NCBI RefSeq assembly: GCF_024757985.1
Contig: NZ_CP103289.1
Span: 248,001-312,000, forward strand
Reading direction: 5' to 3'
Length of the DNA stretch: 64,000 nucleotides
Origin: Cellulomonas sp. NS3
GTDB lineage: Bacteria; Actinomycetota; Actinomycetes; Actinomycetales; Cellulomonadaceae
The notes beneath the pieces are model-generated. The model saw nothing but the letters and a program-made list of their open reading frames with translations, had not been told where the DNA came from and did no database searches. The translations under genes were made by a program, and so were the position numbers. This document shows, piece after piece, positions 1-64,000 of the stretch. The stretch's first letter is position 1. Each line of letters opens with the position of its first letter.

Positions 1-1
1 C

Positions 2-700
2 GCAACCTGCGAGGGGTGCCGCTCCGCCGCCTCGGCCGCGGCCGGTGCGGCCGCCGTCGCCGAGCAGCAGGCCGCGCTCGCCGGCTCCGCGCTCGCGCAG
101 GTCGAGGCCGCCGTCGCCACGCTGGCCCGCGCGCACGCCGACGCCGGTCCGGTCCTGCGGATGGCGAACCTCGCCACGGCGAGCGGCTCGGACAACTCCC
201 GCGCGCTCACGCTCGCGACGTACGTGCTGGTCCGCCGCTTCGAGGACGTCGTCGCCGCCGCGAACGACCGCCTGCTCCTGATGTCCGACGGGCGCTACGA
301 GCTCGTGCGCAGCGACGAGCGCGAGGACGTGCGCACGCGCCGCACCGGGCTGTCGATGCGGGTCGTCGACCACTCGACGGGCCTCGAGCGCGACCCGCGG
401 ACCCTCTCGGGCGGCGAGACGTTCTACGTGTCGCTGTGCCTCGCGCTGGGCATGGCCGACGTGGTCACCGCCGAGGCGGGGGGCATGGACCTCGGGACGC
501 TGTTCGTCGACGAGGGCTTCGGCTCGCTCGACCCCCACACGCTCGACGTGGTGCTCGCCGAGCTCGGGCGGCTGCGCGCCGGGGGCCGCGTGATCGGCGT
601 GGTGTCGCACGTCGAGACGCTCAAGCAGTCGATCGCCGACCGGATCGAGGTCCGGCACCTGCCGGACGGGTCGAGCACGCTCTCGGTCCGCGCGGGCTGA
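2..700 (+). CDS. sbcC: SbcC, nuclease SbcCD subunit C (3' end only)
   Basis: This is the C-terminal ~232 residues of an SMC-like ATPase; the 5' part lies outside the window. The ABC signature is seen as RTLSGGETFYVSLCLALG and the Walker B/D-loop as LGTLFVDEGFGSLDPHTLD, followed by the H-loop (GVVSHVETLK). This order and spacing are typical of SbcC/Rad50, which works with the SbcD nuclease on DNA hairpins and protein-blocked ends. The upstream part shows an Ala/Glu-rich coiled-coil tail (AQVEAAVATLARAHA). The sbcD partner is expected upstream, outside the window. Confidence 0.93.
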   Translation, partial: ATCEGCRSAASAAAGAAAVAEQQAALAGSALAQVEAAVATLARAHADAGPVLRMANLATASGSDNSRALTLATYVLVRRFEDVVAAANDRLLLMSDGRYELVRSDEREDVRTRRTGLSMRVVDHSTGLERDPRTLSGGETFYVSLCLALGMADVVTAEAGGMDLGTLFVDEGFGSLDPHTLDVVLAELGRLRAGGRVIGVVSHVETLKQSIADRIEVRHLPDGSSTLSVRAG

Positions 701-701
701 C

Positions 702-818
702 CCCGCGCGCGGCGGGCTCCTGCCGCCGCACGGCCGGGTGGCGGTCAACCTCTCGGCGCACGACGCCGGGGAACCCGCGGTCGTGGACCTCGTGCGCGAC
801 TGCGTCGAGCAAGCCTGA
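702..818 (+). pseudogene. Relic with EAL-domain-like motif
   Basis: Directly after sbcC an open frame ends at TGA 816-818. Its last ~27 residues contain RVAVNLSAHDAGEPAVVDLV followed by RDCVEQA. The VNLS motif plus a following helix is the pattern of the EAL c-di-GMP phosphodiesterase fold (usually vsVNLSarql..). No further EAL motifs occur before the stop, and no start or ribosome-binding site is convincing. I read it as a gene remnant, but a chance resemblance is possible. Confidence 0.35.
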
Positions 819-829
819 CCCGGCCGGGC

Positions 830-2017
830 TCAGTCCGTCTCGCGGCGCAGGGCCAGGATCGTCAGGTCGTCGGGCCGGTCGTTCGCCCCGAGCGCCCACA
901 GCACCTGCGCGACGGCCTCGTGCGCGGACGGCGCGCCGCGCGCCGCACTCTCGACGACGGCGAGCGCCTCGAGGGTCCCGCCGGAGGCGTCGAGCGCGTC
1001 GAGCACGCCGTCGCTCAGCGTGAGCACGAGGTCGCCGGGCTCGAGCGGCACCCGGGCCGCAACCCGCTCGGTGCCGGGGACCGCGCCGAGCGGCGGGCCC
1101 TGCGACGCGAGCCGCTCGGTCGTGCCGTCGGCGCGGAGCAGCAGCGTGAGCCCGTGGCCGGCGTCGCACCAGGTCAGGACGTGCGCCTCGGGGTCGATCT
1201 TCCCGTGGAACGCGGTCACGAAGCTGCCGGTGCGCAGGAGGTCGGCCTCGAGGGCGGCCTCGGCGTCCGCGAGCGAGGCGGCGACGTCCCCCCGCCGCGC
1301 CGAGCTGCGCAGGACCGCGCGCACGGTCGCCGCGATGATCGCCGCGCCGCCGCCCTTGCCCATGACGTCCGCGAGCGTGAGCGCGACGCCGCCGGCGACG
1401 GGGTGCCAGTCGTAGAAGTCCCCGCCGACGGCCCGCGCGGGAAGGCAGCGGCCCGACACCTCGTAGCCCGGCAGGTCCGGCATGCTGCGGGGCAGCAGCC
1501 CGGCCTGGACCTGGGACGCGCGCTCGAGCTCCTCGTGGACCAGCAGCTCCTTCTCGACCCACAGCGCGAGGTCGCGCAGCAGCCGCGCGTCCTCCTCCCC
1601 GAAGGTGCGGGGCGTGGAGTCGGCGAGGCACAGAGTGCCCACCCGGTACCCGGCCTGCCCGTGCAGGGGCTGGCCCGCGAAGAACCGGATGCCCATCGGA
1701 CCGGTCACGTAGGGGTTGTCGCGGAACCGGGCGTCCTCGCGCGCGTCCTCGACGACGAGCAGGTCGGGGTGCTCGATGGCGAGCGCGGACAACGACGCCT
1801 CGCGCGGGTGCACCCGAGCGTCGATGCCGACGCCGGCCTTGTGGAAGACGCGGTCGCGGTCGACGAGCGCGACGGCGACCTTCTCGACGCCGAAGAGGCT
1901 CTGCGCGAGGCGCACGACGCGCTCGAACCGCTCCTCGCGCGGGGTGTCGAGCACGCCGAGCCGGCGCACGACGTCGACGCGGGTGTCCTCCGCCTCCTGC
2001 GCGCGTGTCACGGTCAT
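830..2017 (-). CDS. GAF-domain PP2C-type (SpoIIE/RsbU-like) phosphatase
   Basis: 395 residues. Residues ~15-155 form a GAF sensor domain (VALVDRDRVFHKAGVG, FFAGQPLHG, GTLCLAD). Residues ~165-392 form a SpoIIE/PP2C Ser/Thr phosphatase with the metal-site motifs GGDFYDW (D200), ADVMGKG (D217), CDAGHG, LSDGVLDA and RPDDLTIL. Such proteins dephosphorylate anti-sigma antagonists in partner-switching pathways. The STAS and anti-sigma kinase genes at 11.4-12.5 kb are plausible partners, but that link is inferred. Start ATG 2017 lies 6 nt after a TACGGT -10-like box with no Shine-Dalgarno, so the mRNA is probably leaderless. Confidence 0.92.
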   Translation of the reverse strand: MTVTRAQEAEDTRVDVVRRLGVLDTPREERFERVVRLAQSLFGVEKVAVALVDRDRVFHKAGVGIDARVHPREASLSALAIEHPDLLVVEDAREDARFRDNPYVTGPMGIRFFAGQPLHGQAGYRVGTLCLADSTPRTFGEEDARLLRDLALWVEKELLVHEELERASQVQAGLLPRSMPDLPGYEVSGRCLPARAVGGDFYDWHPVAGGVALTLADVMGKGGGAAIIAATVRAVLRSSARRGDVAASLADAEAALEADLLRTGSFVTAFHGKIDPEAHVLTWCDAGHGLTLLLRADGTTERLASQGPPLGAVPGTERVAARVPLEPGDLVLTLSDGVLDALDASGGTLEALAVVESAARGAPSAHEAVAQVLWALGANDRPDDLTILALRRETD

Positions 2018-2023
2018 GCCCCG

Positions 2024-2029
2024 ACCGTA
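2024..2029 (-). promoter_or_regulatory. -10 box for leaderless PP2C phosphatase mRNA
   Basis: On the minus strand TACGGT is followed by CGGGGC and then the ATG at 2017. The TAnnnT-N6-start arrangement matches leaderless actinobacterial promoters and fits the absence of a ribosome-binding site. Confidence 0.45.
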
Positions 2030-2199
2030 AGCCGGGATCGTCGCCGAGGTAAGCGGGCTCCGACGGCCGCGGCCGGCCCGACCGGGACACGCGCGGACGA
2101 ACCGGGACGAACGCGCCGGGTGAGAATGCCGACATCACCGCCGTGCGCGCCACGAACCGGGACGGACGCCCGGGGGCGGTCCGCCCGCCGCACGCGACC

Positions 2200-2613
2200 T
2201 CACCAGCTCCAGCCCCGGGCCGCGAGCTCGACCTCCTCGCGGAACCGCTCCTGCGGGTCGCCCTTGGCGCGCTGCAGGACCTCGACGCCCGCGAGCCGGC
2301 ACGCCTCGGCGAGCAGCTGGTCGTAGGCCAGCTGCGTGGCGATGACGCGCTCGGCGAGCGCGAACGTCCGGGGCTCGCCCTCGAGCGCGCGCGCGTGGTC
2401 GGCGACGACGCCGAGCCGGGTCTGCAGGCGCAGCGCGACGAACGGGTCGGGCGGTCCGGGTTCCCGCCGGCGCAGGCGGTCGGCGCCGCGCTCGAGCACG
2501 CGCGCGAGGCGCACGCGCCACGGGGCCGGCTCCTCGGGGGACGGGAAGAGCGCCATGAGGGCTCCGAAGAGCACGGCGGGGCCCAGGAAGACCACCAGCA
2601 ACGACCACATCAT
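2200..2613 (-). CDS. Small membrane-anchored protein of unknown function
   Basis: 137 residues. An N-terminal hydrophobic segment (residues ~3-23, MWSLLVVFLGPAVLFGALM) is followed by a charged cytosolic-type tail, mostly helical and Arg/Glu/Leu rich, ending in ARGWSW. I do not recognise a family. A TAGCCT box on the minus strand near 2646-2651, next to TGACGTCA, could be its -10 element. The gene lies 182 bp upstream of the PP2C gene on the same strand, and that gap carries the phosphatase's own promoter-like box. Confidence 0.7.
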   Translation of the reverse strand: MMWSLLVVFLGPAVLFGALMALFPSPEEPAPWRVRLARVLERGADRLRRREPGPPDPFVALRLQTRLGVVADHARALEGEPRTFALAERVIATQLAYDQLLAEACRLAGVEVLQRAKGDPQERFREEVELAARGWSW

Positions 2614-2720
2614 CGTCGGCCCCCGTCCCTGCGCCTGACGTCAGGCTAGGCGCATGATGTGACGTGCGCCACAGCAATTCGGGGGACCCGGTGGACGGTC
2701 CGACGAGCGCCTCTGAGGCC

Positions 2721-2768
2721 GCCCGCGGGGCCGCCCGCGGGGCCGCCCGCGGGGCCGCCCGCGGGGCC
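2721..2768. repeat. Four exact 12-bp tandem repeats (GCCCGCGGGGCC)
   Basis: GCCCGCGGGGCC occurs four times head to tail, with degenerate half-units on both sides. Each unit is nearly self-complementary, so the array can fold into several alternative GC hairpins. It lies 120 bp upstream of the ABC ATPase start. Read in frame with that gene it would give an Ala-Arg-Gly-Ala repeat, but I take it as non-coding leader. Confidence 0.8.
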
Positions 2769-2891
2769 GCCCCCGGGGGTGCGCTCAGGGGCGGGCAGGG
2801 GCCTGACCAGGGGGTTCCCCCATCGCCCGCGCCGCCCCGGCGGGCCACGATGAGGGACGGCAGCAGTCCGACCCACCGAGGGGCCTCCCGC

Positions 2892-3743
2892 ATGAGCAGC
2901 ACCGCCAGCCCGACGAGCCCGGCCACCACGAGCACCCCCACGAGCCCGCCGACGCCGCCCACGGCGACGGCGATCGCGTACGCGCGCGAGCTCCGCAAGA
3001 CGTACGGTGACGGCGACACCGCGGTGCACGCGCTCGCCGGCGTCGACGTCGAGTTCCGGCGCGGCGAGCTCACCGCGATCATGGGCCCCTCGGGCTCGGG
3101 CAAGTCGACGCTCATGCACTGCATGGCGGGCCTCGACCGGCCCACGTCGGGCACGGTCGTCGTCGACGGCGACGAGGTCAGCCGGATGAACGAGCGCAGG
3201 CTGACGAGGCTGCGCCGCACGCGCCTCGGGTTCGTGTTCCAGGCGTTCAACCTCGTGCCGACGCTGACCGCGCTCGAGAACATCACGCTGCCGCTCGACA
3301 TCGCCCGGCGGCCCGTCGACCGCGCGCACCTCGACGCCGTGGTCGCCGCGGTGGGGCTCCAGGACCGCCTGCACCACAAGCCGAGCGAGCTCTCGGGCGG
3401 CCAGCAGCAGCGTGTCGCGTGCGCGCGGGCGCTCGTGTCGCAGCCCGCCGTGGTGTTCGCCGACGAGCCGACCGGCAACCTCGACTCCGCGTCGTCCGCC
3501 GAGGTGCTGGGCTTCCTGCGCCGCTCCGTCGAGGAGCTCGGCCAGACGATCGTCATGGTCACGCACGACCCGACCGCCGCGTCCTACGCGCACCGCGTGC
3601 TGTTCCTCGCCGACGGGCTGCTCGTCGGCGAGCTGCTCGACCCGACCCCCGCGTCGGTGCTCGACGCGCTCGCCGCCGCCGCGCAGTCCGCCGCGGACCG
3701 GTCCGCCGCCGCTCAGCGCACCGCCGCCCGGTCCGCACGATGA
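2892..3743 (+). CDS. ABC transporter ATP-binding protein (MacB/LolD type)
   Basis: 283 residues. Motifs in order: Walker A GPSGSGKST, Q-loop (VFQAFNLVPTLT), signature LSGGQQQR, Walker B VVFADEPTGNLD and H-loop MVTHDPTA. The class is the lipoprotein/macrolide-exporter (LolD, MacB, FtsE-like) ATPases that pair with FtsX-type permeases. I chose ATG 2892 because GAGGGG precedes it at proper distance; a longer frame to 2664 only adds a low-complexity Ala/Arg/Gly and Pro stretch. The stop overlaps the permease start (ATGA), so the two are coupled. Confidence 0.95.
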   Translation: MSSTASPTSPATTSTPTSPPTPPTATAIAYARELRKTYGDGDTAVHALAGVDVEFRRGELTAIMGPSGSGKSTLMHCMAGLDRPTSGTVVVDGDEVSRMNERRLTRLRRTRLGFVFQAFNLVPTLTALENITLPLDIARRPVDRAHLDAVVAAVGLQDRLHHKPSELSGGQQQRVACARALVSQPAVVFADEPTGNLDSASSAEVLGFLRRSVEELGQTIVMVTHDPTAASYAHRVLFLADGLLVGELLDPTPASVLDALAAAAQSAADRSAAAQRTAARSAR

Positions 3744-6310
3744 GGCGCGTGGCCCTGCGGGGCATCCGCGCGCACCTCGTGCGGTTCGTGCTGTCGGTCC
3801 TCGCCGTGGCGCTCGGCGTCGCGTTCGTGGCGGGCACCTTCTCGCTGCGCACGATGCTGTCGTCGACGTTCACCGGCATCGTCGAGAGCACGACGACGGC
3901 CGACGCCTACGTGCAGGGGACGCAGACGGTCGGCGGCTCGCAGCCGGGCGGCGACTCCGGGCTCAACCCCGTCCCGCTCGCGCTCGCCGCGACGCTCGAG
4001 GGTGTGGAGGGCGTCGACCACGTGATCCCGGCGCTGCAGGGCCCGATCGTGCTCGTCGGGGCCGACGGCACCGCCGTGCAGAGCACCCAGGCGCCGTCCT
4101 TCGCGTTCGCCTACGACCCGCGCGACGACACCCTCGAGCTCACCGCGGGCCGCGCGCCCGAGGGCGAGGGCGAGATCGCGGTCGAGGCGGCGACGCTCGA
4201 GAGCTCGGGGCTCGCGCTCGGGGACTCCACGACCGTCGTGCTCGGCGACGACCTCCGGACCGTCGAGGTCGTCGGCGAGGCCACCGGGGGCACGCCGTTC
4301 GCGGGTGCCACGATCGTGCTGCTCGACGCCGAGGTGGCGACCGCCGCGTACGCGCCCGACGGGCTCGTCCCCCTGCACGCCGTGCACGCCGAGGACGGCG
4401 TGACCGAGGCGGAGCTCGTCGACCGGGTCGAGGAGGCGCTCGCCGGCGTCCCCGAGGGGGCGCAGGCGGCTGCGGTCACCGGCGACTCGCTCCGCGAGGA
4501 CACCCGCGCCGAGATCGACAGCCAGCTCGGGTTCGTCACGACGTTCCTGCTCGTCTTCGCCGGGATCTCGCTGTTCGTCGGCGGCTTCATCATCGCCAAC
4601 ACGTTCGCGATGTCCGTGCGCCAGCGGATGCGTGAGTTCGCGCTGCTGCGCGCCGTCGGGGCCTCACCCGCCCAGGTGTTCTCGTCGATCCTCGTGCAGG
4701 CGGCCGCGGTCGGCGTGCTCGGCTCGGCGCTCGGCGTCGCGGGCGGCGTCGGCCTGGTCCAGGTGCTCAAGGTCGTGTTCGAGCGTATGGGCATGGCGCT
4801 CTCGGGCGAGATCCCGCTCGACGGGTTCACGGTCGTCGTCTCGATCCTCGTCGGGACCGTCGTGAGCGTGCTCGCCGCGGCGCTCCCGGCCCGCCGTGCG
4901 GCTCTGGTGCCGCCCGTCGAGGCGATGCGCGACGACGTCGCGGTGCCCGAGCGCTCGCTGCGCGTCCGGGCCGCGCTGGGGTCGCTCGCGGTCGTCGCCG
5001 GGGTCGCGGCCGTCGTGTCGTCGGTCCGGTCCCCCGACGGGGCAGACGCGGGTCTCGTGCTCGGCGTCGGCGCCGGGGCGGTCCTCATCGGCACGCTCCT
5101 GCTCTCGCCCGTGATCGCGCGCTGGTCGATCGGCGTGCTCGCGCTCCCGCTCGTCGCGACCGTCCGCCCGCTCGGCCGGCTCGCGCGCGGCAACGTCGTG
5201 CGCAACCCCCGCCGCACCGCGAACACCGCGGGCGCGCTCATGATCGGCATGGCGCTCGTCGGCGCGTCCGCGGTCCTCGCGGCGTCCGCCCAGGCGTCGA
5301 CGAGCGCGATCGTCGAGGCCGAGGCGAACGCGGACCTCATCCTCCAGTCGGCCGGGTCGAGCTCGATCCCGACCGGCGCGGTCGACGACGTGCTGGGAGT
5401 GCCCGGGGTCGACGCGGTCGACCCGTTCCTCGCCGGGTCGGTCCTCGTGGCCCCGGCCGGACGGACCCCGGGACCGGGGGACGCGGGGCTCGTCGCGGGC
5501 ATCGAGCCCGGCGCCGTCGGGCGCAGCCTCGACATCGAGGAGATCGACGGCTCGTTCGGCGACGCGCTCGCCGCGGGACGGCTCGCCGTGCAGGAGTCGG
5601 CCGCGGACGACGCCGGCTGGGCCGTCGGCGACGAGCTCACGGTCGTCGGCGTGGGCGGGGCGCGCACCGTGGAGATCGGCGCCGTGATCGACTCCCGGGC
5701 GATCGGGACCTCGGTCGTGCTCCCCGCCGACCTGTTCCGCGCGCTCGTCCCGGAGCAGCAGACGTTCCTGTCGACCGCCTTCGTGACGTTCGACGACGGG
5801 GCCGACGCGGGCGACGTCCGGGCCGGCGTGACCCGCGCCGTCCAGCCGTACGTGGTGGTCGCCGTGCTCGACTCGGAGGAGTACGTCTCGCAGATCGCCG
5901 CGCAGATCGACCAGGTGCTCGTGATCCTCTACGCGCTGCTCGGGCTCTCGGTCGTGATCGCGGTGCTCGGCATCGTGAACACCCTCGCGCTCTCGGTGAT
6001 CGAGCGGACCCGGGAGATCGGCCTGCTGCGCGCGGTCGGGCTCGGCCGGTTCCAGCTCGCGGGAACCGTCACGATCGAGTCGGTGCTGACCGCGGTGTTC
6101 GGGACGGTCGTCGGGCTCGGCGTCGGGGTCGCGCTCGCCTCGGCGATGCCGACGGTGTTCGCCGACGAGGGCCTCGGGACGCTCGTCGTGCCCTGGGCGA
6201 GCCTCGCGGCGATGCTGGCGCTGGCCGTCGTCGTCGGGGTGCTCGCCGCCGTGTGGCCCGGTGCCCGTGCGGCGCGGCTGCCGGTGCTCCAGGCGATCAG
6301 CTACGAGTGA
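3740..6310 (+). CDS. FtsX-family ABC transporter permease (two FtsX modules)
   Basis: 856 residues starting at ATG 3740, which overlaps the ATPase stop. An N-terminal membrane segment (residues ~14-36) is followed by a MacB-like extracellular domain (~40-245), then an FtsX permease domain with three helices (~265-390; motif MREFALLRAVGASPAQVF). A second copy follows (LVRNPRRTANT-type link, extracellular part, then REIGLLRAVGLGRFQL near the C terminus). This duplicated layout is common in actinobacterial exporters of lipids, peptides or antibiotics. The substrate cannot be read from sequence. Confidence 0.93.
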   Translation: MRRVALRGIRAHLVRFVLSVLAVALGVAFVAGTFSLRTMLSSTFTGIVESTTTADAYVQGTQTVGGSQPGGDSGLNPVPLALAATLEGVEGVDHVIPALQGPIVLVGADGTAVQSTQAPSFAFAYDPRDDTLELTAGRAPEGEGEIAVEAATLESSGLALGDSTTVVLGDDLRTVEVVGEATGGTPFAGATIVLLDAEVATAAYAPDGLVPLHAVHAEDGVTEAELVDRVEEALAGVPEGAQAAAVTGDSLREDTRAEIDSQLGFVTTFLLVFAGISLFVGGFIIANTFAMSVRQRMREFALLRAVGASPAQVFSSILVQAAAVGVLGSALGVAGGVGLVQVLKVVFERMGMALSGEIPLDGFTVVVSILVGTVVSVLAAALPARRAALVPPVEAMRDDVAVPERSLRVRAALGSLAVVAGVAAVVSSVRSPDGADAGLVLGVGAGAVLIGTLLLSPVIARWSIGVLALPLVATVRPLGRLARGNVVRNPRRTANTAGALMIGMALVGASAVLAASAQASTSAIVEAEANADLILQSAGSSSIPTGAVDDVLGVPGVDAVDPFLAGSVLVAPAGRTPGPGDAGLVAGIEPGAVGRSLDIEEIDGSFGDALAAGRLAVQESAADDAGWAVGDELTVVGVGGARTVEIGAVIDSRAIGTSVVLPADLFRALVPEQQTFLSTAFVTFDDGADAGDVRAGVTRAVQPYVVVAVLDSEEYVSQIAAQIDQVLVILYALLGLSVVIAVLGIVNTLALSVIERTREIGLLRAVGLGRFQLAGTVTIESVLTAVFGTVVGLGVGVALASAMPTVFADEGLGTLVVPWASLAAMLALAVVVGVLAAVWPGARAARLPVLQAISYE

Positions 6311-6342
6311 GGTTCACGCCGGACCTCGTGCCCGCGCCGCAC

Positions 6343-6624
6343 CTAGGCGTCGTCCCTGCCCCAGCGCCCGAGCGCGACGATCGCCTCGCGCAGGGCGAGT
6401 CCGCGAGCGGTCAGTGCGTAGGCGCGGGTGTTGTGCCGGAGGGGCAGACGGGACAGGACGCCGGCCGCCTCGAGCTCGCGCAGGCGCGTCGCGAGCATGT
6501 TCGTCGGCGCTCCCAGGTCCCGCTGCAGGTCGCTGTAGCGCTGCGGCCCGTCGAGCAGCCGCTCCACGATGAGCAGGGCCCATCGTGCTCCGACGACGTC
6601 GAGGGCCGCGGCGAGGTCGCTCAC
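6343..6624 (-). CDS. HxlR-type winged-helix transcriptional regulator
   Basis: 93 residues. The fold is seen in DVVGARWALLIVERLLDG (helix 1), RYSDLQRDLGAPTNMLATRL (helix-turn-helix) and GVLSRLPLRHNTRAYALTARG (wing), all typical of HxlR regulators. GTG 6624 overlaps the stop of the upstream VOC gene (GTGA), so it is translationally coupled as the second gene of the unit. It is likely to bind the 17-bp palindrome at 7035-7051 and control its own operon; this is inferred from position. Confidence 0.85.
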   Translation of the reverse strand: MSDLAAALDVVGARWALLIVERLLDGPQRYSDLQRDLGAPTNMLATRLRELEAAGVLSRLPLRHNTRAYALTARGLALREAIVALGRWGRDDA

Positions 6625-7025
6625 GCCGTCGGATCGGTGTCCGGCTTCATCCAGAACGGTGAGTAGTGGTACCCGTCCGGGTCGTCGAACTGTCGCTGGT
6701 ACATGAAGGGGTAGTCGTCGGTGTCGCCGATCCGCCCGCCGGCGGCCCCGGCGCGCTCGACGAGGTCGTCCACCGCCTCGCGGCTCCCGAGCTCGAAGGA
6801 GACCGTGATCTTCGAGGGGGTGTCGGGGCCGCCCACCAGCTCCTCGACGCCGCCGACGGCGGCGTACATCTCGCGGCTGCCGAGCATGACGTACTGCTCG
6901 GGCGCGATCGCGAAGCACGCCACGTTGTGGTCGGACATCTCGGCACTGAGGGTCCAGCCGAGGCCGGTGTAGAAGGTGGTCGCGCGCTCGACGCTCTCGA
7001 CGGGGCAGGTGATGAAGAGGCTCAT
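6621..7025 (-). CDS. VOC-family (glyoxalase-fold) protein
   Basis: 134 residues with the paired beta-alpha-beta-beta-beta pattern of the vicinal oxygen chelate fold: ITCPVESVERATTFYTGLGW at the N terminus, and DDYPFMYQRQFDDPDGYHY then SPFWMK at the C terminus. Substrate unknown; relatives include glyoxalase-like and lactoylglutathione-lyase-like proteins of stress operons. ATG 7025 lies 10 nt from the palindrome at 7035-7051, so the operator sits over the promoter or leader. It forms one unit with the HxlR gene. Confidence 0.85.
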   Translation of the reverse strand: MSLFITCPVESVERATTFYTGLGWTLSAEMSDHNVACFAIAPEQYVMLGSREMYAAVGGVEELVGGPDTPSKITVSFELGSREAVDDLVERAGAAGGRIGDTDDYPFMYQRQFDDPDGYHYSPFWMKPDTDPTA

Positions 7026-7034
7026 GACGTCGAT

Positions 7035-7051
7035 ACTTGCAAAATGCAAGT
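7035..7051. promoter_or_regulatory. Palindromic operator ACTTGCA-AAA-TGCAAGT
   Basis: A perfect 7-bp inverted repeat with a 3-nt spacer lies just upstream of the VOC start. It is strikingly AT-rich for this genome. Size and place fit a dimeric winged-helix regulator, most simply the HxlR protein encoded two genes downstream. Confidence 0.7.
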
Positions 7052-7124
7052 AGATGGTCAAGGCCCTGGTCGTGCCGGATGCCCGTCCCGCAGCGGCCGG
7101 GTCTCCGGCGTGGGACCCTTCAGC

Positions 7125-7604
7125 GTGACCTCCACCCCGGAACGCCGCTCTGTGAGCACCGCCGTCCCGCGCCGCCGCCCTCGCGTCCTGCTCGTCGAGG
7201 ACGACCCGGGCGACGTCCTGATGATCCGGGAGGCGTACGCGGACCTCGGGCGCAGCGAGGACCTCATGGTCGTCAACGACGGCATCGAGGCGCTCGAGCA
7301 CGTCCGCCACGAGGGCGCGTACGCCGAGGCGCCGCTCCCGGACCTCATCCTGCTCGACCTCAACCTGCCGCGGATGAGCGGGCGCGAGGTGCTGCACGCG
7401 CTCAAGACCGACCCGGCCCTGAGCCACATCCCGGTGGTCGTGCTGACGACGTCGTCGGGCGAGGAGGACATCGTCAACGCGTACACGGGGCACGCGAGCT
7501 CGTACGTCACCAAGCCCGTGGACTTCGAGGAGTTCGTGGCGGCGATCCACCAGATCGACCGCTTCTACTCCGAGGTCGCGCGGCTGCCCGACCACGCCGC
7601 GTAG
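7125..7604 (+). CDS. Single-domain response regulator (Rcp1-like receiver)
   Basis: 159 residues, receiver domain only. The acidic pocket is E25-D26-D27 (VLLVEDDPGD), the phospho-acceptor D78 (DLILLDLNLPRMSG), T108/T109 and K130 (YVTKPVDFEEF). The Rcp1 subfamily signature is the DPGD...YADLG start and the IHQIDRFY end. Such receivers work with phytochrome-type or GAF-containing histidine kinases; no kinase is in the window. The start is uncertain: GTG 7110, 7125 and 7152 are in frame and none has a clear Shine-Dalgarno. Confidence 0.88.
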   Translation: MTSTPERRSVSTAVPRRRPRVLLVEDDPGDVLMIREAYADLGRSEDLMVVNDGIEALEHVRHEGAYAEAPLPDLILLDLNLPRMSGREVLHALKTDPALSHIPVVVLTTSSGEEDIVNAYTGHASSYVTKPVDFEEFVAAIHQIDRFYSEVARLPDHAA

Positions 7605-7624
7605 CAGCTCAGCCACGTGCCGGG

Positions 7625-7649
7625 GGCGCCGGACAGGGCGTCCGGCGCC
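7625..7649. terminator. Bidirectional terminator hairpin
   Basis: GGCGCCGGAC, a 5-nt loop and GTCCGGCGCC form a perfect 10-bp stem in the 86-bp gap between the convergent response-regulator and GAF genes. No U-run follows, as is common in high-GC actinobacteria. Confidence 0.6.
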
Positions 7650-7690
7650 TGACGCGTCGGTGGACCGGGCGCCGGGCGTCGAGCGCCGGT

Positions 7691-8392
7691 TCAGGCGTCG
7701 CGATCGGCGAGCCGGCCCAGCACGTCCGCGACGGTGCCCTGCTTCTCCGCGATCGTCCGGCTGATGGTCTCGTTGATCGTCTCCCGCGCGTCCGCCGCGG
7801 CGACCGCGTCGGCGTGCGCCGTCGTGAGGCGCGCGACCTCGAGGCACAGGCTCACCGTCTGGGCCACCTGCTGCGCGAACGCGTCGCCGCGCACGAGCAC
7901 GTCAGCGTCCCAGGGGTCGAGCTCCTCGGAGTAGAGGTTCACGGACAGCTCGACGCCCTCCGCGACGTGCGCGGGGATCCCGGCGGCGGAGCGGAAGCCG
8001 TTGTCGAGGGCGACCCGGCGCCACGACGCCCAGCGCGTGTCCTCGAGGATGTCCGGGACGAGCACGACCTGGAGCAGGTCCATCGCCGTGACGCACGGTC
8101 CCGCGCCCGTGTCGTACTCGGTCTGGTCGCACAGGCCCGCGCGGGCGGTGCTGGTCGCGACGAGGCGGTCGTGCCCGCGGTGGCGCACCGAGATGCTGAT
8201 CTCGGTGCCCGCGAGGAGCTGGGTCCCGGCGCGCGACGCGAGGTCGTCCAGGTGGTCGCGGACCGTGCGGGCCTCGAGGACGAACGTCTCGAGCTGCTCG
8301 TCCGGCGGGAGATCGGGAAGACCGTCGTCCGGTCCGGCCGCGTGCTCGTCCGTGCGGGGGTCCCCCGGCTGCCCGGGGTGGTCCTGCGTCAT
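7691..8392 (-). CDS. GAF-domain protein with degenerate ANTAR-like tail
   Basis: 233 residues. The N-terminal ~35 residues are acidic and disordered. Residues ~40-190 look like a GAF domain of the type found before ANTAR (AGTEISISVRHRGHDRLVATS, YDTGAGPCVTAM, NGFRSAAGIPAH, SVNLYSEE). GAF-ANTAR proteins bind RNA to antiterminate transcription, but here only ~35 residues follow (ARETINETISRTIAEKQG), too few for a full ~55-residue ANTAR helix bundle. The tail is therefore truncated or a different output. ATG 8392 is preceded by GAGCGGAG. Confidence 0.72.
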   Translation of the reverse strand: MTQDHPGQPGDPRTDEHAAGPDDGLPDLPPDEQLETFVLEARTVRDHLDDLASRAGTQLLAGTEISISVRHRGHDRLVATSTARAGLCDQTEYDTGAGPCVTAMDLLQVVLVPDILEDTRWASWRRVALDNGFRSAAGIPAHVAEGVELSVNLYSEELDPWDADVLVRGDAFAQQVAQTVSLCLEVARLTTAHADAVAAADARETINETISRTIAEKQGTVADVLGRLADRDA

Positions 8393-8406
8393 CGTGCGCT
8401 CCGCTC

Positions 8407-8427
8407 TCGTCGCGATCTCAGCGACGA
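8407..8427. promoter_or_regulatory. Inverted repeat TCGTCGC-N7-GCGACGA upstream of the GAF gene
   Basis: Perfect 7-bp arms with a 7-nt spacer lie 15 nt upstream of the GAF protein start on the minus strand. Possible operator; no regulator is assigned. Confidence 0.3.
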
Positions 8428-8454
8428 CGACGCACTCTAACCGCGGGACCGCCC

Positions 8455-8484
8455 GGCACGGGCACGCACGGGCACGCACGGGCG
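8455..8484. repeat. Short GGCACGCACG tandem repeat
   Basis: GGCACGCACG occurs twice in tandem (8461-8480) with partial copies on both sides, in the 172-bp gap between the GH13 gene and the GAF gene. No function is evident. Confidence 0.5.
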
Positions 8485-8564
8485 AACCGGCGCGGACCGA
8501 GCCCGGCCGGCACGCACCGGAACCGACCGAGCAGGGCAGGCACGTACCGGCTCGGCCGCACCGG

Positions 8565-10241
8565 CTACACGAGCCGGCGCGACCCCGGCCGGACGACCCG
8601 CAGCCACCGGTACCCGTACCCGGGCAGCGCGACCTCGACGCGGCCGTCCTCGCCGCACGGGGTCATGCCGTCCTCGAGCAGGTCGACGAACCGCACGTCC
8701 GCGCCGAGGTCCGGCAGGTGCAGCGGCACCGTGACCGGCTCCGCGGCGAGGTTGTGCACGGCGACGAGCGAGCCGTCGCCCCACGAGCTGCGGTGGGCGA
8801 GCACGTGGGCGTGCGGCTGGTCGAGGACGTCCACGGTGGCCCAGCCGAGCTCGGGGCACTCGCGGTACCGGCGCACGAGCAGGCCCATGAACGTGAGCAT
8901 CGAGTCGGGGTCGCGCCGCTGGTCGGCGACGTTGACGTGCTCGGGGGCGAACCCGCCCTCGACGACCGGTGCGGTGAGCCGCGAGGCCGGTGCCGTCGAG
9001 AAGCCGCCGTTCGGGCCGGCGTTCCACTGCATCGGGGTGCGCACGGCGAGCCGGCCCTCGGACGCCAGGTTCTCGCCCATGCCGATCTCCTCGCCGTAGA
9101 ACAGCGTCGGGGTGCCGGGCAGCGAGAACAGCAGCGAGTAGACCATCCGGACGCGCCGCGGGTCGCCGTCGAGCATCGGCGGGAGCCGGCGGCGCAGGCC
9201 GCGACCGAAGACCTGCATGTCCTTGTCGGGCCCGAACGCCGCGAACACCTCGGCGCGCTCGTCGTCGGTGAGCTTGTCGAGCGTGAGCTCGTCGTGGTTG
9301 CGCAGGAACGTCGCCCACTGCGCGTCGCGCGGCAGCGGCGGCCGGGCCTTCAGCGCGTCCACGATCGGCGCCGCGTCGCCCCGCGCGAGCGCGAGGTACG
9401 TCGCCTGCATCCCGGGGAAGTCGAAGATCATCGTCAGCTCGTCGCCGTCGCTGCCACCGAGGAACTCCACGGCCTGCTCGTACGGCAGGTTGACCTCCCC
9501 GAGCAGGATCGCGTCGCCGGAGCGGCGGTTCATGAACGAGCGCAGCGAGCGCAGGTACTCGTGCGGGTCGACGAGGTCGTCGCGCGGGTTCGCCTCTGCG
9601 CCGTCGAGCAGGAACGGCACGGCGTCGACCCGGAAGCCCGAGAGCCCGAGCTCCATCCAGAACCCCATCACCTTGGCGATCTCGTCGCGCACCTGGGGGT
9701 TCGCGACATTGAGGTCGGGCTGGTGCTTGTAGAACCGGTGCAGGTACCACTCGCCGGTCTTCTCGTCGAGCTCCCAGATGCTGTCCTCCTGGTCCGGGAA
9801 GACGACGTCCTTCTTGGTGCCCTTCGGCGGCGGGTCCGAGCGCCACACGTAGTAGTCGCGGTACGGGCTGTCCTTGCTCGACCGGGCGGCCTTGAACCAC
9901 GGGTGCTTGTCTGACGTGTGGTTGACGACGAGGTCCGCGATCACGCGCATGCCGCGGTCGCGTGCGGTGCGGATGATCTCGACGACGTCGCCGTGCGTTC
10001 CCAGGCGGGGGTCGACGCCGTAGAAGTCGGTGATGTCGTAGCCGTCGTCGCGGTCGGCCGTCGGGTAGAAGGGCATGAGCCACAGGCACGTCACGCCGAG
10101 GTCGGCGAGGTGGTCGATGCGCTGCGCGAGGCCCGCGAAGTCGCCGGTGCCGTCGCCGTCCCAGTCCATGAACTTCTGGACGTCGAGGCAGTAGACCACC
10201 GCGTTCTTCCACCACAGGTCCGAGGTGTCGGTGATCCTCAT
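8565..10241 (-). CDS. GH13 alpha-amylase family enzyme (trehalose synthase-like)
   Basis: 558 residues. The (beta/alpha)8 motifs are complete: region I IADLVVNHTS, region II GFRVDAVPFL with nucleophile D206, region III ILLGEVNLP with acid/base E249, region IV FLRNHDEL with D317. The N terminus (WWKNAVVYCLDVQKFMDWDGDGTGDF) resembles trehalose synthase (maltose/trehalose isomerising) proteins, though it is shorter than many TreS and has no kinase domain. The start overlaps the stop of the LLM oxidoreductase gene (ATGA), so the two are translated together. The substrate is not certain. Confidence 0.88.
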   Translation of the reverse strand: MRITDTSDLWWKNAVVYCLDVQKFMDWDGDGTGDFAGLAQRIDHLADLGVTCLWLMPFYPTADRDDGYDITDFYGVDPRLGTHGDVVEIIRTARDRGMRVIADLVVNHTSDKHPWFKAARSSKDSPYRDYYVWRSDPPPKGTKKDVVFPDQEDSIWELDEKTGEWYLHRFYKHQPDLNVANPQVRDEIAKVMGFWMELGLSGFRVDAVPFLLDGAEANPRDDLVDPHEYLRSLRSFMNRRSGDAILLGEVNLPYEQAVEFLGGSDGDELTMIFDFPGMQATYLALARGDAAPIVDALKARPPLPRDAQWATFLRNHDELTLDKLTDDERAEVFAAFGPDKDMQVFGRGLRRRLPPMLDGDPRRVRMVYSLLFSLPGTPTLFYGEEIGMGENLASEGRLAVRTPMQWNAGPNGGFSTAPASRLTAPVVEGGFAPEHVNVADQRRDPDSMLTFMGLLVRRYRECPELGWATVDVLDQPHAHVLAHRSSWGDGSLVAVHNLAAEPVTVPLHLPDLGADVRFVDLLEDGMTPCGEDGRVEVALPGYGYRWLRVVRPGSRRLV

Positions 10242-11338
10242 GCGTGGCCCACCTCGGCCTCCGGGCCGGGCTGCTGGTGCTCGGGGGCGTAGAGGTGGGG
10301 GTCATGCGGGTCGGCGTGGGCGGGCCGGGCGGCGGGGGACGGGGTGCCCGACGACGCGGCCGGTGCCGTGCCCGACGACGCGCCCGCGAGCTGCGGGACG
10401 ACGCGCTCGCCGAACACGTCGACGAACTCCTCGAGCTCCTGGCCCACGTGGTGCAGGTAGACCTGGTCGAAGCCGACGTCGACGAGCTCGCCGATCTGGT
10501 CGACGAGCCGCGAGACGTCCGCCGAGACGAGCACCGTCCCGCGGACCTGCTCGGGCGGGACGTCCGCGGCGACGACGTCGAAGTGCTGCGGCGTCGCGAG
10601 GTCCCAGCACACCGGCGGGTCGTAGATGTTGGTGCGCCACTGGTCGTGCGCGATCGCGAGCGCCTGCTCCTCGGTGTGCGCCCAGGACAGGTGCACCTGG
10701 AGCGCGAGGTCGCCGCGCCCGCCCGCACCCCGGTACTCGGAGACGATCTCGCGGAGCTTCTCGACGGGCTGGTTGGTGGTGATGAGGCCGTCGGCCCAGT
10801 CGGCGTGCGCGCGCGCGGTCGCCGACGTGACCGCCGGGCCGATGAGCTTCGGCGGGGTGTCCGGGAGCGTCCAGACGCGCGCCTCGTCGACCGTCACCAG
10901 GCCGCGGTGCGTGACCGTCTCGCCCGCGTGCAGCGCACGGATGATGTCGACGCACTCCCGGAGGCGGGCGTCCCGCTCGGCCTTGGGCGGCCACGGGTCG
11001 CCGGTGATGTGCTCGTTGGCGTTCTCGCCCGAGCCGAGCGCGACCCAGAACCGCCCGGGGAACATCGCCGCGAGCGTCGCCGACGCCTGCGCGACGATCA
11101 CGGGGTGGTAGCGCTGCCCGGGCGCGTTGACGCAGCCCATCGGCAGGTCGGTCGTGGCGAGCGCGGCGCCGAGCCAGGACCACGCGAAGCCCGACTGGCC
11201 CTGGCGCTCGCTCCACGGGGCGAGGTGGTCCGAGCACATCGCGGCGCCGAAGCCCGCTGCTTGCGCCTGCTGGACCGTGCGCAGCAGCGCGGCGGGGTGG
11301 ACCTGCTCGTGCGAGGCATGGAGTCCGACGACAGTCAT
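10238..11338 (-). CDS. LLM-class flavin oxidoreductase (TIGR03885-like)
   Basis: 366 residues with the luciferase-like TIM-barrel pattern: VVGLHASHEQVHP at the N terminus, GFGAAMCSDHLAPWSERQG, SGFAWSWLGAALATT, RYHPVIVAQASATLAAMFPGRFWVALGSGE (flavin site region). It resembles the group predicted not to use F420. The last ~40 residues are a Pro/Ala/His-rich tail. I prefer ATG 11338 to 11347: a TAGGAAT box ends 7 nt upstream of 11338. The stop overlaps the GH13 start, a coupling that suggests both act on one metabolite or stress response. Confidence 0.85.
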   Translation of the reverse strand: MTVVGLHASHEQVHPAALLRTVQQAQAAGFGAAMCSDHLAPWSERQGQSGFAWSWLGAALATTDLPMGCVNAPGQRYHPVIVAQASATLAAMFPGRFWVALGSGENANEHITGDPWPPKAERDARLRECVDIIRALHAGETVTHRGLVTVDEARVWTLPDTPPKLIGPAVTSATARAHADWADGLITTNQPVEKLREIVSEYRGAGGRGDLALQVHLSWAHTEEQALAIAHDQWRTNIYDPPVCWDLATPQHFDVVAADVPPEQVRGTVLVSADVSRLVDQIGELVDVGFDQVYLHHVGQELEEFVDVFGERVVPQLAGASSGTAPAASSGTPSPAARPAHADPHDPHLYAPEHQQPGPEAEVGHA

Positions 11339-11410
11339 GCCGCCCATTCCTACCGGCCGGGCAGCGCGGGCGCGCGGTGAGCCACGGTCGGGGGAGCCCG
11401 CCGGCCCGGC

Positions 11411-11812
11411 TCAGTGCAGGGCGACCCGGAACCAGACCGTCTTGCCGCGCCGGGCGTCCACGTCGACGCCCCAGTCGTCCGCGAGGCGCTCGACGAGCTC
11501 CATCCCGCGCCCGCCGAGGTCGCTCGGGCGGGCACGGCGCACGACGGGACGCACGGTGCTGTCGTCGCTGACCCGGATCGTCACGGAGCCGTCGCTGCAG
11601 CGCAGGGAGACGGCGATCGCGTCGGCGACCGCCCCGTACTTGACCGCGTTCGTCACGACCTCGCTCACGAGCAGCTCGACCGTGCGCACCGCGGACGGGT
11701 CGGCGCCGTGCTCCGTGAGGAGGTCGACCGCCCAGTGCCGCGTCTCGCGCGCCGCGGCGGGCACGGCGGCGACGCGCAGCCGCGCGCTGCCGCCCCGCGC
11801 CGAGGGCGCCAT
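11411..11812 (-). CDS. RsbW-like anti-sigma/ATP-binding protein (HATPase_c)
   Basis: 133 residues, a GHKL ATPase fold without a histidine phospho-acceptor. The N-box is ELLVSEVVTNAVKYG, and the G-boxes are RVSDDS and DLGGRGMELVERLAD. This is the anti-sigma serine kinase class, which phosphorylates STAS antagonists. The STAS-like gene lies ~260 bp upstream on the same strand. ATG 11812 overlaps the stop of a 44-codon ORF (TGATG). Confidence 0.85.
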   Translation of the reverse strand: MAPSARGGSARLRVAAVPAAARETRHWAVDLLTEHGADPSAVRTVELLVSEVVTNAVKYGAVADAIAVSLRCSDGSVTIRVSDDSTVRPVVRRARPSDLGGRGMELVERLADDWGVDVDARRGKTVWFRVALH

Positions 11813-11946
11813 CACGAGGCACCGTCGCGGGCGCTCGGTGCGGCCCGCAGGTCCTCGCGCGCCCCGGCGACGCACTGCCGGGCGGGCCGCGCCGTCGTCG
11901 CTCCCGGTCCGCCGGTCGCCGGCGCGGGGTCGAGCGTCTCGGCCAC
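11812..11946 (-). CDS. Possible 44-residue coupled small ORF
   Basis: GTG 11946 is preceded by GGAGGGAGGG, one of the best ribosome-binding sites in the region. The frame runs 44 codons (VAETLDPAPATGGPGATTAR...SARDGAS) and its TGA overlaps the ATG of the anti-sigma kinase gene (TGATG). The protein is Ala/Pro/Arg-rich with one Cys and has no recognised domain. It may be a real small protein or only a leader ORF that feeds ribosomes into the kinase gene, whose own start lacks a Shine-Dalgarno. Confidence 0.45.
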   Translation of the reverse strand: MAETLDPAPATGGPGATTARPARQCVAGAREDLRAAPSARDGAS

Positions 11947-12072
11947 GACCCTCCCTCCGACGGACGAGCCCGGGGTACGGGCGAGCGCGCGCCATCGTAT
12001 CCACCCGCGCGGGGCCGCTCACGGCGGGCCGCGGGTGATCGTCGGGGGTGGAGGAGCCGGTCGCGCCGGCCG

Positions 12073-12459
12073 TCACGCGTCCTGGTCGTCGACCTCGTCC
12101 GGTCCCGCGGCTGCGGGGGCGTCGACGACGACGGCGTGCCCGCCGGCCGCCGTGAGGTGCGTGCGGTCGTCCGCGTCGACGTTCACGCAGATCAGGCCGC
12201 CGCCGCGGTGCTCCAGGCGCGCGCCGGCCTCGTCGAGCACCGCGGCGACCCGTCGGCTCCCGATCCGTGCCGCGCCGAGGTCGAGGATGACGAGGGACGC
12301 GGTCGACGAGAGCGGCCCGAGGACGTCCGCGAGCCGGACGGCGTCCTCGCGGCCGAGCACGCCCGTGGGGCGCAGCGTCGCCGTGAGCCAGTCCGCCGCG
12401 GCGAGGGGCTCCGGCGGCGGGCACGCCGCGGCGCGCTGGTCGAGCAGGGTCGTGGTCAT
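12073..12459 (-). CDS. STAS-like anti-sigma factor antagonist
   Basis: 128 residues. The central pattern ASLVILDLGAARIGSRRVAAVLDEAGARL fits the STAS strand-helix core, with GS(RR) where the phospho-acceptor DSSG loop normally lies; so a Ser is kept but its context is altered. The end (LICVNVDADDRTHLTAAGG) matches the last strand and helix. ATG 12459 has GGGAGG at good spacing. Likely partner of the RsbW-like protein 260 bp downstream and of the GAF/PP2C phosphatase, by family role. Confidence 0.7.
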   Translation of the reverse strand: MTTTLLDQRAAACPPPEPLAAADWLTATLRPTGVLGREDAVRLADVLGPLSSTASLVILDLGAARIGSRRVAAVLDEAGARLEHRGGGLICVNVDADDRTHLTAAGGHAVVVDAPAAAGPDEVDDQDA

Positions 12460-12683
12460 GGTGGTCGGCCTCCCGGCGGACCGGCGCGGCGCCGGCCCTG
12501 TCCACGACCCACTGTCGCCGAGGCGCCTGAACGGCAGGTGAACGTCAGGCAGGAGCCGGGTGGGGACGTCGTGCGGGTCGGGCCACGCCGCCGTGCACGG
12601 GCGGCGCCAGGCCGCCGGTCCACCGACGGAGCCGGCCCGGTCGGCGCCACGCAGGGCCGAGCCGGGCCGGTGGTGCTCCGAGG

Positions 12684-14000
12684 TCAGGCGGCGACGGCGC
12701 GAGCCCGGCGCGCGGGCATCCCGACCCGCGTCACGAGGAGCAGGACCGCCGAGACGAGGATCGTCCCCGTCATGACGACCGCCATGCGGAGCGCCGTCGG
12801 CTGCCCGCCGACGCTCGTGAGCGGCGCGATCACGGCACCGAGGCCGAACTGCAGCGCCCCGAGCAGGGCCGCGGCGGTCCCGGCGCGCTGCGGGTTCGCC
12901 GCGAGCGCGATGGCCGGCGCCGACGGCATCACGAAGCCCGCCGTGGTCAGCACCAGCACGAGCAGGGTCGTCACCGGCCAGAACCCGCCGCCCGCGGCCG
13001 TGACGACGAGCAGGGCCACGACGAGCAGCACGCCCGCCGCGACCGCCCACGCGAGGATGCGCTCGGGCTCGAACCGCCCGACGAGCGCGCCGTACACCTG
13101 CGAGCCCGCGGTGATGCCCGCGGCGCCCGCGGCGAACACCCAGCCGAACTCCTGCGCGGACAGCGCGTAGCCGTCCTGGAACACGAACGTAGCCGCCGAG
13201 ACGTACGTGAACATCGCGCCCATGTACGTCGCGGACAGGAACGCCAGCCCGAGGAACGTGCGGCTCGTCAGCAGCACGCGGTAGGACCCGAGCGCCGCGC
13301 GGGTGCCGCCGGTGCGCCGCTTCTCGACGGGCAGCGACTCGCGCAGCGCCACGGAGGCGATCACGAGCAGGACGAGCCCGACGACCGCGAGGAAGCCGAA
13401 CACGAGGCGCCAGGACCCGAACCGGAGCAGCTGCGCGCCGATCGTGGGCGCGAGCACCGGTGCGACGCCGACGACGAGCATGAGCCGGGCCATCATCTTG
13501 GAGACCGCGACACCTTCGAACCGGTCGCGGATCGTCGCCATCGACAGGACCATCCCGGCCGCCGCCGCGAAGCCCTGGACGACGCGCAGCACCGTCAGCA
13601 TCGCGACCGACTCGACGAGCACGATCGACGCCGACACCAGCACGTACAGCACCAGCGCCCCGAGCAGCGGCCGCCGACGCCCGTACGCGTCCGAGAGCGA
13701 CCCGATGAAGAGCTGACCGAGCGCGAGGCCCGCCAGCGACGCGGTGAGCGTGAGCTGCACGGCGGCCGTCGAGGCGCCGAGGTCGGCGCCGATCTCGGGG
13801 AACGCGGCGAGGTAGGTGTCGAACGTGAGGGGGCCGATCGCGGTCAGCGCCGAGAGCAGCAGCACGAGGCCGACGCCGAGGCGGGTGCGCGCGGGCAGCG
13901 CCGCCGGGGTGCCCGCGGTGTCGGGGCTCGTGGGGATCGTGCTCGTGGGGGTCGCGCCCGGACCGGTGGTCACGGTCGGCGCGCTCGTCGCTGGTGGCAT
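12684..14000 (-). CDS. MFS multidrug transporter, Bcr/CflA type
   Basis: 438 residues with twelve predicted helices after a ~38-residue Thr/Pro-rich N-terminal tail. DHA1/Bcr motifs: LSALTAIGPLTFDTYLAAFP (helix 1), GQLFIGSLSDAYGRRRPLL (motif A), VLRVVQGFAAAAG (motif B), LRFGSWRLVFGF (motif after TM5). This subfamily exports bicyclomycin, sulphonamides, chloramphenicol and similar drugs by proton exchange. The promoter region of 66 bp is shared with the divergent gene at 14067. Confidence 0.9.
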   Translation of the reverse strand: MPPATSAPTVTTGPGATPTSTIPTSPDTAGTPAALPARTRLGVGLVLLLSALTAIGPLTFDTYLAAFPEIGADLGASTAAVQLTLTASLAGLALGQLFIGSLSDAYGRRRPLLGALVLYVLVSASIVLVESVAMLTVLRVVQGFAAAAGMVLSMATIRDRFEGVAVSKMMARLMLVVGVAPVLAPTIGAQLLRFGSWRLVFGFLAVVGLVLLVIASVALRESLPVEKRRTGGTRAALGSYRVLLTSRTFLGLAFLSATYMGAMFTYVSAATFVFQDGYALSAQEFGWVFAAGAAGITAGSQVYGALVGRFEPERILAWAVAAGVLLVVALLVVTAAGGGFWPVTTLLVLVLTTAGFVMPSAPAIALAANPQRAGTAAALLGALQFGLGAVIAPLTSVGGQPTALRMAVVMTGTILVSAVLLLVTRVGMPARRARAVAA

Positions 14001-14066
14001 GACTGGCGCAACACCGGCACGGCGCTGCCTCTTCCGTGGTGTCCGGTCCGCGAGAAGACTCGGGCG

Positions 14067-14651
14067 ATGACCCCGTTCGTCGACCCGCCGCCGTTCGCCG
14101 CCTGGGAGCACCGGACGGCCCGTGAGGGCTTCGAGGTCGCGCACCTCACGGGCCTCGACGGTGGGTGGCTGATCACGACGTGCACGACCGCGGTCGAGGA
14201 CGGCGAGCCGTGGGTCGTCGAGGCGACGATCGACGTCGACGCCACCTGGACGACGCGGCGGGCGCACGTCCGTGGGCTGTCACCGGACGGCGAGCGCACG
14301 CTCGTGCTCGACGGCGACGGCGCGGGCGGCTGGCGCATCGACGGCGAGCCCGACCCGCGCCTCGACGGCTGCCTGGACGTCGACCTGGAGTCCTCCGCCG
14401 TCACGAACACGCTGCCCGTGCACCGCCTGCGCCTCGCGGTCGGCGAGGGCGGGCCCGCGCCGGCCGTCTACGTCCGGGCCGTCGGGCTGGGCGTCGAGCG
14501 GCTCGAGCAGACGTACGCGCGCGTCGACCACGACGGTCCGGGGGAGCGGTTCGCGTACACGGCACCGGCGTTCGACACCGCGTGCGACCTCGAGGTCGAC
14601 GCCGCGGGGCTCGTGCTCGAGTACCCGGGGATCGCGGCGCGCCGGTTCTGA
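14067..14651 (+). CDS. Putative glycolipid-binding domain protein
   Basis: 194 residues, all beta-rich, matching the pattern of the putative glycolipid-binding family (PF06475): WEHRTAREGFEVAHL at the N terminus, VEATIDVDATWTTRRAHV, WRIDGEPDPRLDGCLDVDLE (hallmark DGC.DvDl), TNTLPVHRL and the C-terminal LEYPGIAARRF. It is full length for the family, is probably cytosolic and has no signal peptide. The ligand is not known with certainty. Confidence 0.85.
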   Translation: MTPFVDPPPFAAWEHRTAREGFEVAHLTGLDGGWLITTCTTAVEDGEPWVVEATIDVDATWTTRRAHVRGLSPDGERTLVLDGDGAGGWRIDGEPDPRLDGCLDVDLESSAVTNTLPVHRLRLAVGEGGPAPAVYVRAVGLGVERLEQTYARVDHDGPGERFAYTAPAFDTACDLEVDAAGLVLEYPGIAARRF

Positions 14652-14732
14652 CCGCGTGCCCGAGCGGTCCGGTGCCGGTGGTCGGGCGACCCGGCGGCGC
14701 TACGGTCGGGCGGTCGACCCGGAAGGACCCCC

Positions 14733-15674
14733 GTGACCGCACCGTCCGACGTGCCCGCCCCGCGTGAACCCCTCGACCTCGGCGGGCCCGCCGCAGAGAC
14801 CCGCGCGGATGTGGTGCGCGTGCTGCGTGCCGCCGGGTGCGTGTTCGCCGAGGACGAGGCCGACCTGCTGCTCGCGGAGGCGCGCACGCCCGCGCAGCTC
14901 ACGGACCTCGTGGCGCGCCGGGTCGCCGGGCTCCCGCTCGAGCAGGTGCTCGGGTGGGCCGCCTTCGCGGGGCTGCGCGTCGTCGTCGAACCCGGGGTGT
15001 TCGTGCCGCGACGGCGGTCCGAGCTGCTCGTGCGCGAGGCCGTGCGCCGGCTCGGCCGGCACGGTGCAGGGCCGGACGGGGCGACGGGCGGCCGACCGTC
15101 GGACGCCCGGGACGGTGCGCGGGCCGGCGCCGGCGGCACCGCGCACCCGGGCGGCGAGGACGCGCGTCGACCCCCGGTCGTCGTGGACCTGTGCTGCGGG
15201 ACGGGCGCCGTCGGTGTCGCGGTGCTCGCGCGCGTTCCCGGTGCGGAGCTGCACGCCGCGGACCTCGACCCCGCCGCGGTCCGCTGCGCGCGCCGGAACG
15301 TCGAGCCGGTCGGGGGCCACGTGCACGAGGGCGACCTCGACGCGCCGCTGCCGCGCTCGCTGCTCGGCCGGGTCGACGTCCTGGTCGCGAACGCCCCCTA
15401 CGTGCCCACCGGCGAGATCGCGTTCATGCCGCCCGAGGCCCGCGAGCACGAGACGCCCGTCGCGCTCGACGGCGGTGCCGACGGGGTCGACGTGCACCGC
15501 CGCCTGGCCGCGGTCGCCCCGCGGTGGCTCGCGCCGCACGGCCACCTGCTGATCGAGACGAGCGAGCGCCAGGCGCCCGTGACCGCCGACGCGATGGCCC
15601 GCGCAGGGCTCGTGCCGGTCGTGGTGCGCGACGAGGAGGTGGACGGCACGGTCGTCGTCGGCCGCGCGGGGTGA
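14733..15674 (+). CDS. PrmC-related N5-glutamine methyltransferase-like protein
   Basis: 313 residues. The SAM motif I is VVDLCCGTGAVGVAVL and the target-Gln motif is NAPYVPTGEI (NPPY is usual; here NAPY). The N-terminal helical domain, with EQVLGWAAFAGLRVVVEPGVFVPRRRSELL, is like PrmC/HemK. The pattern fits the PrmC paralogue group of unknown substrate (TIGR03704) in actinobacteria. A ~30-residue low-complexity Gly/Ala/Arg insert sits between the two domains (residues ~113-148). GTG 14733 follows GGAAGGA at 5 nt. Confidence 0.85.
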   Translation: MTAPSDVPAPREPLDLGGPAAETRADVVRVLRAAGCVFAEDEADLLLAEARTPAQLTDLVARRVAGLPLEQVLGWAAFAGLRVVVEPGVFVPRRRSELLVREAVRRLGRHGAGPDGATGGRPSDARDGARAGAGGTAHPGGEDARRPPVVVDLCCGTGAVGVAVLARVPGAELHAADLDPAAVRCARRNVEPVGGHVHEGDLDAPLPRSLLGRVDVLVANAPYVPTGEIAFMPPEAREHETPVALDGGADGVDVHRRLAAVAPRWLAPHGHLLIETSERQAPVTADAMARAGLVPVVVRDEEVDGTVVVGRAG

Positions 15675-15692
15675 GGGCACGGCCGCGTGGCG

Positions 15693-17204
15693 CTAGCGCC
15701 GCGGCACCGTCCGGTGCGAGACGAGCGCGGCGACGAGCGCGACCGCCGCCGCGAGCGCGAACCCCGCGGCGAACGCCCGCAGCTCGGCGGGCCCGCCGAG
15801 CGCCGTGAGCAGAGCGCCGCTCAGCGCCAGGACGAGCGCGATGCTCACCGAGTCCATGATCTGGAGCGCCGAGCTGTTGGCGCCCTGGCTCTCGGGCGGC
15901 GACAGGCGGAGGGTCAGGATCGACGTCGTCGGGAACGCGAGACCCATGCCGAGCCCCGCGACGGTCCAGCCCACGTAGGCGATCGCGACCGGAGCGGCTG
16001 GCACCACGACGAGCGCGACGACGGCGATCCCGACGACCATGCCCCCGGCTCCGACGCGCAGCCACCGGACGTCGGACCACCCGCCGAACCCGCGCCCGCG
16101 CAGCCACGAGCCGGTCGACCAGCTGACGGCCGCGCACGTGAGCACCGCGCCCGCCGCCGACGGACCGAGGCCCCGGTGCGTCTGCAGCAGGAGCGGCATG
16201 AAGACCTCGGCCGCGGTGAACGCCGCGCTGAGCAGGCCGCGGAGGGCGATGACGGTGGGCAGCCCGCGGGCCGCCCGGAGGGTCCCGGTCGGCAGCATGC
16301 GCGGCAGCGTGAGCGCGACGGCCACCCCGCCCGCGACGGTCCACGCGAGCGCCGGCGCGCCCCGCTGCTGACCCCCGTGGTGCAGCGCGAGGACGCCGAC
16401 GGCGGCGACGACCGAGAGGGCGACGAGGTGCGTCGAGGTGCGGGCGTCGGACCGGCGCGCGTCGGACGGGCCGAGGTCGGCGCCGTCCGACGCCTCCTGC
16501 TCGGGCGTGCCGGACGGCACGCTGCCGGCCGCGTCGGGGCCCGACGGGTCCGAGGACGCCGGCGGGGCCTGGCGGATCGCGGCGAGGGAGGGCCACAGGG
16601 CGAGCACCGCGGGGACCGCGAGGAGCGGCACGCCGAGGAACACCCACCGCCAGCCGAGCTGCTCGACGATCACGCCGGCGAAGAACGGCCCGATCAGCCC
16701 CGGGACGACCCACGCCGCGGCGAACGCCGCGAACACGCGCGGGCGGGTGGCCTCGGGATACACGCGCGCGACGACGACGTAGAGCACGACGCTGTAGAGC
16801 CCCGAGCCGACGCCCTGGACGACGCGGCCGGCGACGAGCACGGGCATGCTGCCCGCGAGCCCCGCCACGACGAGCCCGGCCAGGAACAGCGCGACGCCGG
16901 TGAGGAGCGGGGCGACGGGGGACCGGCGGTCCGACCACAGGCCCGCGACCGTGAGCCCGACGACGCCCGCCGCGACCGGCCCCGCGAACGCGGTCGCGTA
17001 CAGCTCGAACCCGCCGAGGTCGGCGACGACGCTCGGCATCGCCGTGGAGACGGCGAGCGCCTCGAACGCGCCGAGGGCGATGAGCGCGAGCATCCCCAGG
17101 GTCGTCGCGCGCAGCCCGGGCACGAAGGGGCTCGTGCTCGGCGCCGCCGGGGGCGCGCCGGGTGCGGCGGAGGTCCCGGTGCCGGACGTCTCTGGGTCGG
17201 TCAC
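15693..17204 (-). CDS. MFS transporter (DHA2-like, 14-helix type probable)
   Basis: 503 residues. A ~30-residue Pro/Ala-rich leader precedes the first helix (ATTLGMLALIALGAFEALAVSTAMPSV). Motif A is degenerate (AGLWSDRRSPVAPLL) and motif C-like stretches follow. A charged, disordered loop of ~60 residues (PPASSDPSGPDAAGSV...ARTSTH) splits the protein halves. Late helices carry GLGMGLAFPTTSILTLRLSP, common in drug/metabolite exporters. GTG 17204 has GGGGAG upstream at 5 nt. It diverges from the NfeD-flotillin unit. Confidence 0.87.
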   Translation of the reverse strand: MTDPETSGTGTSAAPGAPPAAPSTSPFVPGLRATTLGMLALIALGAFEALAVSTAMPSVVADLGGFELYATAFAGPVAAGVVGLTVAGLWSDRRSPVAPLLTGVALFLAGLVVAGLAGSMPVLVAGRVVQGVGSGLYSVVLYVVVARVYPEATRPRVFAAFAAAWVVPGLIGPFFAGVIVEQLGWRWVFLGVPLLAVPAVLALWPSLAAIRQAPPASSDPSGPDAAGSVPSGTPEQEASDGADLGPSDARRSDARTSTHLVALSVVAAVGVLALHHGGQQRGAPALAWTVAGGVAVALTLPRMLPTGTLRAARGLPTVIALRGLLSAAFTAAEVFMPLLLQTHRGLGPSAAGAVLTCAAVSWSTGSWLRGRGFGGWSDVRWLRVGAGGMVVGIAVVALVVVPAAPVAIAYVGWTVAGLGMGLAFPTTSILTLRLSPPESQGANSSALQIMDSVSIALVLALSGALLTALGGPAELRAFAAGFALAAAVALVAALVSHRTVPRR

Positions 17205-17433
17205 GTGCTCCCCGCGCTCTCGTGGTCCCGACGGCGCTGCGTGCGGTCGGCCAGGTCCACTGTGCCGCGCGCCGCCGACACGCCGCCACCGCGTTTCCTC
17301 AGGCCAGGTGCGCGTCGCCCACCCCCAGCCCGGTCGCCGGACGGCCCGCGGGGTCGCCCGGGAAGCGGCTGCGGCGCCCGACGGCGGGCTGCCACACTGT
17401 GCGCACACGCCCCCCGCCAGGAAGGTCCTCACC

Positions 17434-17901
17434 GTGCTCGTCTTCACCGTCCTCGGAGCGCTCGGGCTCGTGCTCCTCGTGGTCTCGCTGGTCTTCGGCG
17501 AGATGTTCGACGAGGTCGGCTTCGGCGAGGGCGGGCTCTCCGGCTCGGCGATCGGCATCGGCGCCGTGGTGTTCGGCGCGTCCGGGGTGATCGCCGTCGC
17601 GAACGACCTCGGCACCGGGTGGGCGTACGCCATCGCCGTGGCGCTCGCCGCGGTCGCCGCCCTCGTCTCGCAGCGGGTCATCACGGCCCTGGCCGCGAGC
17701 GACGACGCCCCGCCGCCCCCGCTCGACGGCGCGTACGGCGTGACCACCGCGACCACGGGACCCGGCGGCGGCGAGGTCCGCCTGGAGGGCGTGCGCGACC
17801 TCGAGAACCGCCTCGCGTGGGCCGACGAGACCATCGAGCCCGGGACGCGCGTCGTCGTCGTCGCCGTGTCCGGCTCCCGGGTCCAGGTGACCCGCGCGTG
17901 A
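17434..17901 (+). CDS. NfeD-like membrane protein, flotillin partner
   Basis: 155 residues with three to four helices (LVFTVLGALGLVLLVVSLVFG, IGIGAVVFGASGVIAVAND, GWAYAIAVALAAVAALVSQ) and a C-terminal OB-fold-like domain (GEVRLEGVRDLENRLAWADETI then GTRVVVVAVSGSRVQVTR). This is the short, protease-lacking NfeD1b type that pairs with flotillin/SPFH proteins in membrane microdomains. AGGAAGG precedes GTG 17434. It lies 151 bp upstream of the flotillin gene on the same strand. Confidence 0.82.
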   Translation: MLVFTVLGALGLVLLVVSLVFGEMFDEVGFGEGGLSGSAIGIGAVVFGASGVIAVANDLGTGWAYAIAVALAAVAALVSQRVITALAASDDAPPPPLDGAYGVTTATTGPGGGEVRLEGVRDLENRLAWADETIEPGTRVVVVAVSGSRVQVTRA

Positions 17902-18052
17902 GCTGACCGCGCGCCACCTCCGTCCGGACCCCCGGTCCGGGCACCCGCACCACCCGCAGCGCCCCAGGCCCGGACCACGTCTCTCCCGCAGCACCCACGC
18001 ACCGCAGACCGAGCACGCCGACGAAAGGAGCCCCGGGGGACCGGGGACCACC

Positions 18053-19522
18053 ATGGACCAGCTTCTCGACGGGGGTGCCGTAGTCGCTGCGGTCGCCGCC
18101 CTGATCATCGCGTTCGTCGCCCTGATCGCCCTCATCACCAAGCGCATCCGCCGCGTGCCGCCGAACGAGGCGCTCATCATCGTCGGTCGCGGCGCCGGCA
18201 AGAACGCCGTCGCGACCGACTCGGGTCAGCGCGTCGTCGTCGGCGGGCGCGTGTTCATCTGGCCCGTGCTCCAGCAGGGCTTCCCGATCTCGCTGGAGCA
18301 GCGGCAGATCGGCATCACCGTCGAGGGCGTCGACAAGAACCGCATCAAGCTCGCGATCAAGGCGTCGATCAACTTCAAGGTCCGCGGTGACGAGGAGGGC
18401 GTGCGGCGTGCGGCCCAGCGCTTCCTGTCCCAGCAGGCGACGCTGAACGACGTCATCAAGGAGTCCCTCGAGGGCTCGCTGCGCGCGATCATCGGCGACA
18501 TGACGATCGAGCAGATCATCTCCGACCGGAAGTCGCTCCAGGACGCGGTCGTCGCGTCGACCAAGACGGACCTCGCGGAGCAGGGGCTCCAGGTCGACCT
18601 GCTCAACATCTCCGACATCTCGACGCCCGGGTCGGACTACCTCGCGAACCTCGGCCGCGCCGAGGCCGCCCGCGCCCGTCAGGTCGCCGAGGTCAAGGAG
18701 GCCGAGGCCCAGCAGGTCTCCGAGTTCGCCAAGATCCAGGCGATGGAGCAGATCGCCGCCCGCCAGCGCGACCTGTCGCTCAAGCAGGCCGGCATCAAGG
18801 CCGAGACGGACCGCGCCAACGCCGAGGCCGACGCCGCCGGGCAGCTCGCGCGCGCCGAGCAGGACCGCCTGGTCGCCGCGCTGCAGCGTGAGGCGCTCTC
18901 CGAGCAGGCCCGCGTGACCGAGGAGCAGCTCGACATCGACGTCCGCAAGCCGGCCGAGGCCGCCGCGTACGCCGCGGTCCAGCAGGCCAACGCCAACCGC
19001 GACGCCACGAACGCCGCGACCGAGGCCGACGCGTTCAAGCGCATGCGCATCGCCGAGGCGAACAAGATCGCCGCCGTGCAGGACGCCGAGGCCGCCGCCG
19101 AGGCGACGATCCGCGCCGGCAACGCCGACCGCGACCGCCAGCTCGCACAGGCCAAGGCCATCGAGGCGCTCGGTCTCGCGCGCGCCGAGGCGGCCCGCGC
19201 CGAGGGCCTGGCCGCCGCCGAGGCCACCAAGGCGCAGGCCGAGGCGCTCCGCGAGCAGGGTGCGGCCGTCCTCGCGCAGCAGGTCATCGCGCTCATGCCG
19301 GAGATCGTCCGCGCCGCCGCGGAGCCGATCTCGGGCATCGACAACCTCACCGTCGTCTCGACCGACGGCGCGTCGTCGCTCACCAAGACGGTCGCGCAGG
19401 TGCTGAGCGAGGGCCAGGACGTCATCAAGTCCCTCACCGGGCTCGACGTCGGGGCGCTGGTCGGTGGCCAGGCGGGCGGGGTCGGCGGCACGGTCCGCTC
19501 GTCGGACGGCGTGCGCTCCTGA
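18053..19522 (+). CDS. Flotillin-like SPFH-domain protein
   Basis: 489 residues. One N-terminal helix (AVVAAVAALIIAFVALIALI) is followed by the SPFH/PHB domain (~30-200: VPPNEALIIVGRG, GGRVFIWPVLQQG, KIKLAIKASINFKV-like segment, ALRAIIGDMTIEQIISDRKSLQ). A long Ala/Glu coiled coil (~210-415, many AEA and EAA repeats) then leads to a C-terminal oligomerisation tail. Flotillins scaffold ordered membrane domains. The 151-bp leader holds AAAGGAG at 18025 and a GGGGACC closer to ATG 18053. Partner NfeD is upstream. Confidence 0.93.
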   Translation: MDQLLDGGAVVAAVAALIIAFVALIALITKRIRRVPPNEALIIVGRGAGKNAVATDSGQRVVVGGRVFIWPVLQQGFPISLEQRQIGITVEGVDKNRIKLAIKASINFKVRGDEEGVRRAAQRFLSQQATLNDVIKESLEGSLRAIIGDMTIEQIISDRKSLQDAVVASTKTDLAEQGLQVDLLNISDISTPGSDYLANLGRAEAARARQVAEVKEAEAQQVSEFAKIQAMEQIAARQRDLSLKQAGIKAETDRANAEADAAGQLARAEQDRLVAALQREALSEQARVTEEQLDIDVRKPAEAAAYAAVQQANANRDATNAATEADAFKRMRIAEANKIAAVQDAEAAAEATIRAGNADRDRQLAQAKAIEALGLARAEAARAEGLAAAEATKAQAEALREQGAAVLAQQVIALMPEIVRAAAEPISGIDNLTVVSTDGASSLTKTVAQVLSEGQDVIKSLTGLDVGALVGGQAGGVGGTVRSSDGVRS

Positions 19523-19557
19523 GCCTCCGCCGGCGGGGCCGGTCCGGTCCCCGCTGA

Positions 19558-19630
19558 CGACGACGGTCCCGTCGTCGCGTGATCCCGGTGCCCGGGTGCT
19601 CGGCTCCTCGCCGCCGCACCCGGGCACCGG
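19558..19630 (+). terminator. Double hairpin after flotillin
   Basis: Two inverted repeats lie in tandem 35-108 nt after the flotillin stop. The first is CGACGACG-GTCC-CGTCGTCG at 19558-19577. The second has perfect 14-bp arms, CCGGTGCCCGGGTG (19585-19598) and its complement at 19617-19630, around an 18-nt loop. Together they form a plausible terminator or mRNA 3'-end stabiliser. Confidence 0.6.
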
Positions 19631-19741
19631 TGCGTCCGGGCTGCGGAGGCGTCGTGAGGGAGCCCGCTCGGGCAGGAGCACGGTCCGAGGCAGCCGGCGC
19701 GGACGGAGGGTGCCCCGGCGGAGCCGTGCCGGCAGAAGTCG

Positions 19742-19890
19742 CTCGACGGAGCATGCCGGGGCGGGAGCAGTCCCGACGGAGCACGGCGGGCAGGAGCAGC
19801 CCTGACGGAGCACGCCGGGGCAGGAGCAGCCCTGACGGAGCACGCCGGGGCAGGAGCAGTCCCGCCGGAGCGCCCGCGAAAAGGAGCGGC
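19742..19890. repeat. Five imperfect 29-30-bp tandem repeats
   Basis: Five units of CCTGACGGAGCACGCCGGGG then CAGGAGCAGC follow one another. The two central units (19801-19830, 19831-19860) differ at one base only, and the outer units are diverged. They fill the 467-bp gap between flotillin and a phosphotransferase. A unit is 10 codons, so any frame would give 10-residue peptide repeats, but no start or domain supports coding. The rest of the gap holds the double hairpin at 19558-19630 and otherwise nothing I recognise. Confidence 0.85.
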
Positions 19891-19989
19891 GCGGGAGCCC
19901 GCGGTCGGGTGAGGCTGGCACCCGGGGGAGCGACGCCGGGCCGGTGCTCCCTCCAGGAGACCGGTCGGCCCGTCGGGACGGAGGCGCGC

Positions 19990-20886
19990 GTGGCGGCAGG
20001 CCGGATGCACGTGGACGAGGTCGTCGTCGACGCCGCGCTGGTGCGCCGGCTCGTCGCGGAGCAGCACCCGCGGTGGGCGGACCTCCCCGTGGTCCACGCG
20101 TCGTCCGCCGGCACGGACAACGCGATGTTCCGGCTCGGCGACGACCTGGCCGTGCGCCTGCCGCGCATCCCGTGGGCGGCGGACGGGGTCGCGCACGAGC
20201 AGCGCTGGCTCCCCGTGATCGGCCCGGCGCTCCCCGTGGAGACGCCGGTGCCGCTCGCGCTCGGTGCGCCGGACCACGGCTACCCGTGGCCCTGGTCGGT
20301 GTACACGTGGCTCGAGGGCGCGCCGCCCGGCCCCGCGGACGTGACCGAGCAGCTCGTGCACGACCTCGCGGGGTGCCTCGCGGTGCTGCACGCGCTCGAC
20401 GTGCCCGGCGGGCCCCCGAACCACCGCGGCCTGACCTTAGACGCGCGCGACGCCGTGACGCGGGAGTCGATCGCGGCGATGCGGGGCATGCCGGGCATCG
20501 ACACGGACGCGGTCACCGCGGTGTGGGACGCGGCGTTCGACCTCCCGACGTGCGAGCCGCCCGGGGTGTGGATCCACAGCGACATCGCCCCGGGCAACCT
20601 GCTCGTGCGCGGCGGGCGCCTGACCGGGCTCATCGACTTCGCGGGGGTGAGCCGCGGCGACCGGGCGGTCGACCTCCAGGTGGCCTGGAACCTGCTCCCG
20701 CGGGCGCTGCGCCCGGTGCTCCGGGAGGCGCTCGACGTCGACGAGGCCACGTGGCTGCGCAGCCGGGCGTGGTCCCTGTCGCAGGCGTGCCTGCAGCTGC
20801 CGTACTACGTCGGGACGAACAAGCCGCTCGCGGCGAACGCGCGGTACGTGATCGGCGAGGTCCTCGCGGACGCCGCGGGCCGGTAG
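19990..20886 (+). CDS. Aminoglycoside phosphotransferase-family protein (APH)
   Basis: 298 residues with a small-molecule kinase fold. Motifs: N-lobe strand DNAMFRLGDDLAVRLPR, catalytic loop WIHSDIAPGNLLV (HxD) and metal-binding IDFAGVSRGDRAVDL. Closest by pattern to the APH(3'')/Mph-like chromosomal phosphotransferases; the true substrate is unknown and resistance is not implied. GTG 19990 is chosen because GGAGG lies 5 nt upstream; ATG 20005 is the alternative. It follows the 30-bp repeat array. Confidence 0.85.
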   Translation: MAAGRMHVDEVVVDAALVRRLVAEQHPRWADLPVVHASSAGTDNAMFRLGDDLAVRLPRIPWAADGVAHEQRWLPVIGPALPVETPVPLALGAPDHGYPWPWSVYTWLEGAPPGPADVTEQLVHDLAGCLAVLHALDVPGGPPNHRGLTLDARDAVTRESIAAMRGMPGIDTDAVTAVWDAAFDLPTCEPPGVWIHSDIAPGNLLVRGGRLTGLIDFAGVSRGDRAVDLQVAWNLLPRALRPVLREALDVDEATWLRSRAWSLSQACLQLPYYVGTNKPLAANARYVIGEVLADAAGR

Positions 20887-21035
20887 CCAGGGCGGCGGCG
20901 GGTGCCCGTCGAGGCGCCCGGGCGCAGGTGTGGACCCGCCGGTCCGCGCGCCGGTGACGCACGGGGGGCGCGGACCTGGTCGCCACGCACGGGTGACCAG
21001 GGGACCGACGACCGCCCGGGGTGCCCGCCGGTCCC

Positions 21036-21041
21036 TACGCT
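21036..21041 (+). promoter_or_regulatory. -10 box for leaderless LmeA-like gene
   Basis: TACGCT is followed by GGCCCG and then ATG 21048. No ribosome-binding site is visible, so transcription probably starts at or next to the start codon. Confidence 0.5.
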
Positions 21042-21047
21042 GGCCCG

Positions 21048-21734
21048 ATGGGTGCACGCGGAGTGGTCGTCGGGATCGTCGGGATCGGGGTGCTCGTCGG
21101 CGGGCTGCTCGTCGTGGACCGCTACGCGGAGGCCGAGGTCGAGCGCGCGGCGGTCGACCAGCTCGCCGGCCGGCTGGACGTCACGGGCACGCCGACGGTC
21201 GAGCTCGGCGGCTTCCCGTTCCTCACGCAGCTCCTCGCAGGGTCGGTCGACGAGGTCGTCGCGCACGCGGACGGCGTGGTGCTCGAGGGCACCGACCTGG
21301 TCGACGTCGAGGCGACCGCCACGGGCGTGACCACGTCGGAGCCGTACACCGCGGCGCGGGTCCGGTTCACGGGGACGGTGCCGACCGCGTCGCTCGAGCA
21401 GCTCGTGCGCGACCACAGCGAGGTCGACGCGGACCTCGCGACCGACGGCGCGGAGCTCGTCGCGTCCGGCTCGGTGCTCGGCCTCGAGCTGTCCGCCCGT
21501 CTCGCCCCGTCGGTCGTCGAGGGCGCGCTGCAGGTCGGGGTGACGACCGTGAGCATCGGGGGCGTCTCGGTCGACGTCGCCGACCTGCCGGGACGCCTCG
21601 AGGACCGGCTCAGCGGCATCCCCGTGCCGCTCGACGGGCTGCCGGAGGGCGTCGCGCTGAGCGAGGTCCAGGTGGTGCCCGAGGGGGCCCGCATCGTGGC
21701 CGTCGGGCAGGACGTCGCGCTGACCGCTCCCTGA
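21048..21734 (+). CDS. LmeA/DUF2993-family phospholipid-binding protein
   Basis: 228 residues. An N-terminal signal anchor (VVVGIVGIGVLVGGLLVV) leads to a DUF2993 domain: AEAEVERAAVDQL, TGTPTVELGGFPFLTQLLAG (family hallmark FPFLtQlLaG), repeated beta strands, and the C-terminal VVPEGARIVAVGQDVAL. The mycobacterial member LmeA binds phosphoinositides and acts in lipomannan elongation in the periplasm; that role is only a family hint here. ATG 21048 lies 6 nt after TACGCT. Confidence 0.85.
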   Translation: MGARGVVVGIVGIGVLVGGLLVVDRYAEAEVERAAVDQLAGRLDVTGTPTVELGGFPFLTQLLAGSVDEVVAHADGVVLEGTDLVDVEATATGVTTSEPYTAARVRFTGTVPTASLEQLVRDHSEVDADLATDGAELVASGSVLGLELSARLAPSVVEGALQVGVTTVSIGGVSVDVADLPGRLEDRLSGIPVPLDGLPEGVALSEVQVVPEGARIVAVGQDVALTAP

Positions 21735-21794
21735 CGGCCCGGCCGCCGTCCCCGGCGGCACCCCACGTCCAGCACGACGAGACGGAGAGGCGAC

Positions 21795-22550
21795 ATGCAC
21801 CGGCTGCGCGCACCGCTGTCCCCGGACGACGCGACGCCGCCGGGGGTGACGGTTCACGCGGCCCGGGAGGTCGACCCCGAGACGGCCCCGCGGTTCGCGA
21901 CGTCCGCGCTCGTGACCATCGACCTGCAGCAGGACTTCCTCAGCGACCGCCCCTACGGCGTCCCCGGCACCACGGAGGTCGTCCCGGCCGTGGCGCGCCT
22001 CGTCGAGGCGTTCCGTGCTGCGGGCCGGCCCGTCGTCCACGTCGTGCGGCTGTACCTGCCGGACGGGAGCAACGCCGACCGGCCCCGGCGCTCGCTCCTG
22101 GCGTCCGGCGCGTCCGTCGTGCTGCCGGGCAGTCCCGGGAGCGGCCTGGCCCCGGGGCTGACGCCGCACGCGGCGCCGCTCGACCACGAGCGCCTGCTGG
22201 CCGGCGCTCCCCAGGAGCTGGCCGACCGCGAGCTGGTGGTCTACAAGCCGCGGTGGGGCGCGTTCTACGAGACCCCGCTCCACGACCTGCTCGGACGCTG
22301 GGGCGTCGACACGGTGGTGGTCGCGGGGTGCAACCTGCCGAACTGCCCGCGCGCGAGCGTCATCGAGGCGAGCGAGCGCGACTACCGGGTCGTCGTCGTG
22401 CGGGACGCGATCTCGCGCACGTCCGAGCAGGGGCTCGCGGAGATCGCGGGCATCGGCGCGCACCTGATGACGACCGACGACGTCGCCGCGCAGGTCGCCG
22501 GCGCCGCGCAGCCCGCGACGCCGCACGGGCACGGGACGTCCGCGGGCTGA
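21795..22550 (+). CDS. Isochorismatase-family cysteine hydrolase
   Basis: 251 residues. The catalytic triad is visible as D43 (VTIDLQQDF), K151 (VVYKPRWGAFYET) and C184 (AGCNLPNCPRASVIEASERDY). The group includes isochorismatases, nicotinamidases and N-carbamoylsarcosine amidases; the C-terminal pattern GCNLPNCPRAS is that of uncharacterised cysteine hydrolases acting on small amides. GGAGAGG lies upstream of ATG 21795. It follows the LmeA-like gene by 60 bp and may be cotranscribed with it. Confidence 0.88.
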   Translation: MHRLRAPLSPDDATPPGVTVHAAREVDPETAPRFATSALVTIDLQQDFLSDRPYGVPGTTEVVPAVARLVEAFRAAGRPVVHVVRLYLPDGSNADRPRRSLLASGASVVLPGSPGSGLAPGLTPHAAPLDHERLLAGAPQELADRELVVYKPRWGAFYETPLHDLLGRWGVDTVVVAGCNLPNCPRASVIEASERDYRVVVVRDAISRTSEQGLAEIAGIGAHLMTTDDVAAQVAGAAQPATPHGHGTSAG

Positions 22551-22626
22551 CCGGCGGCGCGGCTCGGCCGGTGTCGTGTCAACACCACCCCTTCGGATCT
22601 GGTTGGCTGCGCACCGGAGGTGATCC

Positions 22627-23334
22627 GTGGACCTGATCAGCGAGATCTGGCAGCGCGCGACCAGCACGCAGGCCCCGGCCGTCCCGGCCGTCGTCGTCGT
22701 CACGGCGGGGGTGGCGCTGCTGTGCCTCGCCCTGCCGAGGCTGTGGCACCTGACGCGGCACGCGCTGACGATCGTGCACGAGGGCGCGCACGCGACGGTG
22801 GCGGTCCTCACGGGCCGGCGGCTCGCGGGGATCCGGCTGCACTCGGACACGTCGGGGCTGACGGTGTCGGTGGGGCGGCCGCGCGGGCCGGGCATGGTCG
22901 CGACGGCGTTCGCGGGGTACGTCGGGCCGGCGGTCCTCGGGCTCGGCGCAGCGTGGCTGCTCGGGCGGGGGTACGCCGTCGGGCTGCTCTGGCTGCTCGT
23001 GCTCGCCCTCGCGCTCCTGCTCCTGCAGATCCGCAACTGGTACGGGCTGTGGACGGTGCTCGTCAGCGGTGTCGTGCTCGTCGGCGTGACGTGGTGGGCG
23101 CCGCTGGAGTGGCAGGTGACGTTCGCCTACACGGTCACGTGGTTCCTGCTGCTCGGTGCGCCGCGCGCGGTGCTCGAGCTGCAGCACTCGCGCCGCCGGG
23201 CCCGGGGGCGCGGGCAGTCCGACGCGGACATCCTCGGGAACCTCACGCGGACGCCCGGGATCCTGTGGGTCGGGATCTTCCTGGTGGTGACGCTCGGCGC
23301 TCTCGCCCTCGGGGCGTTCTGGCTCGTCGGCTGA
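22627..23334 (+). CDS. M50B-like membrane metallopeptidase
   Basis: 235 residues, four to six helices. The zinc motif HEGAHA (H51, E52, H55) stands at the end of the first long hydrophobic segment, with GIRLHSDTSGLTVSVGRP after it and GYVGPAVLGLGAAWLL (a possible third-ligand region, but without the usual N-D-G motif). This matches the actinobacterial M50 family related to site-2 proteases; target unknown. The start is GTG 22627 with GGAGG 7 nt upstream. Confidence 0.8.
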   Translation: MDLISEIWQRATSTQAPAVPAVVVVTAGVALLCLALPRLWHLTRHALTIVHEGAHATVAVLTGRRLAGIRLHSDTSGLTVSVGRPRGPGMVATAFAGYVGPAVLGLGAAWLLGRGYAVGLLWLLVLALALLLLQIRNWYGLWTVLVSGVVLVGVTWWAPLEWQVTFAYTVTWFLLLGAPRAVLELQHSRRRARGRGQSDADILGNLTRTPGILWVGIFLVVTLGALALGAFWLVG

Positions 23335-23374
23335 CCCCGCTCACCGGCGCGCCCACGGCGCCCGGGCACCGGCG

Positions 23375-24415
23375 TCAGCCGGCGAGCGCCTCCGCCGCGA
23401 GCCGGACGCGCTCGCGGCCCCACGCGGCGAACGCGTCGAGCACGGCCCGGTGCTCCGCGGCGAGCGCGCGCTCGGCCCTGTAGAGGACGGTGACGTAGGT
23501 GTCCACGAGGTCGGTCTCGTCCTTGCACCCGACGTCGGCGACCGCCTGCTCGACGAGCTCGGGGGTCACCGGGTCGGTGCTGGCCGGCACGGGGACCGCG
23601 TCGAGGTCGTACCCCCGGCGCGCCATGCACGCGACCCACCCGTCGAGCGCGCGCACGACCGCGGGGTTCCCTTCCGCGCGCTGGAGCGCCTCGCCGTAGA
23701 GCCGCTCCTGGATGCGCCGGTCGACGGCCGGGTCCGCCGGCGTGACCCGGCCGAACGCCCACCCGCTGCAGCCGCCGTCCGGCGCGTCGGCGTCGGGTGC
23801 GCCCTCGCCTGTCAGCGCCGCGACGTAGGCGGGGTCGGGCGTGCGGGCCGCCTCGCGCTCGAGGCGCGCGCGCTCGGCGAGCCGGGCGTCGACGTCGAGC
23901 ACCTGGTAGCCCGTCGCTCGCGCCCGGTCGAGGCCGACGAGCCCGAGGAACCCGCCCCAGTGGGTCACGGGCTCGCCGAGGACGCCGTCGGCTCCGCCCG
24001 CGTCGCCGTCGCCACCCGTCCCGCCGTCGCCCGCCGCGTCGTCACCGCCGCCCGCGTCGCGCTCGACCGTGAAGCCGTGCTCCGCCATGCACCGCGCCGT
24101 CAGCTCCTCGACGGCGCGCGCGACGGTGCCGGCCTCCGCGGAGCTCCACCCCCACGCGTCGAGCGGGGGCGGCCCGTGCTCCGCGAGCAGGCGCAGGTTC
24201 CCCGACGGGTCCGCGTCCGGACCCGACGCCGCCGGCTCCGGGCCGTCCGGCGCCGGGGTGCCGGGGAGCGACGTGGGGCTACCGGCGCGGGGCTCGACCC
24301 GGCCCGGGCCGCACCCGGCCGACCCGGCCACCAGCACCGCAGCGAGCACCGCGGCGACCAGGGCGGGGACCGCACGGCGCCGGGCGCACCCGGGCACCGC
24401 CGTCGCGCCCCTCAC
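23375..24415 (-). CDS. Secreted lipoprotein of unknown function
   Basis: 346 residues. A type II signal peptide (VPALVAAVLAAVLVAGSAGC) gives a lipid-modified Cys. A Pro/Gly/Asp-rich linker follows, then a helical domain with regularly placed Cys (TARCMAEHGF, GGCSGWAF, VACMARRGYDL, DVGCKDE), a pattern seen in actinobacterial lipoproteins with several Cys-x-x-x-x-G repeats. GTG 24415 overlaps the upstream gene's stop (GTGA), so it is coupled to the secreted 104-residue protein. Confidence 0.75.
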   Translation of the reverse strand: MRGATAVPGCARRRAVPALVAAVLAAVLVAGSAGCGPGRVEPRAGSPTSLPGTPAPDGPEPAASGPDADPSGNLRLLAEHGPPPLDAWGWSSAEAGTVARAVEELTARCMAEHGFTVERDAGGGDDAAGDGGTGGDGDAGGADGVLGEPVTHWGGFLGLVGLDRARATGYQVLDVDARLAERARLEREAARTPDPAYVAALTGEGAPDADAPDGGCSGWAFGRVTPADPAVDRRIQERLYGEALQRAEGNPAVVRALDGWVACMARRGYDLDAVPVPASTDPVTPELVEQAVADVGCKDETDLVDTYVTVLYRAERALAAEHRAVLDAFAAWGRERVRLAAEALAG

Positions 24416-24726
24416 GAGATCAGGAACGACCCGCTCCACCCGACCGCGCCGGTGACGAGGTTCCGGTTCCGCGCCCAGAGCGACGACGTCCCGGTGCCCC
24501 ACTGGTTGCTGTAGGAGTAGGTGCTGCCCCGGGCGAGGCCGAGGCGTTCGGCTCCCTGCCCGGGGTACCCGGCGCCGACCACGCCCGCGTACGTGTAGGG
24601 CTCGGTGCGGATGCGGACCCCGTCGTGCAGGTAGTCGTACGCCTGCGCCGGTGTCGCGGCGGCGAGCCCGCCGAGCGCCAGCGCGGCGGACAGGGTCAGG
24701 GTGGTGATGGTGCGTCTGCTGTGCAT
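24412..24726 (-). CDS. Small secreted SH3-like protein
   Basis: 104 residues. A Sec signal peptide (RRTITTLTLSAALALGGLAA, cleavage after ATPAQA) is followed by ~74 residues starting YDYLHDGVRIRTEP. VRIRTEP...VVGAGYPGQGAE resembles the start of a bacterial SH3 domain (VRxxPs...vvg...Gq), and the rest is Gly/Ser/Trp-rich strands. A role in wall or extracellular binding is possible. ATG 24726 has GAGGTA 7 nt upstream. It is the first gene of a pair with the lipoprotein. Confidence 0.75.
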   Translation of the reverse strand: MHSRRTITTLTLSAALALGGLAAATPAQAYDYLHDGVRIRTEPYTYAGVVGAGYPGQGAERLGLARGSTYSYSNQWGTGTSSLWARNRNLVTGAVGWSGSFLIS

Positions 24727-24884
24727 GCTCGTACCTCGTCGTCGTGGCATGTGCCGCAGGCCCCCCGCGGCTGGCACGACCGTAGGGGCGCGACGCGTCG
24801 GCGGGCAAAGGCAGACGTCAGCGCCGTGGCGTGGGGACCGGTCCCGGATCACCCGGCGAAAAGTGCCCGCGACGCCCGGTAGTA

Positions 24885-24900
24885 GGTTAATGTTTCAACC
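24885..24900. promoter_or_regulatory. AT-rich imperfect palindrome GGTTAATGTTTCAACC
   Basis: The arms GGTT/AACC with a partly symmetric core form a 16-bp element that stands out in GC-poor composition. On the minus strand it contains TTGAAA, a possible -35. It sits directly before the hairpin 24901-24939 in the 269-bp gap between divergent genes. Its function is unclear. Confidence 0.4.
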
Positions 24901-24939
24901 AGAAGGCCCGTTGCCTGCCCCCTGCGCAACGGGTCTTCT
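24901..24939 (+). terminator. Strong 14-bp hairpin, terminator- or small-RNA-like
   Basis: AGAAGGCCCGTTGC pairs with GCAACGGGTCTTCT with one G-U pair, around an 11-nt C-rich loop, and ends in CTTCTTC. It reads best as a plus-strand terminator, but no plus-strand gene ends just upstream. It could therefore end a short untranslated RNA starting near 24850-24890, or attenuate transcription into the AlkD-like gene at 24996. Confidence 0.5.
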
Positions 24940-24995
24940 TCATGCCCGGAGTCGCTCGGTACCGTCCTCGTCGAGGGACGACCGGGAGGTGCGCG

Positions 24996-25661
24996 ATGGC
25001 AGGACCCACCGTGGAGTCGGTGCGGGCGGCGCTCGCCGAGGCCGCCGACGAGGACGAGCGGGCGAAGATCGCGAAGCGCCTGACGGACGACCGGACCACG
25101 GTGGTCGGCGTGCGGATGCGGACCGTCTTCGCGATCGCGCAGGCGCACGCCGCGATGGAGCTGAGCGACGTCGACCGGCTCCTCGAAAGCGACGCGTACG
25201 AGGAGCGCATGGTCGCGGTCAGCGTGCTCGACTTCCGGGCGCGCCACCCGCGGATCACCGACGACGAGCGCCGCGCGCTCTACGAGCTGTGGGTGCGGCG
25301 CCTCGACCGGATCGACACGTGGGACTACATCGACCGCTCCGCTCCCCGCGTCGTCGGGCTCTACCTGCTCGACCGCCCGCGCGACGTCCTGTTCGACCTC
25401 GCCCGCTCGGCGGACCGCTGGCACCGCCGAGCCGCGGTCGTCGCCGCGTACGCGATCATCCGGTCCGGCGACCTCGACGACCCGCTCGCGCTGTGCGAGC
25501 TCCTCGCCGCGGACCCGGAGCGGTTCGTCCAGACCGCCGTGGGGACCGCGCTGCGCGAGATCGGGTACGTCGACCGGGCCCGTCTCGAGGACTTCCTCGA
25601 CCGGCGCGGCGCCGACCTGATCGCCGAGGCCCGGCGCACCGCCCGCACGGCGCTGCGCTGA
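24996..25661 (+). CDS. AlkD-like DNA alkylation repair protein
   Basis: 221 residues of HEAT-like helix pairs. The family pattern is clear in RRLDRIDTWDYIDRSAPRVV and DLARSADRWHRRAAVVAAYAII, which match the AlkC/AlkD DNA glycosylase family that removes bulky or charged alkylated bases. GGGAGG lies 6 nt upstream of ATG 24996. It is probably preceded by an attenuator-like hairpin (24901-24939). Confidence 0.85.
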   Translation: MAGPTVESVRAALAEAADEDERAKIAKRLTDDRTTVVGVRMRTVFAIAQAHAAMELSDVDRLLESDAYEERMVAVSVLDFRARHPRITDDERRALYELWVRRLDRIDTWDYIDRSAPRVVGLYLLDRPRDVLFDLARSADRWHRRAAVVAAYAIIRSGDLDDPLALCELLAADPERFVQTAVGTALREIGYVDRARLEDFLDRRGADLIAEARRTARTALR

Positions 25662-25758
25662 CCGACGGGCGCAGACCAGCGGCGCTGACCCACCGCCGCG
25701 GGCTTGTACGGCCGCCGCCCCACCGGCGCGGGCCTGCGCCGCTGTCGCCCCGCCGGGC

Positions 25759-25764
25759 TAGCCT
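25759..25764 (+). promoter_or_regulatory. -10 box for the DUF4011 helicase gene
   Basis: TAGCCT ends 8 nt before ATG 25773. This leaves no room for a ribosome-binding site and indicates a leaderless or nearly leaderless mRNA. Confidence 0.45.
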
Positions 25765-25772
25765 CGCACTCG

Positions 25773-28700
25773 ATGCCTGACGAGAGCTCCCCGAGCACCC
25801 TGCCGCCCGCCCCGCCGAGCCCGGTGCGCCGCGCGGGCACGACCGTCGAGGTCGACGCCGCGCCCGTGCTCTCCTACCCGATGGCGCACAACCGGCTCCC
25901 CGTCGTGAGCCGCATCGCGGTGCACCACACGGGTCCGGCGGTGCGGGGCGCGGTCGTGCAGGTCGAGGTGCGGGACGTCGAGGGGCGCGTCGGCACGCCG
26001 TGGGAGCAGCTCGTCGACCTGGAGACCGACGCGCAGACCGTCCTGACCGACGTCGACCTGCGCCTCGACCCCGCGGCGGTCCTGCAGATCGAGGAGCAGC
26101 GGCCCGCGCAGGTCGTGGTGCAGGTGCTCGGCGAGGAGGACCTGCTCGCGGAGCGGACCGTGCACGTCGACCTGCTCGCGCCGCGGCAGTGGCTCGCGGT
26201 GCCGCCGGTGCTCGCGATGGAGCTGCTCGCGGCGTTCGTCATGCCGAACCACCCGGCGGTGCGGACGCTCGTCGACGAGGCGTGCGTGCTCCTGGCCGAG
26301 CGGACGGGCGACGCGTCCACGGCCGGGTACCAGCAGGGTCCCGAGCGGGTCGACGCGGCCGTCGCCGCGGTGCTCGACGCGATGACGGCGCGCGGCATCC
26401 GGTACAGCGAGCCGCCCGCGTCGTGGTCGGACGTCGGGCAGAAGGTCCGCACGCCCGAGGAGGTGCTCGACGGGCGCGTCGGGACCTGCCTCGACACCGT
26501 CGTGACGATGGCCGCGGCGCTCGAGCACGTCGGGGTGCGCCCGCTGCTGTGGCTCGTCGAGGGGCACGCGTTCCTCGGGTACTGGCGCGAGGAGGCGGCG
26601 CTCGCGGCGATCGCGCAGCGCGAGGTGCCGGACGTCGCCGCGGTGGTCAACCTCGTCGACCTCGGGCTCGTCCGGCTCGTCGAGACGACCCTCGTGACCG
26701 CGCGCGGCGACGCGGCCGGCGCCGCCCGCCCGGGTCCGGTGACGGCCGCCCAGGCGCACGACGCCGCGTACGCGCGCTGGCTGACCGGTGACCTCGCGCG
26801 CGTGCTCGGCGTGGTCGACGTGTGGCGGGCCCGCCGCGCGGGGGTCCTGCCGCTGCCCGCGCACACCCGCGCTGCGGACGGCACCGTGACGATCACCGAG
26901 TACCGGCCGGGGGAGGACCGCACGACCGTCCCGCAGCGCGAGGCGGCCGACGCCGACGTGCGCCCCGCCGCTACGGGGACGCTGGGCCGGGCGCCCGTGC
27001 CGCCGCGCGTCGCGCAGTGGAAGAACTCGTTGCTCGACCTGTCGCTGCGCAACCGGCTCGTGCACTTCACGCCGCGGTCGGGGATCGCGCTCGCGGTGCC
27101 CGCCGGGGGCCTCGGGGCCGTCGAGGACGCGCTGCACGACGGCCGCGCGGTGCACCTGCTGCCCGCCGACCAGCTCGACGAGGTGCAGCGTGCGCGTGGT
27201 GCCACGAGCGGCCGCGACCTGCCGCCCGAGCAGCGTGCCGAGCTCTTCGCCCGGCGCCAGGCGCTCTACACCGACCTGCCCGCCGCCGGGTACGCGACGC
27301 GGCTGCGGGGGCTCGCGTACAAGGCGCGCACCGTCGTCGAGGAGACCGGCGCCAACAACCTCTACCTCGCGTCGGGCTCGCTGGTCTGGACGCTCGACGG
27401 CCGCGAGCTGCGGTCGCCGCTCGTGCTCACGCCGGTCCGGCTGGTGACGCGCTCGCGCGAGCACGCGTACCGCCTCGAGCTCGACGAGACGGGCGCGAGC
27501 ACCCCGAACTACTGCCTGCTCGAGAAGCTGCGCCAGGTGCACGGGCTCACCGTCCCGGGCCTCGCGGAGCCCGCGCTCGACGGCGCCGGGATCGACGTCG
27601 ACGCCGCGCTGCTCGCCCTGCGCACGGCGCTCGCGACCGAGGGCCTCGGCTACCGCGTCGAGGAGACCGCCGACCTCGCGATCCTGCAGTTCGCGAAGTT
27701 CCGGCTCTGGAAGGACCTCGACGAGCACTGGGACGTGCTGACGCAGAACCCGCTGGTCCGGCACCTCGTGGAGTCGCCGACGGCCGTGTTCGCGGACCCC
27801 GCCCCCGAGCCTGCGGCGGTCGACCTCGACGAGCTCGCGGCGGCGTGCCCGGTGCCCGCGGACGCCTCGCAGCTCGACGCCGTCGCGCACGCGGTCGCCG
27901 GCCGCACGTTCGTGCTCGAGGGCCCGCCCGGCACGGGCAAGTCCCAGACCATCACGAACCTGCTGACCCGGGCCGTGGCCGAGGGCCGCCGGGTGCTGTT
28001 CGTCGCCGAGAAGCGCGCGGCGCTCGACGTGGTCCGCGCGCGGCTCGACGAGGTCGGCATGGGGCCGTTCTCGCTCGACCTGCACGACAAGGGCAGCAAG
28101 CCCTCGGCGGTCCGCGCGCAGGTCCGCACCGCGCTCGAGCACGTCGTCGAGGTCGACGAGGAGGGGCTGGCCGCCGAGCAGGAGACGCTCCGCGCGGCCC
28201 GCCGGGCCCTCGCCCGCTACGCCGAGCGGCTGCACGAGCCCAACGGCGTCGGGCTGTCGTTCTACTCGGCGCGCACGAGCCTGCTCGCGCTGACCGAGGG
28301 TGCGGGGCGCCGGCGCGTGCCGGGCACCGCGGGTACCGGGGGCGCGGCGGCGCCGCCGGCCGTCGGGACGACCGAGGTGCTGCCCGTGCCCGTCGAGCTC
28401 GTGACGACGGGCGCCCCCGAGGTCCCCGCGCTGCGGCGCGCGCTCGAGCTGCTGCCCGACACCGCCGACCCGGTGCGCCCGCGCCCCGACCACCCGTGGG
28501 GCTTCGTCGGGCTCGCCGACCCGCAGCGCCTCGACGTGACCGCCGTGGGACGGGCGGTCGCCGACGTCGACGCGGCGCTCGCCCCGGCGCGGGCCCTGAG
28601 CGGGACGACCGCCACGGTGCTCGCCGCCGCGCGGACGCACGAGGACCTCGAGGTGCTCGCCGACCTCGGCGCCGCCCCGCCGGTCCGCGTCGAGACGCTC

Positions 28701-31334
28701 GACGAGACCCGCACCGAGCGCTGGCGCACGACCGCGGCCCGGCTCGTCGAGGAGATCGCCGCGTTCCCCGCGACGGCCGCCGCCGAGCACCACGGGCTCG
28801 CGCTCGCCGTCCCCGCGGCGCTCGACCTGCCGCTCGCCGACCTCGCCCGCCAGGCGCAGGCCGCCGCGTCGTCGGGGTGGTGGGGTCGCCGCGGCCGGCT
28901 GCTCGCGGTCGGTGCGCAGCTCCAGCCCGGGCTCCGGCCGGGGACGACGCTCAAGGCCGGGCAGGTGCTCGACGTCGCCGCGTCGCTCGCCCGCGTGCAG
29001 GTCGCGGTCCAGACGCTCGCGTTCCGGGTGCAGGGGCTCGCCGGCGTGACGCTCCCGGCGGGCTGGAACCCGCTGCTGCCCGAGGCGCTCGAGACGGTGC
29101 AGAGCCAGGTCGCGTGGCTCACGTGGGCCGGCGAGGCCGTCGACCCCGACGGCGGGGACCCCACGGCGGACCCGTTCGTGCGCGCGCTGCGGGCGTTCGT
29201 CGACGACGTCGCGCGCCTCCCGCTCCTCCCGGCCGACGTCGCCGTGCTCGAGCGCGCCTCCCGGACGACGACGGCGCTCGCGGCAACCGTCCAGGCCACG
29301 ACCCGGCAGGTCGCCCGGTGGACGACGCCCGACGGGTTCGTCGCGCGCTGGACGGCGACGGCGGCGGAGCGCGTCGGGGGCGCGGGCGCCGGGGTCTCGC
29401 CGGCTGCGGGACTCGGCGACGGGTGGGACGTCGACGACGCCGAGCCGGCGGCGGTCGCGGGCTCGGCGGGGATCGACCCGCTCCCGCTGCAGCGCTGGGT
29501 CGCGTTCGTCGGGGCGCTCGAGCCCCTGCGCCGCGCCCGCCTCACCTCGGCGCGGGAGCTGCTGCTCGTCGGCGCGGTCGACGCTGCGGACGCCGTGCGG
29601 GCCCTCGACCGGGGGATCGCGATTGCGTCGGCCCGCGAGCGCCGCACCGCGACGGGCCTCGACGGCTTCGACCCCGTCGCGCACGGCCGCGCGATCGGCC
29701 GCTTCCTGTCCTCCGCCGCGGCCGTCCGCGACCACCAGCGCACCGCGCTCCCGCGCGAGGTCACGGCGGCGCGTCCGTTCGACGCGTCGTCGGCGCAGGG
29801 CGACATGGGAGGGCTCGTGCGCGAGCTCGCCCGGCAGCGCGGCGGGCTCGGCGTGCGCGGGCTCATGGCGACGTACGGCGAGCTCCTCACGCAGGTCATG
29901 CCGTGCGTGCTCGTGAGCCCCGACTCGCTCGCCCGGTTCTTCCCGGCGCGCGCGGGCCTGTTCGACCTCGTGGTGTTCGACGAGGCGTCCCAGATCCGGG
30001 TGGCCGACGCCGTCGGCGCGATGGGCCGGGCGCGCGCGGTCGTCGTGGTCGGGGACTCCAAGCAGATGCCGCCGACGTCGTTCGCCGAGGTCACGGGTGG
30101 GAGCGACGAGGAGGGCGCCGAGGGCGGCGTGGACCCGGAGACCGCGGACGGGCTCGTGGAGGGCGTGCTCACGGGCGCCCTGGCCGTCGAGGACGAGGAG
30201 AGCATCCTGTCCGAGTGCGTGCAGGCGCGCGTGCCCCGCCGGTGGCTGTCGTGGCACTACCGCAGCCAGGACGAGTCGCTCATCGCGTTCAGCAACCACC
30301 AGTACTACGAGGACCGGCTCAGCTCGTTCCCCGCGCCGACGTCCGGCGCCGCCGACCCCGGGCCCGGCGGCTACGGCGTGAGCCTCGTGCGGGTCGACGG
30401 GACGTTCCACCGCACCGCTCGACGGGGCGGGCCGGGGGAGAGCACCGCGGGGCTGCTGCGCACCAACCCGGTCGAGGCCCGCGCCGTGGTCGACGAGATC
30501 CGCCGCCGCTTCGACGCCGCACCGGACGGCCTGCCGTCGATCGGGGTCGTCACGTTCAACGCCCCGCAGCGCGCGCTCATCGAGGCGCTGCTGCGGGACT
30601 CGGGCGACGAGCGGCTCGCCGACGCGCTCGAGCGCAGCGGCTCCGCGGGCGGCTCGGACGAGGGGCTGTTCGTCAAGAACCTCGAGAACGTCCAGGGCGA
30701 CGAGCGCGACACGATCCTGTTCTCGACCGCGTTCTCGGTGAACGACCGCGGGTACCTCCCGCTCAACTTCGGGCCGCTCAACCGCGACGGCGGCGAGCGC
30801 CGGCTCAACGTCGCGGTCACCCGGGCACGGCGCCAGGTCGTCGTGTTCTCGTCGTTCGACCCCGAGCAGCTGCGCGCCGAGGAGACCCAGAGCGTCGGCA
30901 TCAAGCACCTGCGCGCGTACCTGGACCTCGCGGCGAGCCGGTCGCGCGCGACGACCGTCCCGGCACGGCGCTCCTCGGCGGTCGACCGGCACCGCGAGCA
31001 GGTCGCGGAGGCGCTGCGCGAGCGGGGGATCGCGGTCCGCACCGACGTGGGTCTCTCGGACTTCCGCGTCGACCTCGCGCTGGCCGACGCCGCCGCCCCG
31101 GGGCGCCCGCTCGTCGCGGTCCTCCTCGACGGGCCCGGCTGGGCCGCACGGCGCACGGTCGGCGACCGCGACGGGCTGCCGACCGAGGTGCTCTCGCGCC
31201 TGCTGCGCTGGCCGGCGGTCGAGCGCGTGTGGCTGCCCGCGTGGCTCGCGACGCCCGGGGACGTGCTGGACCACCTCGTCGGGGCGGTGGAGCGGGCGGC
31301 GGCGGAGGCGGCGGTGGACCGCGCGTCGGCCTAG
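25773..31334 (+). CDS. DUF4011 / SF1 helicase / Vsr-like nuclease multidomain protein
   Basis: 1,853 residues. Residues ~1-330 contain a transglutaminase-like core (GTCLDTVVTMAAALEHVG, C239; VEGHAFLGYW, H265). DUF4011 follows (VAQWKNSLLDLSLRNRLVHF, ~410). An SF1 helicase follows: Walker A GPPGTGKSQ (K723), a ~650-residue helical insertion, Walker B VVFDEASQI (D1403-E1404), GDSKQMPPTSF (~1427), HYRSQDESLIAF (H1495) and VTRARRQVVVFSS (~1685). The C terminus (~1745-1853) is a Vsr/DUF3320-like nuclease fold with FRVDLAL (D1767), but the usual ECDG reads LLDG. The domain order is like proteins linked to anti-phage defence (for example Hhe), though membership is not proven. Confidence 0.88.
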   Translation: MPDESSPSTLPPAPPSPVRRAGTTVEVDAAPVLSYPMAHNRLPVVSRIAVHHTGPAVRGAVVQVEVRDVEGRVGTPWEQLVDLETDAQTVLTDVDLRLDPAAVLQIEEQRPAQVVVQVLGEEDLLAERTVHVDLLAPRQWLAVPPVLAMELLAAFVMPNHPAVRTLVDEACVLLAERTGDASTAGYQQGPERVDAAVAAVLDAMTARGIRYSEPPASWSDVGQKVRTPEEVLDGRVGTCLDTVVTMAAALEHVGVRPLLWLVEGHAFLGYWREEAALAAIAQREVPDVAAVVNLVDLGLVRLVETTLVTARGDAAGAARPGPVTAAQAHDAAYARWLTGDLARVLGVVDVWRARRAGVLPLPAHTRAADGTVTITEYRPGEDRTTVPQREAADADVRPAATGTLGRAPVPPRVAQWKNSLLDLSLRNRLVHFTPRSGIALAVPAGGLGAVEDALHDGRAVHLLPADQLDEVQRARGATSGRDLPPEQRAELFARRQALYTDLPAAGYATRLRGLAYKARTVVEETGANNLYLASGSLVWTLDGRELRSPLVLTPVRLVTRSREHAYRLELDETGASTPNYCLLEKLRQVHGLTVPGLAEPALDGAGIDVDAALLALRTALATEGLGYRVEETADLAILQFAKFRLWKDLDEHWDVLTQNPLVRHLVESPTAVFADPAPEPAAVDLDELAAACPVPADASQLDAVAHAVAGRTFVLEGPPGTGKSQTITNLLTRAVAEGRRVLFVAEKRAALDVVRARLDEVGMGPFSLDLHDKGSKPSAVRAQVRTALEHVVEVDEEGLAAEQETLRAARRALARYAERLHEPNGVGLSFYSARTSLLALTEGAGRRRVPGTAGTGGAAAPPAVGTTEVLPVPVELVTTGAPEVPALRRALELLPDTADPVRPRPDHPWGFVGLADPQRLDVTAVGRAVADVDAALAPARALSGTTATVLAAARTHEDLEVLADLGAAPPVRVETLDETRTERWRTTAARLVEEIAAFPATAAAEHHGLALAVPAALDLPLADLARQAQAAASSGWWGRRGRLLAVGAQLQPGLRPGTTLKAGQVLDVAASLARVQVAVQTLAFRVQGLAGVTLPAGWNPLLPEALETVQSQVAWLTWAGEAVDPDGGDPTADPFVRALRAFVDDVARLPLLPADVAVLERASRTTTALAATVQATTRQVARWTTPDGFVARWTATAAERVGGAGAGVSPAAGLGDGWDVDDAEPAAVAGSAGIDPLPLQRWVAFVGALEPLRRARLTSARELLLVGAVDAADAVRALDRGIAIASARERRTATGLDGFDPVAHGRAIGRFLSSAAAVRDHQRTALPREVTAARPFDASSAQGDMGGLVRELARQRGGLGVRGLMATYGELLTQVMPCVLVSPDSLARFFPARAGLFDLVVFDEASQIRVADAVGAMGRARAVVVVGDSKQMPPTSFAEVTGGSDEEGAEGGVDPETADGLVEGVLTGALAVEDEESILSECVQARVPRRWLSWHYRSQDESLIAFSNHQYYEDRLSSFPAPTSGAADPGPGGYGVSLVRVDGTFHRTARRGGPGESTAGLLRTNPVEARAVVDEIRRRFDAAPDGLPSIGVVTFNAPQRALIEALLRDSGDERLADALERSGSAGGSDEGLFVKNLENVQGDERDTILFSTAFSVNDRGYLPLNFGPLNRDGGERRLNVAVTRARRQVVVFSSFDPEQLRAEETQSVGIKHLRAYLDLAASRSRATTVPARRSSAVDRHREQVAEALRERGIAVRTDVGLSDFRVDLALADAAAPGRPLVAVLLDGPGWAARRTVGDRDGLPTEVLSRLLRWPAVERVWLPAWLATPGDVLDHLVGAVERAAAEAAVDRASA

Positions 31335-31367
31335 CGGTCGACCCGGCCGTCGCCGGGCAGCGGCGGT

Positions 31368-32924
31368 CTACAGCGGGCGCCGCGCCACGAACGTCACGTG
31401 CGTGTCCGGCCACTCGACGGGCTCGCCGGTCGCGGCGTCCCGCAGCGCGGCCCCGACGGACAGCCGGTTCTCGACGAGCCACTCGTTGCGCCACGGCCCG
31501 CTCGCGGGGTCGACCACGAACCCGACGCCCTCGAGCAGCGCGACCCAGTCGGGCCACGTCATGTCGCAGAACCGCTCGTGGCACTCGGACAGCCAGGAGT
31601 CCACGTAGTCGCGCGTGTACAGGAACTCCGCCGCGGCCCGCAGCGTGAGCTCCGCGACCGAGCCGTCCACCCACCGCACGTCGCACGCGCCGCCGGACAG
31701 CGCCGGGAAGTCCTGGGCGAGCTGCACGAGCCGCTCGGCGGGCGAGAGCGCGGCGACGTGCGCGGCGACGGCCTCGCGCGTCCACCCGCTCAGGTCCACG
31801 GGCTCGGCACCGGCGCTCGTGCCGTCGAGCGCGAGGTGCACGAGCCGGTCCCCGTCGAGCGGGCCCAGCACGTCGGAGCACACCCACACCCCGCCGGGCG
31901 CGGTGTGCTCGTAGATCCGCTTCGCGAGCAGCTCGAGGTCGTCGCGCCCGGCGCCGTAGCTCGAGATCTCGTGGGTCAGCGCGACGGTCAGGGTCGTGCT
32001 GACCGTCGCCGCCGGGAACACCGGGGAGCGCAGCAGGTTCCGCTGCGCGAAGAAGACGTTCGGGTTCGCGAAGACGCCCTGCGCGCGCCGGTGCTCGGCC
32101 TCGGCGACGAGGTGGCGCGAGATGTCCACCCCGTACAGGTCGGACTCGGCGAGCCGGGGGTCGCGGGACGCGCGCTCGAGCAGCCCGCCGGCCGCGCAGC
32201 CGAGGTCGACGACGCGGCCGGGCACGACGAACGGCGCCACCAGGTCCCACTTGCGGTCGGACGCGTCGTCGAACGCCGCGGTGTACGTGCGGTAGTCGCG
32301 CGTCGTCGTGAGGTCGCCCTCGGTCGAGACGGTCGGGTCCTCGTGGATCAGCGTGATCGCGGCGTCGAGCCGGTACCGGTCGTAGAAGTGCACGACCTCG
32401 GGGTGCGCGAGGTCCCGCCAGCGCTCGTCACCCGTGGCGAGGAGCTCGAGGACGTCCCAGGGGCGGTCCGGCACGACGTCGCACGCGTCCTCGACCGGGA
32501 CGACGCGGAAGCCCAGGTCGGCGTACATCGCGGCGACCTCGGGCGTCGAGCACGCGACGACCGTGTCGAGCGGCGTGGCCGTCACGCCCGTCGTCAGCTC
32601 GACGCTCGCGAGGACGGTGCGCGCGAAGCGCGGGCTCGGCGGGACGTCGGCGACGGGCGCCACGACCGAGGGCAGCCCCTCGACGGCCGTGACCCGCTCG
32701 ATCATCGCCTCGCGCCGGTGGGCCGGGAGCGGGTTGCGCCGCGTGCCGCTGTGGGTGGCCGACGTGACGGCCCAGACGACGTTCGCGTCGAGGTCGCACT
32801 CCACCGGCTCGCCCGCGGAGTCCGCGAGCTCCCCGCCGAGCAGCGCGTGCAGGTACGCCGTCTGGAACCGGGTCACCAGGTGGTGCCGGCCGGGGAGCAG
32901 GACGTGACGGACGCGCGCGGGCAT
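31368..32924 (-). CDS. Nucleotidyltransferase-like / SAM methyltransferase fusion
   Basis: 518 residues. Residues 1-~175 resemble NMN adenylyltransferase-type nucleotidyltransferases: [19 protein letters not shown] at the nucleotide loop and [20 protein letters not shown] then [10 protein letters not shown], like the NadM core. However, the HxGH histidines are replaced by T18 and Q21. Residues ~225-400 are a class I methyltransferase with [15 protein letters not shown] (238-252) and LYGVDIS. The remaining C-terminal part is helical. The product is unknown; such a fusion could activate and methylate a small molecule or nucleotide. A CATCCT box ends 7 nt upstream of ATG 32924. Confidence 0.78.
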
Positions 32925-33093
32925 GGCGAGCAGGATGCCACTCCTGGACACCCGTCCGGGCGAGGGGTCCCCCGGACGGCGCAGCGTCACCCGGCCCGTC
33001 GCGGCCCGGACCGCCCGGCGCCTCGGCGCTACGCTCGCGGCGACAGACGGCTCACCGGGCCCGCGCGCGGACCCCGCACAGAGACGGACGGCG

Positions 33094-34407
33094 ATGGCGC
33101 TCACCGACGAGACCCCCGTGACGGCCCGCAGCACCGACCCGCTGGGGACGGTGATCCCCTCGACCGTCCCGACGCACTGGTACAACCTCGCCGCCGACCT
33201 CCCCGAGCCCGTCCCGCCGCACCTGCACCCCGGCACGCGGGAGCCGCTCGGGCCCGCGGACCTGGCGCCGCTGTTCCCGGCGGCGCTCATCGCGCAGGAG
33301 GTCTCCACCGAGCGCTACGTCGAGATCCCGCAGACGGTCCGCGAGATCTACGCGCTCTGGCGCCCCTCGCCCCTGATCCGGGCAGCGCGGCTCGAGCGGG
33401 CGATCGGGACGCAGGCCCGGATCTACTACAAGTACGAGGGCGTGAGCCCGGTCGGCTCGCACAAGCCGAACACCGCCGTCGCGCAGGCGTACTACAACGC
33501 GGTCGAGGGGATCACCCGCCTGACCACCGAGACGGGCGCGGGCCAGTGGGGTGCGTCGCTGTCGATGGCGTGCGCGCTGCTCGGGCTCACGTGCGAGGTG
33601 TGGCAGGTGCGGGCGTCCTACGACGCGAAGCCTTACCGGCGGTTCCAGATGGAGACGTACGGCAGCGTGTGCCACCCGTCGCCGTCGGACCTGACCGAGG
33701 CCGGGCGCGCGATCCTCGCCGAGCACCCCGACACGACCGGGTCCCTGGGCATGGCGATCAGCGAGGCCGTCGAGGCCGCGGTCAAGGACCCGGGCGCGCA
33801 CTACTCGCTCGGCAGCGTGCTCAACCACGTGATGCTGCACCAGAGCGTGATCGGCCAGGAGGTGCTCGTGCAGCTCGCCGACGCGGGCGAGCGGCAGGCG
33901 GACATCGTGTTCGGCTGTGCGGGCGGCGGCTCGAACCTCGCGGGGCTGACGTTCCCGCTCCTCGGGCAGAACCTGCGCGACGGGACGACGACGCGCGTCG
34001 TCGCGTGCGAGCCGGCGGCGTGCCCGTCGCTGACGCAGGGCGAGTACCGCTACGACCACGGCGACGTCGCCGGTCTGACGCCGCTGCTCAAGATGCACAC
34101 GCTCGGCAAGGACTTCGTGCCGCCGTCGATCCACGCGGGCGGCCTGCGCTACCACGGCATGGCGCCGATGGTCTCGCACGCGGTGAACCTCGGGCTCATG
34201 GAGGCCGTCGCGGTGGACCAGGACACCGCGTTCGCCGCCGGCGTCGAGTTCGCGCGCGCCGAGGGGATCGTCCCGGCGCCCGAGTCGACGCACGCCGTCG
34301 CCGCCGCGCTCGCGCACGCGCGGTCGGTCACCGAGCCGGAGGTCGTCGTGATCGGGCTGTCGGGCAACGGCGTGCTGGACCTGCCGGCGTACGCGTCGTA
34401 CGTGTGA
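33094..34407 (+). CDS. trpB2: TrpB2-type tryptophan synthase beta-like PLP enzyme
   Basis: 437 residues, the usual length of the TrpB2 group. The PLP lysine is K124 in [16 protein letters not shown], the phosphate loop is GCAGGGSN, and the C-terminal region ends [11 protein letters not shown]. The N terminus ([20 protein letters not shown]) is the TrpB2 hallmark. TrpB2 makes Trp from indole and serine without a TrpA partner (some use O-phosphoserine). No other trp gene is nearby, which suits a stand-alone indole-salvage role. A TACGCT box ~55 nt upstream may be the promoter. Confidence 0.92.
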
Positions 34408-34425
34408 GGCCGGGGGCGGCGCCCG

Positions 34426-35613
34426 TCAGCGGCGGGCGTCCGCGACCCGGCCGGGCATCGCCGTCCCGCCCCCGGGCCCGTCGCCCTCCGGTGCCCGCCA
34501 CTCCGTGATCGCCGCCCAGGCGACCGCGGTGATCGGGACGGCGAGCAGCGCGCCGATGATGCCGGAGAGGATCGTCCCGGCGGTCAGCGCGAGCAGGATC
34601 GCGAGCGGGTGCAGCGCGAGGGCGCGGCCGATGACGACGGGCGCGAGGAGGTCGCCCTCGAGCTGGTTCACGGCGATCACGACGACGAGGACGATCAGCG
34701 CGGTCGTCGGGCCGTTCGTCACGAGCGCGACCAACGTCGCGAGGATGCCGGCGACCGTCGCGCCGATGAGCGGGACGAACGCACCGAGGAACACGATGGT
34801 CGCGAGCGGCAGCGCCAGCGGGACACCGAGGATGACGAGCGCCAGGCCGATGACCAGGGCGTCGACGAACGCCACGATCGCGGTGCCGCGCACGTAGCCG
34901 CCGAGCACCCCGACCGAGCGGTTCCCGACGCGCCACGCGCGGGCCTGACGCTCCTCGGACAGCGGCCGGATGAGGAAGCCGAAGATGCTGCGGCCGTCCT
35001 TCATGAGGAAGAACAGCACGACGACGCCCAGCAGCAGCCCGGCGACGCCCTCGGCCGCGGCGGTGGCCCCGGTGATCGCGCCGCTCTGCACCTGGTCGCT
35101 CGTGAGCGCCGCGGTGAGCGCCTCGCGCGCGGACGCGATCTGCTCCTCGGTGATCTCGAGCGGGCCCTGCAGCAGGAACTTCTCGAGCTCCCCGAGCCCG
35201 CGGTCGGCCTCCTCGACGAGCGTCGGCCACTCCTTGCGGATGCCCCGCCCGACGAGCCACAGCACGACGCCGAGCGTCCCGAGCCCCAGCAGTAGGGCCG
35301 CCCACGTCGCGAGCGCGCGCGGCCACCCCCAGCGCCGGAACAGACGCACGAGCGGGCTGAACGCGGCGGCGAGGATGGCGGCGATGAGCAGCGGGATGAC
35401 GAGCAGCTTGACCTGCGTGAGCCCCCACACCAGGACCGACGCGAGCGCGAGGACCAGGAGCGCCTGCGCGCTGCGGGTCGCGGCGCGGCCCAGGCCGTCG
35501 TGCCACGGGCCCGTCGGGGGCGGCGGGGTCGGACGATGCGTCGGGCTCGGGACCGTCGTGGCGAGCGCGGCGGACGATGCGGCGCGCCCGGGGCGTCGGC
35601 GGAAGGCGTTCAT
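34426..35613 (-). CDS. AI-2E family permease (TqsA/PerM-like)
   Basis: 395 residues with eight predicted helices. The family layout is visible: a Pro-rich cytosolic start, two early helix pairs, a soluble segment (~110-170, IRKEWPTLVEEADRGLGELEKF), then VVVLFFLMKDGRSIFGFL, GGYVRGTAIVAFVDALVIG and the end motifs VPLIGATVAGILATLVAL and VNQLEGDLLAPVVIGRALALHPLAILLAL. The members export autoinducer-2 or act as Na+/H+ antiporters. Convergent with trpB2, 18 bp apart. Confidence 0.9.
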   Translation of the reverse strand: MNAFRRRPGRAASSAALATTVPSPTHRPTPPPPTGPWHDGLGRAATRSAQALLVLALASVLVWGLTQVKLLVIPLLIAAILAAAFSPLVRLFRRWGWPRALATWAALLLGLGTLGVVLWLVGRGIRKEWPTLVEEADRGLGELEKFLLQGPLEITEEQIASAREALTAALTSDQVQSGAITGATAAAEGVAGLLLGVVVLFFLMKDGRSIFGFLIRPLSEERQARAWRVGNRSVGVLGGYVRGTAIVAFVDALVIGLALVILGVPLALPLATIVFLGAFVPLIGATVAGILATLVALVTNGPTTALIVLVVVIAVNQLEGDLLAPVVIGRALALHPLAILLALTAGTILSGIIGALLAVPITAVAWAAITEWRAPEGDGPGGGTAMPGRVADARR

Positions 35614-35694
35614 GACGTCAACCTGCCACGGGCGCGACCGTGGGGCGCGCCGGGAGCGCAGGTGGGCGGCGCGCCGGGGTCGCGGCCGTGCGCC

Positions 35695-35730
35695 GCGGGA
35701 GGCCCGGCGCCGGGTCCTCGGGCCTCCCGC
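35695..35730 (-). terminator. Hairpin downstream of azoreductase
   Basis: GCGGGAGGCCC and GGGCCTCCCGC give perfect 11-bp arms around a 14-nt loop. The hairpin lies ~70 nt past the azoreductase stop on the minus strand, in the 185-bp gap before the AI-2E permease gene. Confidence 0.55.
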
Positions 35731-35798
35731 TGGTGCTCACGGTCCGCGGTGCGCGCCCGCCGCGCCGCCCGGTGACGGCGGCTGCGGGCGCGTGCCGG

Positions 35799-36440
35799 TC
35801 AGGCGGCGCGGCGCGCGGCGAGCGCCGCCCCCGCCTGGGCCGCGGCCTCGCGCGCGGTGGTGTGCATGTGCGCTGCGACCTCGGCGAAGTCGTCGAGGGC
35901 GGGGTTCACGCCCACGAGCGTGAACTCGCGCTCGACGACCGTGAGGTCGGCGCCCCAGACGTCGACGAGGATGCGGCGCAGGTAGTCGGTGTTGTGGTCC
36001 CAGCCCTCGCGCGGGGTGCCCGCGCCGTACGCGCCGCCACGGGTCGTGACGAGGACGGTGGGTGTCCCCTCGAGCAGGCGCGTGCCCTGGGGCGCACCGG
36101 CGATCGCGAGGTCGATCCACGTCTTCGCGTGCTGGGACACCCCGAAGTTGTACAACGGCAGCGCGAGCACGGCGCTCGTGGCGTCCTGCAGCTCGGTGGC
36201 GACCTCCTGGGCGAGGGCGACGGCTGCGCGCTGCGCCTCGGTCCGGTCCGCCTCGGGGGTGAAGCTCCCGGAGATCGCGGTCGCCCAGGCGTCGGCGGGC
36301 AGCGGGTCGGCGCAGAGGTGGCGTCGCACGACCGCGGCGTGGGGGTGGGCGGCGACGACGCGGTCGAGGACGAGGTCGGCGAGGGCGCTGCTGGCGGAGC
36401 GGTCGCCCTGGATGCTGGCGTCGACGCGGAGGACGGTCAC
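35799..36440 (-). CDS. azoR: FMN-dependent NADH-azoreductase / quinone reductase
   Basis: 213 residues, flavodoxin-like fold. The FMN site is seen as VLRVDASIQGDRSASSALAD (phosphate loop), ALPLYNFGVSQHAKTWIDL and VTTRGGAYGAGTP. This is the AzoR family, which reduces quinones and azo compounds with NADH and protects from electrophile stress. GTG 36440 has AGGAG at 7 nt. It is divergent from the MarR gene, and both palindromes of that gap lie upstream of it. Confidence 0.9.
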   Translation of the reverse strand: MTVLRVDASIQGDRSASSALADLVLDRVVAAHPHAAVVRRHLCADPLPADAWATAISGSFTPEADRTEAQRAAVALAQEVATELQDATSAVLALPLYNFGVSQHAKTWIDLAIAGAPQGTRLLEGTPTVLVTTRGGAYGAGTPREGWDHNTDYLRRILVDVWGADLTVVEREFTLVGVNPALDDFAEVAAHMHTTAREAAAQAGAALAARRAA

Positions 36441-36462
36441 GTGATTCTCCTGACGGTAGGGA

Positions 36463-36509
36463 CTTGAGCGTTCAAGCGGCACCGTAGACGGCACGTGTTG
36501 AATGTTCAA
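36463..36509. promoter_or_regulatory. Two palindromic MarR-type operators
   Basis: CTTGAGCGTTCAAG (36463-36476) and TTGAATGTTCAA (36498-36509) share the TTGA...TCAA design and lie 35 bp apart centre to centre in the azoR/marR divergent gap. They are AT-rich islands in the region and are the natural targets of the adjacent MarR protein. Confidence 0.7.
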
Positions 36510-36518
36510 GTCGTGACG

Positions 36519-36524
36519 TAGGAT
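36519..36524 (+). promoter_or_regulatory. -10 box for leaderless marR gene
   Basis: TAGGAT is followed by CGTCGT and GTG 36531. The second palindrome (36498-36509) ends 10 nt upstream of this box, so a bound regulator would block it. Confidence 0.5.
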
Positions 36525-36530
36525 CGTCGT

Positions 36531-37058
36531 GTGACCGCCGACGCGCCCCGCGCCCCCGCCGTGGGTCCGGAGGTCCCCTGGCTCTCCGCGGAGCAGCAGC
36601 GCGAGTGGCGGGCCCTGATGGGGCTGTTCATGGATCTGCCGCCCGCCCTGGACGCGCAGCTCAAGCGCGACGCAGGGCTGAACACGTTCGAGTACCAGGT
36701 GCTCGCCGCGCTGTCCGAGGCGCCTGCCCGCACGCTCGTCCTCAGCGACCTGGCCGCCCTCGCGCGCGGGTCGCTGTCCCGGCTCTCGCACGCCGTCACG
36801 CGGCTCGAGCGCGCGGGCTGGGTCGAGCGGCGGAGCTGCACGGACCGCGCCGGGCGGCACACCGAGGCCCGGCTCACCGACTCGGGCCTCGCGCGGCTCG
36901 AGGAGGTCGCCCCCGGCCACGTCCGGGCGGTGCGGCGGCTCGTGGTCGACGTGCTCAGCCCCGAGCAGCTCACGCAGCTCGCGGCCGCGGCCCGCGCGAT
37001 CACGGCGGCGACGCAGGCCGAGCCGCCCGACGAGGGCAGGGTGGACGGCAGCTGCTGA
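36531..37058 (+). CDS. MarR-family transcriptional regulator
   Basis: 175 residues. The winged helix is recognised by LNTFEYQVLAALSEAPARTL, LSDLAALARGSLSRLSHAV (recognition helix) and the wing GWVERRSCTDRAGRHTEARLTDSG. It likely represses azoR and itself through the two palindromes between the genes. No Cys lies at the N terminus, so an OhrR-type thiol switch is not apparent. GTG 36531 is 6 nt after TAGGAT. Confidence 0.88.
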   Translation: MTADAPRAPAVGPEVPWLSAEQQREWRALMGLFMDLPPALDAQLKRDAGLNTFEYQVLAALSEAPARTLVLSDLAALARGSLSRLSHAVTRLERAGWVERRSCTDRAGRHTEARLTDSGLARLEEVAPGHVRAVRRLVVDVLSPEQLTQLAAAARAITAATQAEPPDEGRVDGSC

Positions 37059-37071
37059 CCCGCGTCCTCGC

Positions 37072-37109
37072 GCCCGGGCCGGCGGCTCGACGGGCCGCCG
37101 GGCCCGGGC
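37072..37109. terminator. GC hairpin between convergent marR and arsM
   Basis: GCCCGGGCCGGCGG pairs with CCGCCGGGCCCGGGC with one bulged base, in the 63-bp gap between two convergent stops. It can serve both directions. Confidence 0.6.
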
Positions 37110-37121
37110 GTGCCGGTGCGA

Positions 37122-37946
37122 CTACGGCTTGACCGCCCGGACGATCGCGCCGTGCAGACCGGGCGCCACCTCGTGCGTGAAGGTCACGCTCGCGTCCGTG
37201 AACCCGGTGGCGGTGAGCCCGTCGAGGTACTCCTGGCGCGAGAGGGCCCCGGCGATGCACCCGACATAGCTGCCGCGCTCGGCGCGCTGCTCGGGCGTCA
37301 CGTCGTCGTCCGCCACGACGTCGGAGATGCCGACGCGGCCGCCGGGCGCCAGCACCCGGAATACCTCGGACAGCACCGCAGGCTTGTCGACGGACAGGTT
37401 GACGACGCAGTTGGAGATGACGACGTCGACCGCCGCGTCCGGCAGGGGCACGGCCTCGATGCGGCCCTCGAGGAACTCGACGTTCGTCGCGCCCGCGGTC
37501 GCGGCGTTGCTGCGCGCGAGGTCGAGCATCTCGGGGGTCATGTCGACGCCGTACGCGAAGCCGGTCGGGCCGACGCGGCGCGCGGACAGCAGCACGTCGA
37601 TGCCCCCGCCGGAGCCGAGGTCGAGCACGCGCTCGCCGGGGCGCAGGTCCGCGACGGCGGTCGGGTTGCCGCAGCCGAGCGACGCGAGGAGCGCCGCCTC
37701 GGGGAGCGCGGCGGCGTCGTCGGCGTCGTAGAGCGCGCCGCCGAACCGGTCGCCCGTCTCGAGGGCCTGCGTGGTGCCGCAGCATGCCGCCGCGGCGGGG
37801 GCGTCGGGGGCGGCCACGGCTCCGGTGCAGCACGCCGTACTCGCCTCCCCGGTCGTGCCGGTGCTGCTCGGGGTCGTGCTGCGGGTCACGGCGAGCGCGG
37901 CCTCCGCGTAGCGGCTGCGCACCTGCGCGACGAGGTTCTCGGTCAT
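37122..37946 (-). CDS. arsM: Arsenite methyltransferase ArsM
   Basis: 274 residues. SAM motif I is VLDLGSGGGIDVLLSA, followed by the ArsM-specific LGCGNPTAVA (C92), ISNCVVNLS (C180) and GSYVGCIAGAL (C230), the conserved As(III)-binding cysteines. Additional Cys pairs (C39/C40, C55/C56) are in a Thr/Ala-rich N-terminal stretch. It methylates As(III) to volatile or less retained forms. GGAGGA lies 6 nt before ATG 37946. Divergent arsR is its likely regulator. Confidence 0.93.
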   Translation of the reverse strand: MTENLVAQVRSRYAEAALAVTRSTTPSSTGTTGEASTACCTGAVAAPDAPAAAACCGTTQALETGDRFGGALYDADDAAALPEAALLASLGCGNPTAVADLRPGERVLDLGSGGGIDVLLSARRVGPTGFAYGVDMTPEMLDLARSNAATAGATNVEFLEGRIEAVPLPDAAVDVVISNCVVNLSVDKPAVLSEVFRVLAPGGRVGISDVVADDDVTPEQRAERGSYVGCIAGALSRQEYLDGLTATGFTDASVTFTHEVAPGLHGAIVRAVKP

Positions 37947-37996
37947 GTCGTCCTCCACGGTCGGTCGGGTCCGGGGAGGACCCGCGGGCGGAAACG

Positions 37997-38067
37997 CATC
38001 GATGTGCGTCGATGTATGAACAGTGGCGCAGGTATCGACAGATGTCAATGCGTGAGGCACGATTGAC
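37997..38067. promoter_or_regulatory. ArsR operator candidates in the arsM/arsR gap
   Basis: CATCGA-N6-TCGATG (37997-38014) lies nearer arsM, and GTCAAT-N12-ATTGAC (38044-38067) overlaps the arsR -10 region and reaches the start codon. Both are inverted repeats of a size usual for ArsR/SmtB dimers. The second would give autorepression. Confidence 0.55.
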
Positions 38068-38069
38068 CT

Positions 38070-38432
38070 GTGAGTGCTCCCACGCTGCTTCCCGTCCTCG
38101 ACGTCACCGCCTGCTGCACGCCGCTCGACGAGGGCACGCTGGCCCGGGACGACGCCGAGAACCTCGCGCGCATCCTCAAGGCGCTCGCCGACCCTGCGCG
38201 CCTGCAGCTGCTCTCGCACATCGCGTCGAGCAGCGAGGCGGTCTGCGCGTGCGACCTCAACGACGTCGTCGGCCTCGCGCAGCCGACCGTGTCGCACCAC
38301 CTCACGACGCTCGTCAAGGCGGGCATCCTCACGCGCGAGAAGCGCGGGGTGTGGGCGTACTACGCGGTCGTGCCCGGCGCGCTCGGAGCGCTCGCGGACG
38401 TCCTGCGGCACGCGGGCGCGCCGACCCGCTGA
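38070..38432 (+). CDS. arsR: ArsR-family arsenite-responsive repressor (CgArsR type)
   Basis: 120 residues. The winged helix is DPARLQLLSHIA... DVVGLAQPTVSHHLTTLVKAGILTR. Metalloid ligands: C15 and C16 (VTACCTP) at the N terminus, plus C59 and C61 (EAVCACDL). A pair at 15/16 with one more Cys in the DNA-binding half is the layout described for the Corynebacterium glutamicum ArsR, rather than the E. coli CVCDLC-only site. GTG 38070 is 6 nt after CACGAT. Confidence 0.92.
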   Translation: MSAPTLLPVLDVTACCTPLDEGTLARDDAENLARILKALADPARLQLLSHIASSSEAVCACDLNDVVGLAQPTVSHHLTTLVKAGILTREKRGVWAYYAVVPGALGALADVLRHAGAPTR

Positions 38433-38471
38433 GCGCCGGCGCCCGCGCGGGTACGGGCCGCGGACGAGGCG

Positions 38472-39116
38472 TCAGCGCCCGTGCGGCTGCCGCAGCATCT
38501 GCGCCTCGACGGGCCCGTGCGGCCTCAGCGCGGTGACCTCGCCGACCACACGGAACCCGAAGCCCTCGTAGTAGCGCACGTTCTCCTCGCGCGACGTCTC
38601 GAGGTAGCAGGCCGTCCCGGTCCGGTCGGCGCGGGAGAGCACGGGCTCGACGAGCCGCCGACCGTGGCCACGACGCTGCGCGTCGGGTCGAACCCCCAGC
38701 ACCTCGAGGTACCACGCGCCCTCGGGCGGCACCGCGTCGAGGAGACCGGCCTCGACCGCGGACCCGAACCGGGCCAGCGCGGCCGTGCGCAGCGGGTGCC
38801 GCAGCGCGACCGGCACGAGCGGTGCGAGCGTCCGCAGCTTGCGCAGCGCCGTCATCGGGTACGCGCCGGGCGGGTACCAGACGGCGACCCCCGCGACGCC
38901 CGCGTCGTCGTGCACCCCGAGGACGTGCCCGTGGCGCAGGCCGTCGGTCAGCCCGATCCGGTGGATCGCGTCGAGCGCGCGGCGCCGGACGCGCGGCTCG
39001 GGCAGCACGTGGGAGAAGGCGGGGTCCCCGCGCAGCGCGCTCGAGAGCAGGTGCGCCGCGGCCCGCACCGACGCCCGCTCGGGCAGGAGCGGGGTGGCGG
39101 GCTCGGAGACGTCCAT
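38472..39116 (-). CDS. GNAT-family N-acetyltransferase
   Basis: 214 residues. The acetyl-CoA loop is VLGVRPDAQRRGHGRRLVEPVL (R/Q-x-x-G-x-G), the last strands are CYLETSREENVRYYEGFGFRVVGEV. The N-terminal half is of the PuaN-like/GNAT form seen in puromycin acetyltransferase relatives (AAHLLSSALRGDPAFSHVLP). Acceptor unknown. The gene is convergent with arsR. Confidence 0.87.
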   Translation of the reverse strand: MDVSEPATPLLPERASVRAAAHLLSSALRGDPAFSHVLPEPRVRRRALDAIHRIGLTDGLRHGHVLGVHDDAGVAGVAVWYPPGAYPMTALRKLRTLAPLVPVALRHPLRTAALARFGSAVEAGLLDAVPPEGAWYLEVLGVRPDAQRRGHGRRLVEPVLSRADRTGTACYLETSREENVRYYEGFGFRVVGEVTALRPHGPVEAQMLRQPHGR

Positions 39117-39319
39117 CCGTCCAGGCTCCCTCACGGTCCCCGGCACGGCGAGTGGCGGAGGTCCCACGCCCGCGGCGGGTCGGTCAGCGGGTCTCGTGGA
39201 CGACGAGGGCGACGTCGTCGCGCGCCCCCTCCTCGACCGCGTCCCCGCACGTCGCACGGCCGCCCGGATGGCGCGCCGGCACGCCCGACGGGCCGGCGAC
39301 CGTGTGCCACGATGCGCGG

Positions 39320-41218
39320 ATGGTGCAGCGGTACGACGTCGTCGTCGTGGGCTCGGGCTTCGGTGGCTCGGTCGCGGCGCTGCGCCTCGCCGAGAAGGGG
39401 TACCGGGTCGCGGTGCTCGAGGCGGGCCGGCGGTTCGCCGACGAGGACTTCCGCACGTCGTGGCACCTGCGCACGTTCCTGTGGGCGCCCGCGCTCGGCT
39501 GTTTCGGGATCCAGCGGATCCACCTCTTGCGAGACTCGCTCGTGCTCGCCGGGGCAGGGGTCGGCGGCGGCTCGCTCGTGTACGGCACGACGCTGTACCG
39601 GCCGCTGCGCGCGTTCTACGACGACCCGCAGTGGGCGTCGATCACCGACTGGGAGGACGAGCTCGCGCCGCACTACGACCAGGCGGCGCGCATGCTCGGC
39701 GTGACGCGCAACCCCGCCGCGACGCCGGCCGACGCGCTGCTGCGCCGCGTCGCGACCCGGCTCGGCCGGGAGGGGACCGTGCGGCCGACCGACGTGGGCG
39801 TCCTGTTCGGCGAGCCGGGCGTGCGCGTGCCCGACCCGTTCTTCGGCGGCGCCGGCCCCGAGCGTGCGGGCTGCACGCAGTGCGGCTCGTGCATGACGGG
39901 GTGCCGGGTCGGCGCGAAGAACACCCTGACGACGAACTACCTGCACCTCGCCGAGCGCGCGGGCGTGCACGTCGAGCCGCTCACCACCGTGACCGGCCTC
40001 GCGCCGCGGCCGGGCGGGGGCTGGGAGGTCACGGCCCGGGCGACCGGCGGCCGGCTCGGGCAGCTCCTGGGTGGCGCGGGTGCCCGACGACGCGACCGAG
40101 GTGACGGCGCGAGCGGCGCGGTGCGGCACGGGAGCCGCGACGGCGCGGGCGGCCGGGGGCGGGAGGCGGCCGGCGACCGGGCCGCGTCCGGGGCAGGGGC
40201 CGCCGCGTCGACCTGGCACGCCGACCACGTCGTGCTGGCGGCGGGCACCTACGGGACGCAGACGCTCCTGCACCGGATGCGCGCGAGCGGCGCCCTGCCG
40301 GCCCTGTCCCCCCGCCTCGGCGAGCTCACGCGCACCAACTCGGAGGCCCTCGTCGGGGCGAGCGCCCCGCGCGTCGACCCGGCGCGCGACCTGTCGACCG
40401 GCGTCGCGATCACGTCGTCGTTCTTCGTCGACGACGCCACGCACGTCGAGGCGGTCCGCTACGGCCGCGGCTCCAACGCGATGGCGCTGCTGCAGACCGC
40501 GCTCGTGCCGGGCGGCACCGCGGTGCGGCGGGTCGACGGCTGGCTCGGCTCGCTCGCGCGCGGCCTGGTCACGCGTCCGGTGACGACCGTGCGCGCGCTC
40601 GTGCCGTACCGGTGGAGCGAGCGCACGACGATCGCGCTCGTCATGCAGTCGCTCGACAACTCCCTGACGACGTCCCTCGCACCACGCCTCCTCGGCCTGC
40701 CGCTGCCGGTCCGGCTGCGCCGACTCACGTCGCGGCAGGGCAGCGGCGAGCCGAACCCGACGTGGGTCCCGCAGGCGCACGCGACCGCGCGGCTCCTCGC
40801 CGACGAGCTCGGCGGCGTCGCCGGGGGCAGCCTCGGGGACCTCGTCGCGATGCCGATGACCGCGCACTTCCTCGGCGGCTGCCCCATCGGCGCGACCCCC
40901 GGGGACGGCGTGCTCGACCCGTACCAGCGCGTGCACGGCTACCCGACGCTGCACGTGCTCGACGGCGCCGCCGTGACCGCGAACCTCGGCGTCAACCCGT
41001 CGCTCACGATCGCCGCGCAGGCCGAGCGCGCCGTGTCGCTGTGGCCCGAGCGCGGCGGGGTCGACCCGCGCCCGGCGCAGGGCGAGCCGTACGTGCGGGT
41101 CGAGCCCGTGCCGCCGGGGCGCCCGGTGGTCCCGGCGGGTGCGCCGGGGGCGCTGCGGACGCGTCGGGACGGCGCAGGTGCGGGACGGCCGTCGTCCGCG
41201 GGAGGCGTCGGCGCCTGA
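39320..41218 (+). CDS. GMC-family FAD oxidoreductase (cholesterol oxidase-like)
   Basis: 632 residues. The FAD loop is VVVGSGFGGSVAALRLAEKG (G11-G16), with the second GMC region AGAGVGGGSLVYGTTLYRP. A Cys cluster C185-x2-C188-x2-C191-x3-C195 (CTQCGSCMTGC then RVGAKNTL) has iron-sulfur-like spacing. The C terminus holds HVLDGAAVTANLGVNPSLTI, normal for this family. Residues ~250-296 are a Gly/Ala/Arg-rich low-complexity insert. Substrate is probably a sterol or a similar alcohol, unproven. ATG 39320 is 6 nt after CACGAT, suggesting leaderless expression. Confidence 0.88.
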   Translation: MVQRYDVVVVGSGFGGSVAALRLAEKGYRVAVLEAGRRFADEDFRTSWHLRTFLWAPALGCFGIQRIHLLRDSLVLAGAGVGGGSLVYGTTLYRPLRAFYDDPQWASITDWEDELAPHYDQAARMLGVTRNPAATPADALLRRVATRLGREGTVRPTDVGVLFGEPGVRVPDPFFGGAGPERAGCTQCGSCMTGCRVGAKNTLTTNYLHLAERAGVHVEPLTTVTGLAPRPGGGWEVTARATGGRLGQLLGGAGARRRDRGDGASGAVRHGSRDGAGGRGREAAGDRAASGAGAAASTWHADHVVLAAGTYGTQTLLHRMRASGALPALSPRLGELTRTNSEALVGASAPRVDPARDLSTGVAITSSFFVDDATHVEAVRYGRGSNAMALLQTALVPGGTAVRRVDGWLGSLARGLVTRPVTTVRALVPYRWSERTTIALVMQSLDNSLTTSLAPRLLGLPLPVRLRRLTSRQGSGEPNPTWVPQAHATARLLADELGGVAGGSLGDLVAMPMTAHFLGGCPIGATPGDGVLDPYQRVHGYPTLHVLDGAAVTANLGVNPSLTIAAQAERAVSLWPERGGVDPRPAQGEPYVRVEPVPPGRPVVPAGAPGALRTRRDGAGAGRPSSAGGVGA

Positions 41219-41316
41219 CGGTCGCCCGGCGTCCGGTCCAGGGCCACGGAGCCGCGGTACGCCCACCGCGCGCGTGCGCCGTCGGACCGTGACGCCGCCG
41301 GGCGGCGCCGCGCCCG

Positions 41317-42447
41317 TCAGAGCGTCCGCTGCCAGATCGCCTCGACGCCGGCGGGGCGGAAGCCGAGCGCGACGTTGATCGCGAGCATGTGCGCGTTCTC
41401 CTCGGCGTTCCACGTGTGGACCCGCCGGGTCGCCGGGCGCACCCGCGCCGTGTGCCGCAGGTTCGCCGCCTTGACCAGCATCCCCAGCCGGTGGCCCCGG
41501 TGCTCCCGGAGCACGAGGGTCGCGTCCTGCCACGCGCACGCCGGCTGCGACACGGAGTGCTCGAGCTGCGTGATCGCGGCGAGGCGTCCCGTCGGCACGT
41601 GCTCGGCGACGGTCACCAGGAAGCCGCGCCCGGTCGCGGCGGCGACGTCCTCGCGGTGCCGCACGCGGGCCGCGTCCCACGGGTCCTCCTCGAGGTCGAG
41701 GGCGGCCTGCGGGATGTCGGTGCTCATCCGCGTGAGCAGCACCGCGACGTCGTCCAGCCACGCGTCCGGCGCCCGGTCGGTCCACGAGTGCACGCGGTAG
41801 TCCGGCCCGGCGACCGACGCGGCGCCGTCGAGGTGGGCGGCGAGCGCGGCGTCGTCGAGCGGGACGTCGAGCACGCTGTACCGCTCGGCCTGCTCCGGGA
41901 CGTACCCGCGCCGCGCCGCGAACCGCACGCCCGGGACGGAGGCGTCGAGGCGTCCGCGGCCGGACGCGGCGGTGAGCGCGTCCGGGTGCCCGGCGGGCGG
42001 CTCCCCGCGGTGGGCCGTCGTGACCAGCGCCGTGGTGCGGCCGCGCTCGGCCGCCAGGCGCTCGGCGGCGTCCACGAGCGCGGTCCCGATCCCCTCGAGG
42101 GGGCGGTCCGGGTCGACCCAGACCTCGAGCTCCGCGAGGTGCGCGTTGCCGGCGCGCGGCAGCTCGACCACGACGGCGCCCACCACGTCACGGTCCTCGA
42201 CCCCCGCGACCCCCGCGGGCGGTGCGGCACCCGGCGCGGCGGCGACCGCCACCAGGACGACCCGCTCGGCGTACTCCTGGTCCCGCAGCGTCCGGAGCCA
42301 GTGCTGCACGGGCTCGGTGAAGTCGTCGTGGCCCCACGTGCGCCGCTGCACCTCCGCGTTCAGCCGGTGCGCGCCCACGACCGCCCCGGCCGCCGGGTCC
42401 TCGACGCTCGCCGGGAGGACCGCCTCGACCACCGCCCACGCCGTCAT
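41317..42447 (-). CDS. Tandem GNAT acetyltransferase
   Basis: 376 residues with two GNAT modules. The first (~1-190) has VELPRAGNAHLAELEVWVDPDRP and GIGTALVDAAERLAAERG. The second (~195-376) has LVLREHRGHRLGMLVKAANL and HTWNAEENAHMLAINVALGF. Such tandem proteins are frequent in actinobacteria (Eis- or MshD-like in layout) but I cannot name the substrate; MshD is not claimed. GACGCT lies 6 nt before ATG 42447. Confidence 0.85.
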   Translation of the reverse strand: MTAWAVVEAVLPASVEDPAAGAVVGAHRLNAEVQRRTWGHDDFTEPVQHWLRTLRDQEYAERVVLVAVAAAPGAAPPAGVAGVEDRDVVGAVVVELPRAGNAHLAELEVWVDPDRPLEGIGTALVDAAERLAAERGRTTALVTTAHRGEPPAGHPDALTAASGRGRLDASVPGVRFAARRGYVPEQAERYSVLDVPLDDAALAAHLDGAASVAGPDYRVHSWTDRAPDAWLDDVAVLLTRMSTDIPQAALDLEEDPWDAARVRHREDVAAATGRGFLVTVAEHVPTGRLAAITQLEHSVSQPACAWQDATLVLREHRGHRLGMLVKAANLRHTARVRPATRRVHTWNAEENAHMLAINVALGFRPAGVEAIWQRTL

Positions 42448-42520
42448 CCTGCGAGCGTCGCACCGGGCCGCGGTGCGGTCGAGCGGTTTCCCGGTGGGCG
42501 CCGGGTGCCGGCGGGCGACC

Positions 42521-42526
42521 TATCCT
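42521..42526 (+). promoter_or_regulatory. -10 box for leaderless ferredoxin-like gene
   Basis: TATCCT is followed by 7 nt and GTG 42534, with no ribosome-binding site. Confidence 0.5.
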
Positions 42527-42533
42527 CGACGGC

Positions 42534-42929
42534 GTGACGAGCGAGCGTGCGTGCGGGACGCGGCCCCCGGGTGCCGTCCCGGGGCTGACCGCGTGCAGCC
42601 TGTGCGCGGGCGAGACCCTCGGGTCCGACGACGCGCTCGACGGCGGTCAGCTCGCGCGCCTCCGGGCGCTCGCCGCCCGCGGCACCGCGCAGCTCACGCT
42701 CTCCGAGTGCCTCGACGAGTGCGAGCGCGGTGACGTGGTCGTCGCGCGCCCGAGCGGCGACGCCCGCCGCACGGCCGGTGGCCGGCCCGTCTGGTTCGAG
42801 CGCGTGGCGGGTGACGAGCTCACCGGGGCGCTCGCGGGGTGGCTCGACGCGGGCGGTCCGGGCGTCGACCCCGTGCCCGGCGCGCTCATGCCGTACGTCA
42901 TCGAGCGCGGCGGGGAACCCGGCGCGTAG
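42534..42929 (+). CDS. Thioredoxin-like [2Fe-2S] ferredoxin-type protein
   Basis: 131 residues. Cys are arranged as C21-x2-C24 (TACSLCAG) and C59-x3-C63 (SECLDECERGDVVVARP), with the latter followed by a hydrophobic strand, as in thioredoxin-like [2Fe-2S] proteins. C7 is extra. The C-terminal part (WFERVAGDELTGALAGWLDAGGP) is a helix typical of such (2Fe-2S) domain proteins. Electron-transfer partner unknown. GTG start 7 nt after TATCCT. Confidence 0.65.
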   Translation: MTSERACGTRPPGAVPGLTACSLCAGETLGSDDALDGGQLARLRALAARGTAQLTLSECLDECERGDVVVARPSGDARRTAGGRPVWFERVAGDELTGALAGWLDAGGPGVDPVPGALMPYVIERGGEPGA

Positions 42930-43070
42930 GCGACGTCCGACTGCCCGACCTGCACTCCTCGCGGGGAGACCGGACGCGTCGTCGACACGCAGTGGGAGCT
43001 CGGGTGAGCGCCCACCTCACACCTCGCCGGTGAGGAAGACCCCGGCTGGTCGCGCGGCGGGCGGGGCTGG

Positions 43071-43583
43071 TCACCAGTCCTGGTGCCGGGCTGGGGCGGG
43101 CCTGAGTGCGCTCCGACGGCCTCCAGCTCGGTGAGCACCGGAGCCACGATCCGTCTGCCGACCCGGCGCGTTCGATCCAGCCCCGCGAGCGTCACCTCGC
43201 ACAGCTGCGCGACTCTCGGGTGGATCTGGTCGGTCAGCACGTGGCGGTCGTGCGCCGTCGCGGGGATGGCCCGGATCGCGTCGGCCATCGCGTCCGGGAC
43301 GGAGGGGCCGCCGTCGGACGGGTACTTCTTGCAGGCCGAAGTGCGACGCCCATCGGGCTCGGACCTCGGCATGGTCGGGCAGCAGGCCGCGCAGGTGTGC
43401 CTCGACGTACCGGTTCGCGTACGGCTGGGCGGCCAGCGGCATGCTCAGCGACAGCGGGGTGGGGTTGGCGCCCGCGAGGTAGTCGGGGTCGTAGATCAAC
43501 GTCAGCCTGGGCCCCTTACGGGCGATGGTGCCGACTGGCTGCCCGTACAGCACGACGACGAGCTCCTTGGAGGCCGGGCTCAC
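43071..43583 (-). pseudogene. hipA: Degraded hipA (toxin kinase) gene
   Basis: Residues from GTG 43583 match the HipA N-terminal subdomain: LVVVLYGQPVGTIARKG, LSLSMPLAAQPYANRYV, HLRGLLPDHAEVRARWASHFGL. After ~80 residues (near 43345) the frame breaks. A second frame continues with KKYPSDGGPSVPDAMADAIR and RHVLTDQIHPRVAQL, resembling a HipA C-terminal helix bundle. The whole kinase core (~250 residues) is absent. The gene therefore has an internal deletion plus frameshift. GTG overlaps the hipB stop (GTGA). Confidence 0.75.
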
Positions 43584-43792
43584 CGGTTCCCGCCCATGAT
43601 GTCGTCGAGCATCGCGTCGAACGGGGAGGGTTCGTCGTCAGGCAGGGGAGCCAGGGTGACGCCCAGTCCGAGCGCACGAGCGATCGCCAGCACCCGCGAG
43701 AGCTCGGTGCCGGGGCGCTTGCCTCGCTCGACGTCGACGACGAGCTGGCGCGAGACGCCGGCGGTCCCCGCGAGGCGGGCCTGGCTGTTCAC
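43580..43792 (-). pseudogene. hipB: Truncated hipB-like XRE antitoxin
   Basis: From a possible GTG 43792, 70 residues remain: QARLAGTAGVSRQLVVDVERGKRPGTELSRVLAIARALGL, the core and recognition helices of an XRE/HipB repressor, then an acidic tail ending MLDDIMGGNR. The first ~20 residues with helix 1 are missing; the upstream frame does not resemble HipB. The 5' end abuts the ATP-grasp gene 75 bp away, so the boundary may mark an old rearrangement. Confidence 0.65.
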
Positions 43793-43866
43793 CGCGGGCT
43801 GGGAGGCGCCCGGACGCCCGCGCGTCCCCGAGGCGAGCACGCCGCCTCGCGTGCGAGCATCGCCCG

Positions 43867-44709
43867 GTGCCTCACGTGCTGCTGCTGACGTTCGACGACC
43901 CCGACGGCCACGACACCGAGACGCCCGAGGTCGTCGACGCACTGCGCGCCCGCGGCGCGACGGTGACGGTCTCGCCGTGGCGTGAGCCCTCGGTCGCGGA
44001 CGTCCCCGCGGACGTCGTGGTGATCCGCTCGACATGGGACTACCACGAGCACCCCGAGGAGTTCCGCGCGGTGCTCGGCGCGTTCGCCGCGCCGGTGCTG
44101 AACCCGCTGCCGGTCGTCGGGTGGAACCTGCACAAGTCCTACCTGCTCGAGCTCGCGGACGCCGGGGTCCCCACCGTGCCGACCACCCTGGTCCCCGCCG
44201 GCAGCGACGGCCCGGTGCCCGACGTCGACGCGCCCGAGGTGGTGCTGAAGCCCGCGGTCTCCGCGAACGCCTGGGGTCTCGGGCGGTTCCCGACCGGCTC
44301 GACCGAGGCGGCGGACCACCTGCGCACCCTCACCGCGAGCGGCGACGTGCTGGTGCAGCCCTACCTCCCCGAGATCGCCACCGGCGAGCGGTCGGTCGTG
44401 GTCATCGGCGGGCGCGTGTCGCACGGGGTCCGCAAGACTCCCGCCGCGGGAGACTTCCGCGTGCAGGCGAGCTACGGCGGGACCGACGCGCCGCACACCC
44501 CGACCGACGCCGAGGTCGCCGTCGCGCAGGCGGCGCTCGCGTGCGTGCCCGGTGGGTCGGACGCGCTGCTGTACGCGCGCGTGGACCTCGTCGGCCCGGA
44601 GGACGCGCCCCTGCTCATCGAGCTCGAGCTGGTCGAGCCGTCCCTCTTCCTCGACCTCGTGCCGGGCTCGGCGGAGCGGTTCGCCGACGCGCTGCTCGCC
44701 CGGCTGTAG
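43867..44709 (+). CDS. ATP-grasp domain protein (RimK/glutathione-synthetase-like)
   Basis: 280 residues. The N-terminal domain carries VVVIRSTWDYHEHPEEFRAVL (typical WDYh motif of this family), the ATP lid has VVLKPAVSANAWGLGRF, and the metal site includes LYARVDLVGPEDAPLLIELELVEPSLFL. This family ligates a carboxylate to an amine or thiol; members cluster in uncharacterised actinobacterial loci. GTG 43867 has no clear ribosome-binding site. Confidence 0.85.
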   Translation: MPHVLLLTFDDPDGHDTETPEVVDALRARGATVTVSPWREPSVADVPADVVVIRSTWDYHEHPEEFRAVLGAFAAPVLNPLPVVGWNLHKSYLLELADAGVPTVPTTLVPAGSDGPVPDVDAPEVVLKPAVSANAWGLGRFPTGSTEAADHLRTLTASGDVLVQPYLPEIATGERSVVVIGGRVSHGVRKTPAAGDFRVQASYGGTDAPHTPTDAEVAVAQAALACVPGGSDALLYARVDLVGPEDAPLLIELELVEPSLFLDLVPGSAERFADALLARL

Positions 44710-44862
44710 GCGCCGACTCGTGTACCTCCCCGGCCTGCCGGTCCACCGCAGCCGAGACCTGATCAGCCGGGAGCCGGTCGCGGACCCGACGGCGGTCCTG
44801 CCGTCGCCCCACCGGGCGACCCGCACGCACCGTCGTCCGGCACCCACGGCGCCGCACCCGGC

Positions 44863-45495
44863 TCAGGGGTGCAGGTCCGCGCCTCGCTGAGGGCCCTCGT
44901 CCAGCTCGACGACCTCGGACCGCGCGGCGAGCGCCGGGATCCCGGCGTCGCGCACCTCCCGCAGCAGCACGAACGGCTCCGCGACGAGCAGCCGGACCTC
45001 GCTGCGGAACGGTCGGCCGTCCTCCACGCCCTCCACCGTGTCGTGCAGCTCGGCGCAGCGCCGGCCGAGCACCTCGACGACGGCCTGCGACACGAGACGG
45101 CGCTCGCGCTCCGCAACCAGCAGCTGCTCGGCGACGACGGCGAGGGTCCGCACGTTCGCCGACCACCGTTCGCCGCCCACCTCCTGGACGCGGCCCTCGC
45201 CGCGCTCCCAGTCGCCGTAGAGGTCGGTGGTGCCGACCGGGCCACGGCGCGCGCGCGACTCGTCGTCCATGAGCACCTCGACCGACCGCGGCACCGCGCC
45301 GAGGCCCCGCGGGCCCGTCACGTCGGCGAGCACGTCGGTCGCGCGGCGGCCGGTCTCGTCGCGGACGTGGAACGCGGTCCCCGACAGCCAGACGGTCAGG
45401 GCCGTGTGCCGGTCCGCCGCGCCCGGCGACCGGCTCGTGCGCATCAGCCTTGCTCGCACCGGAGGGTAGGGCGTGGCGGACGCCGACGCGCTCAC
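44863..45495 (-). CDS. Unknown protein coupled to AGNxAV protein
   Basis: 210 residues, no signal peptide or membrane helix, acidic and rich in Glu/Arg/Val. A predicted beta-rich first half (HTALTVWLSGTAFHVRDETGRRATDVLADV, split here) and an alpha-rich second half (NVRTLAVVAEQLLVAERERRLVSQAVVEVL). I do not recognise a family. GTG 45495 overlaps the stop of the larger upstream gene (GTGA), so the two are made together. If the upstream protein is an effector, this may be its chaperone or immunity protein. Confidence 0.65.
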   Translation of the reverse strand: MSASASATPYPPVRARLMRTSRSPGAADRHTALTVWLSGTAFHVRDETGRRATDVLADVTGPRGLGAVPRSVEVLMDDESRARRGPVGTTDLYGDWERGEGRVQEVGGERWSANVRTLAVVAEQLLVAERERRLVSQAVVEVLGRRCAELHDTVEGVEDGRPFRSEVRLLVAEPFVLLREVRDAGIPALAARSEVVELDEGPQRGADLHP

Positions 45496-46841
45496 GGGTG
45501 GACCGACCCGGCGCGCGCCTGCGTGAGCTGCTCCGCGGCCGCGAGGTGCGCACCGTTCATGTAGAAGGCGTGGCTGCCGTTCGGGAGGCCCCGCTGGCGC
45601 AGGTAGTCGAGGTGGAGGCTGCCCATCCCCGCGTACCGCACGCCGCGCGCGACGGCGGCCGTCACGGTGTGCGTGAAGTAGCGGTCACGCCACTCGGAGA
45701 GCACGGTCCTGCGCTGCGCCTGCGTCGCCCGGGGCATCGCGGCGAGGTGCGCGCGCTCGCCCACGGGGAGCCCCGTGTCCGTACCGACGCGCGCGAGCAT
45801 CACGGCGACGAAGGTGCCGCAGAACCGGCCCAGGGGGGCGACGAGCGGCCTGTGCGCCGGTGTGTCCAGCGCGTCGCCGAGGTAGCCGGTCGGCGGGAGG
45901 CCGTGGACGAACGCGCCGAGCGTCGGCAGGGCACGGGTGTAGGCGCGCGCGAGCTGGCCGAGCGGGCGCGGCACACGCCCTCGCTGCGCGCGCAGCGCAG
46001 CGACCTGGGCCGCGACGTCCGCGCTGTGGGCCCACGCCGTCCGCAGTGCGCGCAGGAACGGCTTGCCGACGTACCCGCCGGCCTTGAGCGGCGCCAGGTT
46101 GCCGTCGCGCAGGTACCGGACCACCTCGTTGAGCGCGTAGCCGAGCTTGGGGAACAGCGACTCCGCGCCGTACTGCTGCGGGTTCGCGGACCCCGCGACG
46201 CCGAACGTCGCGAGCTCGGGCCCCTTGAGCGCCGCGTACTCCGTCGCGAGCGCGGATCCCGGCGTCATCGCGTCGACCGCAAAGGTCTCGTGGACGAAGC
46301 TGGTCGAGCCCACAGCACGCACGACCTGGTCGAGAGTGACGAGCGTGTGGTCCTCGCCGAGCAGGCTGGTCCCCCCGCGTGGGAACCGGACCCACGTGCC
46401 CGCGCTGACGGGCCCGGGGAGGTTCCCGACGTGGTCGGTCGTCCCCGCGGCGTGCGCGCGGAGCTCCGGCTCGTCCTGGTAGTCGTGCACCCGGGCGTCG
46501 GACGCGAGCGCCGCCATCGCCGGGTCGAGCCCGGGGGCGGTCGGCAGGACCCGCTGCCCGGCGACCCACGCCCATCGCTGGACCGGCGACTGGACGGTCG
46601 GCGCGAGCAGCGTCCCCGTGCGGTCGCCGGCGGGCGGGGTCCGCGCGAGGATCCGACCGACCGCACGGTTGCCGGCGGCACGCTGCCACGACGCGATCCG
46701 ACCGGCGTCTCCGGCCGGCCAGGCGACCGGTCCGGCGGGGGCAGGGAAGGCGAGGGGTGCGCCTCGCGCGTCCGCGTGGTCGAGGCCGGGCTCCGACTCT
46801 GCGGTGCGCGGCTGCCGAGACGCGCCCGATCCCCTGCCCAT
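45492..46841 (-). CDS. AGNxAV-motif protein, putative secreted effector or toxin
   Basis: 449 residues. Residues 52-66 (WQRAAGNRAVGRIL) match the QR.AGN.AV..LL motif found near the N terminus of many actinobacterial proteins tied to extracellular contractile injection systems and DUF4157-type toxins. A Pro/Ala-rich linker follows, then a mixed domain with HTLVTLDQVVRAVG and FVHETFAVDAMTPG, and a helical C terminus with GMGSLHLDYLRQRGLPNGSH. No HExxH or other catalytic signature is certain. A TAGCCT box at ~46880 may be the promoter. Confidence 0.6.
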   Translation of the reverse strand: MGRGSGASRQPRTAESEPGLDHADARGAPLAFPAPAGPVAWPAGDAGRIASWQRAAGNRAVGRILARTPPAGDRTGTLLAPTVQSPVQRWAWVAGQRVLPTAPGLDPAMAALASDARVHDYQDEPELRAHAAGTTDHVGNLPGPVSAGTWVRFPRGGTSLLGEDHTLVTLDQVVRAVGSTSFVHETFAVDAMTPGSALATEYAALKGPELATFGVAGSANPQQYGAESLFPKLGYALNEVVRYLRDGNLAPLKAGGYVGKPFLRALRTAWAHSADVAAQVAALRAQRGRVPRPLGQLARAYTRALPTLGAFVHGLPPTGYLGDALDTPAHRPLVAPLGRFCGTFVAVMLARVGTDTGLPVGERAHLAAMPRATQAQRRTVLSEWRDRYFTHTVTAAVARGVRYAGMGSLHLDYLRQRGLPNGSHAFYMNGAHLAAAEQLTQARAGSVHP

Positions 46842-46961
46842 CGCGCCCCCCGACGCCGCGCCGTGCCCGCTTCACGTCAGGCTAGGAGCCCGTCCGGCAG
46901 CCGGTGTGCCCGCTCGGGCAGCTGAACGGGCACCTCGTCCGTCGACCCGACGCGCGCCCGC

Positions 46962-47831
46962 CTACCCGCCCTCGACCGGCAGCCAGAGCTCGACCGTGGC
47001 CGTGCTGAAGTCGTCCGCCCGCTCGAGCACCGCGACGATCTCCGGCCCCTCGCGCAGGCGCCACGGGTTCGACGGGAACCACTCGGTCGCCGTCGCGGCC
47101 CAGAGCGTCTGCAGGGTCTGCGGGTACGGGCCCGCCGCGCGGAACACCGCCCACGACCCCGCGGCCACCGGGAGGACGTCGAGGTCGTCGGGAACCGTCG
47201 CCGCCTCCGTGACGGCGACCCCGTGCAGGTACGTCAGCTCGGTGCCCTCGCGCCGGTCGGGGTCGATGTCGGCGCTCACCGCGAGCAGGCCGTGCGGCTC
47301 GGTGTCGCTCACGGCCCTGAGCCGCGCGTGCTCCTCCGGCGCCAGCGAGGCCACGTGCCGCTGGATCGCCGTGTTGACGCCGTGGTGCACGAGCGGGACC
47401 CGAGCCGCACGGCCGGCGAGGCGGAAGGCGGGTCGGGAGACGAGGCGGACGTCCATCGGGTGAGCTCCTTCGACGGTCAGGCGGAACCTGAGACGGGGTT
47501 GGGTGCGGAGGGGGCCGCCGTCCCGCCGGACCTCGCCGGGACCGACGCCGTGCACGGACCGGAACGCCCGGCCGAACGCCTCGGCCGAGCCGTACCCGTG
47601 CCGCACGGCGACGTCCAGGAGGTCCCGGCTGCCCGCCACGACCTCCGCCGCGGCGAGCGTCATGCGCCGGCGCCGCACGTACTCCGACAGCGGCATCCCG
47701 GCCAGGGCGGAGAACATGCGGCGCAGGTGGTACTCGGTCGTGCCGAGCGCAGCGGCGAGGCGGGCGACGTCGAGGTCCTCCGAGAGGTCCTCCTCGACGA
47801 CGTCCACGAGGTGGTTGAGCCAGGCGATCAC
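46962..47831 (-). CDS. AraC-family regulator with GyrI-like effector domain
   Basis: 289 residues. Residues ~1-110 are the AraC double helix-turn-helix: LDVARLAAALGTTEYHLRRMFSAL and DLLDVAVRHGYGSAEAFGRAFR. Residues ~125-289 are a GyrI/BmrR-like ligand-binding domain (VRLVSRPAFRLAGRAARV, GSWAVFRAAGPYPQTL). The SoxS/Rob-like proteins sense small hydrophobic compounds. GTG 47831 is preceded by GGAAGGGGG. Confidence 0.9.
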   Translation of the reverse strand: MIAWLNHLVDVVEEDLSEDLDVARLAAALGTTEYHLRRMFSALAGMPLSEYVRRRRMTLAAAEVVAGSRDLLDVAVRHGYGSAEAFGRAFRSVHGVGPGEVRRDGGPLRTQPRLRFRLTVEGAHPMDVRLVSRPAFRLAGRAARVPLVHHGVNTAIQRHVASLAPEEHARLRAVSDTEPHGLLAVSADIDPDRREGTELTYLHGVAVTEAATVPDDLDVLPVAAGSWAVFRAAGPYPQTLQTLWAATATEWFPSNPWRLREGPEIVAVLERADDFSTATVELWLPVEGG

Positions 47832-48034
47832 GGTGCCCCCTTCCGTGACCCACTCTGCCGACGGTGCGTGCCTCGGCGCCCGATCATCGTGGTCCGGTGC
47901 GATCAGCCGGGACCACGGGTCACGCCGCGCGCACCGGGCTCCCCCTGGACCGATCCGGGCGTCGTCGTGCCTGATCCTGCTCGGTACGGCAGGAACCGGT
48001 ACCCCGCCCGGGCCTGCGGTGCTTGGGTCGGGCC

Positions 48035-48940
48035 ATGGCCCTCGACGAGCTCCGCACCCTGATCACCCGGCACGCCCGGGCGGGCGTCACCAGCACCCCC
48101 GAAGGCGTGCACGTCGCGCTCGTCGAGCACCCCGGGGAGCCCGCGGCCGCGACGACCGGCACCGTGCTCGCCGTCGTGGTGCAGGGCGCGAAGCGGCTCG
48201 CGCTGGGTGATCGCGTCCTCGACTACCGCGCCGGGCAGTACCTCGTGGCCTCGCTCGACCTGCCGGTCACGGGGCAGTTCACGGAGGCCAGCCCCGAGCG
48301 GCCGGCGCTCGGCGTCGGGCTCACGCTGCGCCCCTCGGTCGTCGCGGAGCTCGTCCTGCACCCCGCGGCGCGTGAGCTCGTCGCTGCCGGACGCGGACGG
48401 GCCGTGCCGCCCGGGGTCGCCGTCAGCACCGCGCCGCCCGCGCTGCTCGACGCGGTGCTGCGCCTCGTGCGCCTCCTCGACCGTCCGCGCGACCTGGCCG
48501 TGCTCGGGCCGATGGTCGAGCGCGAGATCCTGTGGCTGCTCCTGACCGGCGAGCAGGGCGCCACCGTGCGCCAGCTCGGGCTCGCCGACAGCAGCCACCA
48601 GCACGTCGGCCACGCGGTGCGGTGGCTGCGCGAGCACTACGCCGAGACCGTCCGGGTCGAGGACCTCGCGCAGCTCGCGCGCATGAGCCCGTCGGCGTTC
48701 CACCGGGCGTTCCGCGCCGTCACCGCGATGAGCCCGATCCAGTTCCAGAAGCAGATCCGGCTCCAGGCGGCGCGCGTGCGGCTCGCCCTCGACCCGAGGG
48801 ACGTCGCCGGCGCCGCGCGCGCCGTCGGCTACGAGAGCGCGTCGCAGTTCAGCCGGGAGTACCACCGGCAGTTCGGGGCGCCGCCCGGGAGCGACGCCCA
48901 CCGGCTGCGTGCCGCGGCGCCCGCGGAGGTGACCGCGTGA
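48035..48940 (+). CDS. AraC-family regulator with AraC_N cupin domain
   Basis: 301 residues. Residues ~15-175 form the AraC_N (cupin) sensor: VLAVVVQGAKRLALGDRVLDY then GQYLVASLDLPVTG. Residues ~195-290 hold the double helix-turn-helix: VEDLAQLARMSPSAFHRAFR and DVAGAARAVGYESASQFSREY. Its stop overlaps the ltrA start (GTGA), so the regulator and transporter are cotranslated. Confidence 0.9.
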   Translation: MALDELRTLITRHARAGVTSTPEGVHVALVEHPGEPAAATTGTVLAVVVQGAKRLALGDRVLDYRAGQYLVASLDLPVTGQFTEASPERPALGVGLTLRPSVVAELVLHPAARELVAAGRGRAVPPGVAVSTAPPALLDAVLRLVRLLDRPRDLAVLGPMVEREILWLLLTGEQGATVRQLGLADSSHQHVGHAVRWLREHYAETVRVEDLAQLARMSPSAFHRAFRAVTAMSPIQFQKQIRLQAARVRLALDPRDVAGAARAVGYESASQFSREYHRQFGAPPGSDAHRLRAAAPAEVTA

Positions 48941-50181
48941 GCCGCCTCGTGCCCGTCGGCGTGCACCGCTCGCGCCGCCTGCTGCCGGCCGTCCCGAGCC
49001 GGGAGGGGCACCGCGCCACGCCGCTCGAGCTGTTCTTCGACCTCGCGTACGTGTTCGCCTTCACGCAGGTGAGCCGCCTCATGGCGCACCAGCACGACGG
49101 CGTCGGCATCGTGCAGGGGCTCGTCGTCCTCGCGCTGCTCTGGTGGTCGTGGACGGCGTTCGCGTGGCTGTCGAACCACGCGCACGCCGACGAGGGCGTG
49201 GTCCGCGTCGCCATGACGACGGCGATGGTCGCGCTGTTCGTCGGCGGGCTGGTGCTCCCCGAGGCGTTCGGTGCGCACGGCGGGGACCGGTTCGCGCCCG
49301 TCGTCCTGGTGTCCGCCTACCTCGTGGCACGTGCCGCGCACGCCGCGGTGTACGCGTTCGGCGACGTCGACGACCCGGCGATGCGGCGGCGCGTCGTGCG
49401 CGCGGTGCTCCTCCCGCTCGCCCCGTCCGCCGCGCTGCTCGTGCTCGGGGCGTCCGCCCCGCCGGCGACCCGGCTGTGGTGCTGGCTCGGCGCGGTCGTC
49501 CTCGAGCCCGCCCTGTCCTACCTCGCGACCCGGGGCACCGAGTTCCGGCTGGCGTCGACGACGCACCTGGCCGAGCGGTACGGCCTCGTCGTGATCCTGT
49601 CGCTCGGCGAGTCGGTGCTGGCGATCGGCGTCGGGGTCGGCGCGGCGGGCGAGGCGGTCGGCGGCGCGACGCTGCTCGGGGCGGTGCTCGCGATGCTCGT
49701 CTCGATCACGCTGTGGTGGACCTACTTCGCGCGGTACGCCCGCCCCGCGGAGCACGCCCTCGCCGCCACGCACGGCGTCGAGCGGGCCCGGCTCGCGAAC
49801 GAGGGCTACAGCTACCTCCACCTCGTCGTGGTCGCGGGCACCGTGCTCGCGGCGCTCGGGATCGAGGGCGCGATGGCGCACGTCGGCGACACCGAGCCGC
49901 TCGGGACGTTCTCCGCGGCGGCGCTCGGCGGCGGGCTCGCGTGCTTCCTCGCGGGCGCGAGCCTCTTCGTCCGCCGTGCGCTCGGCGCGTGGCCCGTGGT
50001 GCGGACCGCCGGTGCGCTCCTGCTTCTCGCTGCCGTCCCGGTGCTCGGCGCCGTCCGGCCGCTCGCGGCCCTGGGCCTGGTCGTGGCGCTGCTCGTCGGG
50101 GTGCTCGTCGTCGAGCAGGCCTGGGTGGGCCGCCACCAGGAGGCGGACGAGCACACGGTCGTGGGCGTCGACGCCGGCTGA
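48937..50181 (+). CDS. ltrA: Low temperature requirement protein A (LtrA) family
   Basis: 414 residues with ten to twelve helices. Hallmarks are TPLELFFDLAYVFAFTQVSR near the N terminus, LLWWSWTAFAWLSN, LAERYGLVVILSLGESVLAI and the YSYLHLVVVAGTVLAALGIE helix. LtrA proteins are widespread but poorly characterised membrane proteins. GTG 48937 overlaps the AraC-type regulator's stop, which suggests that regulator controls this gene. Confidence 0.9.
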   Translation: MSRLVPVGVHRSRRLLPAVPSREGHRATPLELFFDLAYVFAFTQVSRLMAHQHDGVGIVQGLVVLALLWWSWTAFAWLSNHAHADEGVVRVAMTTAMVALFVGGLVLPEAFGAHGGDRFAPVVLVSAYLVARAAHAAVYAFGDVDDPAMRRRVVRAVLLPLAPSAALLVLGASAPPATRLWCWLGAVVLEPALSYLATRGTEFRLASTTHLAERYGLVVILSLGESVLAIGVGVGAAGEAVGGATLLGAVLAMLVSITLWWTYFARYARPAEHALAATHGVERARLANEGYSYLHLVVVAGTVLAALGIEGAMAHVGDTEPLGTFSAAALGGGLACFLAGASLFVRRALGAWPVVRTAGALLLLAAVPVLGAVRPLAALGLVVALLVGVLVVEQAWVGRHQEADEHTVVGVDAG

Positions 50182-50193
50182 GCGCGGCCCGGG

Positions 50194-50489
50194 TCACCAG
50201 CCGGCGAGGGCCCGCACCCGCACGGCGAGCGACTCGGGAGACTCGCCGTCGGTCGCGAGCCGGTGGGTCCCTGCCGGGGCCTCGGCGTCCAGGCGGCGGG
50301 CGGCGGCGGCCACGCGAGGTCGAGGTTGTCGCCCTCGACCACGGCGTGCCGGACGTCGTCGGCCCGCAGGAGCGCGTGCAGCGCGAGCGCGGTCGTCGTC
50401 TTGCCGACGCCGGAACGGCCACCGATCACCACGAGGTGGGACGCGTCGGCGTCGGGGCGGCGGTCGTCCTCGCGCTCGGCTGCTCCCAC
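50194..50489 (-). pseudogene. Pseudogene of a small P-loop kinase (internal deletion)
   Basis: The first ~60 codons from GTG 50489 give a P-loop kinase start: LVVIGGRSGVGKTTTALALH and HAVVEGDNLDLAWP. Then, after a frame change near 50285-50310, the other frame supplies the family's end: THRLATDGESPESLAVRVRALAGW. In intact members ~100 residues (lid and base-binding part) lie between these blocks. The gene has therefore lost its middle and is frameshifted. Confidence 0.7.
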
Positions 50490-50644
50490 GCGTCGGAGGG
50501 TAGCGGTGGGCGCTGCTGACGCCGTCCCGCGCCGCCGTGCCCGGCCGCGCGGGCGGGGGCGGCGCAGAGCAGCCGGCGGCACCCGGTCGGCGAGTTGTGC
50601 GCGTCGGCCCCGCGGTGGAAGGTAAGCGACCGGGAAGGAGACCC

Positions 50645-52087
50645 ATGACCCCGCCGCCCGCCCCCACCCGGACCGAACGCCTCGACGCGCTGCCCTTCAC
50701 GCGCGAGCACCTTCGCCTCCTGCTCGGCTCGGGTGCCGGGTGGGCGCTCGACGCGCTCGACGTCGGGCTCATCTCGTTCGTGCTCGCCCAGCTCGCGGTC
50801 CAGTGGGGTACGTCGCCGACGGAGCTGTCGTGGATCGCGTCGGCCGGGTTCGTCGGGATGGCGCTCGGCGCGAGCCTCGGCGGGCTGCTCGCGGACCGCG
50901 TCGGGCGGCGCTCGGTGTTCGCGCTCACGCTGCTCGTGTACGGGCTCGCCACGGGCGCGTCGGCGCTCGCGGGGTCCGTCGCCGCGCTCATCGTGCTGCG
51001 GCTCGTCGTGGGCCTCGGGCTCGGAGCGGAGCTGCCGGTCGCGTCGACGCTCGTCAGCGAGTTCGCGCCGCCGCGCATCCGGGGCCGGGTCGTCGTCGCG
51101 CTCGAGGCGTTCTGGGCCGTGGGCTGGAGCCTCGCGGCCGTCGTGGGGTACTTCGTCGTCCCCGCGTCCGACAACGGGTGGCGCTGGGCGCTCGCGATCG
51201 GCGCGCTCCCCGCGCTGTACTCCGCGGTCGTGCGCTCGGTGCTGCCCGAGTCGGTGCGGTTCCTCGAGTCCCGCGGCCGCGTCGTCGAGGCGGAGGCCGT
51301 CGTGACCCGGTTCGAGCGGTCCGCCGGCGTCGCGCCCGAGCCGGCGTTCGTGGCCCCCGCGACCCCGGCAGCGGGAGGGTCGTGGACCCCGAAGCCGATG
51401 GTGCCCGGGCCGCGCCGACCGTCCCCCGACGAGTCCGACCCCGTCGGGCCCGACGGCACCCGCACCCCGCCCGCGCGACCGGCGCCGCGCGGGACCCGGC
51501 TCGCCGCACTGTTCGCGCCGTCGCTGCGCCGCCGCACCGTCGCGCTGTGGGTCGTGTGGTTCACGGTCAACTTCGCGTACTACGGCGCGTTCATCTGGCT
51601 CCCGACGATCCTCGTGGCCGACGGCTTCACGCTCGTGCGGTCGTTCGAGTACACGCTGTGGATCACGCTCGCCCAGCTCCCCGGGTACGCGGCCTCGGCC
51701 GTGCTCGTCGAGGTGTGGGGGCGGCGGCGCACGCTGTCGACGTTCCTCGTCGGCTCCGCCGTGGCCGCCGCGCTGTTCGCGTCCGCGGACACCGAGCAGG
51801 GCGTGCTCGTGACCGGGATGCTGCTGTCCTTCTTCAACCTCGGCGCCTGGGGCGCGCTGTACGCGGTCACCCCCGAGCTCTACCCGACGTCGGTGCGCGG
51901 GACGGGTTCCGGCGCGGCCGCGGGCTTCGGGCGGATCGCCTCGGTGCTGGCCCCGCTCGCCGTGCCGTTCCTGCGCGACGCGGGCGGCACGACGCTGCTG
52001 TTCGGGGTCTTCGCGGCCGTCTTCGTGGTCGCCGCGGTCGGCGCGTTCACCCTCCCGGAACGTCAGGGTCTCCCGCTGGACGAGTAG
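50645..52087 (+). CDS. MFS transporter, sugar/aromatic acid:H+ symporter type
   Basis: 480 residues. Helix 1 carries WALDALDVGLISFVLAQLA, motif A is GGLLADRVGRRSVFAL, and the central loop is long (~60 residues, Pro-rich). The middle has VVWFTVNFAYYGAFIWLP and the second half ELYPTSVRGTGSGAAAGFGRIAS (PETLYPT-RG motif), together fitting the metabolite:H+ symporter family (AAHS/SV2-like). AAGGAG lies 5 nt before ATG 50645. It heads a same-strand run to 54946. Confidence 0.9.
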   Translation: MTPPPAPTRTERLDALPFTREHLRLLLGSGAGWALDALDVGLISFVLAQLAVQWGTSPTELSWIASAGFVGMALGASLGGLLADRVGRRSVFALTLLVYGLATGASALAGSVAALIVLRLVVGLGLGAELPVASTLVSEFAPPRIRGRVVVALEAFWAVGWSLAAVVGYFVVPASDNGWRWALAIGALPALYSAVVRSVLPESVRFLESRGRVVEAEAVVTRFERSAGVAPEPAFVAPATPAAGGSWTPKPMVPGPRRPSPDESDPVGPDGTRTPPARPAPRGTRLAALFAPSLRRRTVALWVVWFTVNFAYYGAFIWLPTILVADGFTLVRSFEYTLWITLAQLPGYAASAVLVEVWGRRRTLSTFLVGSAVAAALFASADTEQGVLVTGMLLSFFNLGAWGALYAVTPELYPTSVRGTGSGAAAGFGRIASVLAPLAVPFLRDAGGTTLLFGVFAAVFVVAAVGAFTLPERQGLPLDE

Positions 52088-52093
52088 ACGACC

Positions 52094-52099
52094 TACGCT
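52094..52099 (+). promoter_or_regulatory. -10 box between the two MFS genes
   Basis: TACGCT is followed by GCGCGC and GTG 52106, giving the second MFS gene its own leaderless promoter inside the 18-bp intergenic gap. Confidence 0.5.
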
Positions 52100-52105
52100 G
52101 CGCGC

Positions 52106-53560
52106 GTGGCGGACACCTCGCAGGACACCCCCCGGGCGACGGCGACCGTCCCCGTCCCCCGTCGGCGCGTGCTCGCGTGGGCGCTGTGGGACTGGGGGTC
52201 GGCCGCGTTCCAGGCCGTCATCACGACGTTCGTGTTCACGCGGTGGATCACGTCCGACGCGTTCGTCGACCCGGCGACCGTCGCGGCCGCCGAGGCGGAG
52301 CCGGGGGGCGAGGGGCCGGCGAACGCGCTGCTCGACGCGGCGCTCGCGGACCACTCGGCGTGGCTCGGCTGGGGGCTCGCGGGCGCCGGGGTGCTGATCG
52401 CGCTGCTCGCCCCCGTGACCGGGTCGAGCGCCGACCGCACCGGGCGGCGCAAGCGCTGGCTCGGCATCCACACCGCGATCACGGTGCTCATCAGCATCTC
52501 GATGTTCTTCGTCACGCCCGACCCGGCCTCGCTCGAGCAGAACCTGCTGCTCGGCATCTTCCTGCTCGCCGTCGGGCACGTGTTCTTCGAGCTCGCGGGC
52601 GTCAACTACAACGCGATGCTCGCGCAGGTCTCGACGCCGGGCACCGTCGGCAAGGTCAGCGGCATCGGCTGGGGCGCCGGGTACGTCGGCGGCATCGTGC
52701 TGCTGCTCATCCTCTTCGTGGGGTTCATCAACCCCGACGTCGGCTGGTTCGGGGTCACGAGCGAGGACGGGCTCGACATCCGCGTCGCGGTGCTCGTCTC
52801 CGCGATCTGGTTCGGGATCTTCGCCCTGCCGGTGTTCTTCGCGGTGCCCGAGCTCCCCGTCGAGGGCCGGCCGCAGCGCCGCGGCGTCGTGGCCGCGTAC
52901 CGCTCGCTCGCCGCCGACGTGGTCCGCCTCTGGCGCACGAGCCGGCCCACGGTCGGCTTCCTCGTCGCGAGCGCCGTCTACCGCGACGGGCTCTCGGGCG
53001 TGTTCGTGTTCGGCGCGATCATCGCCTCGACGACGTTCGGGTTCTCCGCGGGCCAGGTCATCCAGTTCGCGATCGCCGCGAACGTCGTCGCCGGGCTCGC
53101 GACCGTCGCCGCGGGCTGGCTCGACGACCGGATCGGGCCGAAGGCGGTCGTGGTCGGCTCGCTCGTCGGGCTCGTGGTCGCGGGCACCGCGGTGTTCGTG
53201 CTGCACGACGCGGGCCAGCAGGCGTTCTGGGTGTTCGGGCTGCTGCTGTGCGTGTTCGTCGGGCCCGCGCAGTCCGCGAGCCGCTCGCTCCTCGCCCGCC
53301 TGAGCCCCGAGGGCCACGAGAGCGAGCTCTTCGGGCTGTACGCGACGACCGGGCGCGCCGCCGGCTTCCTCGCCTCGTTCGCGTTCTCGACGACCATCGC
53401 GGTCGCCGGCGCGCAGTACTGGGGCATCCTCGGCATCATGCTCGTGCTGCTGCTCGGGCTCGTGCTGCTGCTCCCGGTGAAGGTCGGCGGCCGGGGCGCG
53501 TCGGGCTCGGCCCGGCTGTCGGGTACCGCCCCCGACGACGCGCCGCACGGGGCACGATGA
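52106..53560 (+). CDS. UMF1/Atg22-type MFS transporter
   Basis: 484 residues. The family start RRVLAWALWDWGSAAFQAVI (ydWgnsaf-like) and FVFTRWIT mark the UMF1 (Atg22-like) group. Motif A is SSADRTGRRKRWLG; helix 5-6 region is FFELAGVNYNAMLAQVSTPG (hallmark fyNa.lp) and GYVGGIVLLLIL; the end is GPAQSASRSLLARLSPEGHE. Substrates are thought to be amino acids or sugars, unproven. Confidence 0.9.
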   Translation: MADTSQDTPRATATVPVPRRRVLAWALWDWGSAAFQAVITTFVFTRWITSDAFVDPATVAAAEAEPGGEGPANALLDAALADHSAWLGWGLAGAGVLIALLAPVTGSSADRTGRRKRWLGIHTAITVLISISMFFVTPDPASLEQNLLLGIFLLAVGHVFFELAGVNYNAMLAQVSTPGTVGKVSGIGWGAGYVGGIVLLLILFVGFINPDVGWFGVTSEDGLDIRVAVLVSAIWFGIFALPVFFAVPELPVEGRPQRRGVVAAYRSLAADVVRLWRTSRPTVGFLVASAVYRDGLSGVFVFGAIIASTTFGFSAGQVIQFAIAANVVAGLATVAAGWLDDRIGPKAVVVGSLVGLVVAGTAVFVLHDAGQQAFWVFGLLLCVFVGPAQSASRSLLARLSPEGHESELFGLYATTGRAAGFLASFAFSTTIAVAGAQYWGILGIMLVLLLGLVLLLPVKVGGRGASGSARLSGTAPDDAPHGAR

Positions 53561-53564
53561 CCTC

Positions 53565-54575
53565 GTGACCGACTGGCAGCACGACGCCCTCCCCGGGTGG
53601 CAGGCGCGCACGCTCGACCTGGGGGCCGACCAGGACGGCCCGCTGGTCGCGACGCTCGTGCGCCGCGCCCCGTCCGCCGCCGCCGACCCCGCCCCGCGCG
53701 GACCTGCGGTGCTGTACGTGCACGGCTACAACGACTACTTCTTCCAGACCCACCTCGCCGAGGCGTTCGAGGCCCACGGGTACACGTTCTACGCGCTCGA
53801 CCTGCGACGCTGCGGGCGCTCGATCCGCTCGTGGACGACCCCGCACTACTGCACCGACCTGCGCGAGTACGCCGAGGACCTCACGCTCGCGGCCCGGATC
53901 CTGCGTGACGAGCTCGGGCACGACCGGCTCGTCGTCAACGCGCACTCGACCGGCGGGCTCACCGCGAGCCTGTGGGCGCACAGCGTGCGGGAGACCGACC
54001 TGCTCGACGCGCTCGTGCTCAACTCCCCCTGGTTCGACCTCAACGCGCACTGGTTCGACCGGGTCGTCTCGACGCGTGTGCTCGACGCGCTCGGGCCGCT
54101 CGACCCGCACCGCGTGATCGGCGGTGGCCCGTCGGCGTACTCGCGGAGCCTGCACGTGAGCAACGGCGGCGAGTGGGAGTACGACCTCGCGCTCAAGCCG
54201 CCCGGGGGCTACCCGCCGCGCGCCGGCTGGCTGCGGGCCGTGCGCCGGGGTCACGCCCGGCTCTCGCGGGGGCTCGACACCCGGGTCCCCGTGCTCGTGT
54301 GCTCGGCGGCGCGCAGCGGGCCCAACAGCGAGGACAACCCGGACCTGCGCTGCTCCGACACGGTGCTCGACGTCCGCCAGATCGCGTACCGGGCACCGCT
54401 GCTCGGCGCCGACGTGACGTACGAGCCGATCGAGGGCGGCGTGCACGACCTCGCGCTGTCCGCGCGGCCCGCCCGGGACACGTACCTCGCGGTCCTGCTG
54501 GGCTGGCTCGACGCCCGGTCGCGGGAGTGGCGCATGCCCGTCCGCACGGCCAGCATGGAGCGCACGACGACCTGA
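53565..54575 (+). CDS. Alpha/beta hydrolase (serine hydrolase)
   Basis: 336 residues. The HG motif is VLYVHGYNDYFFQT, the nucleophile elbow is VVNAHSTGGLTASLW (S in AHSTGG), and the C-terminal His lies in EGGVHDLALSA. The cap region includes LNSPWFDLNAHWF. The group is the uncharacterised lysophospholipase-like serine hydrolases. GTG 53565 lies 4 bp after the MFS stop and may also have a leaderless promoter (CACGAT, then GACCTC). Confidence 0.88.
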   Translation: MTDWQHDALPGWQARTLDLGADQDGPLVATLVRRAPSAAADPAPRGPAVLYVHGYNDYFFQTHLAEAFEAHGYTFYALDLRRCGRSIRSWTTPHYCTDLREYAEDLTLAARILRDELGHDRLVVNAHSTGGLTASLWAHSVRETDLLDALVLNSPWFDLNAHWFDRVVSTRVLDALGPLDPHRVIGGGPSAYSRSLHVSNGGEWEYDLALKPPGGYPPRAGWLRAVRRGHARLSRGLDTRVPVLVCSAARSGPNSEDNPDLRCSDTVLDVRQIAYRAPLLGADVTYEPIEGGVHDLALSARPARDTYLAVLLGWLDARSREWRMPVRTASMERTTT

Positions 54576-54583
54576 GGAGCGAC

Positions 54584-54946
54584 ATGCCCGACCTGCAGAC
54601 CCTGACCTGGCGACACCTCGAGGCCGCGCAGCAGGCCCCGAACGGGCGCAGCGCGGAGCGGGTGGTGCACGACGGCGAGCTTCGGCAGACGGTCATCGCG
54701 CTCGCGGGCGGGCAGGAGCTCGGCGAGCACAACGCCCCGCACGCGGCGACGCTCCAGGTGCTCCACGGGCTCGTCCGGGTGACCTCCTCGAGCGGCGACG
54801 ACGACGTCACGCTCCCGACGGGCTCGCTGCACCAGATCACGCACGAGCGGCACGGCGTCACGGCCGTGGAGGACTCGGTGTTCCTGCTGACCACCGTCAC
54901 GGGGATCGACGAGCCCGCCGAGGAGCGGGAGGCCCGCACGAGCTGA
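54584..54946 (+). CDS. Small cupin-domain protein
   Basis: 120 residues, a single cupin barrel. Motif 1 is GQELGEHNAPHAATLQVLHG and motif 2 is LPTGSLHQITHERHGVTAV, with possible metal-binding His in both. Such cupins often bind a divalent metal and a small acid. GAGGAG spans the stop of the hydrolase gene and serves ATG 54584, so the two are cotranscribed. Confidence 0.88.
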   Translation: MPDLQTLTWRHLEAAQQAPNGRSAERVVHDGELRQTVIALAGGQELGEHNAPHAATLQVLHGLVRVTSSSGDDDVTLPTGSLHQITHERHGVTAVEDSVFLLTTVTGIDEPAEEREARTS

Positions 54947-55003
54947 CGCGCTCCGTGCGCGCGGGGCGCGACGACGCGCCCGACGGTCCGTGCGTGGCGG
55001 CGC

Positions 55004-55414
55004 TCAGCTCGCGGGCTGCGCGCGACGTGCGGGCCGCTGCGCGACCGGCGCGGGCTGGGCCGGTGCGTCGAGCCCCTCGTACGCCCCGGTGAACGGGATC
55101 GGCTGGATCACGTCGACGAGCACGTCGCCCGGCGCGACGAGGATGAAGTGGCGCTGCCCGAACTCCTCGGACCTCAGGTCGAGGGCGACCCGGCGGCCCT
55201 CGACGTTGACGAGGACGCCGCGGGCCGTCCCGCGGAAGGCCGGCGGGACGGTCGGGTGGGACCCGTCGAGTACGGCGAGCTCCCACGCGCCGGCGCGGAG
55301 CGAGACGTACCAGTCGCTCTCGAACGTGACCTCGCACCCGAACGCGCTGCGGAAGAACTCCGCCGTCTCGGCGACCCGGTCGCTCATGAGGACGGGGTAG
55401 ATGCTCGTGACCAT
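55004..55414 (-). CDS. VOC-family protein (glyoxalase/bleomycin-resistance fold)
   Basis: 136 residues. The fold is seen in IYPVLMSDRVAETAEFFRSAFGCEVTF (split here), SDWYVSLRAGAWELAVLD and FILVAPGDVLVDVIQPIPF. A basic Ala/Arg tail (QPAPVAQRPARRAQPAS) ends it. AAAGGAG lies 7 nt upstream of ATG 55414. It is divergent from the TetR gene and shares its operators. Confidence 0.87.
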   Translation of the reverse strand: MVTSIYPVLMSDRVAETAEFFRSAFGCEVTFESDWYVSLRAGAWELAVLDGSHPTVPPAFRGTARGVLVNVEGRRVALDLRSEEFGQRHFILVAPGDVLVDVIQPIPFTGAYEGLDAPAQPAPVAQRPARRAQPAS

Positions 55415-55423
55415 CGGGCTCTC

Positions 55424-55483
55424 CTTTACGTGCACGGTGTACGTATCGACACCGGCTACGATACATACACGGTGCACGTAAAG
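55424..55483. promoter_or_regulatory. Large TetR double operator (25-bp inverted repeats)
   Basis: Two 25-bp arms (55424-55448 and 55459-55483) are inverted copies that differ at only two positions, separated by 10 nt. Each arm is itself nearly palindromic (TACGTGCAC-n-GTGTACGTA), so two dimer sites are likely. They fill the gap between the VOC and tetR genes; the left arm overlaps the VOC ribosome-binding site region. Confidence 0.8.
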
Positions 55484-55499
55484 CGAGGGGGCCGGCAGG

Positions 55500-56066
55500 A
55501 TGCCACGGGCGAGCCGCGAGGCCAGCGAGCGGACCGAGCGGGAGATCCGCGCCCAGGCGCGCCGTCTCCTCGTGCGCGACGGGTACGCCGCGCTGCGCGT
55601 CGACGACGTCGCCGCCGCCGCTGGGGTCACGCGCGGCGCGGTCTACCACCACTTCGAGAACAAGCAGGGCCTGTTCGTCGCGGTCCTCGCCGACGTGCAC
55701 GAGTCCGTCGCCGCCGCGGTGGCCGACGCCGCGACGGGCGAGGGGTGGGACGCGCTCGACGCGGGATGCGTCGCGTTCCTGCGGGCGAGCGTCGCACCCG
55801 ACGTCCGTCGGGTCCTGCTGACCGACGGTCCCGCGGTCCTCGGCTGGCAGGAGTGGCGCCGGCTCGACGCGCAGGGCTCCCAGCGCCTGCTCCGGGAGGG
55901 CCTCGATGCGCTCGACGACCTCGCAGTGGACGTCGGCGCGGCGACGGCCGTCCTCAGCGGCGCGATGAACGAGCTCGCGCTCTGGCTCGCGGACGGGGGC
56001 AGCACGGAGGTCGCGCTCGCGACGCTGCGCCACGTCCTGCACGGGTTGCGGGCGAGCGGGCGCTGA
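55500..56066 (+). CDS. TetR-family transcriptional regulator
   Basis: 188 residues. The TetR helix-turn-helix is REIRAQARRLLVRDGYAALR and VDDVAAAAGVTRGAVYHHFENKQGL. The C-terminal domain has a family-like LTDGPAVLGWQEWRRLDAQG segment, which places it with TetR proteins that use the TetR_C_33-like ligand pocket. It likely represses itself and the VOC gene through the double operator. ATG 55500 follows GCGAGGGGG. Confidence 0.9.
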   Translation: MPRASREASERTEREIRAQARRLLVRDGYAALRVDDVAAAAGVTRGAVYHHFENKQGLFVAVLADVHESVAAAVADAATGEGWDALDAGCVAFLRASVAPDVRRVLLTDGPAVLGWQEWRRLDAQGSQRLLREGLDALDDLAVDVGAATAVLSGAMNELALWLADGGSTEVALATLRHVLHGLRASGR

Positions 56067-56236
56067 CGCGTCCCGACCGACCGGGACGGGGCGTCGGCCG
56101 GTCCCGCCGTGAGGCGTCCCGTCGGACCGCGGGCTCGCGAGGCGTTCCCGCCGGAAACGGCCGCCCGATCCGGCAGGATGACGGGCGGACCGCGCGGAGG
56201 CAGCCGCGCGGCCGCAGGGGGTCGAAGGGATCCGAC

Positions 56237-58339
56237 GTGGGCGTCGTGGTGCAGCGTGGTGTGCAGGGCCGAGCAGGGGACGCGGGAGCCGGGACGACGC
56301 AGACCGGGAGTGCGGTCGCCGGACGCGCGGACGGCGGACGCGGGGTGGCCGCGCGCGGGACGGCCGGGTGCGGGACGGCCGGGCGGCGGGTCGCGGCGGT
56401 GCTCGGTGCGGTGCTCGCGCTCGGGTGGGTCACGGGGTGCACGCCCGAGGGGCCCGACCCGAAGGTGACCGCCGACGCGCTCGCGGAGGCCCTGACGACG
56501 GGCACGTTCGACGACGTGACGCTCACCGGTGCGACCGCCGCCGAGGCCGCCGCGCAGCGCACCGCCGCGTTCGAGGGGCTCGCGCCCTGGCAGCCCACGG
56601 TGACCGCCGGGAAGCCCCAGGTCGACGAGGAGGAGCCGGAGCAGGCGACCGCGACGCTCACCTACACGTGGGACGTCGACGCGAGCGACACCGACTGGAC
56701 GTACGAGACGACCGCGCGCCTGACCCGCGTCGGGGACGAGTGGCAGGCCGCCTGGTCGTCCTACCTCCTGGCGCGCGACCTCGTGCCCGGCGAGACGCTG
56801 ACCGTGCGCCGCACCCCCGCCGCGCGCGCGGACGTGCTCGGCGCCGACGGCGAGCCGATCGTCACGAGCCGCGACGTGTTCAGGATCGGCATCGACAAGA
56901 CGCGGGTCGCCCCGCCCGAGCAGCCCGCCGCCGCCGAGGGGCTCGCGACGGCCCTCGAGATGGACCCGGTCGCGTACGCCGCGCAGGTCGCCGCCGCCGG
57001 CGAGAAGGCGTTCGTGCAGGCGATCGTCGTGCGTGCGGGCGACCCGGCGTACGACCCCGACGCGCTCGGCGCGCTGCCCGGCGTCAACGTCGTGGCCGGC
57101 ACGCTGCCGCTCGCCCCGACCCGACGCTTCGCCCGCCCGCTGCTGGGCACCGTCGGCGAGGCGACCGCCGAGATCGTCGAGGAGTCGCAGGGCGCCGTCG
57201 CGGCCGGGGACGTCGCCGGGCTGAGCGGCCTGCAGCGGCAGTACGACGCACAGCTGCGCGGACTGCCCGGGCTCGCGGTCGTCGCGGTCGCCGCGGACGG
57301 CGTCGCCGAGCGCGAGCTCTTCCGCTCGGAGCCCGTCGCCGGGCAGCCGCTCGTCACGACGCTCGACGTCCGGCTGCAGGATGCGGCGGAGGCGATCCTC
57401 GAGCCCCTCGAGGTGCCGTCCGCGATCGTCGCGCTCCGCCCGTCGACGGGCGACGTGCTCGTCGCCGCGAGCGGTCCGGGCAGCGCGGGGCTGTCGACCG
57501 CGACGGTCGGCAAGTACGCGCCCGGCTCGACGCTCAAGGTCGCGACGTCGCTCGCGCTGCTGCGCGCGGGGCTGACCCCCGACTCGACGCTGAGCTGCCC
57601 GCCGACCGTCTCGGTCGAGGGCCGCGAGTTCCGCAACTACCCCGGCTACCCTGCGGACGCGATCGGCGACATCCCGTTGCGCTCGGCGCTCGCGAACTCC
57701 TGCAACACGGCGTTCATCGGGGCGCGGGACCAGGTGCCGCAGGAGGCGCTCGCGTCGGCCGCGGCGTCGCTCGGCCTCGGTGCGTCCGCCGACGTCGGCT
57801 TCCCGGCGTTCCTCGGGGCCGTCCCCGCGGAGTCCGAGGGGACCGACCACGCGGCGTCGATGATCGGGCAGGGCCGCACCGAGGCGTCGCCGCTCGCGAT
57901 GGCCCGGGTCGCCGCGTCGGTCGGTGCGGGCGCCCTCGTGACCCCGCGCCTCGTGGTCCCGCCGGAGGGCGGGACGGTCGCCCCGGACGCGGGGGCCGAG
58001 GACGCCGGCGCGTCCGCCGCACCGTCGGAGGCCGCCGCCACCAGCACGTCGACGCCCGTCCCCCTCACCTCGGCCGAGGCCGAGGCGCTGCGGGGCATGA
58101 TGCGCGCGTTCGTGACCGAGGGCGGCGGGGACTTCCTGCAGGACACGCCCGGCGGCGAGGTGCTCGCGAAGAGCGGCACCGCGCAGTTCGGTCCGGTGGA
58201 CGCCCTGCAGAACCACGCGTGGATGATCGCGGTCCAGGGCGACCTCGCGGTCGCGGTGTTCGTCGAGGTCGGCGACTACGGCTCGACGACGTCGGGCCCG
58301 CTGCTCGAGGCCTTCCTGGCGGCGGTCCACGGCGGCTGA
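56237..58339 (+). CDS. Penicillin-binding protein (class B transpeptidase, lipoprotein)
   Basis: 700 residues. A lipobox VTGC (C68) follows a hydrophobic stretch. Residues ~75-180 form an NTF2-like/MecA_N domain (LTYTWDVDASDTDWTYETTA), then a dimerisation part (~185-400). The transpeptidase domain holds S431-TLK (catalytic), S488-CN and K645-SGT. The domain layout is that of PBP2a/PBP3-like enzymes of actinobacteria that crosslink peptidoglycan. GTG 56237 is preceded by GAAGGGA; GTG 56345 would give a shorter signal and is possible. Confidence 0.92.
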   Translation: MGVVVQRGVQGRAGDAGAGTTQTGSAVAGRADGGRGVAARGTAGCGTAGRRVAAVLGAVLALGWVTGCTPEGPDPKVTADALAEALTTGTFDDVTLTGATAAEAAAQRTAAFEGLAPWQPTVTAGKPQVDEEEPEQATATLTYTWDVDASDTDWTYETTARLTRVGDEWQAAWSSYLLARDLVPGETLTVRRTPAARADVLGADGEPIVTSRDVFRIGIDKTRVAPPEQPAAAEGLATALEMDPVAYAAQVAAAGEKAFVQAIVVRAGDPAYDPDALGALPGVNVVAGTLPLAPTRRFARPLLGTVGEATAEIVEESQGAVAAGDVAGLSGLQRQYDAQLRGLPGLAVVAVAADGVAERELFRSEPVAGQPLVTTLDVRLQDAAEAILEPLEVPSAIVALRPSTGDVLVAASGPGSAGLSTATVGKYAPGSTLKVATSLALLRAGLTPDSTLSCPPTVSVEGREFRNYPGYPADAIGDIPLRSALANSCNTAFIGARDQVPQEALASAAASLGLGASADVGFPAFLGAVPAESEGTDHAASMIGQGRTEASPLAMARVAASVGAGALVTPRLVVPPEGGTVAPDAGAEDAGASAAPSEAAATSTSTPVPLTSAEAEALRGMMRAFVTEGGGDFLQDTPGGEVLAKSGTAQFGPVDALQNHAWMIAVQGDLAVAVFVEVGDYGSTTSGPLLEAFLAAVHGG

Positions 58340-58605
58340 CCCGGGCGGGGCGGTCCGGCGCGGAACAGCGCGACGGCCTCGTCGACGACCGTCTGCGCCG
58401 CGCGGGCCAGCTCGTCGCCCGTCGGGGCCGCCGTCCCGGCGCGGCGCGCGGTCCACACCGCGACCAGCGCGGCGCGTGCGGTGGCGGGCTCGACCGACGG
58501 CACCGCCTCGAGGAGCGCAGGGACGAGCCAGTCGACGTCGACGGTCCCGGTGGGCGGCGCGAAGACGCGCTCCCCGCTCACCCAGTCGGTCGGCCCGGCG
58601 CTCAT
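58276..58605 (-). CDS. Small protein of unknown function, antisense to PBP 3' end
   Basis: 109 residues, Ala/Pro/Val-rich, no membrane helix. The segment TDWVSGERVFAPPTGTVDVDWLVPALLEAVPS looks globular (shown split: TDWVSGERVFAPP, DVDWLVPALLEAV), and codon use looks normal. ATG 58605 follows a GAGACT box by 6 nt, supporting a leaderless start. Its last 64 nt overlap the PBP gene tail on the opposite strand. Function unknown. Confidence 0.5.
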   Translation of the reverse strand: MSAGPTDWVSGERVFAPPTGTVDVDWLVPALLEAVPSVEPATARAALVAVWTARRAGTAAPTGDELARAAQTVVDEAVALFRAGPPRPGQPPWTAARKASSSGPDVVEP

Positions 58606-58755
58606 CCGGGCAGTCTCGCAGCGTCCGGCAGGTCGCGCCCGGCGCAGCGTGCGCACGTCGGCCTGTCGTTCGTCGACCGCGTCGAGAACCGCCGGGCCGC
58701 GCTCGGCGGGTCGCCGGGGAGACCGTCGAGTCGCCGCTCCCCGAGGCGTGGCGCC

Positions 58756-59589
58756 TCAGCGCAGCCGCTCGGCGATGCGCGGCGCCTCGGCGGTGAGCCA
58801 TCGCTCCGCGCGCGGCCCGCGCTCCTGGACGCCCTCGTCCCACCAGCGTCGGAACACCGGGTCGACCTCCGCCGCCGCCCGCATCCGCGCGGTCGAGCGG
58901 CGCGCACGCCACAGCGCCCGCGGGACGACGAGGGCGCGCTGCTCGGCCGTCATCCCGTAGGCGTCGGCGAAGACGCGCACGCGCTCGGCGGCGTCGGCGT
59001 CGGCCAGCGCCGGGCTGCGGTCGACGGGGTCGACCAGCGGCGCCCACCAGTGCAGGGCGTTGACCGCGTCGGCGACGCGCGTCGTGGGCTGGGCGAGGTC
59101 GAAGTCGATGAACGCCACCGGCAGGCCGTCCCGGAAGACGACGTTGCCGGGGCAGTAGTCCTGGTGCGCGACGAGCACCGGCTCGGGCGGTGCGCCGGGC
59201 GGCGCCCCGTCGGTGGGGGAGGGCCGGGTCGTCGGGCCTCCGGGAAGGTCGCCCCAGACGGCGTCGGCGGGCGGCTCCCAGCCCTCGGCGGCGTCGTGCG
59301 CGCGGCGGACGAGGCGGGCCAGCGTCGTGAGCGCGTCGTGGGTCACGGCCCAGTCGGGCAGCGGCGGGACCGGGACGTCACCGGGGACGAACGAGAGCAC
59401 CTCGCGACCCTGCTCGTCGTAGCCGAGGGGGAGGGGCGCGGCGTCGAACCCGCGGGCGTGCAGGTGGGCGAGGAGCGCCTGGACGGTCGCGGTGAAGGGC
59501 CGCACCGGGCGGCGGACGGTGTCGCCGCGGCGCGCGACGTGCGTGACGCCGTCGGCGGCGAGGACCAGCTCCGGCTCGTCGGCGTCCAC
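58756..59589 (-). CDS. Phosphotransferase-family protein (APH/choline-kinase fold)
   Basis: 277 residues. The catalytic loop is VLVAHQDYCPGNVVFRD (HxD...N) and the metal site is VAFIDFDLAQPTTRVAD. The N-lobe has VRRPVRPFTATVQALLAHLH. It belongs to the aminoglycoside phosphotransferase superfamily in the broad sense; substrate unknown. GTG 59589 is 6 nt after a TAGCCT box (leaderless). Confidence 0.85.
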   Translation of the reverse strand: MDADEPELVLAADGVTHVARRGDTVRRPVRPFTATVQALLAHLHARGFDAAPLPLGYDEQGREVLSFVPGDVPVPPLPDWAVTHDALTTLARLVRRAHDAAEGWEPPADAVWGDLPGGPTTRPSPTDGAPPGAPPEPVLVAHQDYCPGNVVFRDGLPVAFIDFDLAQPTTRVADAVNALHWWAPLVDPVDRSPALADADAAERVRVFADAYGMTAEQRALVVPRALWRARRSTARMRAAAEVDPVFRRWWDEGVQERGPRAERWLTAEAPRIAERLR

Positions 59590-59595
59590 CTGGCC

Positions 59596-59601
59596 AGGCT
59601 A
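59596..59601 (-). promoter_or_regulatory. -10 box for leaderless phosphotransferase gene
   Basis: On the minus strand TAGCCT is followed by GGCCAG and GTG 59589, so the transcript starts at or next to the start codon. Confidence 0.5.
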
Positions 59602-59842
59602 GCGAGGCCGGTCCGGGGGCTCGGCGCGATCGCTGCCCTGGCGACGTCCAGACCGTGGGGCCGGCTCGACCCGGCGTGGGCGCTGCGTCGCCGCGCGCCG
59701 ACCTCAGGGCCGGGGGTGCCGGGGTGGTGGTGCGGACGGTCCCCCCTGCGGGCCGTCCGCACCACTCTCCCCGGTCGGACCGCGCCGAGCGGCCCGACAC
59801 TGAGAGATGTCCGGCACCGGCCCTCGTCTCACAGTCAACGGG

Positions 59843-59858
59843 TGTGACTTGAGTCACA
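59843..59858. promoter_or_regulatory. Perfect CRP-type site TGTGACTTGAGTCACA
   Basis: TGTGA-N6-TCACA with perfect symmetry matches the consensus of CRP and the actinobacterial GlxR/Crp cAMP-binding regulators. It lies in the 510-bp gap between the phosphotransferase gene and the riboswitch ORF, ~150 nt upstream of the riboswitch promoter candidate. The remainder of the gap upstream of 59840 shows nothing else I can name. Confidence 0.7.
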
Positions 59859-59969
59859 TCATACGACGACTCCACGACCGGGCGACATCGTTGTCCCACG
59901 TCACGCAGGCGCGCCGTGCGCCGAGCGGGTGAAACGGGGCTATGTCCGGCTTCGAGTGGCACGGAGGCC

Positions 59970-59998
59970 TTCCACGCGCTCTCATAGTCCTCTAATGT
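59970..59998 (+). promoter_or_regulatory. Promoter candidate for the riboswitch RNA
   Basis: TTCCAC (59970-59975) and TAATGT (59993-59998) lie 17 nt apart. The -10 would start transcription near 60005, at the 5' edge of the aptamer. The -35 match is weak; the -10 stands in an AT-rich patch. Confidence 0.4.
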
Positions 59999-60007
59999 CT
60001 CCTCTGT

Positions 60008-60084
60008 CAGCGAACAGGCAAACCCTCCGCAAGGAGGGGACGCAAAGCCACGGGACCCACGCAGGTCAGCCGGGCTACCGAACG
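60008..60084 (+). promoter_or_regulatory. Cyclic-di-GMP-I (GEMM-I) riboswitch
   Basis: The aptamer core is complete: AGGCAAACC, the first stem CCCTCC-GCAA-GGAGGG with a GNRA tetraloop, the conserved GGGACGCAAAGCCACGGG, the second stem, and the 3' element AGCCGGGCTACCG. All parts match the GEMM-I consensus in order and spacing. It ends ~16 nt before ATG 60100, so c-di-GMP binding probably controls translation or termination of the small ORF. Confidence 0.9.
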
Positions 60085-60099
60085 AAATGGATGTGCCTC

Positions 60100-60267
60100 A
60101 TGGACCAGCGTGGATTCTTCGGCCAGTACGAGCCCGCCGAGACCGACTCGCCCCGCCCCGACCGCGACACCGCGCCCGCCGCGCGTCTCGCCTCGTGGGC
60201 CCGCATGGCCGCCGTCCGCTCCGCGCGTCACGACCTCGTGCCGACGCAGCGCGAGTACGCCGCCTGA
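60100..60267 (+). CDS. 55-residue protein under c-di-GMP riboswitch control
   Basis: ATG 60100 (or 60091, adding MCL) opens a 55-residue frame: MDQRGFFGQYEPAETDSPRP, then an Arg/Ala-rich helix (LASWARMAAVRSARHD) and VPTQREYAA. It has no signal peptide, membrane helix or known domain. It is the only ORF between the riboswitch and a perfect 13-bp terminator hairpin 24 nt after its stop, so it is the evident target. It could be a small regulator or an adaptor; nothing in the sequence decides this. Confidence 0.7.
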   Translation: MDQRGFFGQYEPAETDSPRPDRDTAPAARLASWARMAAVRSARHDLVPTQREYAA

Positions 60268-60291
60268 GCGCACCCCGCTCCTCTCCCGACC

Positions 60292-60321
60292 CAGGGCAGC
60301 ACGCACCCGCGTGCTGCCCTG
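60292..60321 (+). terminator. Perfect 13-bp terminator hairpin
   Basis: CAGGGCAGCACGC, loop ACCC and GCGTGCTGCCCTG form a perfect stem directly after the small riboswitch-controlled ORF, closing it as a single-gene transcript. Confidence 0.8.
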
Positions 60322-60406
60322 AGTCGTCTCCGCGGCCCTCGTCCCCGGTGGCGGGCGGTGCCCCGTGGTTGGGTACCCGTGAGCCACGGCCCGAAGGAGC
60401 CCGACG

Positions 60407-60931
60407 ATGACGCCGACGACCGACCCCACGCCGACCGACCGGGCGCCCACCCGGGCCGCGCACGCCGCCGGTGCGTGCGGCTCCGCGTGCCACGGGCTCA
60501 CGCGCCGCAGCGTGCTGCGCGGTGCGGGCGCCGCCTCGCTCGGGGCGGCCGCGCTCGTGCTGGCGGCCTGCGCGGGCCCGTCCGACGCCGACGGGGCTCC
60601 CGCGGGCGCCGAGGGCGGGGCGTCGGCCGGCGGCGGCTCGGGCGTCCTCGCGAAGCTGGCGGACGTCCCCGTCGGTGGTGCGCTCGCGGTGACGGGGCCC
60701 GACGACGTGCCGCTGCTCCTCCTGCAGCCGACGGCGGGCACCGTGGTCGCGCTGGTCGCGGTGTGCACCCACCAGGGCTGCACGGTCGTGGCCGACGGCG
60801 ACGCGCTGGTCTGCCCGTGCCACGGCTCGGTGTTCTCGCCGGAGGACGGCTCGGTGATCGTGGGTCCGGCGGAGGAGCCGCTCGCGGCGTTCCCGGTCGA
60901 GCTCGTGGACGGCGGGGTCGTCGCCGCCTGA
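60407..60931 (+). CDS. Rieske [2Fe-2S] lipoprotein with Tat signal
   Basis: 174 residues. A twin-arginine signal (TRRSVLRGAGAASLGAAALV) ends in lipobox LAAC, then a Ser/Gly/Ala linker. The Rieske cluster motifs are CTHQGCTV and CPCHGSVF with GSVIVGPAEEPL after, so both His-Cys pairs are present. It is a stand-alone small Rieske protein like those of actinobacterial electron transfer, with no oxygenase or cytochrome gene nearby. GAAGGAG precedes ATG 60407. Confidence 0.92.
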   Translation: MTPTTDPTPTDRAPTRAAHAAGACGSACHGLTRRSVLRGAGAASLGAAALVLAACAGPSDADGAPAGAEGGASAGGGSGVLAKLADVPVGGALAVTGPDDVPLLLLQPTAGTVVALVAVCTHQGCTVVADGDALVCPCHGSVFSPEDGSVIVGPAEEPLAAFPVELVDGGVVAA

Positions 60932-60946
60932 GCGACCCCTGCGACG

Positions 60947-61384
60947 TCACTGCAGGCAGAACTCGTTCCCCTCGGGGTCCTGCAGCACGACCCAGTAGCC
61001 GCCGGGCTCGGTGCCGTCGCCGATCCGCCGCGCGCCGTGGCGGTCGACGAGCTCCGCGGCGCGGGCGTCCACGCGACGCCGCCGCTCGTCGAGCGGGACG
61101 TCCCGCCCGCCGCCGCACGTGACGTCGAGGTGCACGCGGTTCTTCGCGGTCTTCCCCTCGGGCACGCGCTGGAAGAGCAGGCGCGGGCCGGTCCCCGTCG
61201 GGTCCACGACCGAGTACGCCGCGTCCCGCTCGTCGTCGGGGACGCCCTGCGCGTCGAGGAACGCGTCCCACGACGCGAACCCCTCGGGCGCGGGCTGCTC
61301 GACGTAGCCGAGCACCTCGCCCCAGAACTCGCCGAGCTCGCGCGGCCGCGCCGCGTCGAAGGTCACCTGGAACTCGAGCGCCAT
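60947..61384 (-). CDS. VOC-family protein
   Basis: 145 residues. The N terminus LEFQVTFDAARPRELGEFWGEVLGY and the C-terminal TEPGGYWVVLQDPEGNEFCLQ are the two halves of the glyoxalase-like fold (each shown in part). It matches the actinobacterial VOC group often annotated as glyoxalase-like (PF18029). Metal site residues are not certain. GGGAG lies 6 nt upstream of ATG 61384. Confidence 0.88.
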   Translation of the reverse strand: MALEFQVTFDAARPRELGEFWGEVLGYVEQPAPEGFASWDAFLDAQGVPDDERDAAYSVVDPTGTGPRLLFQRVPEGKTAKNRVHLDVTCGGGRDVPLDERRRRVDARAAELVDRHGARRIGDGTEPGGYWVVLQDPEGNEFCLQ

Positions 61385-61457
61385 GGTTGCTCCCGCCTCG
61401 TCGGCTGCCGTCGGGCCCCGACGCTACCGAGGAGGTCCGACGCGCACCACGGTCCGC

Positions 61458-63965
61458 CTAGAGCTCGCCCTTGCGCTGCAGGTACCGCATCGCCGCCCAG
61501 CCGATCGGGATCCGCAGCCAGAACGTCAGCGCGCGGAACAGGAACGCCACGGAGACCGCGACACCGGCGTTGATGCCGACGGAGGTCAGGCCCGCGGACA
61601 GCGCGAGCTCGACCGTGCCGAGGCCGCCCGGGGTCGGCACGAGGGAGCCCGCGGTGTTCCCGGCGAGGTAGAGCAGCGCGACCTGCACGAGCGAGACGTG
61701 CTGCCCGAAGGCCTGCAGCGCCGCGTCGAACGCGAGCACGTAGCCCATGGTCATGAGCACGTTCCCGCCGAACGCGAGCGCGAGGCGGCGCGGCTGCCCG
61801 ACGACCTCGATGAGCCGCGGCCACGTCTGGCGCAGCATCGGCAGCGTCTTCGAGGCGACCCACGTGCGCACCGCCGGCACGAGCAGCGTGGACGCGACGA
61901 GCAACGCGAGGATGCCGATCGCGAGGAACATCTGCGGCGACGCGGGCAGCGGCGACGCCTGCCGGGTGCCCGACGCGATCGACAGCCCGAGCAGCAGCAG
62001 GATCGTCACGACGAACTGCGAGACCTGCACGAGCGCCACGGTCGCGGCCGCCAGTCCCGTCGAGACCCCGCGCCGGGTGAGCATCCGCAGGTTGAGCGCC
62101 GCGGGGCCGATCCCGGCGGGGGCGGCGAGCGCGACGAACGTCGCCGCGGTCTGCACGAGGGTCGCGCGCCACACCGGCAGGCGCACGGGCGAGAACGCGA
62201 CGAACGCGAGGGCCGCGCCGACGAGGGTCACCAGGCCGAGGCCGAACGACACGAGGCTCCAGCGCCAGTCGCTCTCGCCGACCGCGGTCATGATCTCGTC
62301 GACGTTGATCGTGGTCAGGACGACGACGACGGCGACCGTCGTCAGGAAGATCGTCAGGAGGGTCCGGGCGCCGAACCGCACGAGCTGCTCGGGGTGCACG
62401 TCCGCCTCGGGCAGCCGCTGCACGAGCGCGGACCGCAGCTCGGCGAGGACCTCCTTGTGCGCACGCATCTCGTCGCGCGTGCGCTGGGGGAGCGCGATGG
62501 TCTGGAGCAGCGGGCCGACCGCGGCGATGTCCTCGTCGGGCAGCACGCGCGACGCCGACTCCAGGGCGCGCGTGGCACCGACCCGCAGCGCGAGCAGGGC
62601 CACGAGCTGCGTGACGTCCATGCGGCGGGCGAGATCGGAGGACGCGACGTCGCCCTGCTCCCAGCCCACGAGCCACACGACGGGCCGCCCGACGACGACG
62701 TCGACGAGCACGACGTCGCTGGTCAGCGCGCGGTGCGCGATCCCGGCGCCGTGCGCGAGCCGCAGCTGCGCCCAGACCTCCTCGAGCATCTCGTCGGTGA
62801 TCTCCTCGGGGTCGAGGTCCGCGAGCGGGCGCGCGGACCCGGGCGCCTCCTGGACGAGCAGCATCGAGTCGTCGGCCTCGGAGACGCTCAGCAGGCGCGG
62901 GGTCCGGACGCCGGCGGCACGGGCGGCGTAGGCGAGCAGCGCGGCGCGCTCGGCGGCCTGGCGCAGGGACACGACGGAGCGCCCGTCGAGCCCGCGCAGC
63001 CGCAGCGAGCGCCACAGCCGGGACAGCATGCCGACGACCTGGCGGTCGCCGTCGAGCACGACGACGTCGAGGTCCTGCCCGTCGGCCGTCGTGAGGTCGT
63101 AGACGCGGTGGTCGGAGTACCGGGCGATCGCGCGGGTGGTCGTGGTCGGCGCGTCGGGCGTGGCCGGGCCGTCGGCGTGCTCCGCGTGCGCGTCGGGCAC
63201 GCGGGCGATCCGGACCGGTTCGAAGCCCGCGCGTCGCACGCCGTCGACGAGGCTCACGCCGTACGCGCGCTCGGAGCGCACCCCGGACAGGTAGCGGACG
63301 CCGAGCCCGGCGACGCGCCCGACGAGCAGCGCGACGGCGAGGCCCGGCAGCGAGACCTGCGCGGTGATGAGCACGACGCCGACCCAGACCCAGAGCAGGT
63401 TCCACGACCAGGCGACGGTGCGGCGCCGGGTCCGCGGGCCCGACGTCGTGAGCAGGCCCGCGATGAGCGCCACGTACGGCGGGACGGTGAGCACCCAGTC
63501 GCCCCGGAGGCGGACCGACATCCCGGTGACGAGCTCCTCGGGCCCGAACGTGTGCACGGCCCACGCGATGACCATGCAGACGAGCAGGCCGCTGAGCGCG
63601 GCGGCGAGCGCCTCCAGCAGCTGGCGCCCGAGCCGCCGGATCGCGAGCTCGGTGAGCACGGCGACGGGTGCGAGCACCACGACGACGAGCTCGAGCACCG
63701 TCACGGGGAAGACGAGGATCTGGCCGAGCAGCGAGGAGAAGCCGCGCACGTCCTCGGCGACGCCCGTCGTGGTGTTCTGCGCGTAGGTCGCGGCGACGAG
63801 GACGAGGGCGATCCCGAGCGTCCCGACGACCACGCCGAGCAGGTCGCTCGGGTGGTGCACGCGGACCGCGGGGGTGTCGACGATCTCGACGCCCGCGAGG
63901 CGGTCGGCGTCGTCGTCGGGCGACGGGCCGAGACCGAGTCGCGCGGTCGTCGGCAGCTCGGGCAT
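61458..63965 (-). CDS. Flippase-like (LPG synthase TM) protein with pseudokinase domain
   Basis: 835 residues. Six N-terminal helices (~45-220) are followed by a cytosolic kinase-like domain (~250-470), then an eight-helix UPF0104/LPG-synthase-TM module (~530-830; APAGIGPAALNLRMLTRRGV and GNTAGSLVPTPGGLGTVELA). In the kinase part the HRD loop reads AHRALTSDVVLVD (H411, D to A) and the metal DFG reads VGWEQG, so it is likely a pseudokinase. Lipid flipping or lipid sensing is the family role. ATG 63965 lies 7 nt after a TACACT box. Confidence 0.85.
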   Translation of the reverse strand: MPELPTTARLGLGPSPDDDADRLAGVEIVDTPAVRVHHPSDLLGVVVGTLGIALVLVAATYAQNTTTGVAEDVRGFSSLLGQILVFPVTVLELVVVVLAPVAVLTELAIRRLGRQLLEALAAALSGLLVCMVIAWAVHTFGPEELVTGMSVRLRGDWVLTVPPYVALIAGLLTTSGPRTRRRTVAWSWNLLWVWVGVVLITAQVSLPGLAVALLVGRVAGLGVRYLSGVRSERAYGVSLVDGVRRAGFEPVRIARVPDAHAEHADGPATPDAPTTTTRAIARYSDHRVYDLTTADGQDLDVVVLDGDRQVVGMLSRLWRSLRLRGLDGRSVVSLRQAAERAALLAYAARAAGVRTPRLLSVSEADDSMLLVQEAPGSARPLADLDPEEITDEMLEEVWAQLRLAHGAGIAHRALTSDVVLVDVVVGRPVVWLVGWEQGDVASSDLARRMDVTQLVALLALRVGATRALESASRVLPDEDIAAVGPLLQTIALPQRTRDEMRAHKEVLAELRSALVQRLPEADVHPEQLVRFGARTLLTIFLTTVAVVVVLTTINVDEIMTAVGESDWRWSLVSFGLGLVTLVGAALAFVAFSPVRLPVWRATLVQTAATFVALAAPAGIGPAALNLRMLTRRGVSTGLAAATVALVQVSQFVVTILLLLGLSIASGTRQASPLPASPQMFLAIGILALLVASTLLVPAVRTWVASKTLPMLRQTWPRLIEVVGQPRRLALAFGGNVLMTMGYVLAFDAALQAFGQHVSLVQVALLYLAGNTAGSLVPTPGGLGTVELALSAGLTSVGINAGVAVSVAFLFRALTFWLRIPIGWAAMRYLQRKGEL

Positions 63966-63972
63966 ACCGGCG

Positions 63973-63978
63973 AGTGTA
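63973..63978 (-). promoter_or_regulatory. -10 box for leaderless flippase-like gene
   Basis: On the minus strand TACACT is followed by 7 nt and ATG 63965, without a ribosome-binding site. Confidence 0.5.
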
Positions 63979-64000
63979 GGCAGCGGGCCCCTCCCGGCTC

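Follow-up and report, generated by a model that had tools for sequence, protein, structure and literature searches.

What does a c-di-GMP-I riboswitch control when the gene directly behind it encodes a protein of only 55 residues? This question is raised by a short transcription unit in the window, the whole stretch of 64,000 nucleotides of Cellulomonas DNA that was analysed. A sequence-only reading of this DNA had taken the small ORF, from its position, as a stand-alone target of the aptamer. According to the present analysis, the riboswitch very probably controls one stand-alone small-protein gene, most likely at translation start. Computation found a canonical pocket in the aptamer, a coupling of aptamer to ORF that is kept among relatives, a promoter element that is likewise conserved, and a hairpin at the end of the unit. 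The features of the locus were as follows.

59927..59948, plus strand: conserved promoter element GGGTGAAA-N8-TGTCCG, recurring in relatives; a possible regulator site
59970..59998, plus strand: putative sigma-70-like promoter TTCCAC - 17 nt - TAATGT, assigned by eye; TANNNT is found here in relatives
60009..60083, plus strand: c-di-GMP-I riboswitch aptamer, from the RF03167 and RF01051 scores and the pocket bases G20, A47 and C92
60100..60267, plus strand: gene of the 55-aa small protein, the aptamer target, from family conservation behind the aptamer, dN/dS and AlphaFold2
60292..60321, plus strand: perfect hairpin of 13 bp at the end of the transcription unit (4-nt loop, no T run)
61458..63965, minus strand: gene of an LPG-synthase-TM protein (PF03706, E 1.4e-29), a convergent neighbour that marks the locus and is not part of the switch

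The covariance search with the GEMM-I model RF01051, proposed earlier as a check, gave a strong score of 68.1 bits at 60009-60083 (gathering score 35), which confirmed the claim of a full GEMM-I aptamer. The same positions matched RF03167 (c-di-GMP-I-GGC) in Rfam with 60.5 bits (E 8.6e-12, gathering score 59). This was the sole gathering-level Rfam match among those listed for the window, a same-clan match that overlaps it at the aptamer site being omitted. The class named by the sequence-only reading therefore stood; the top Rfam label was that of the GGC variant, yet the base in the window was the canonical A. The GGC variant is believed to have been described by Weinberg and colleagues in PNAS in 2017.

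The available passages of PMC3764141 give G20, A47, A48 and C92 as the key contact bases of c-di-GMP-I aptamers, and their numbering was used for the window and for 90 unique leaders of relatives. In the window aptamer, G20, A47 and C92, which contact c-di-GMP, were all present; among the unique leaders, A47 was found in 90/90, G20 in 86/90 and C92 in 89/90. The G of the GGC consensus GACGC(G)AAGC is replaced by A in the window and in all 90 unique leaders; the G of RF03167 at A47 (consensus GACGCGAAGC) was absent from the window and from 90/90 unique leaders. In our reading, the base at this position is what names the GGC variant. Because the window pocket is canonical, with A in place of the GGC-consensus G, ordinary c-di-GMP binding is expected, and c-di-GMP is the predicted ligand of the window aptamer. 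A GGC-type ligand was rejected on the pocket base.

A ligand other than c-di-GMP, through a variant specificity such as that of the GGC class or of c-AMP-GMP, is unlikely. The window has G20, and A47 instead of the G of the GGC consensus, RF01051 scored higher in bits than RF03167, and 38 GGDEF domain matches were found in the window's genome; these points weigh against the GGC variant as the top Rfam label and against the A at position 20 in 4/90 unique leaders, which we take to be the base change of the c-AMP-GMP class. Aptamers with A20 were seen ahead of the small ORF at loci L063, L064, L106 and L120.

The small ORF starts with ATG at 60100 and ends with TGA at 60265-60267; its 55 codons begin 16 nt after the end of the Rfam match, in agreement with the distance claimed earlier. 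Its Shine-Dalgarno sequence was weak (GGATGTG), compared with GACAGGA or GAAGGA in many relatives. The AlphaFold2 model (mean pLDDT 67), with helices at 24-43 and 48-54, predicted a protein with a disordered N-terminus, a first helix and a short second helix, and the tail consists of a C-terminal helix and LVPTQRE. No match at E 1 or better was found in Pfam, NCBIfam, PHROGs and PADLOC (4, 5, 4 and 2 members scanned, respectively) or among PDB sequences (profile of 47 rows), and a fold search of the PDB with this model, whose pLDDT was only 67, gave no match. The aptamer class is already known, and the small-protein family is without a match in the five libraries searched. The HTH_BldC model NF033787 did not match the small ORF (0 NCBIfam families), and a truncated BldC was rejected for the lack of this HTH match.

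A profile of 16 relatives was searched, by protein alone, against 221 genomes of the family Cellulomonadaceae; the 16 starting sequences had been drawn from aptamer loci. Relatives of the small protein were found at 98 places in 96/221 genomes, 94 genomes having one and two having two. The aptamer was directly ahead of the ORF at all 98 places (94 by script and four, L121, L136, L152 and L166, by eye), as checked in the fetched DNA and not in the genome-wide match list, and the gap from aptamer to ATG was 12-19 nt at the 94 scripted places. The 98 places gave 86 unique proteins, which together with four weaker ones from fetched aptamer loci made 90 unique proteins of 38-63 aa. Two low-scoring ORFs at L032 and L047, which were not the aptamer's ORF, were kept out of the counts. 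The check on conservation behind the same aptamer in this family thus came out positive in 96/221 genomes, and the earlier claim that the ORF is the target was borne out; the analysis supports the ORF as a conserved target of the aptamer. Since the pair of aptamer and tiny protein is kept in about a hundred relatives, the protein looks like a real and unexplained output of the signal.

In an order-level sample of 396 genomes, 18 genomes had a match, 15 of them in the same family; the three matches outside it were short fragments inside long frames and were taken as chance. In the scan of named genomes, 15 of the 17 loci obtained carried Cellulomonas in their title, and the remaining two came from other metagenome bins. 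One locus, L212, has the aptamer and the small ORF under the title of a Proteobacteria metagenome bin, a title that is probably wrong. As far as the search went, Cellulomonas and its close relatives are the bacteria that retain the small-protein family.

Substitution analysis of 26 disjoint pairs gave a pooled pS of 0.243, a pN of 0.058 and a dN/dS of 0.20, the pairs having been chosen at a protein identity of at least 75%, which lowers the estimate; pN exceeded pS in one of the 26 pairs. Computation thus showed that the small ORF is under purifying selection. That the transcript is a c-di-GMP-sensing small RNA, made of aptamer and hairpin with the ORF incidental, would suit its shortness, the aptamer at its start, the strong hairpin at its end and the weak Shine-Dalgarno sequence in the window. 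This explanation is very improbable, given the conservation at the protein level in a protein-only search, the pooled dN/dS and the clear Shine-Dalgarno sequences of many relatives. An incidental ORF was rejected on the protein-only conservation and the dN/dS.

The LPG-synthase-TM relative was present in the fetched flank of 72/98 loci, in every case with the orientation opposite to that of the small ORF, and in 0/18 other aptamer loci. These 72 loci are the same genomic place and not repeated insertions. Downstream of the small ORF in the window, a Rieske protein gene begins at 60407; Rieske relatives occurred at only three distinct places (the window, L063 and L064), the fetched flanks being short and the rest duplicates. 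A second copy of the family (48 aa, tail LPTP) was found behind an aptamer, with a FliA-type sigma gene following after a few nt, at L192:1006-2119 and L193 in the closely related genomes G161 and G143; this sigma gene had regions 2, 3 and 4 in Pfam. The second copy directly ahead of a sigma gene in two genomes, and the Rieske relatives near the small ORF in L063 and L064, are what one would see if the ORF encoded a leader peptide or opened an operon, with the real target (in the window, Rieske at 60407) downstream. We consider this quite improbable: the 13-bp hairpin parts the two genes in the window, the neighbour of 72/98 loci is convergent, and Rieske relatives were confined to three distinct places within the short flanks. 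The absence of a conserved co-directional gene behind the small ORF, together with purifying selection, fits a dedicated stand-alone target and supports the earlier claim of one.

The aptamer was present in 116/221 genomes, and all 96 ORF-bearing genomes fall within these 116. The other 20 of the 116 had no family match at the search threshold, and four of these 20 (G101, G107, G134 and G146) carry weaker members. One genome of the window's own genus, G002 (about 50 contigs), had four aptamers and no family match. In the fetched exceptions, the aptamers precede bldC, secreted-looking proteins or short proteins of other sequence, and some of these unlike short proteins end in VPxQ-like tails. 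Dissimilar short proteins with VPAQVR-like tails were seen behind the aptamer at L032, L047, L059, L060, L177 and L179; the VPAQVR-tailed short proteins are possibly a wider class.

The window's genome has five such aptamers, and downstream of them lie the small ORF, bldC and three long ORFs, which probably encode secreted proteins. Behind the aptamers at L001, L003 and L005 of this genome, the long ORFs start with GTG and have secretion-like N-termini. The protein of bldC, behind aptamer L004, matched NF033787 at 103.1 bits. Other genes thus share this aptamer class with the small ORF. Both bldC and the small ORF were behind an aptamer in 6/7 genomes of the window's own genus, and in five of those six they were the only two aptamer matches. 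A weak match to the aptamer (46.4 bits) at L069 lies directly ahead of an ORF whose start, by its motif, resembles that of a putative EAL phosphodiesterase.

Upstream of the aptamer, the word GGGTGA[A/T] was found 150-195 nt before the ATG in 86/90 unique relatives, and at 165-178 nt in 79. The consensus of the promoter element was CCGAnCGGGTGAAAT, its TGTCCG portion being far less conserved, and the composite pattern occurred once in the 4.78-Mb genome. In leaders of bldC, the same word was often found reversed, at distances that varied. About 150 nt upstream of the aptamer, at 59843-59858, there is a palindrome, TGTGA-CTTGAG-TCACA, presumably of the CRP type by its consensus. The consensus promoter scan did not call the putative sigma-70-like promoter at 59970..59998. 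The available passages of PMC5859096 give the BldC half-site as AATTXXXX(C), and two words on the opposite strand of the promoter element, GGGTGAAAT and GTCCGAATT, resemble two such half-sites, which suggests the element as a candidate BldC site.

A short mRNA would begin with the riboswitch, which may sense c-di-GMP, and the small ORF would be controlled at its ribosome site. Control of translation start is favoured because the 12-19 nt between aptamer and ATG are too short for a separate terminator. The window leader folded no better than its shuffles (z -0.57), and with the P3 stem forced in 79 leaders, accessibility of the ribosome site went up in 13 and down in 5, with no consistent change. 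Downstream of the ORF, hairpins of at least 9 pairs were found in 50/90 unique relatives, against 54/450 single-base shuffles. The earlier reading had named a perfect 13-bp terminator; the hairpin is there, at 60292-60321, and lacks a U-tract. Since the hairpin has no T run and the terminator scan at this place was empty, a role in termination is something that we infer.

Examination of the C-terminal tails showed PxQ near the C-terminus, after the predicted helix, in 90/90 unique small proteins, with [VIL]PxQ in 88. The motif [VIL]P.[QP] was found by eye in 25/25 unique BldC tails (22 with PxQ and three with PxP). Among FliA-type tails it was found in 34/34 unique ones of aptamer-bearing genera, 12 of them with PxQ, and in 2/11 of other genera; the grouping by genus is our own, and the counts cover the 62 FliA loci fetched, of which 54 yielded a tail (45 unique), the remaining FliA matches being outside them. 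Shuffled FliA-type tails gave about 0.8 for aptamer-bearing and 0.3 for other genera. As a crude control, [VIL]P.[QP] was found in the last 45 residues of 8/176 long window frames, and PxQ in none. These counts concern a motif of only 3-4 residues in orthologue tails that share ancestry. The [VIL]Px[QP] C-terminal motif is common to FliA-type sigma tails (L214-L274) and BldC in aptamer-bearing genera.

The similar Px[Q/P] tails on the small protein, BldC and FliA would make the small protein a regulatory peptide that binds their partner; its disordered N-terminus would be followed by a helix and by a partner-binding PxQ tail. The shared tails suggest that BldC, sigma factor and peptide have a partner in common; that the PxQ tail of the peptide binds a partner also bound by BldC and FliA-type tails is offered tentatively. 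A rather more doubtful extension is that the small protein acts as a c-di-GMP-dosed decoy, whose free helix-PxQ tails would compete for the partner shared by BldC and FliA in a coupled circuit. The coupling could come from an aptamer of the same class ahead of bldC and from the BldC-like half-sites in the promoter. If so, the riboswitch pair would join c-di-GMP to the choice of transcription programme.

The likeness of the FliA tails, and the sigma gene next to the second copy in G161 and G143, could also be read as signs of a flagellar or sigma-specific protein (an anti-sigma factor or a mimic of the FliA tail) of motile species only. This reading is improbable, as 21/96 ORF-bearing genomes had no FliA match at E 1e-45, one of them, G041, being 89% complete. 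A strictly flagellar role was rejected on these 21 genomes.

No description of the small protein was found in the titles, abstracts and passages covered, including those of PMC12452182, PMC4744006, PMC3764141, PMC9943018, PMC7266159, PMC5859096 and PMC12564702; the partial literature covered for bldC, riboswitch and c-di-GMP together likewise gave nothing. With the stand-alone small-protein gene as target, c-di-GMP-I riboswitches gain a conserved output, a tiny protein that matched no family in the libraries searched. Within the window's genus, the small ORF and bldC are retained as the common core of aptamer targets, and the meaning of c-di-GMP in Cellulomonas and relatives becomes directly testable.

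Compared with known systems, the window aptamer has the same sequence, fold and pocket bases G20, A47 and C92 as c-di-GMP-I (GEMM-I, RF01051); it differs in that its output is a very small stand-alone protein for which the libraries searched gave no match, and in that it leaves almost no space for a separate expression platform. It exceeds the gathering score of c-di-GMP-I-GGC (RF03167) by 1.5 bits, but has A where the consensus GACGC(G)AAGC of that model has G. The small protein and the MerR-like regulator BldC (NF033787) both have genes preceded by this class of aptamer, in the same genomes, and both have a C-terminal Px[QP] tail, but the small protein has neither the winged helix-turn-helix nor a match to the model. 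In contrast to FliA/WhiG-type sigma factors, it is without sigma domains, the resemblance being a short motif only, and most of their tails read PxP and not PxQ; the likeness, in aptamer-bearing genera, is a YFAAVAARA-like helix followed by [VIL]Px[QP].
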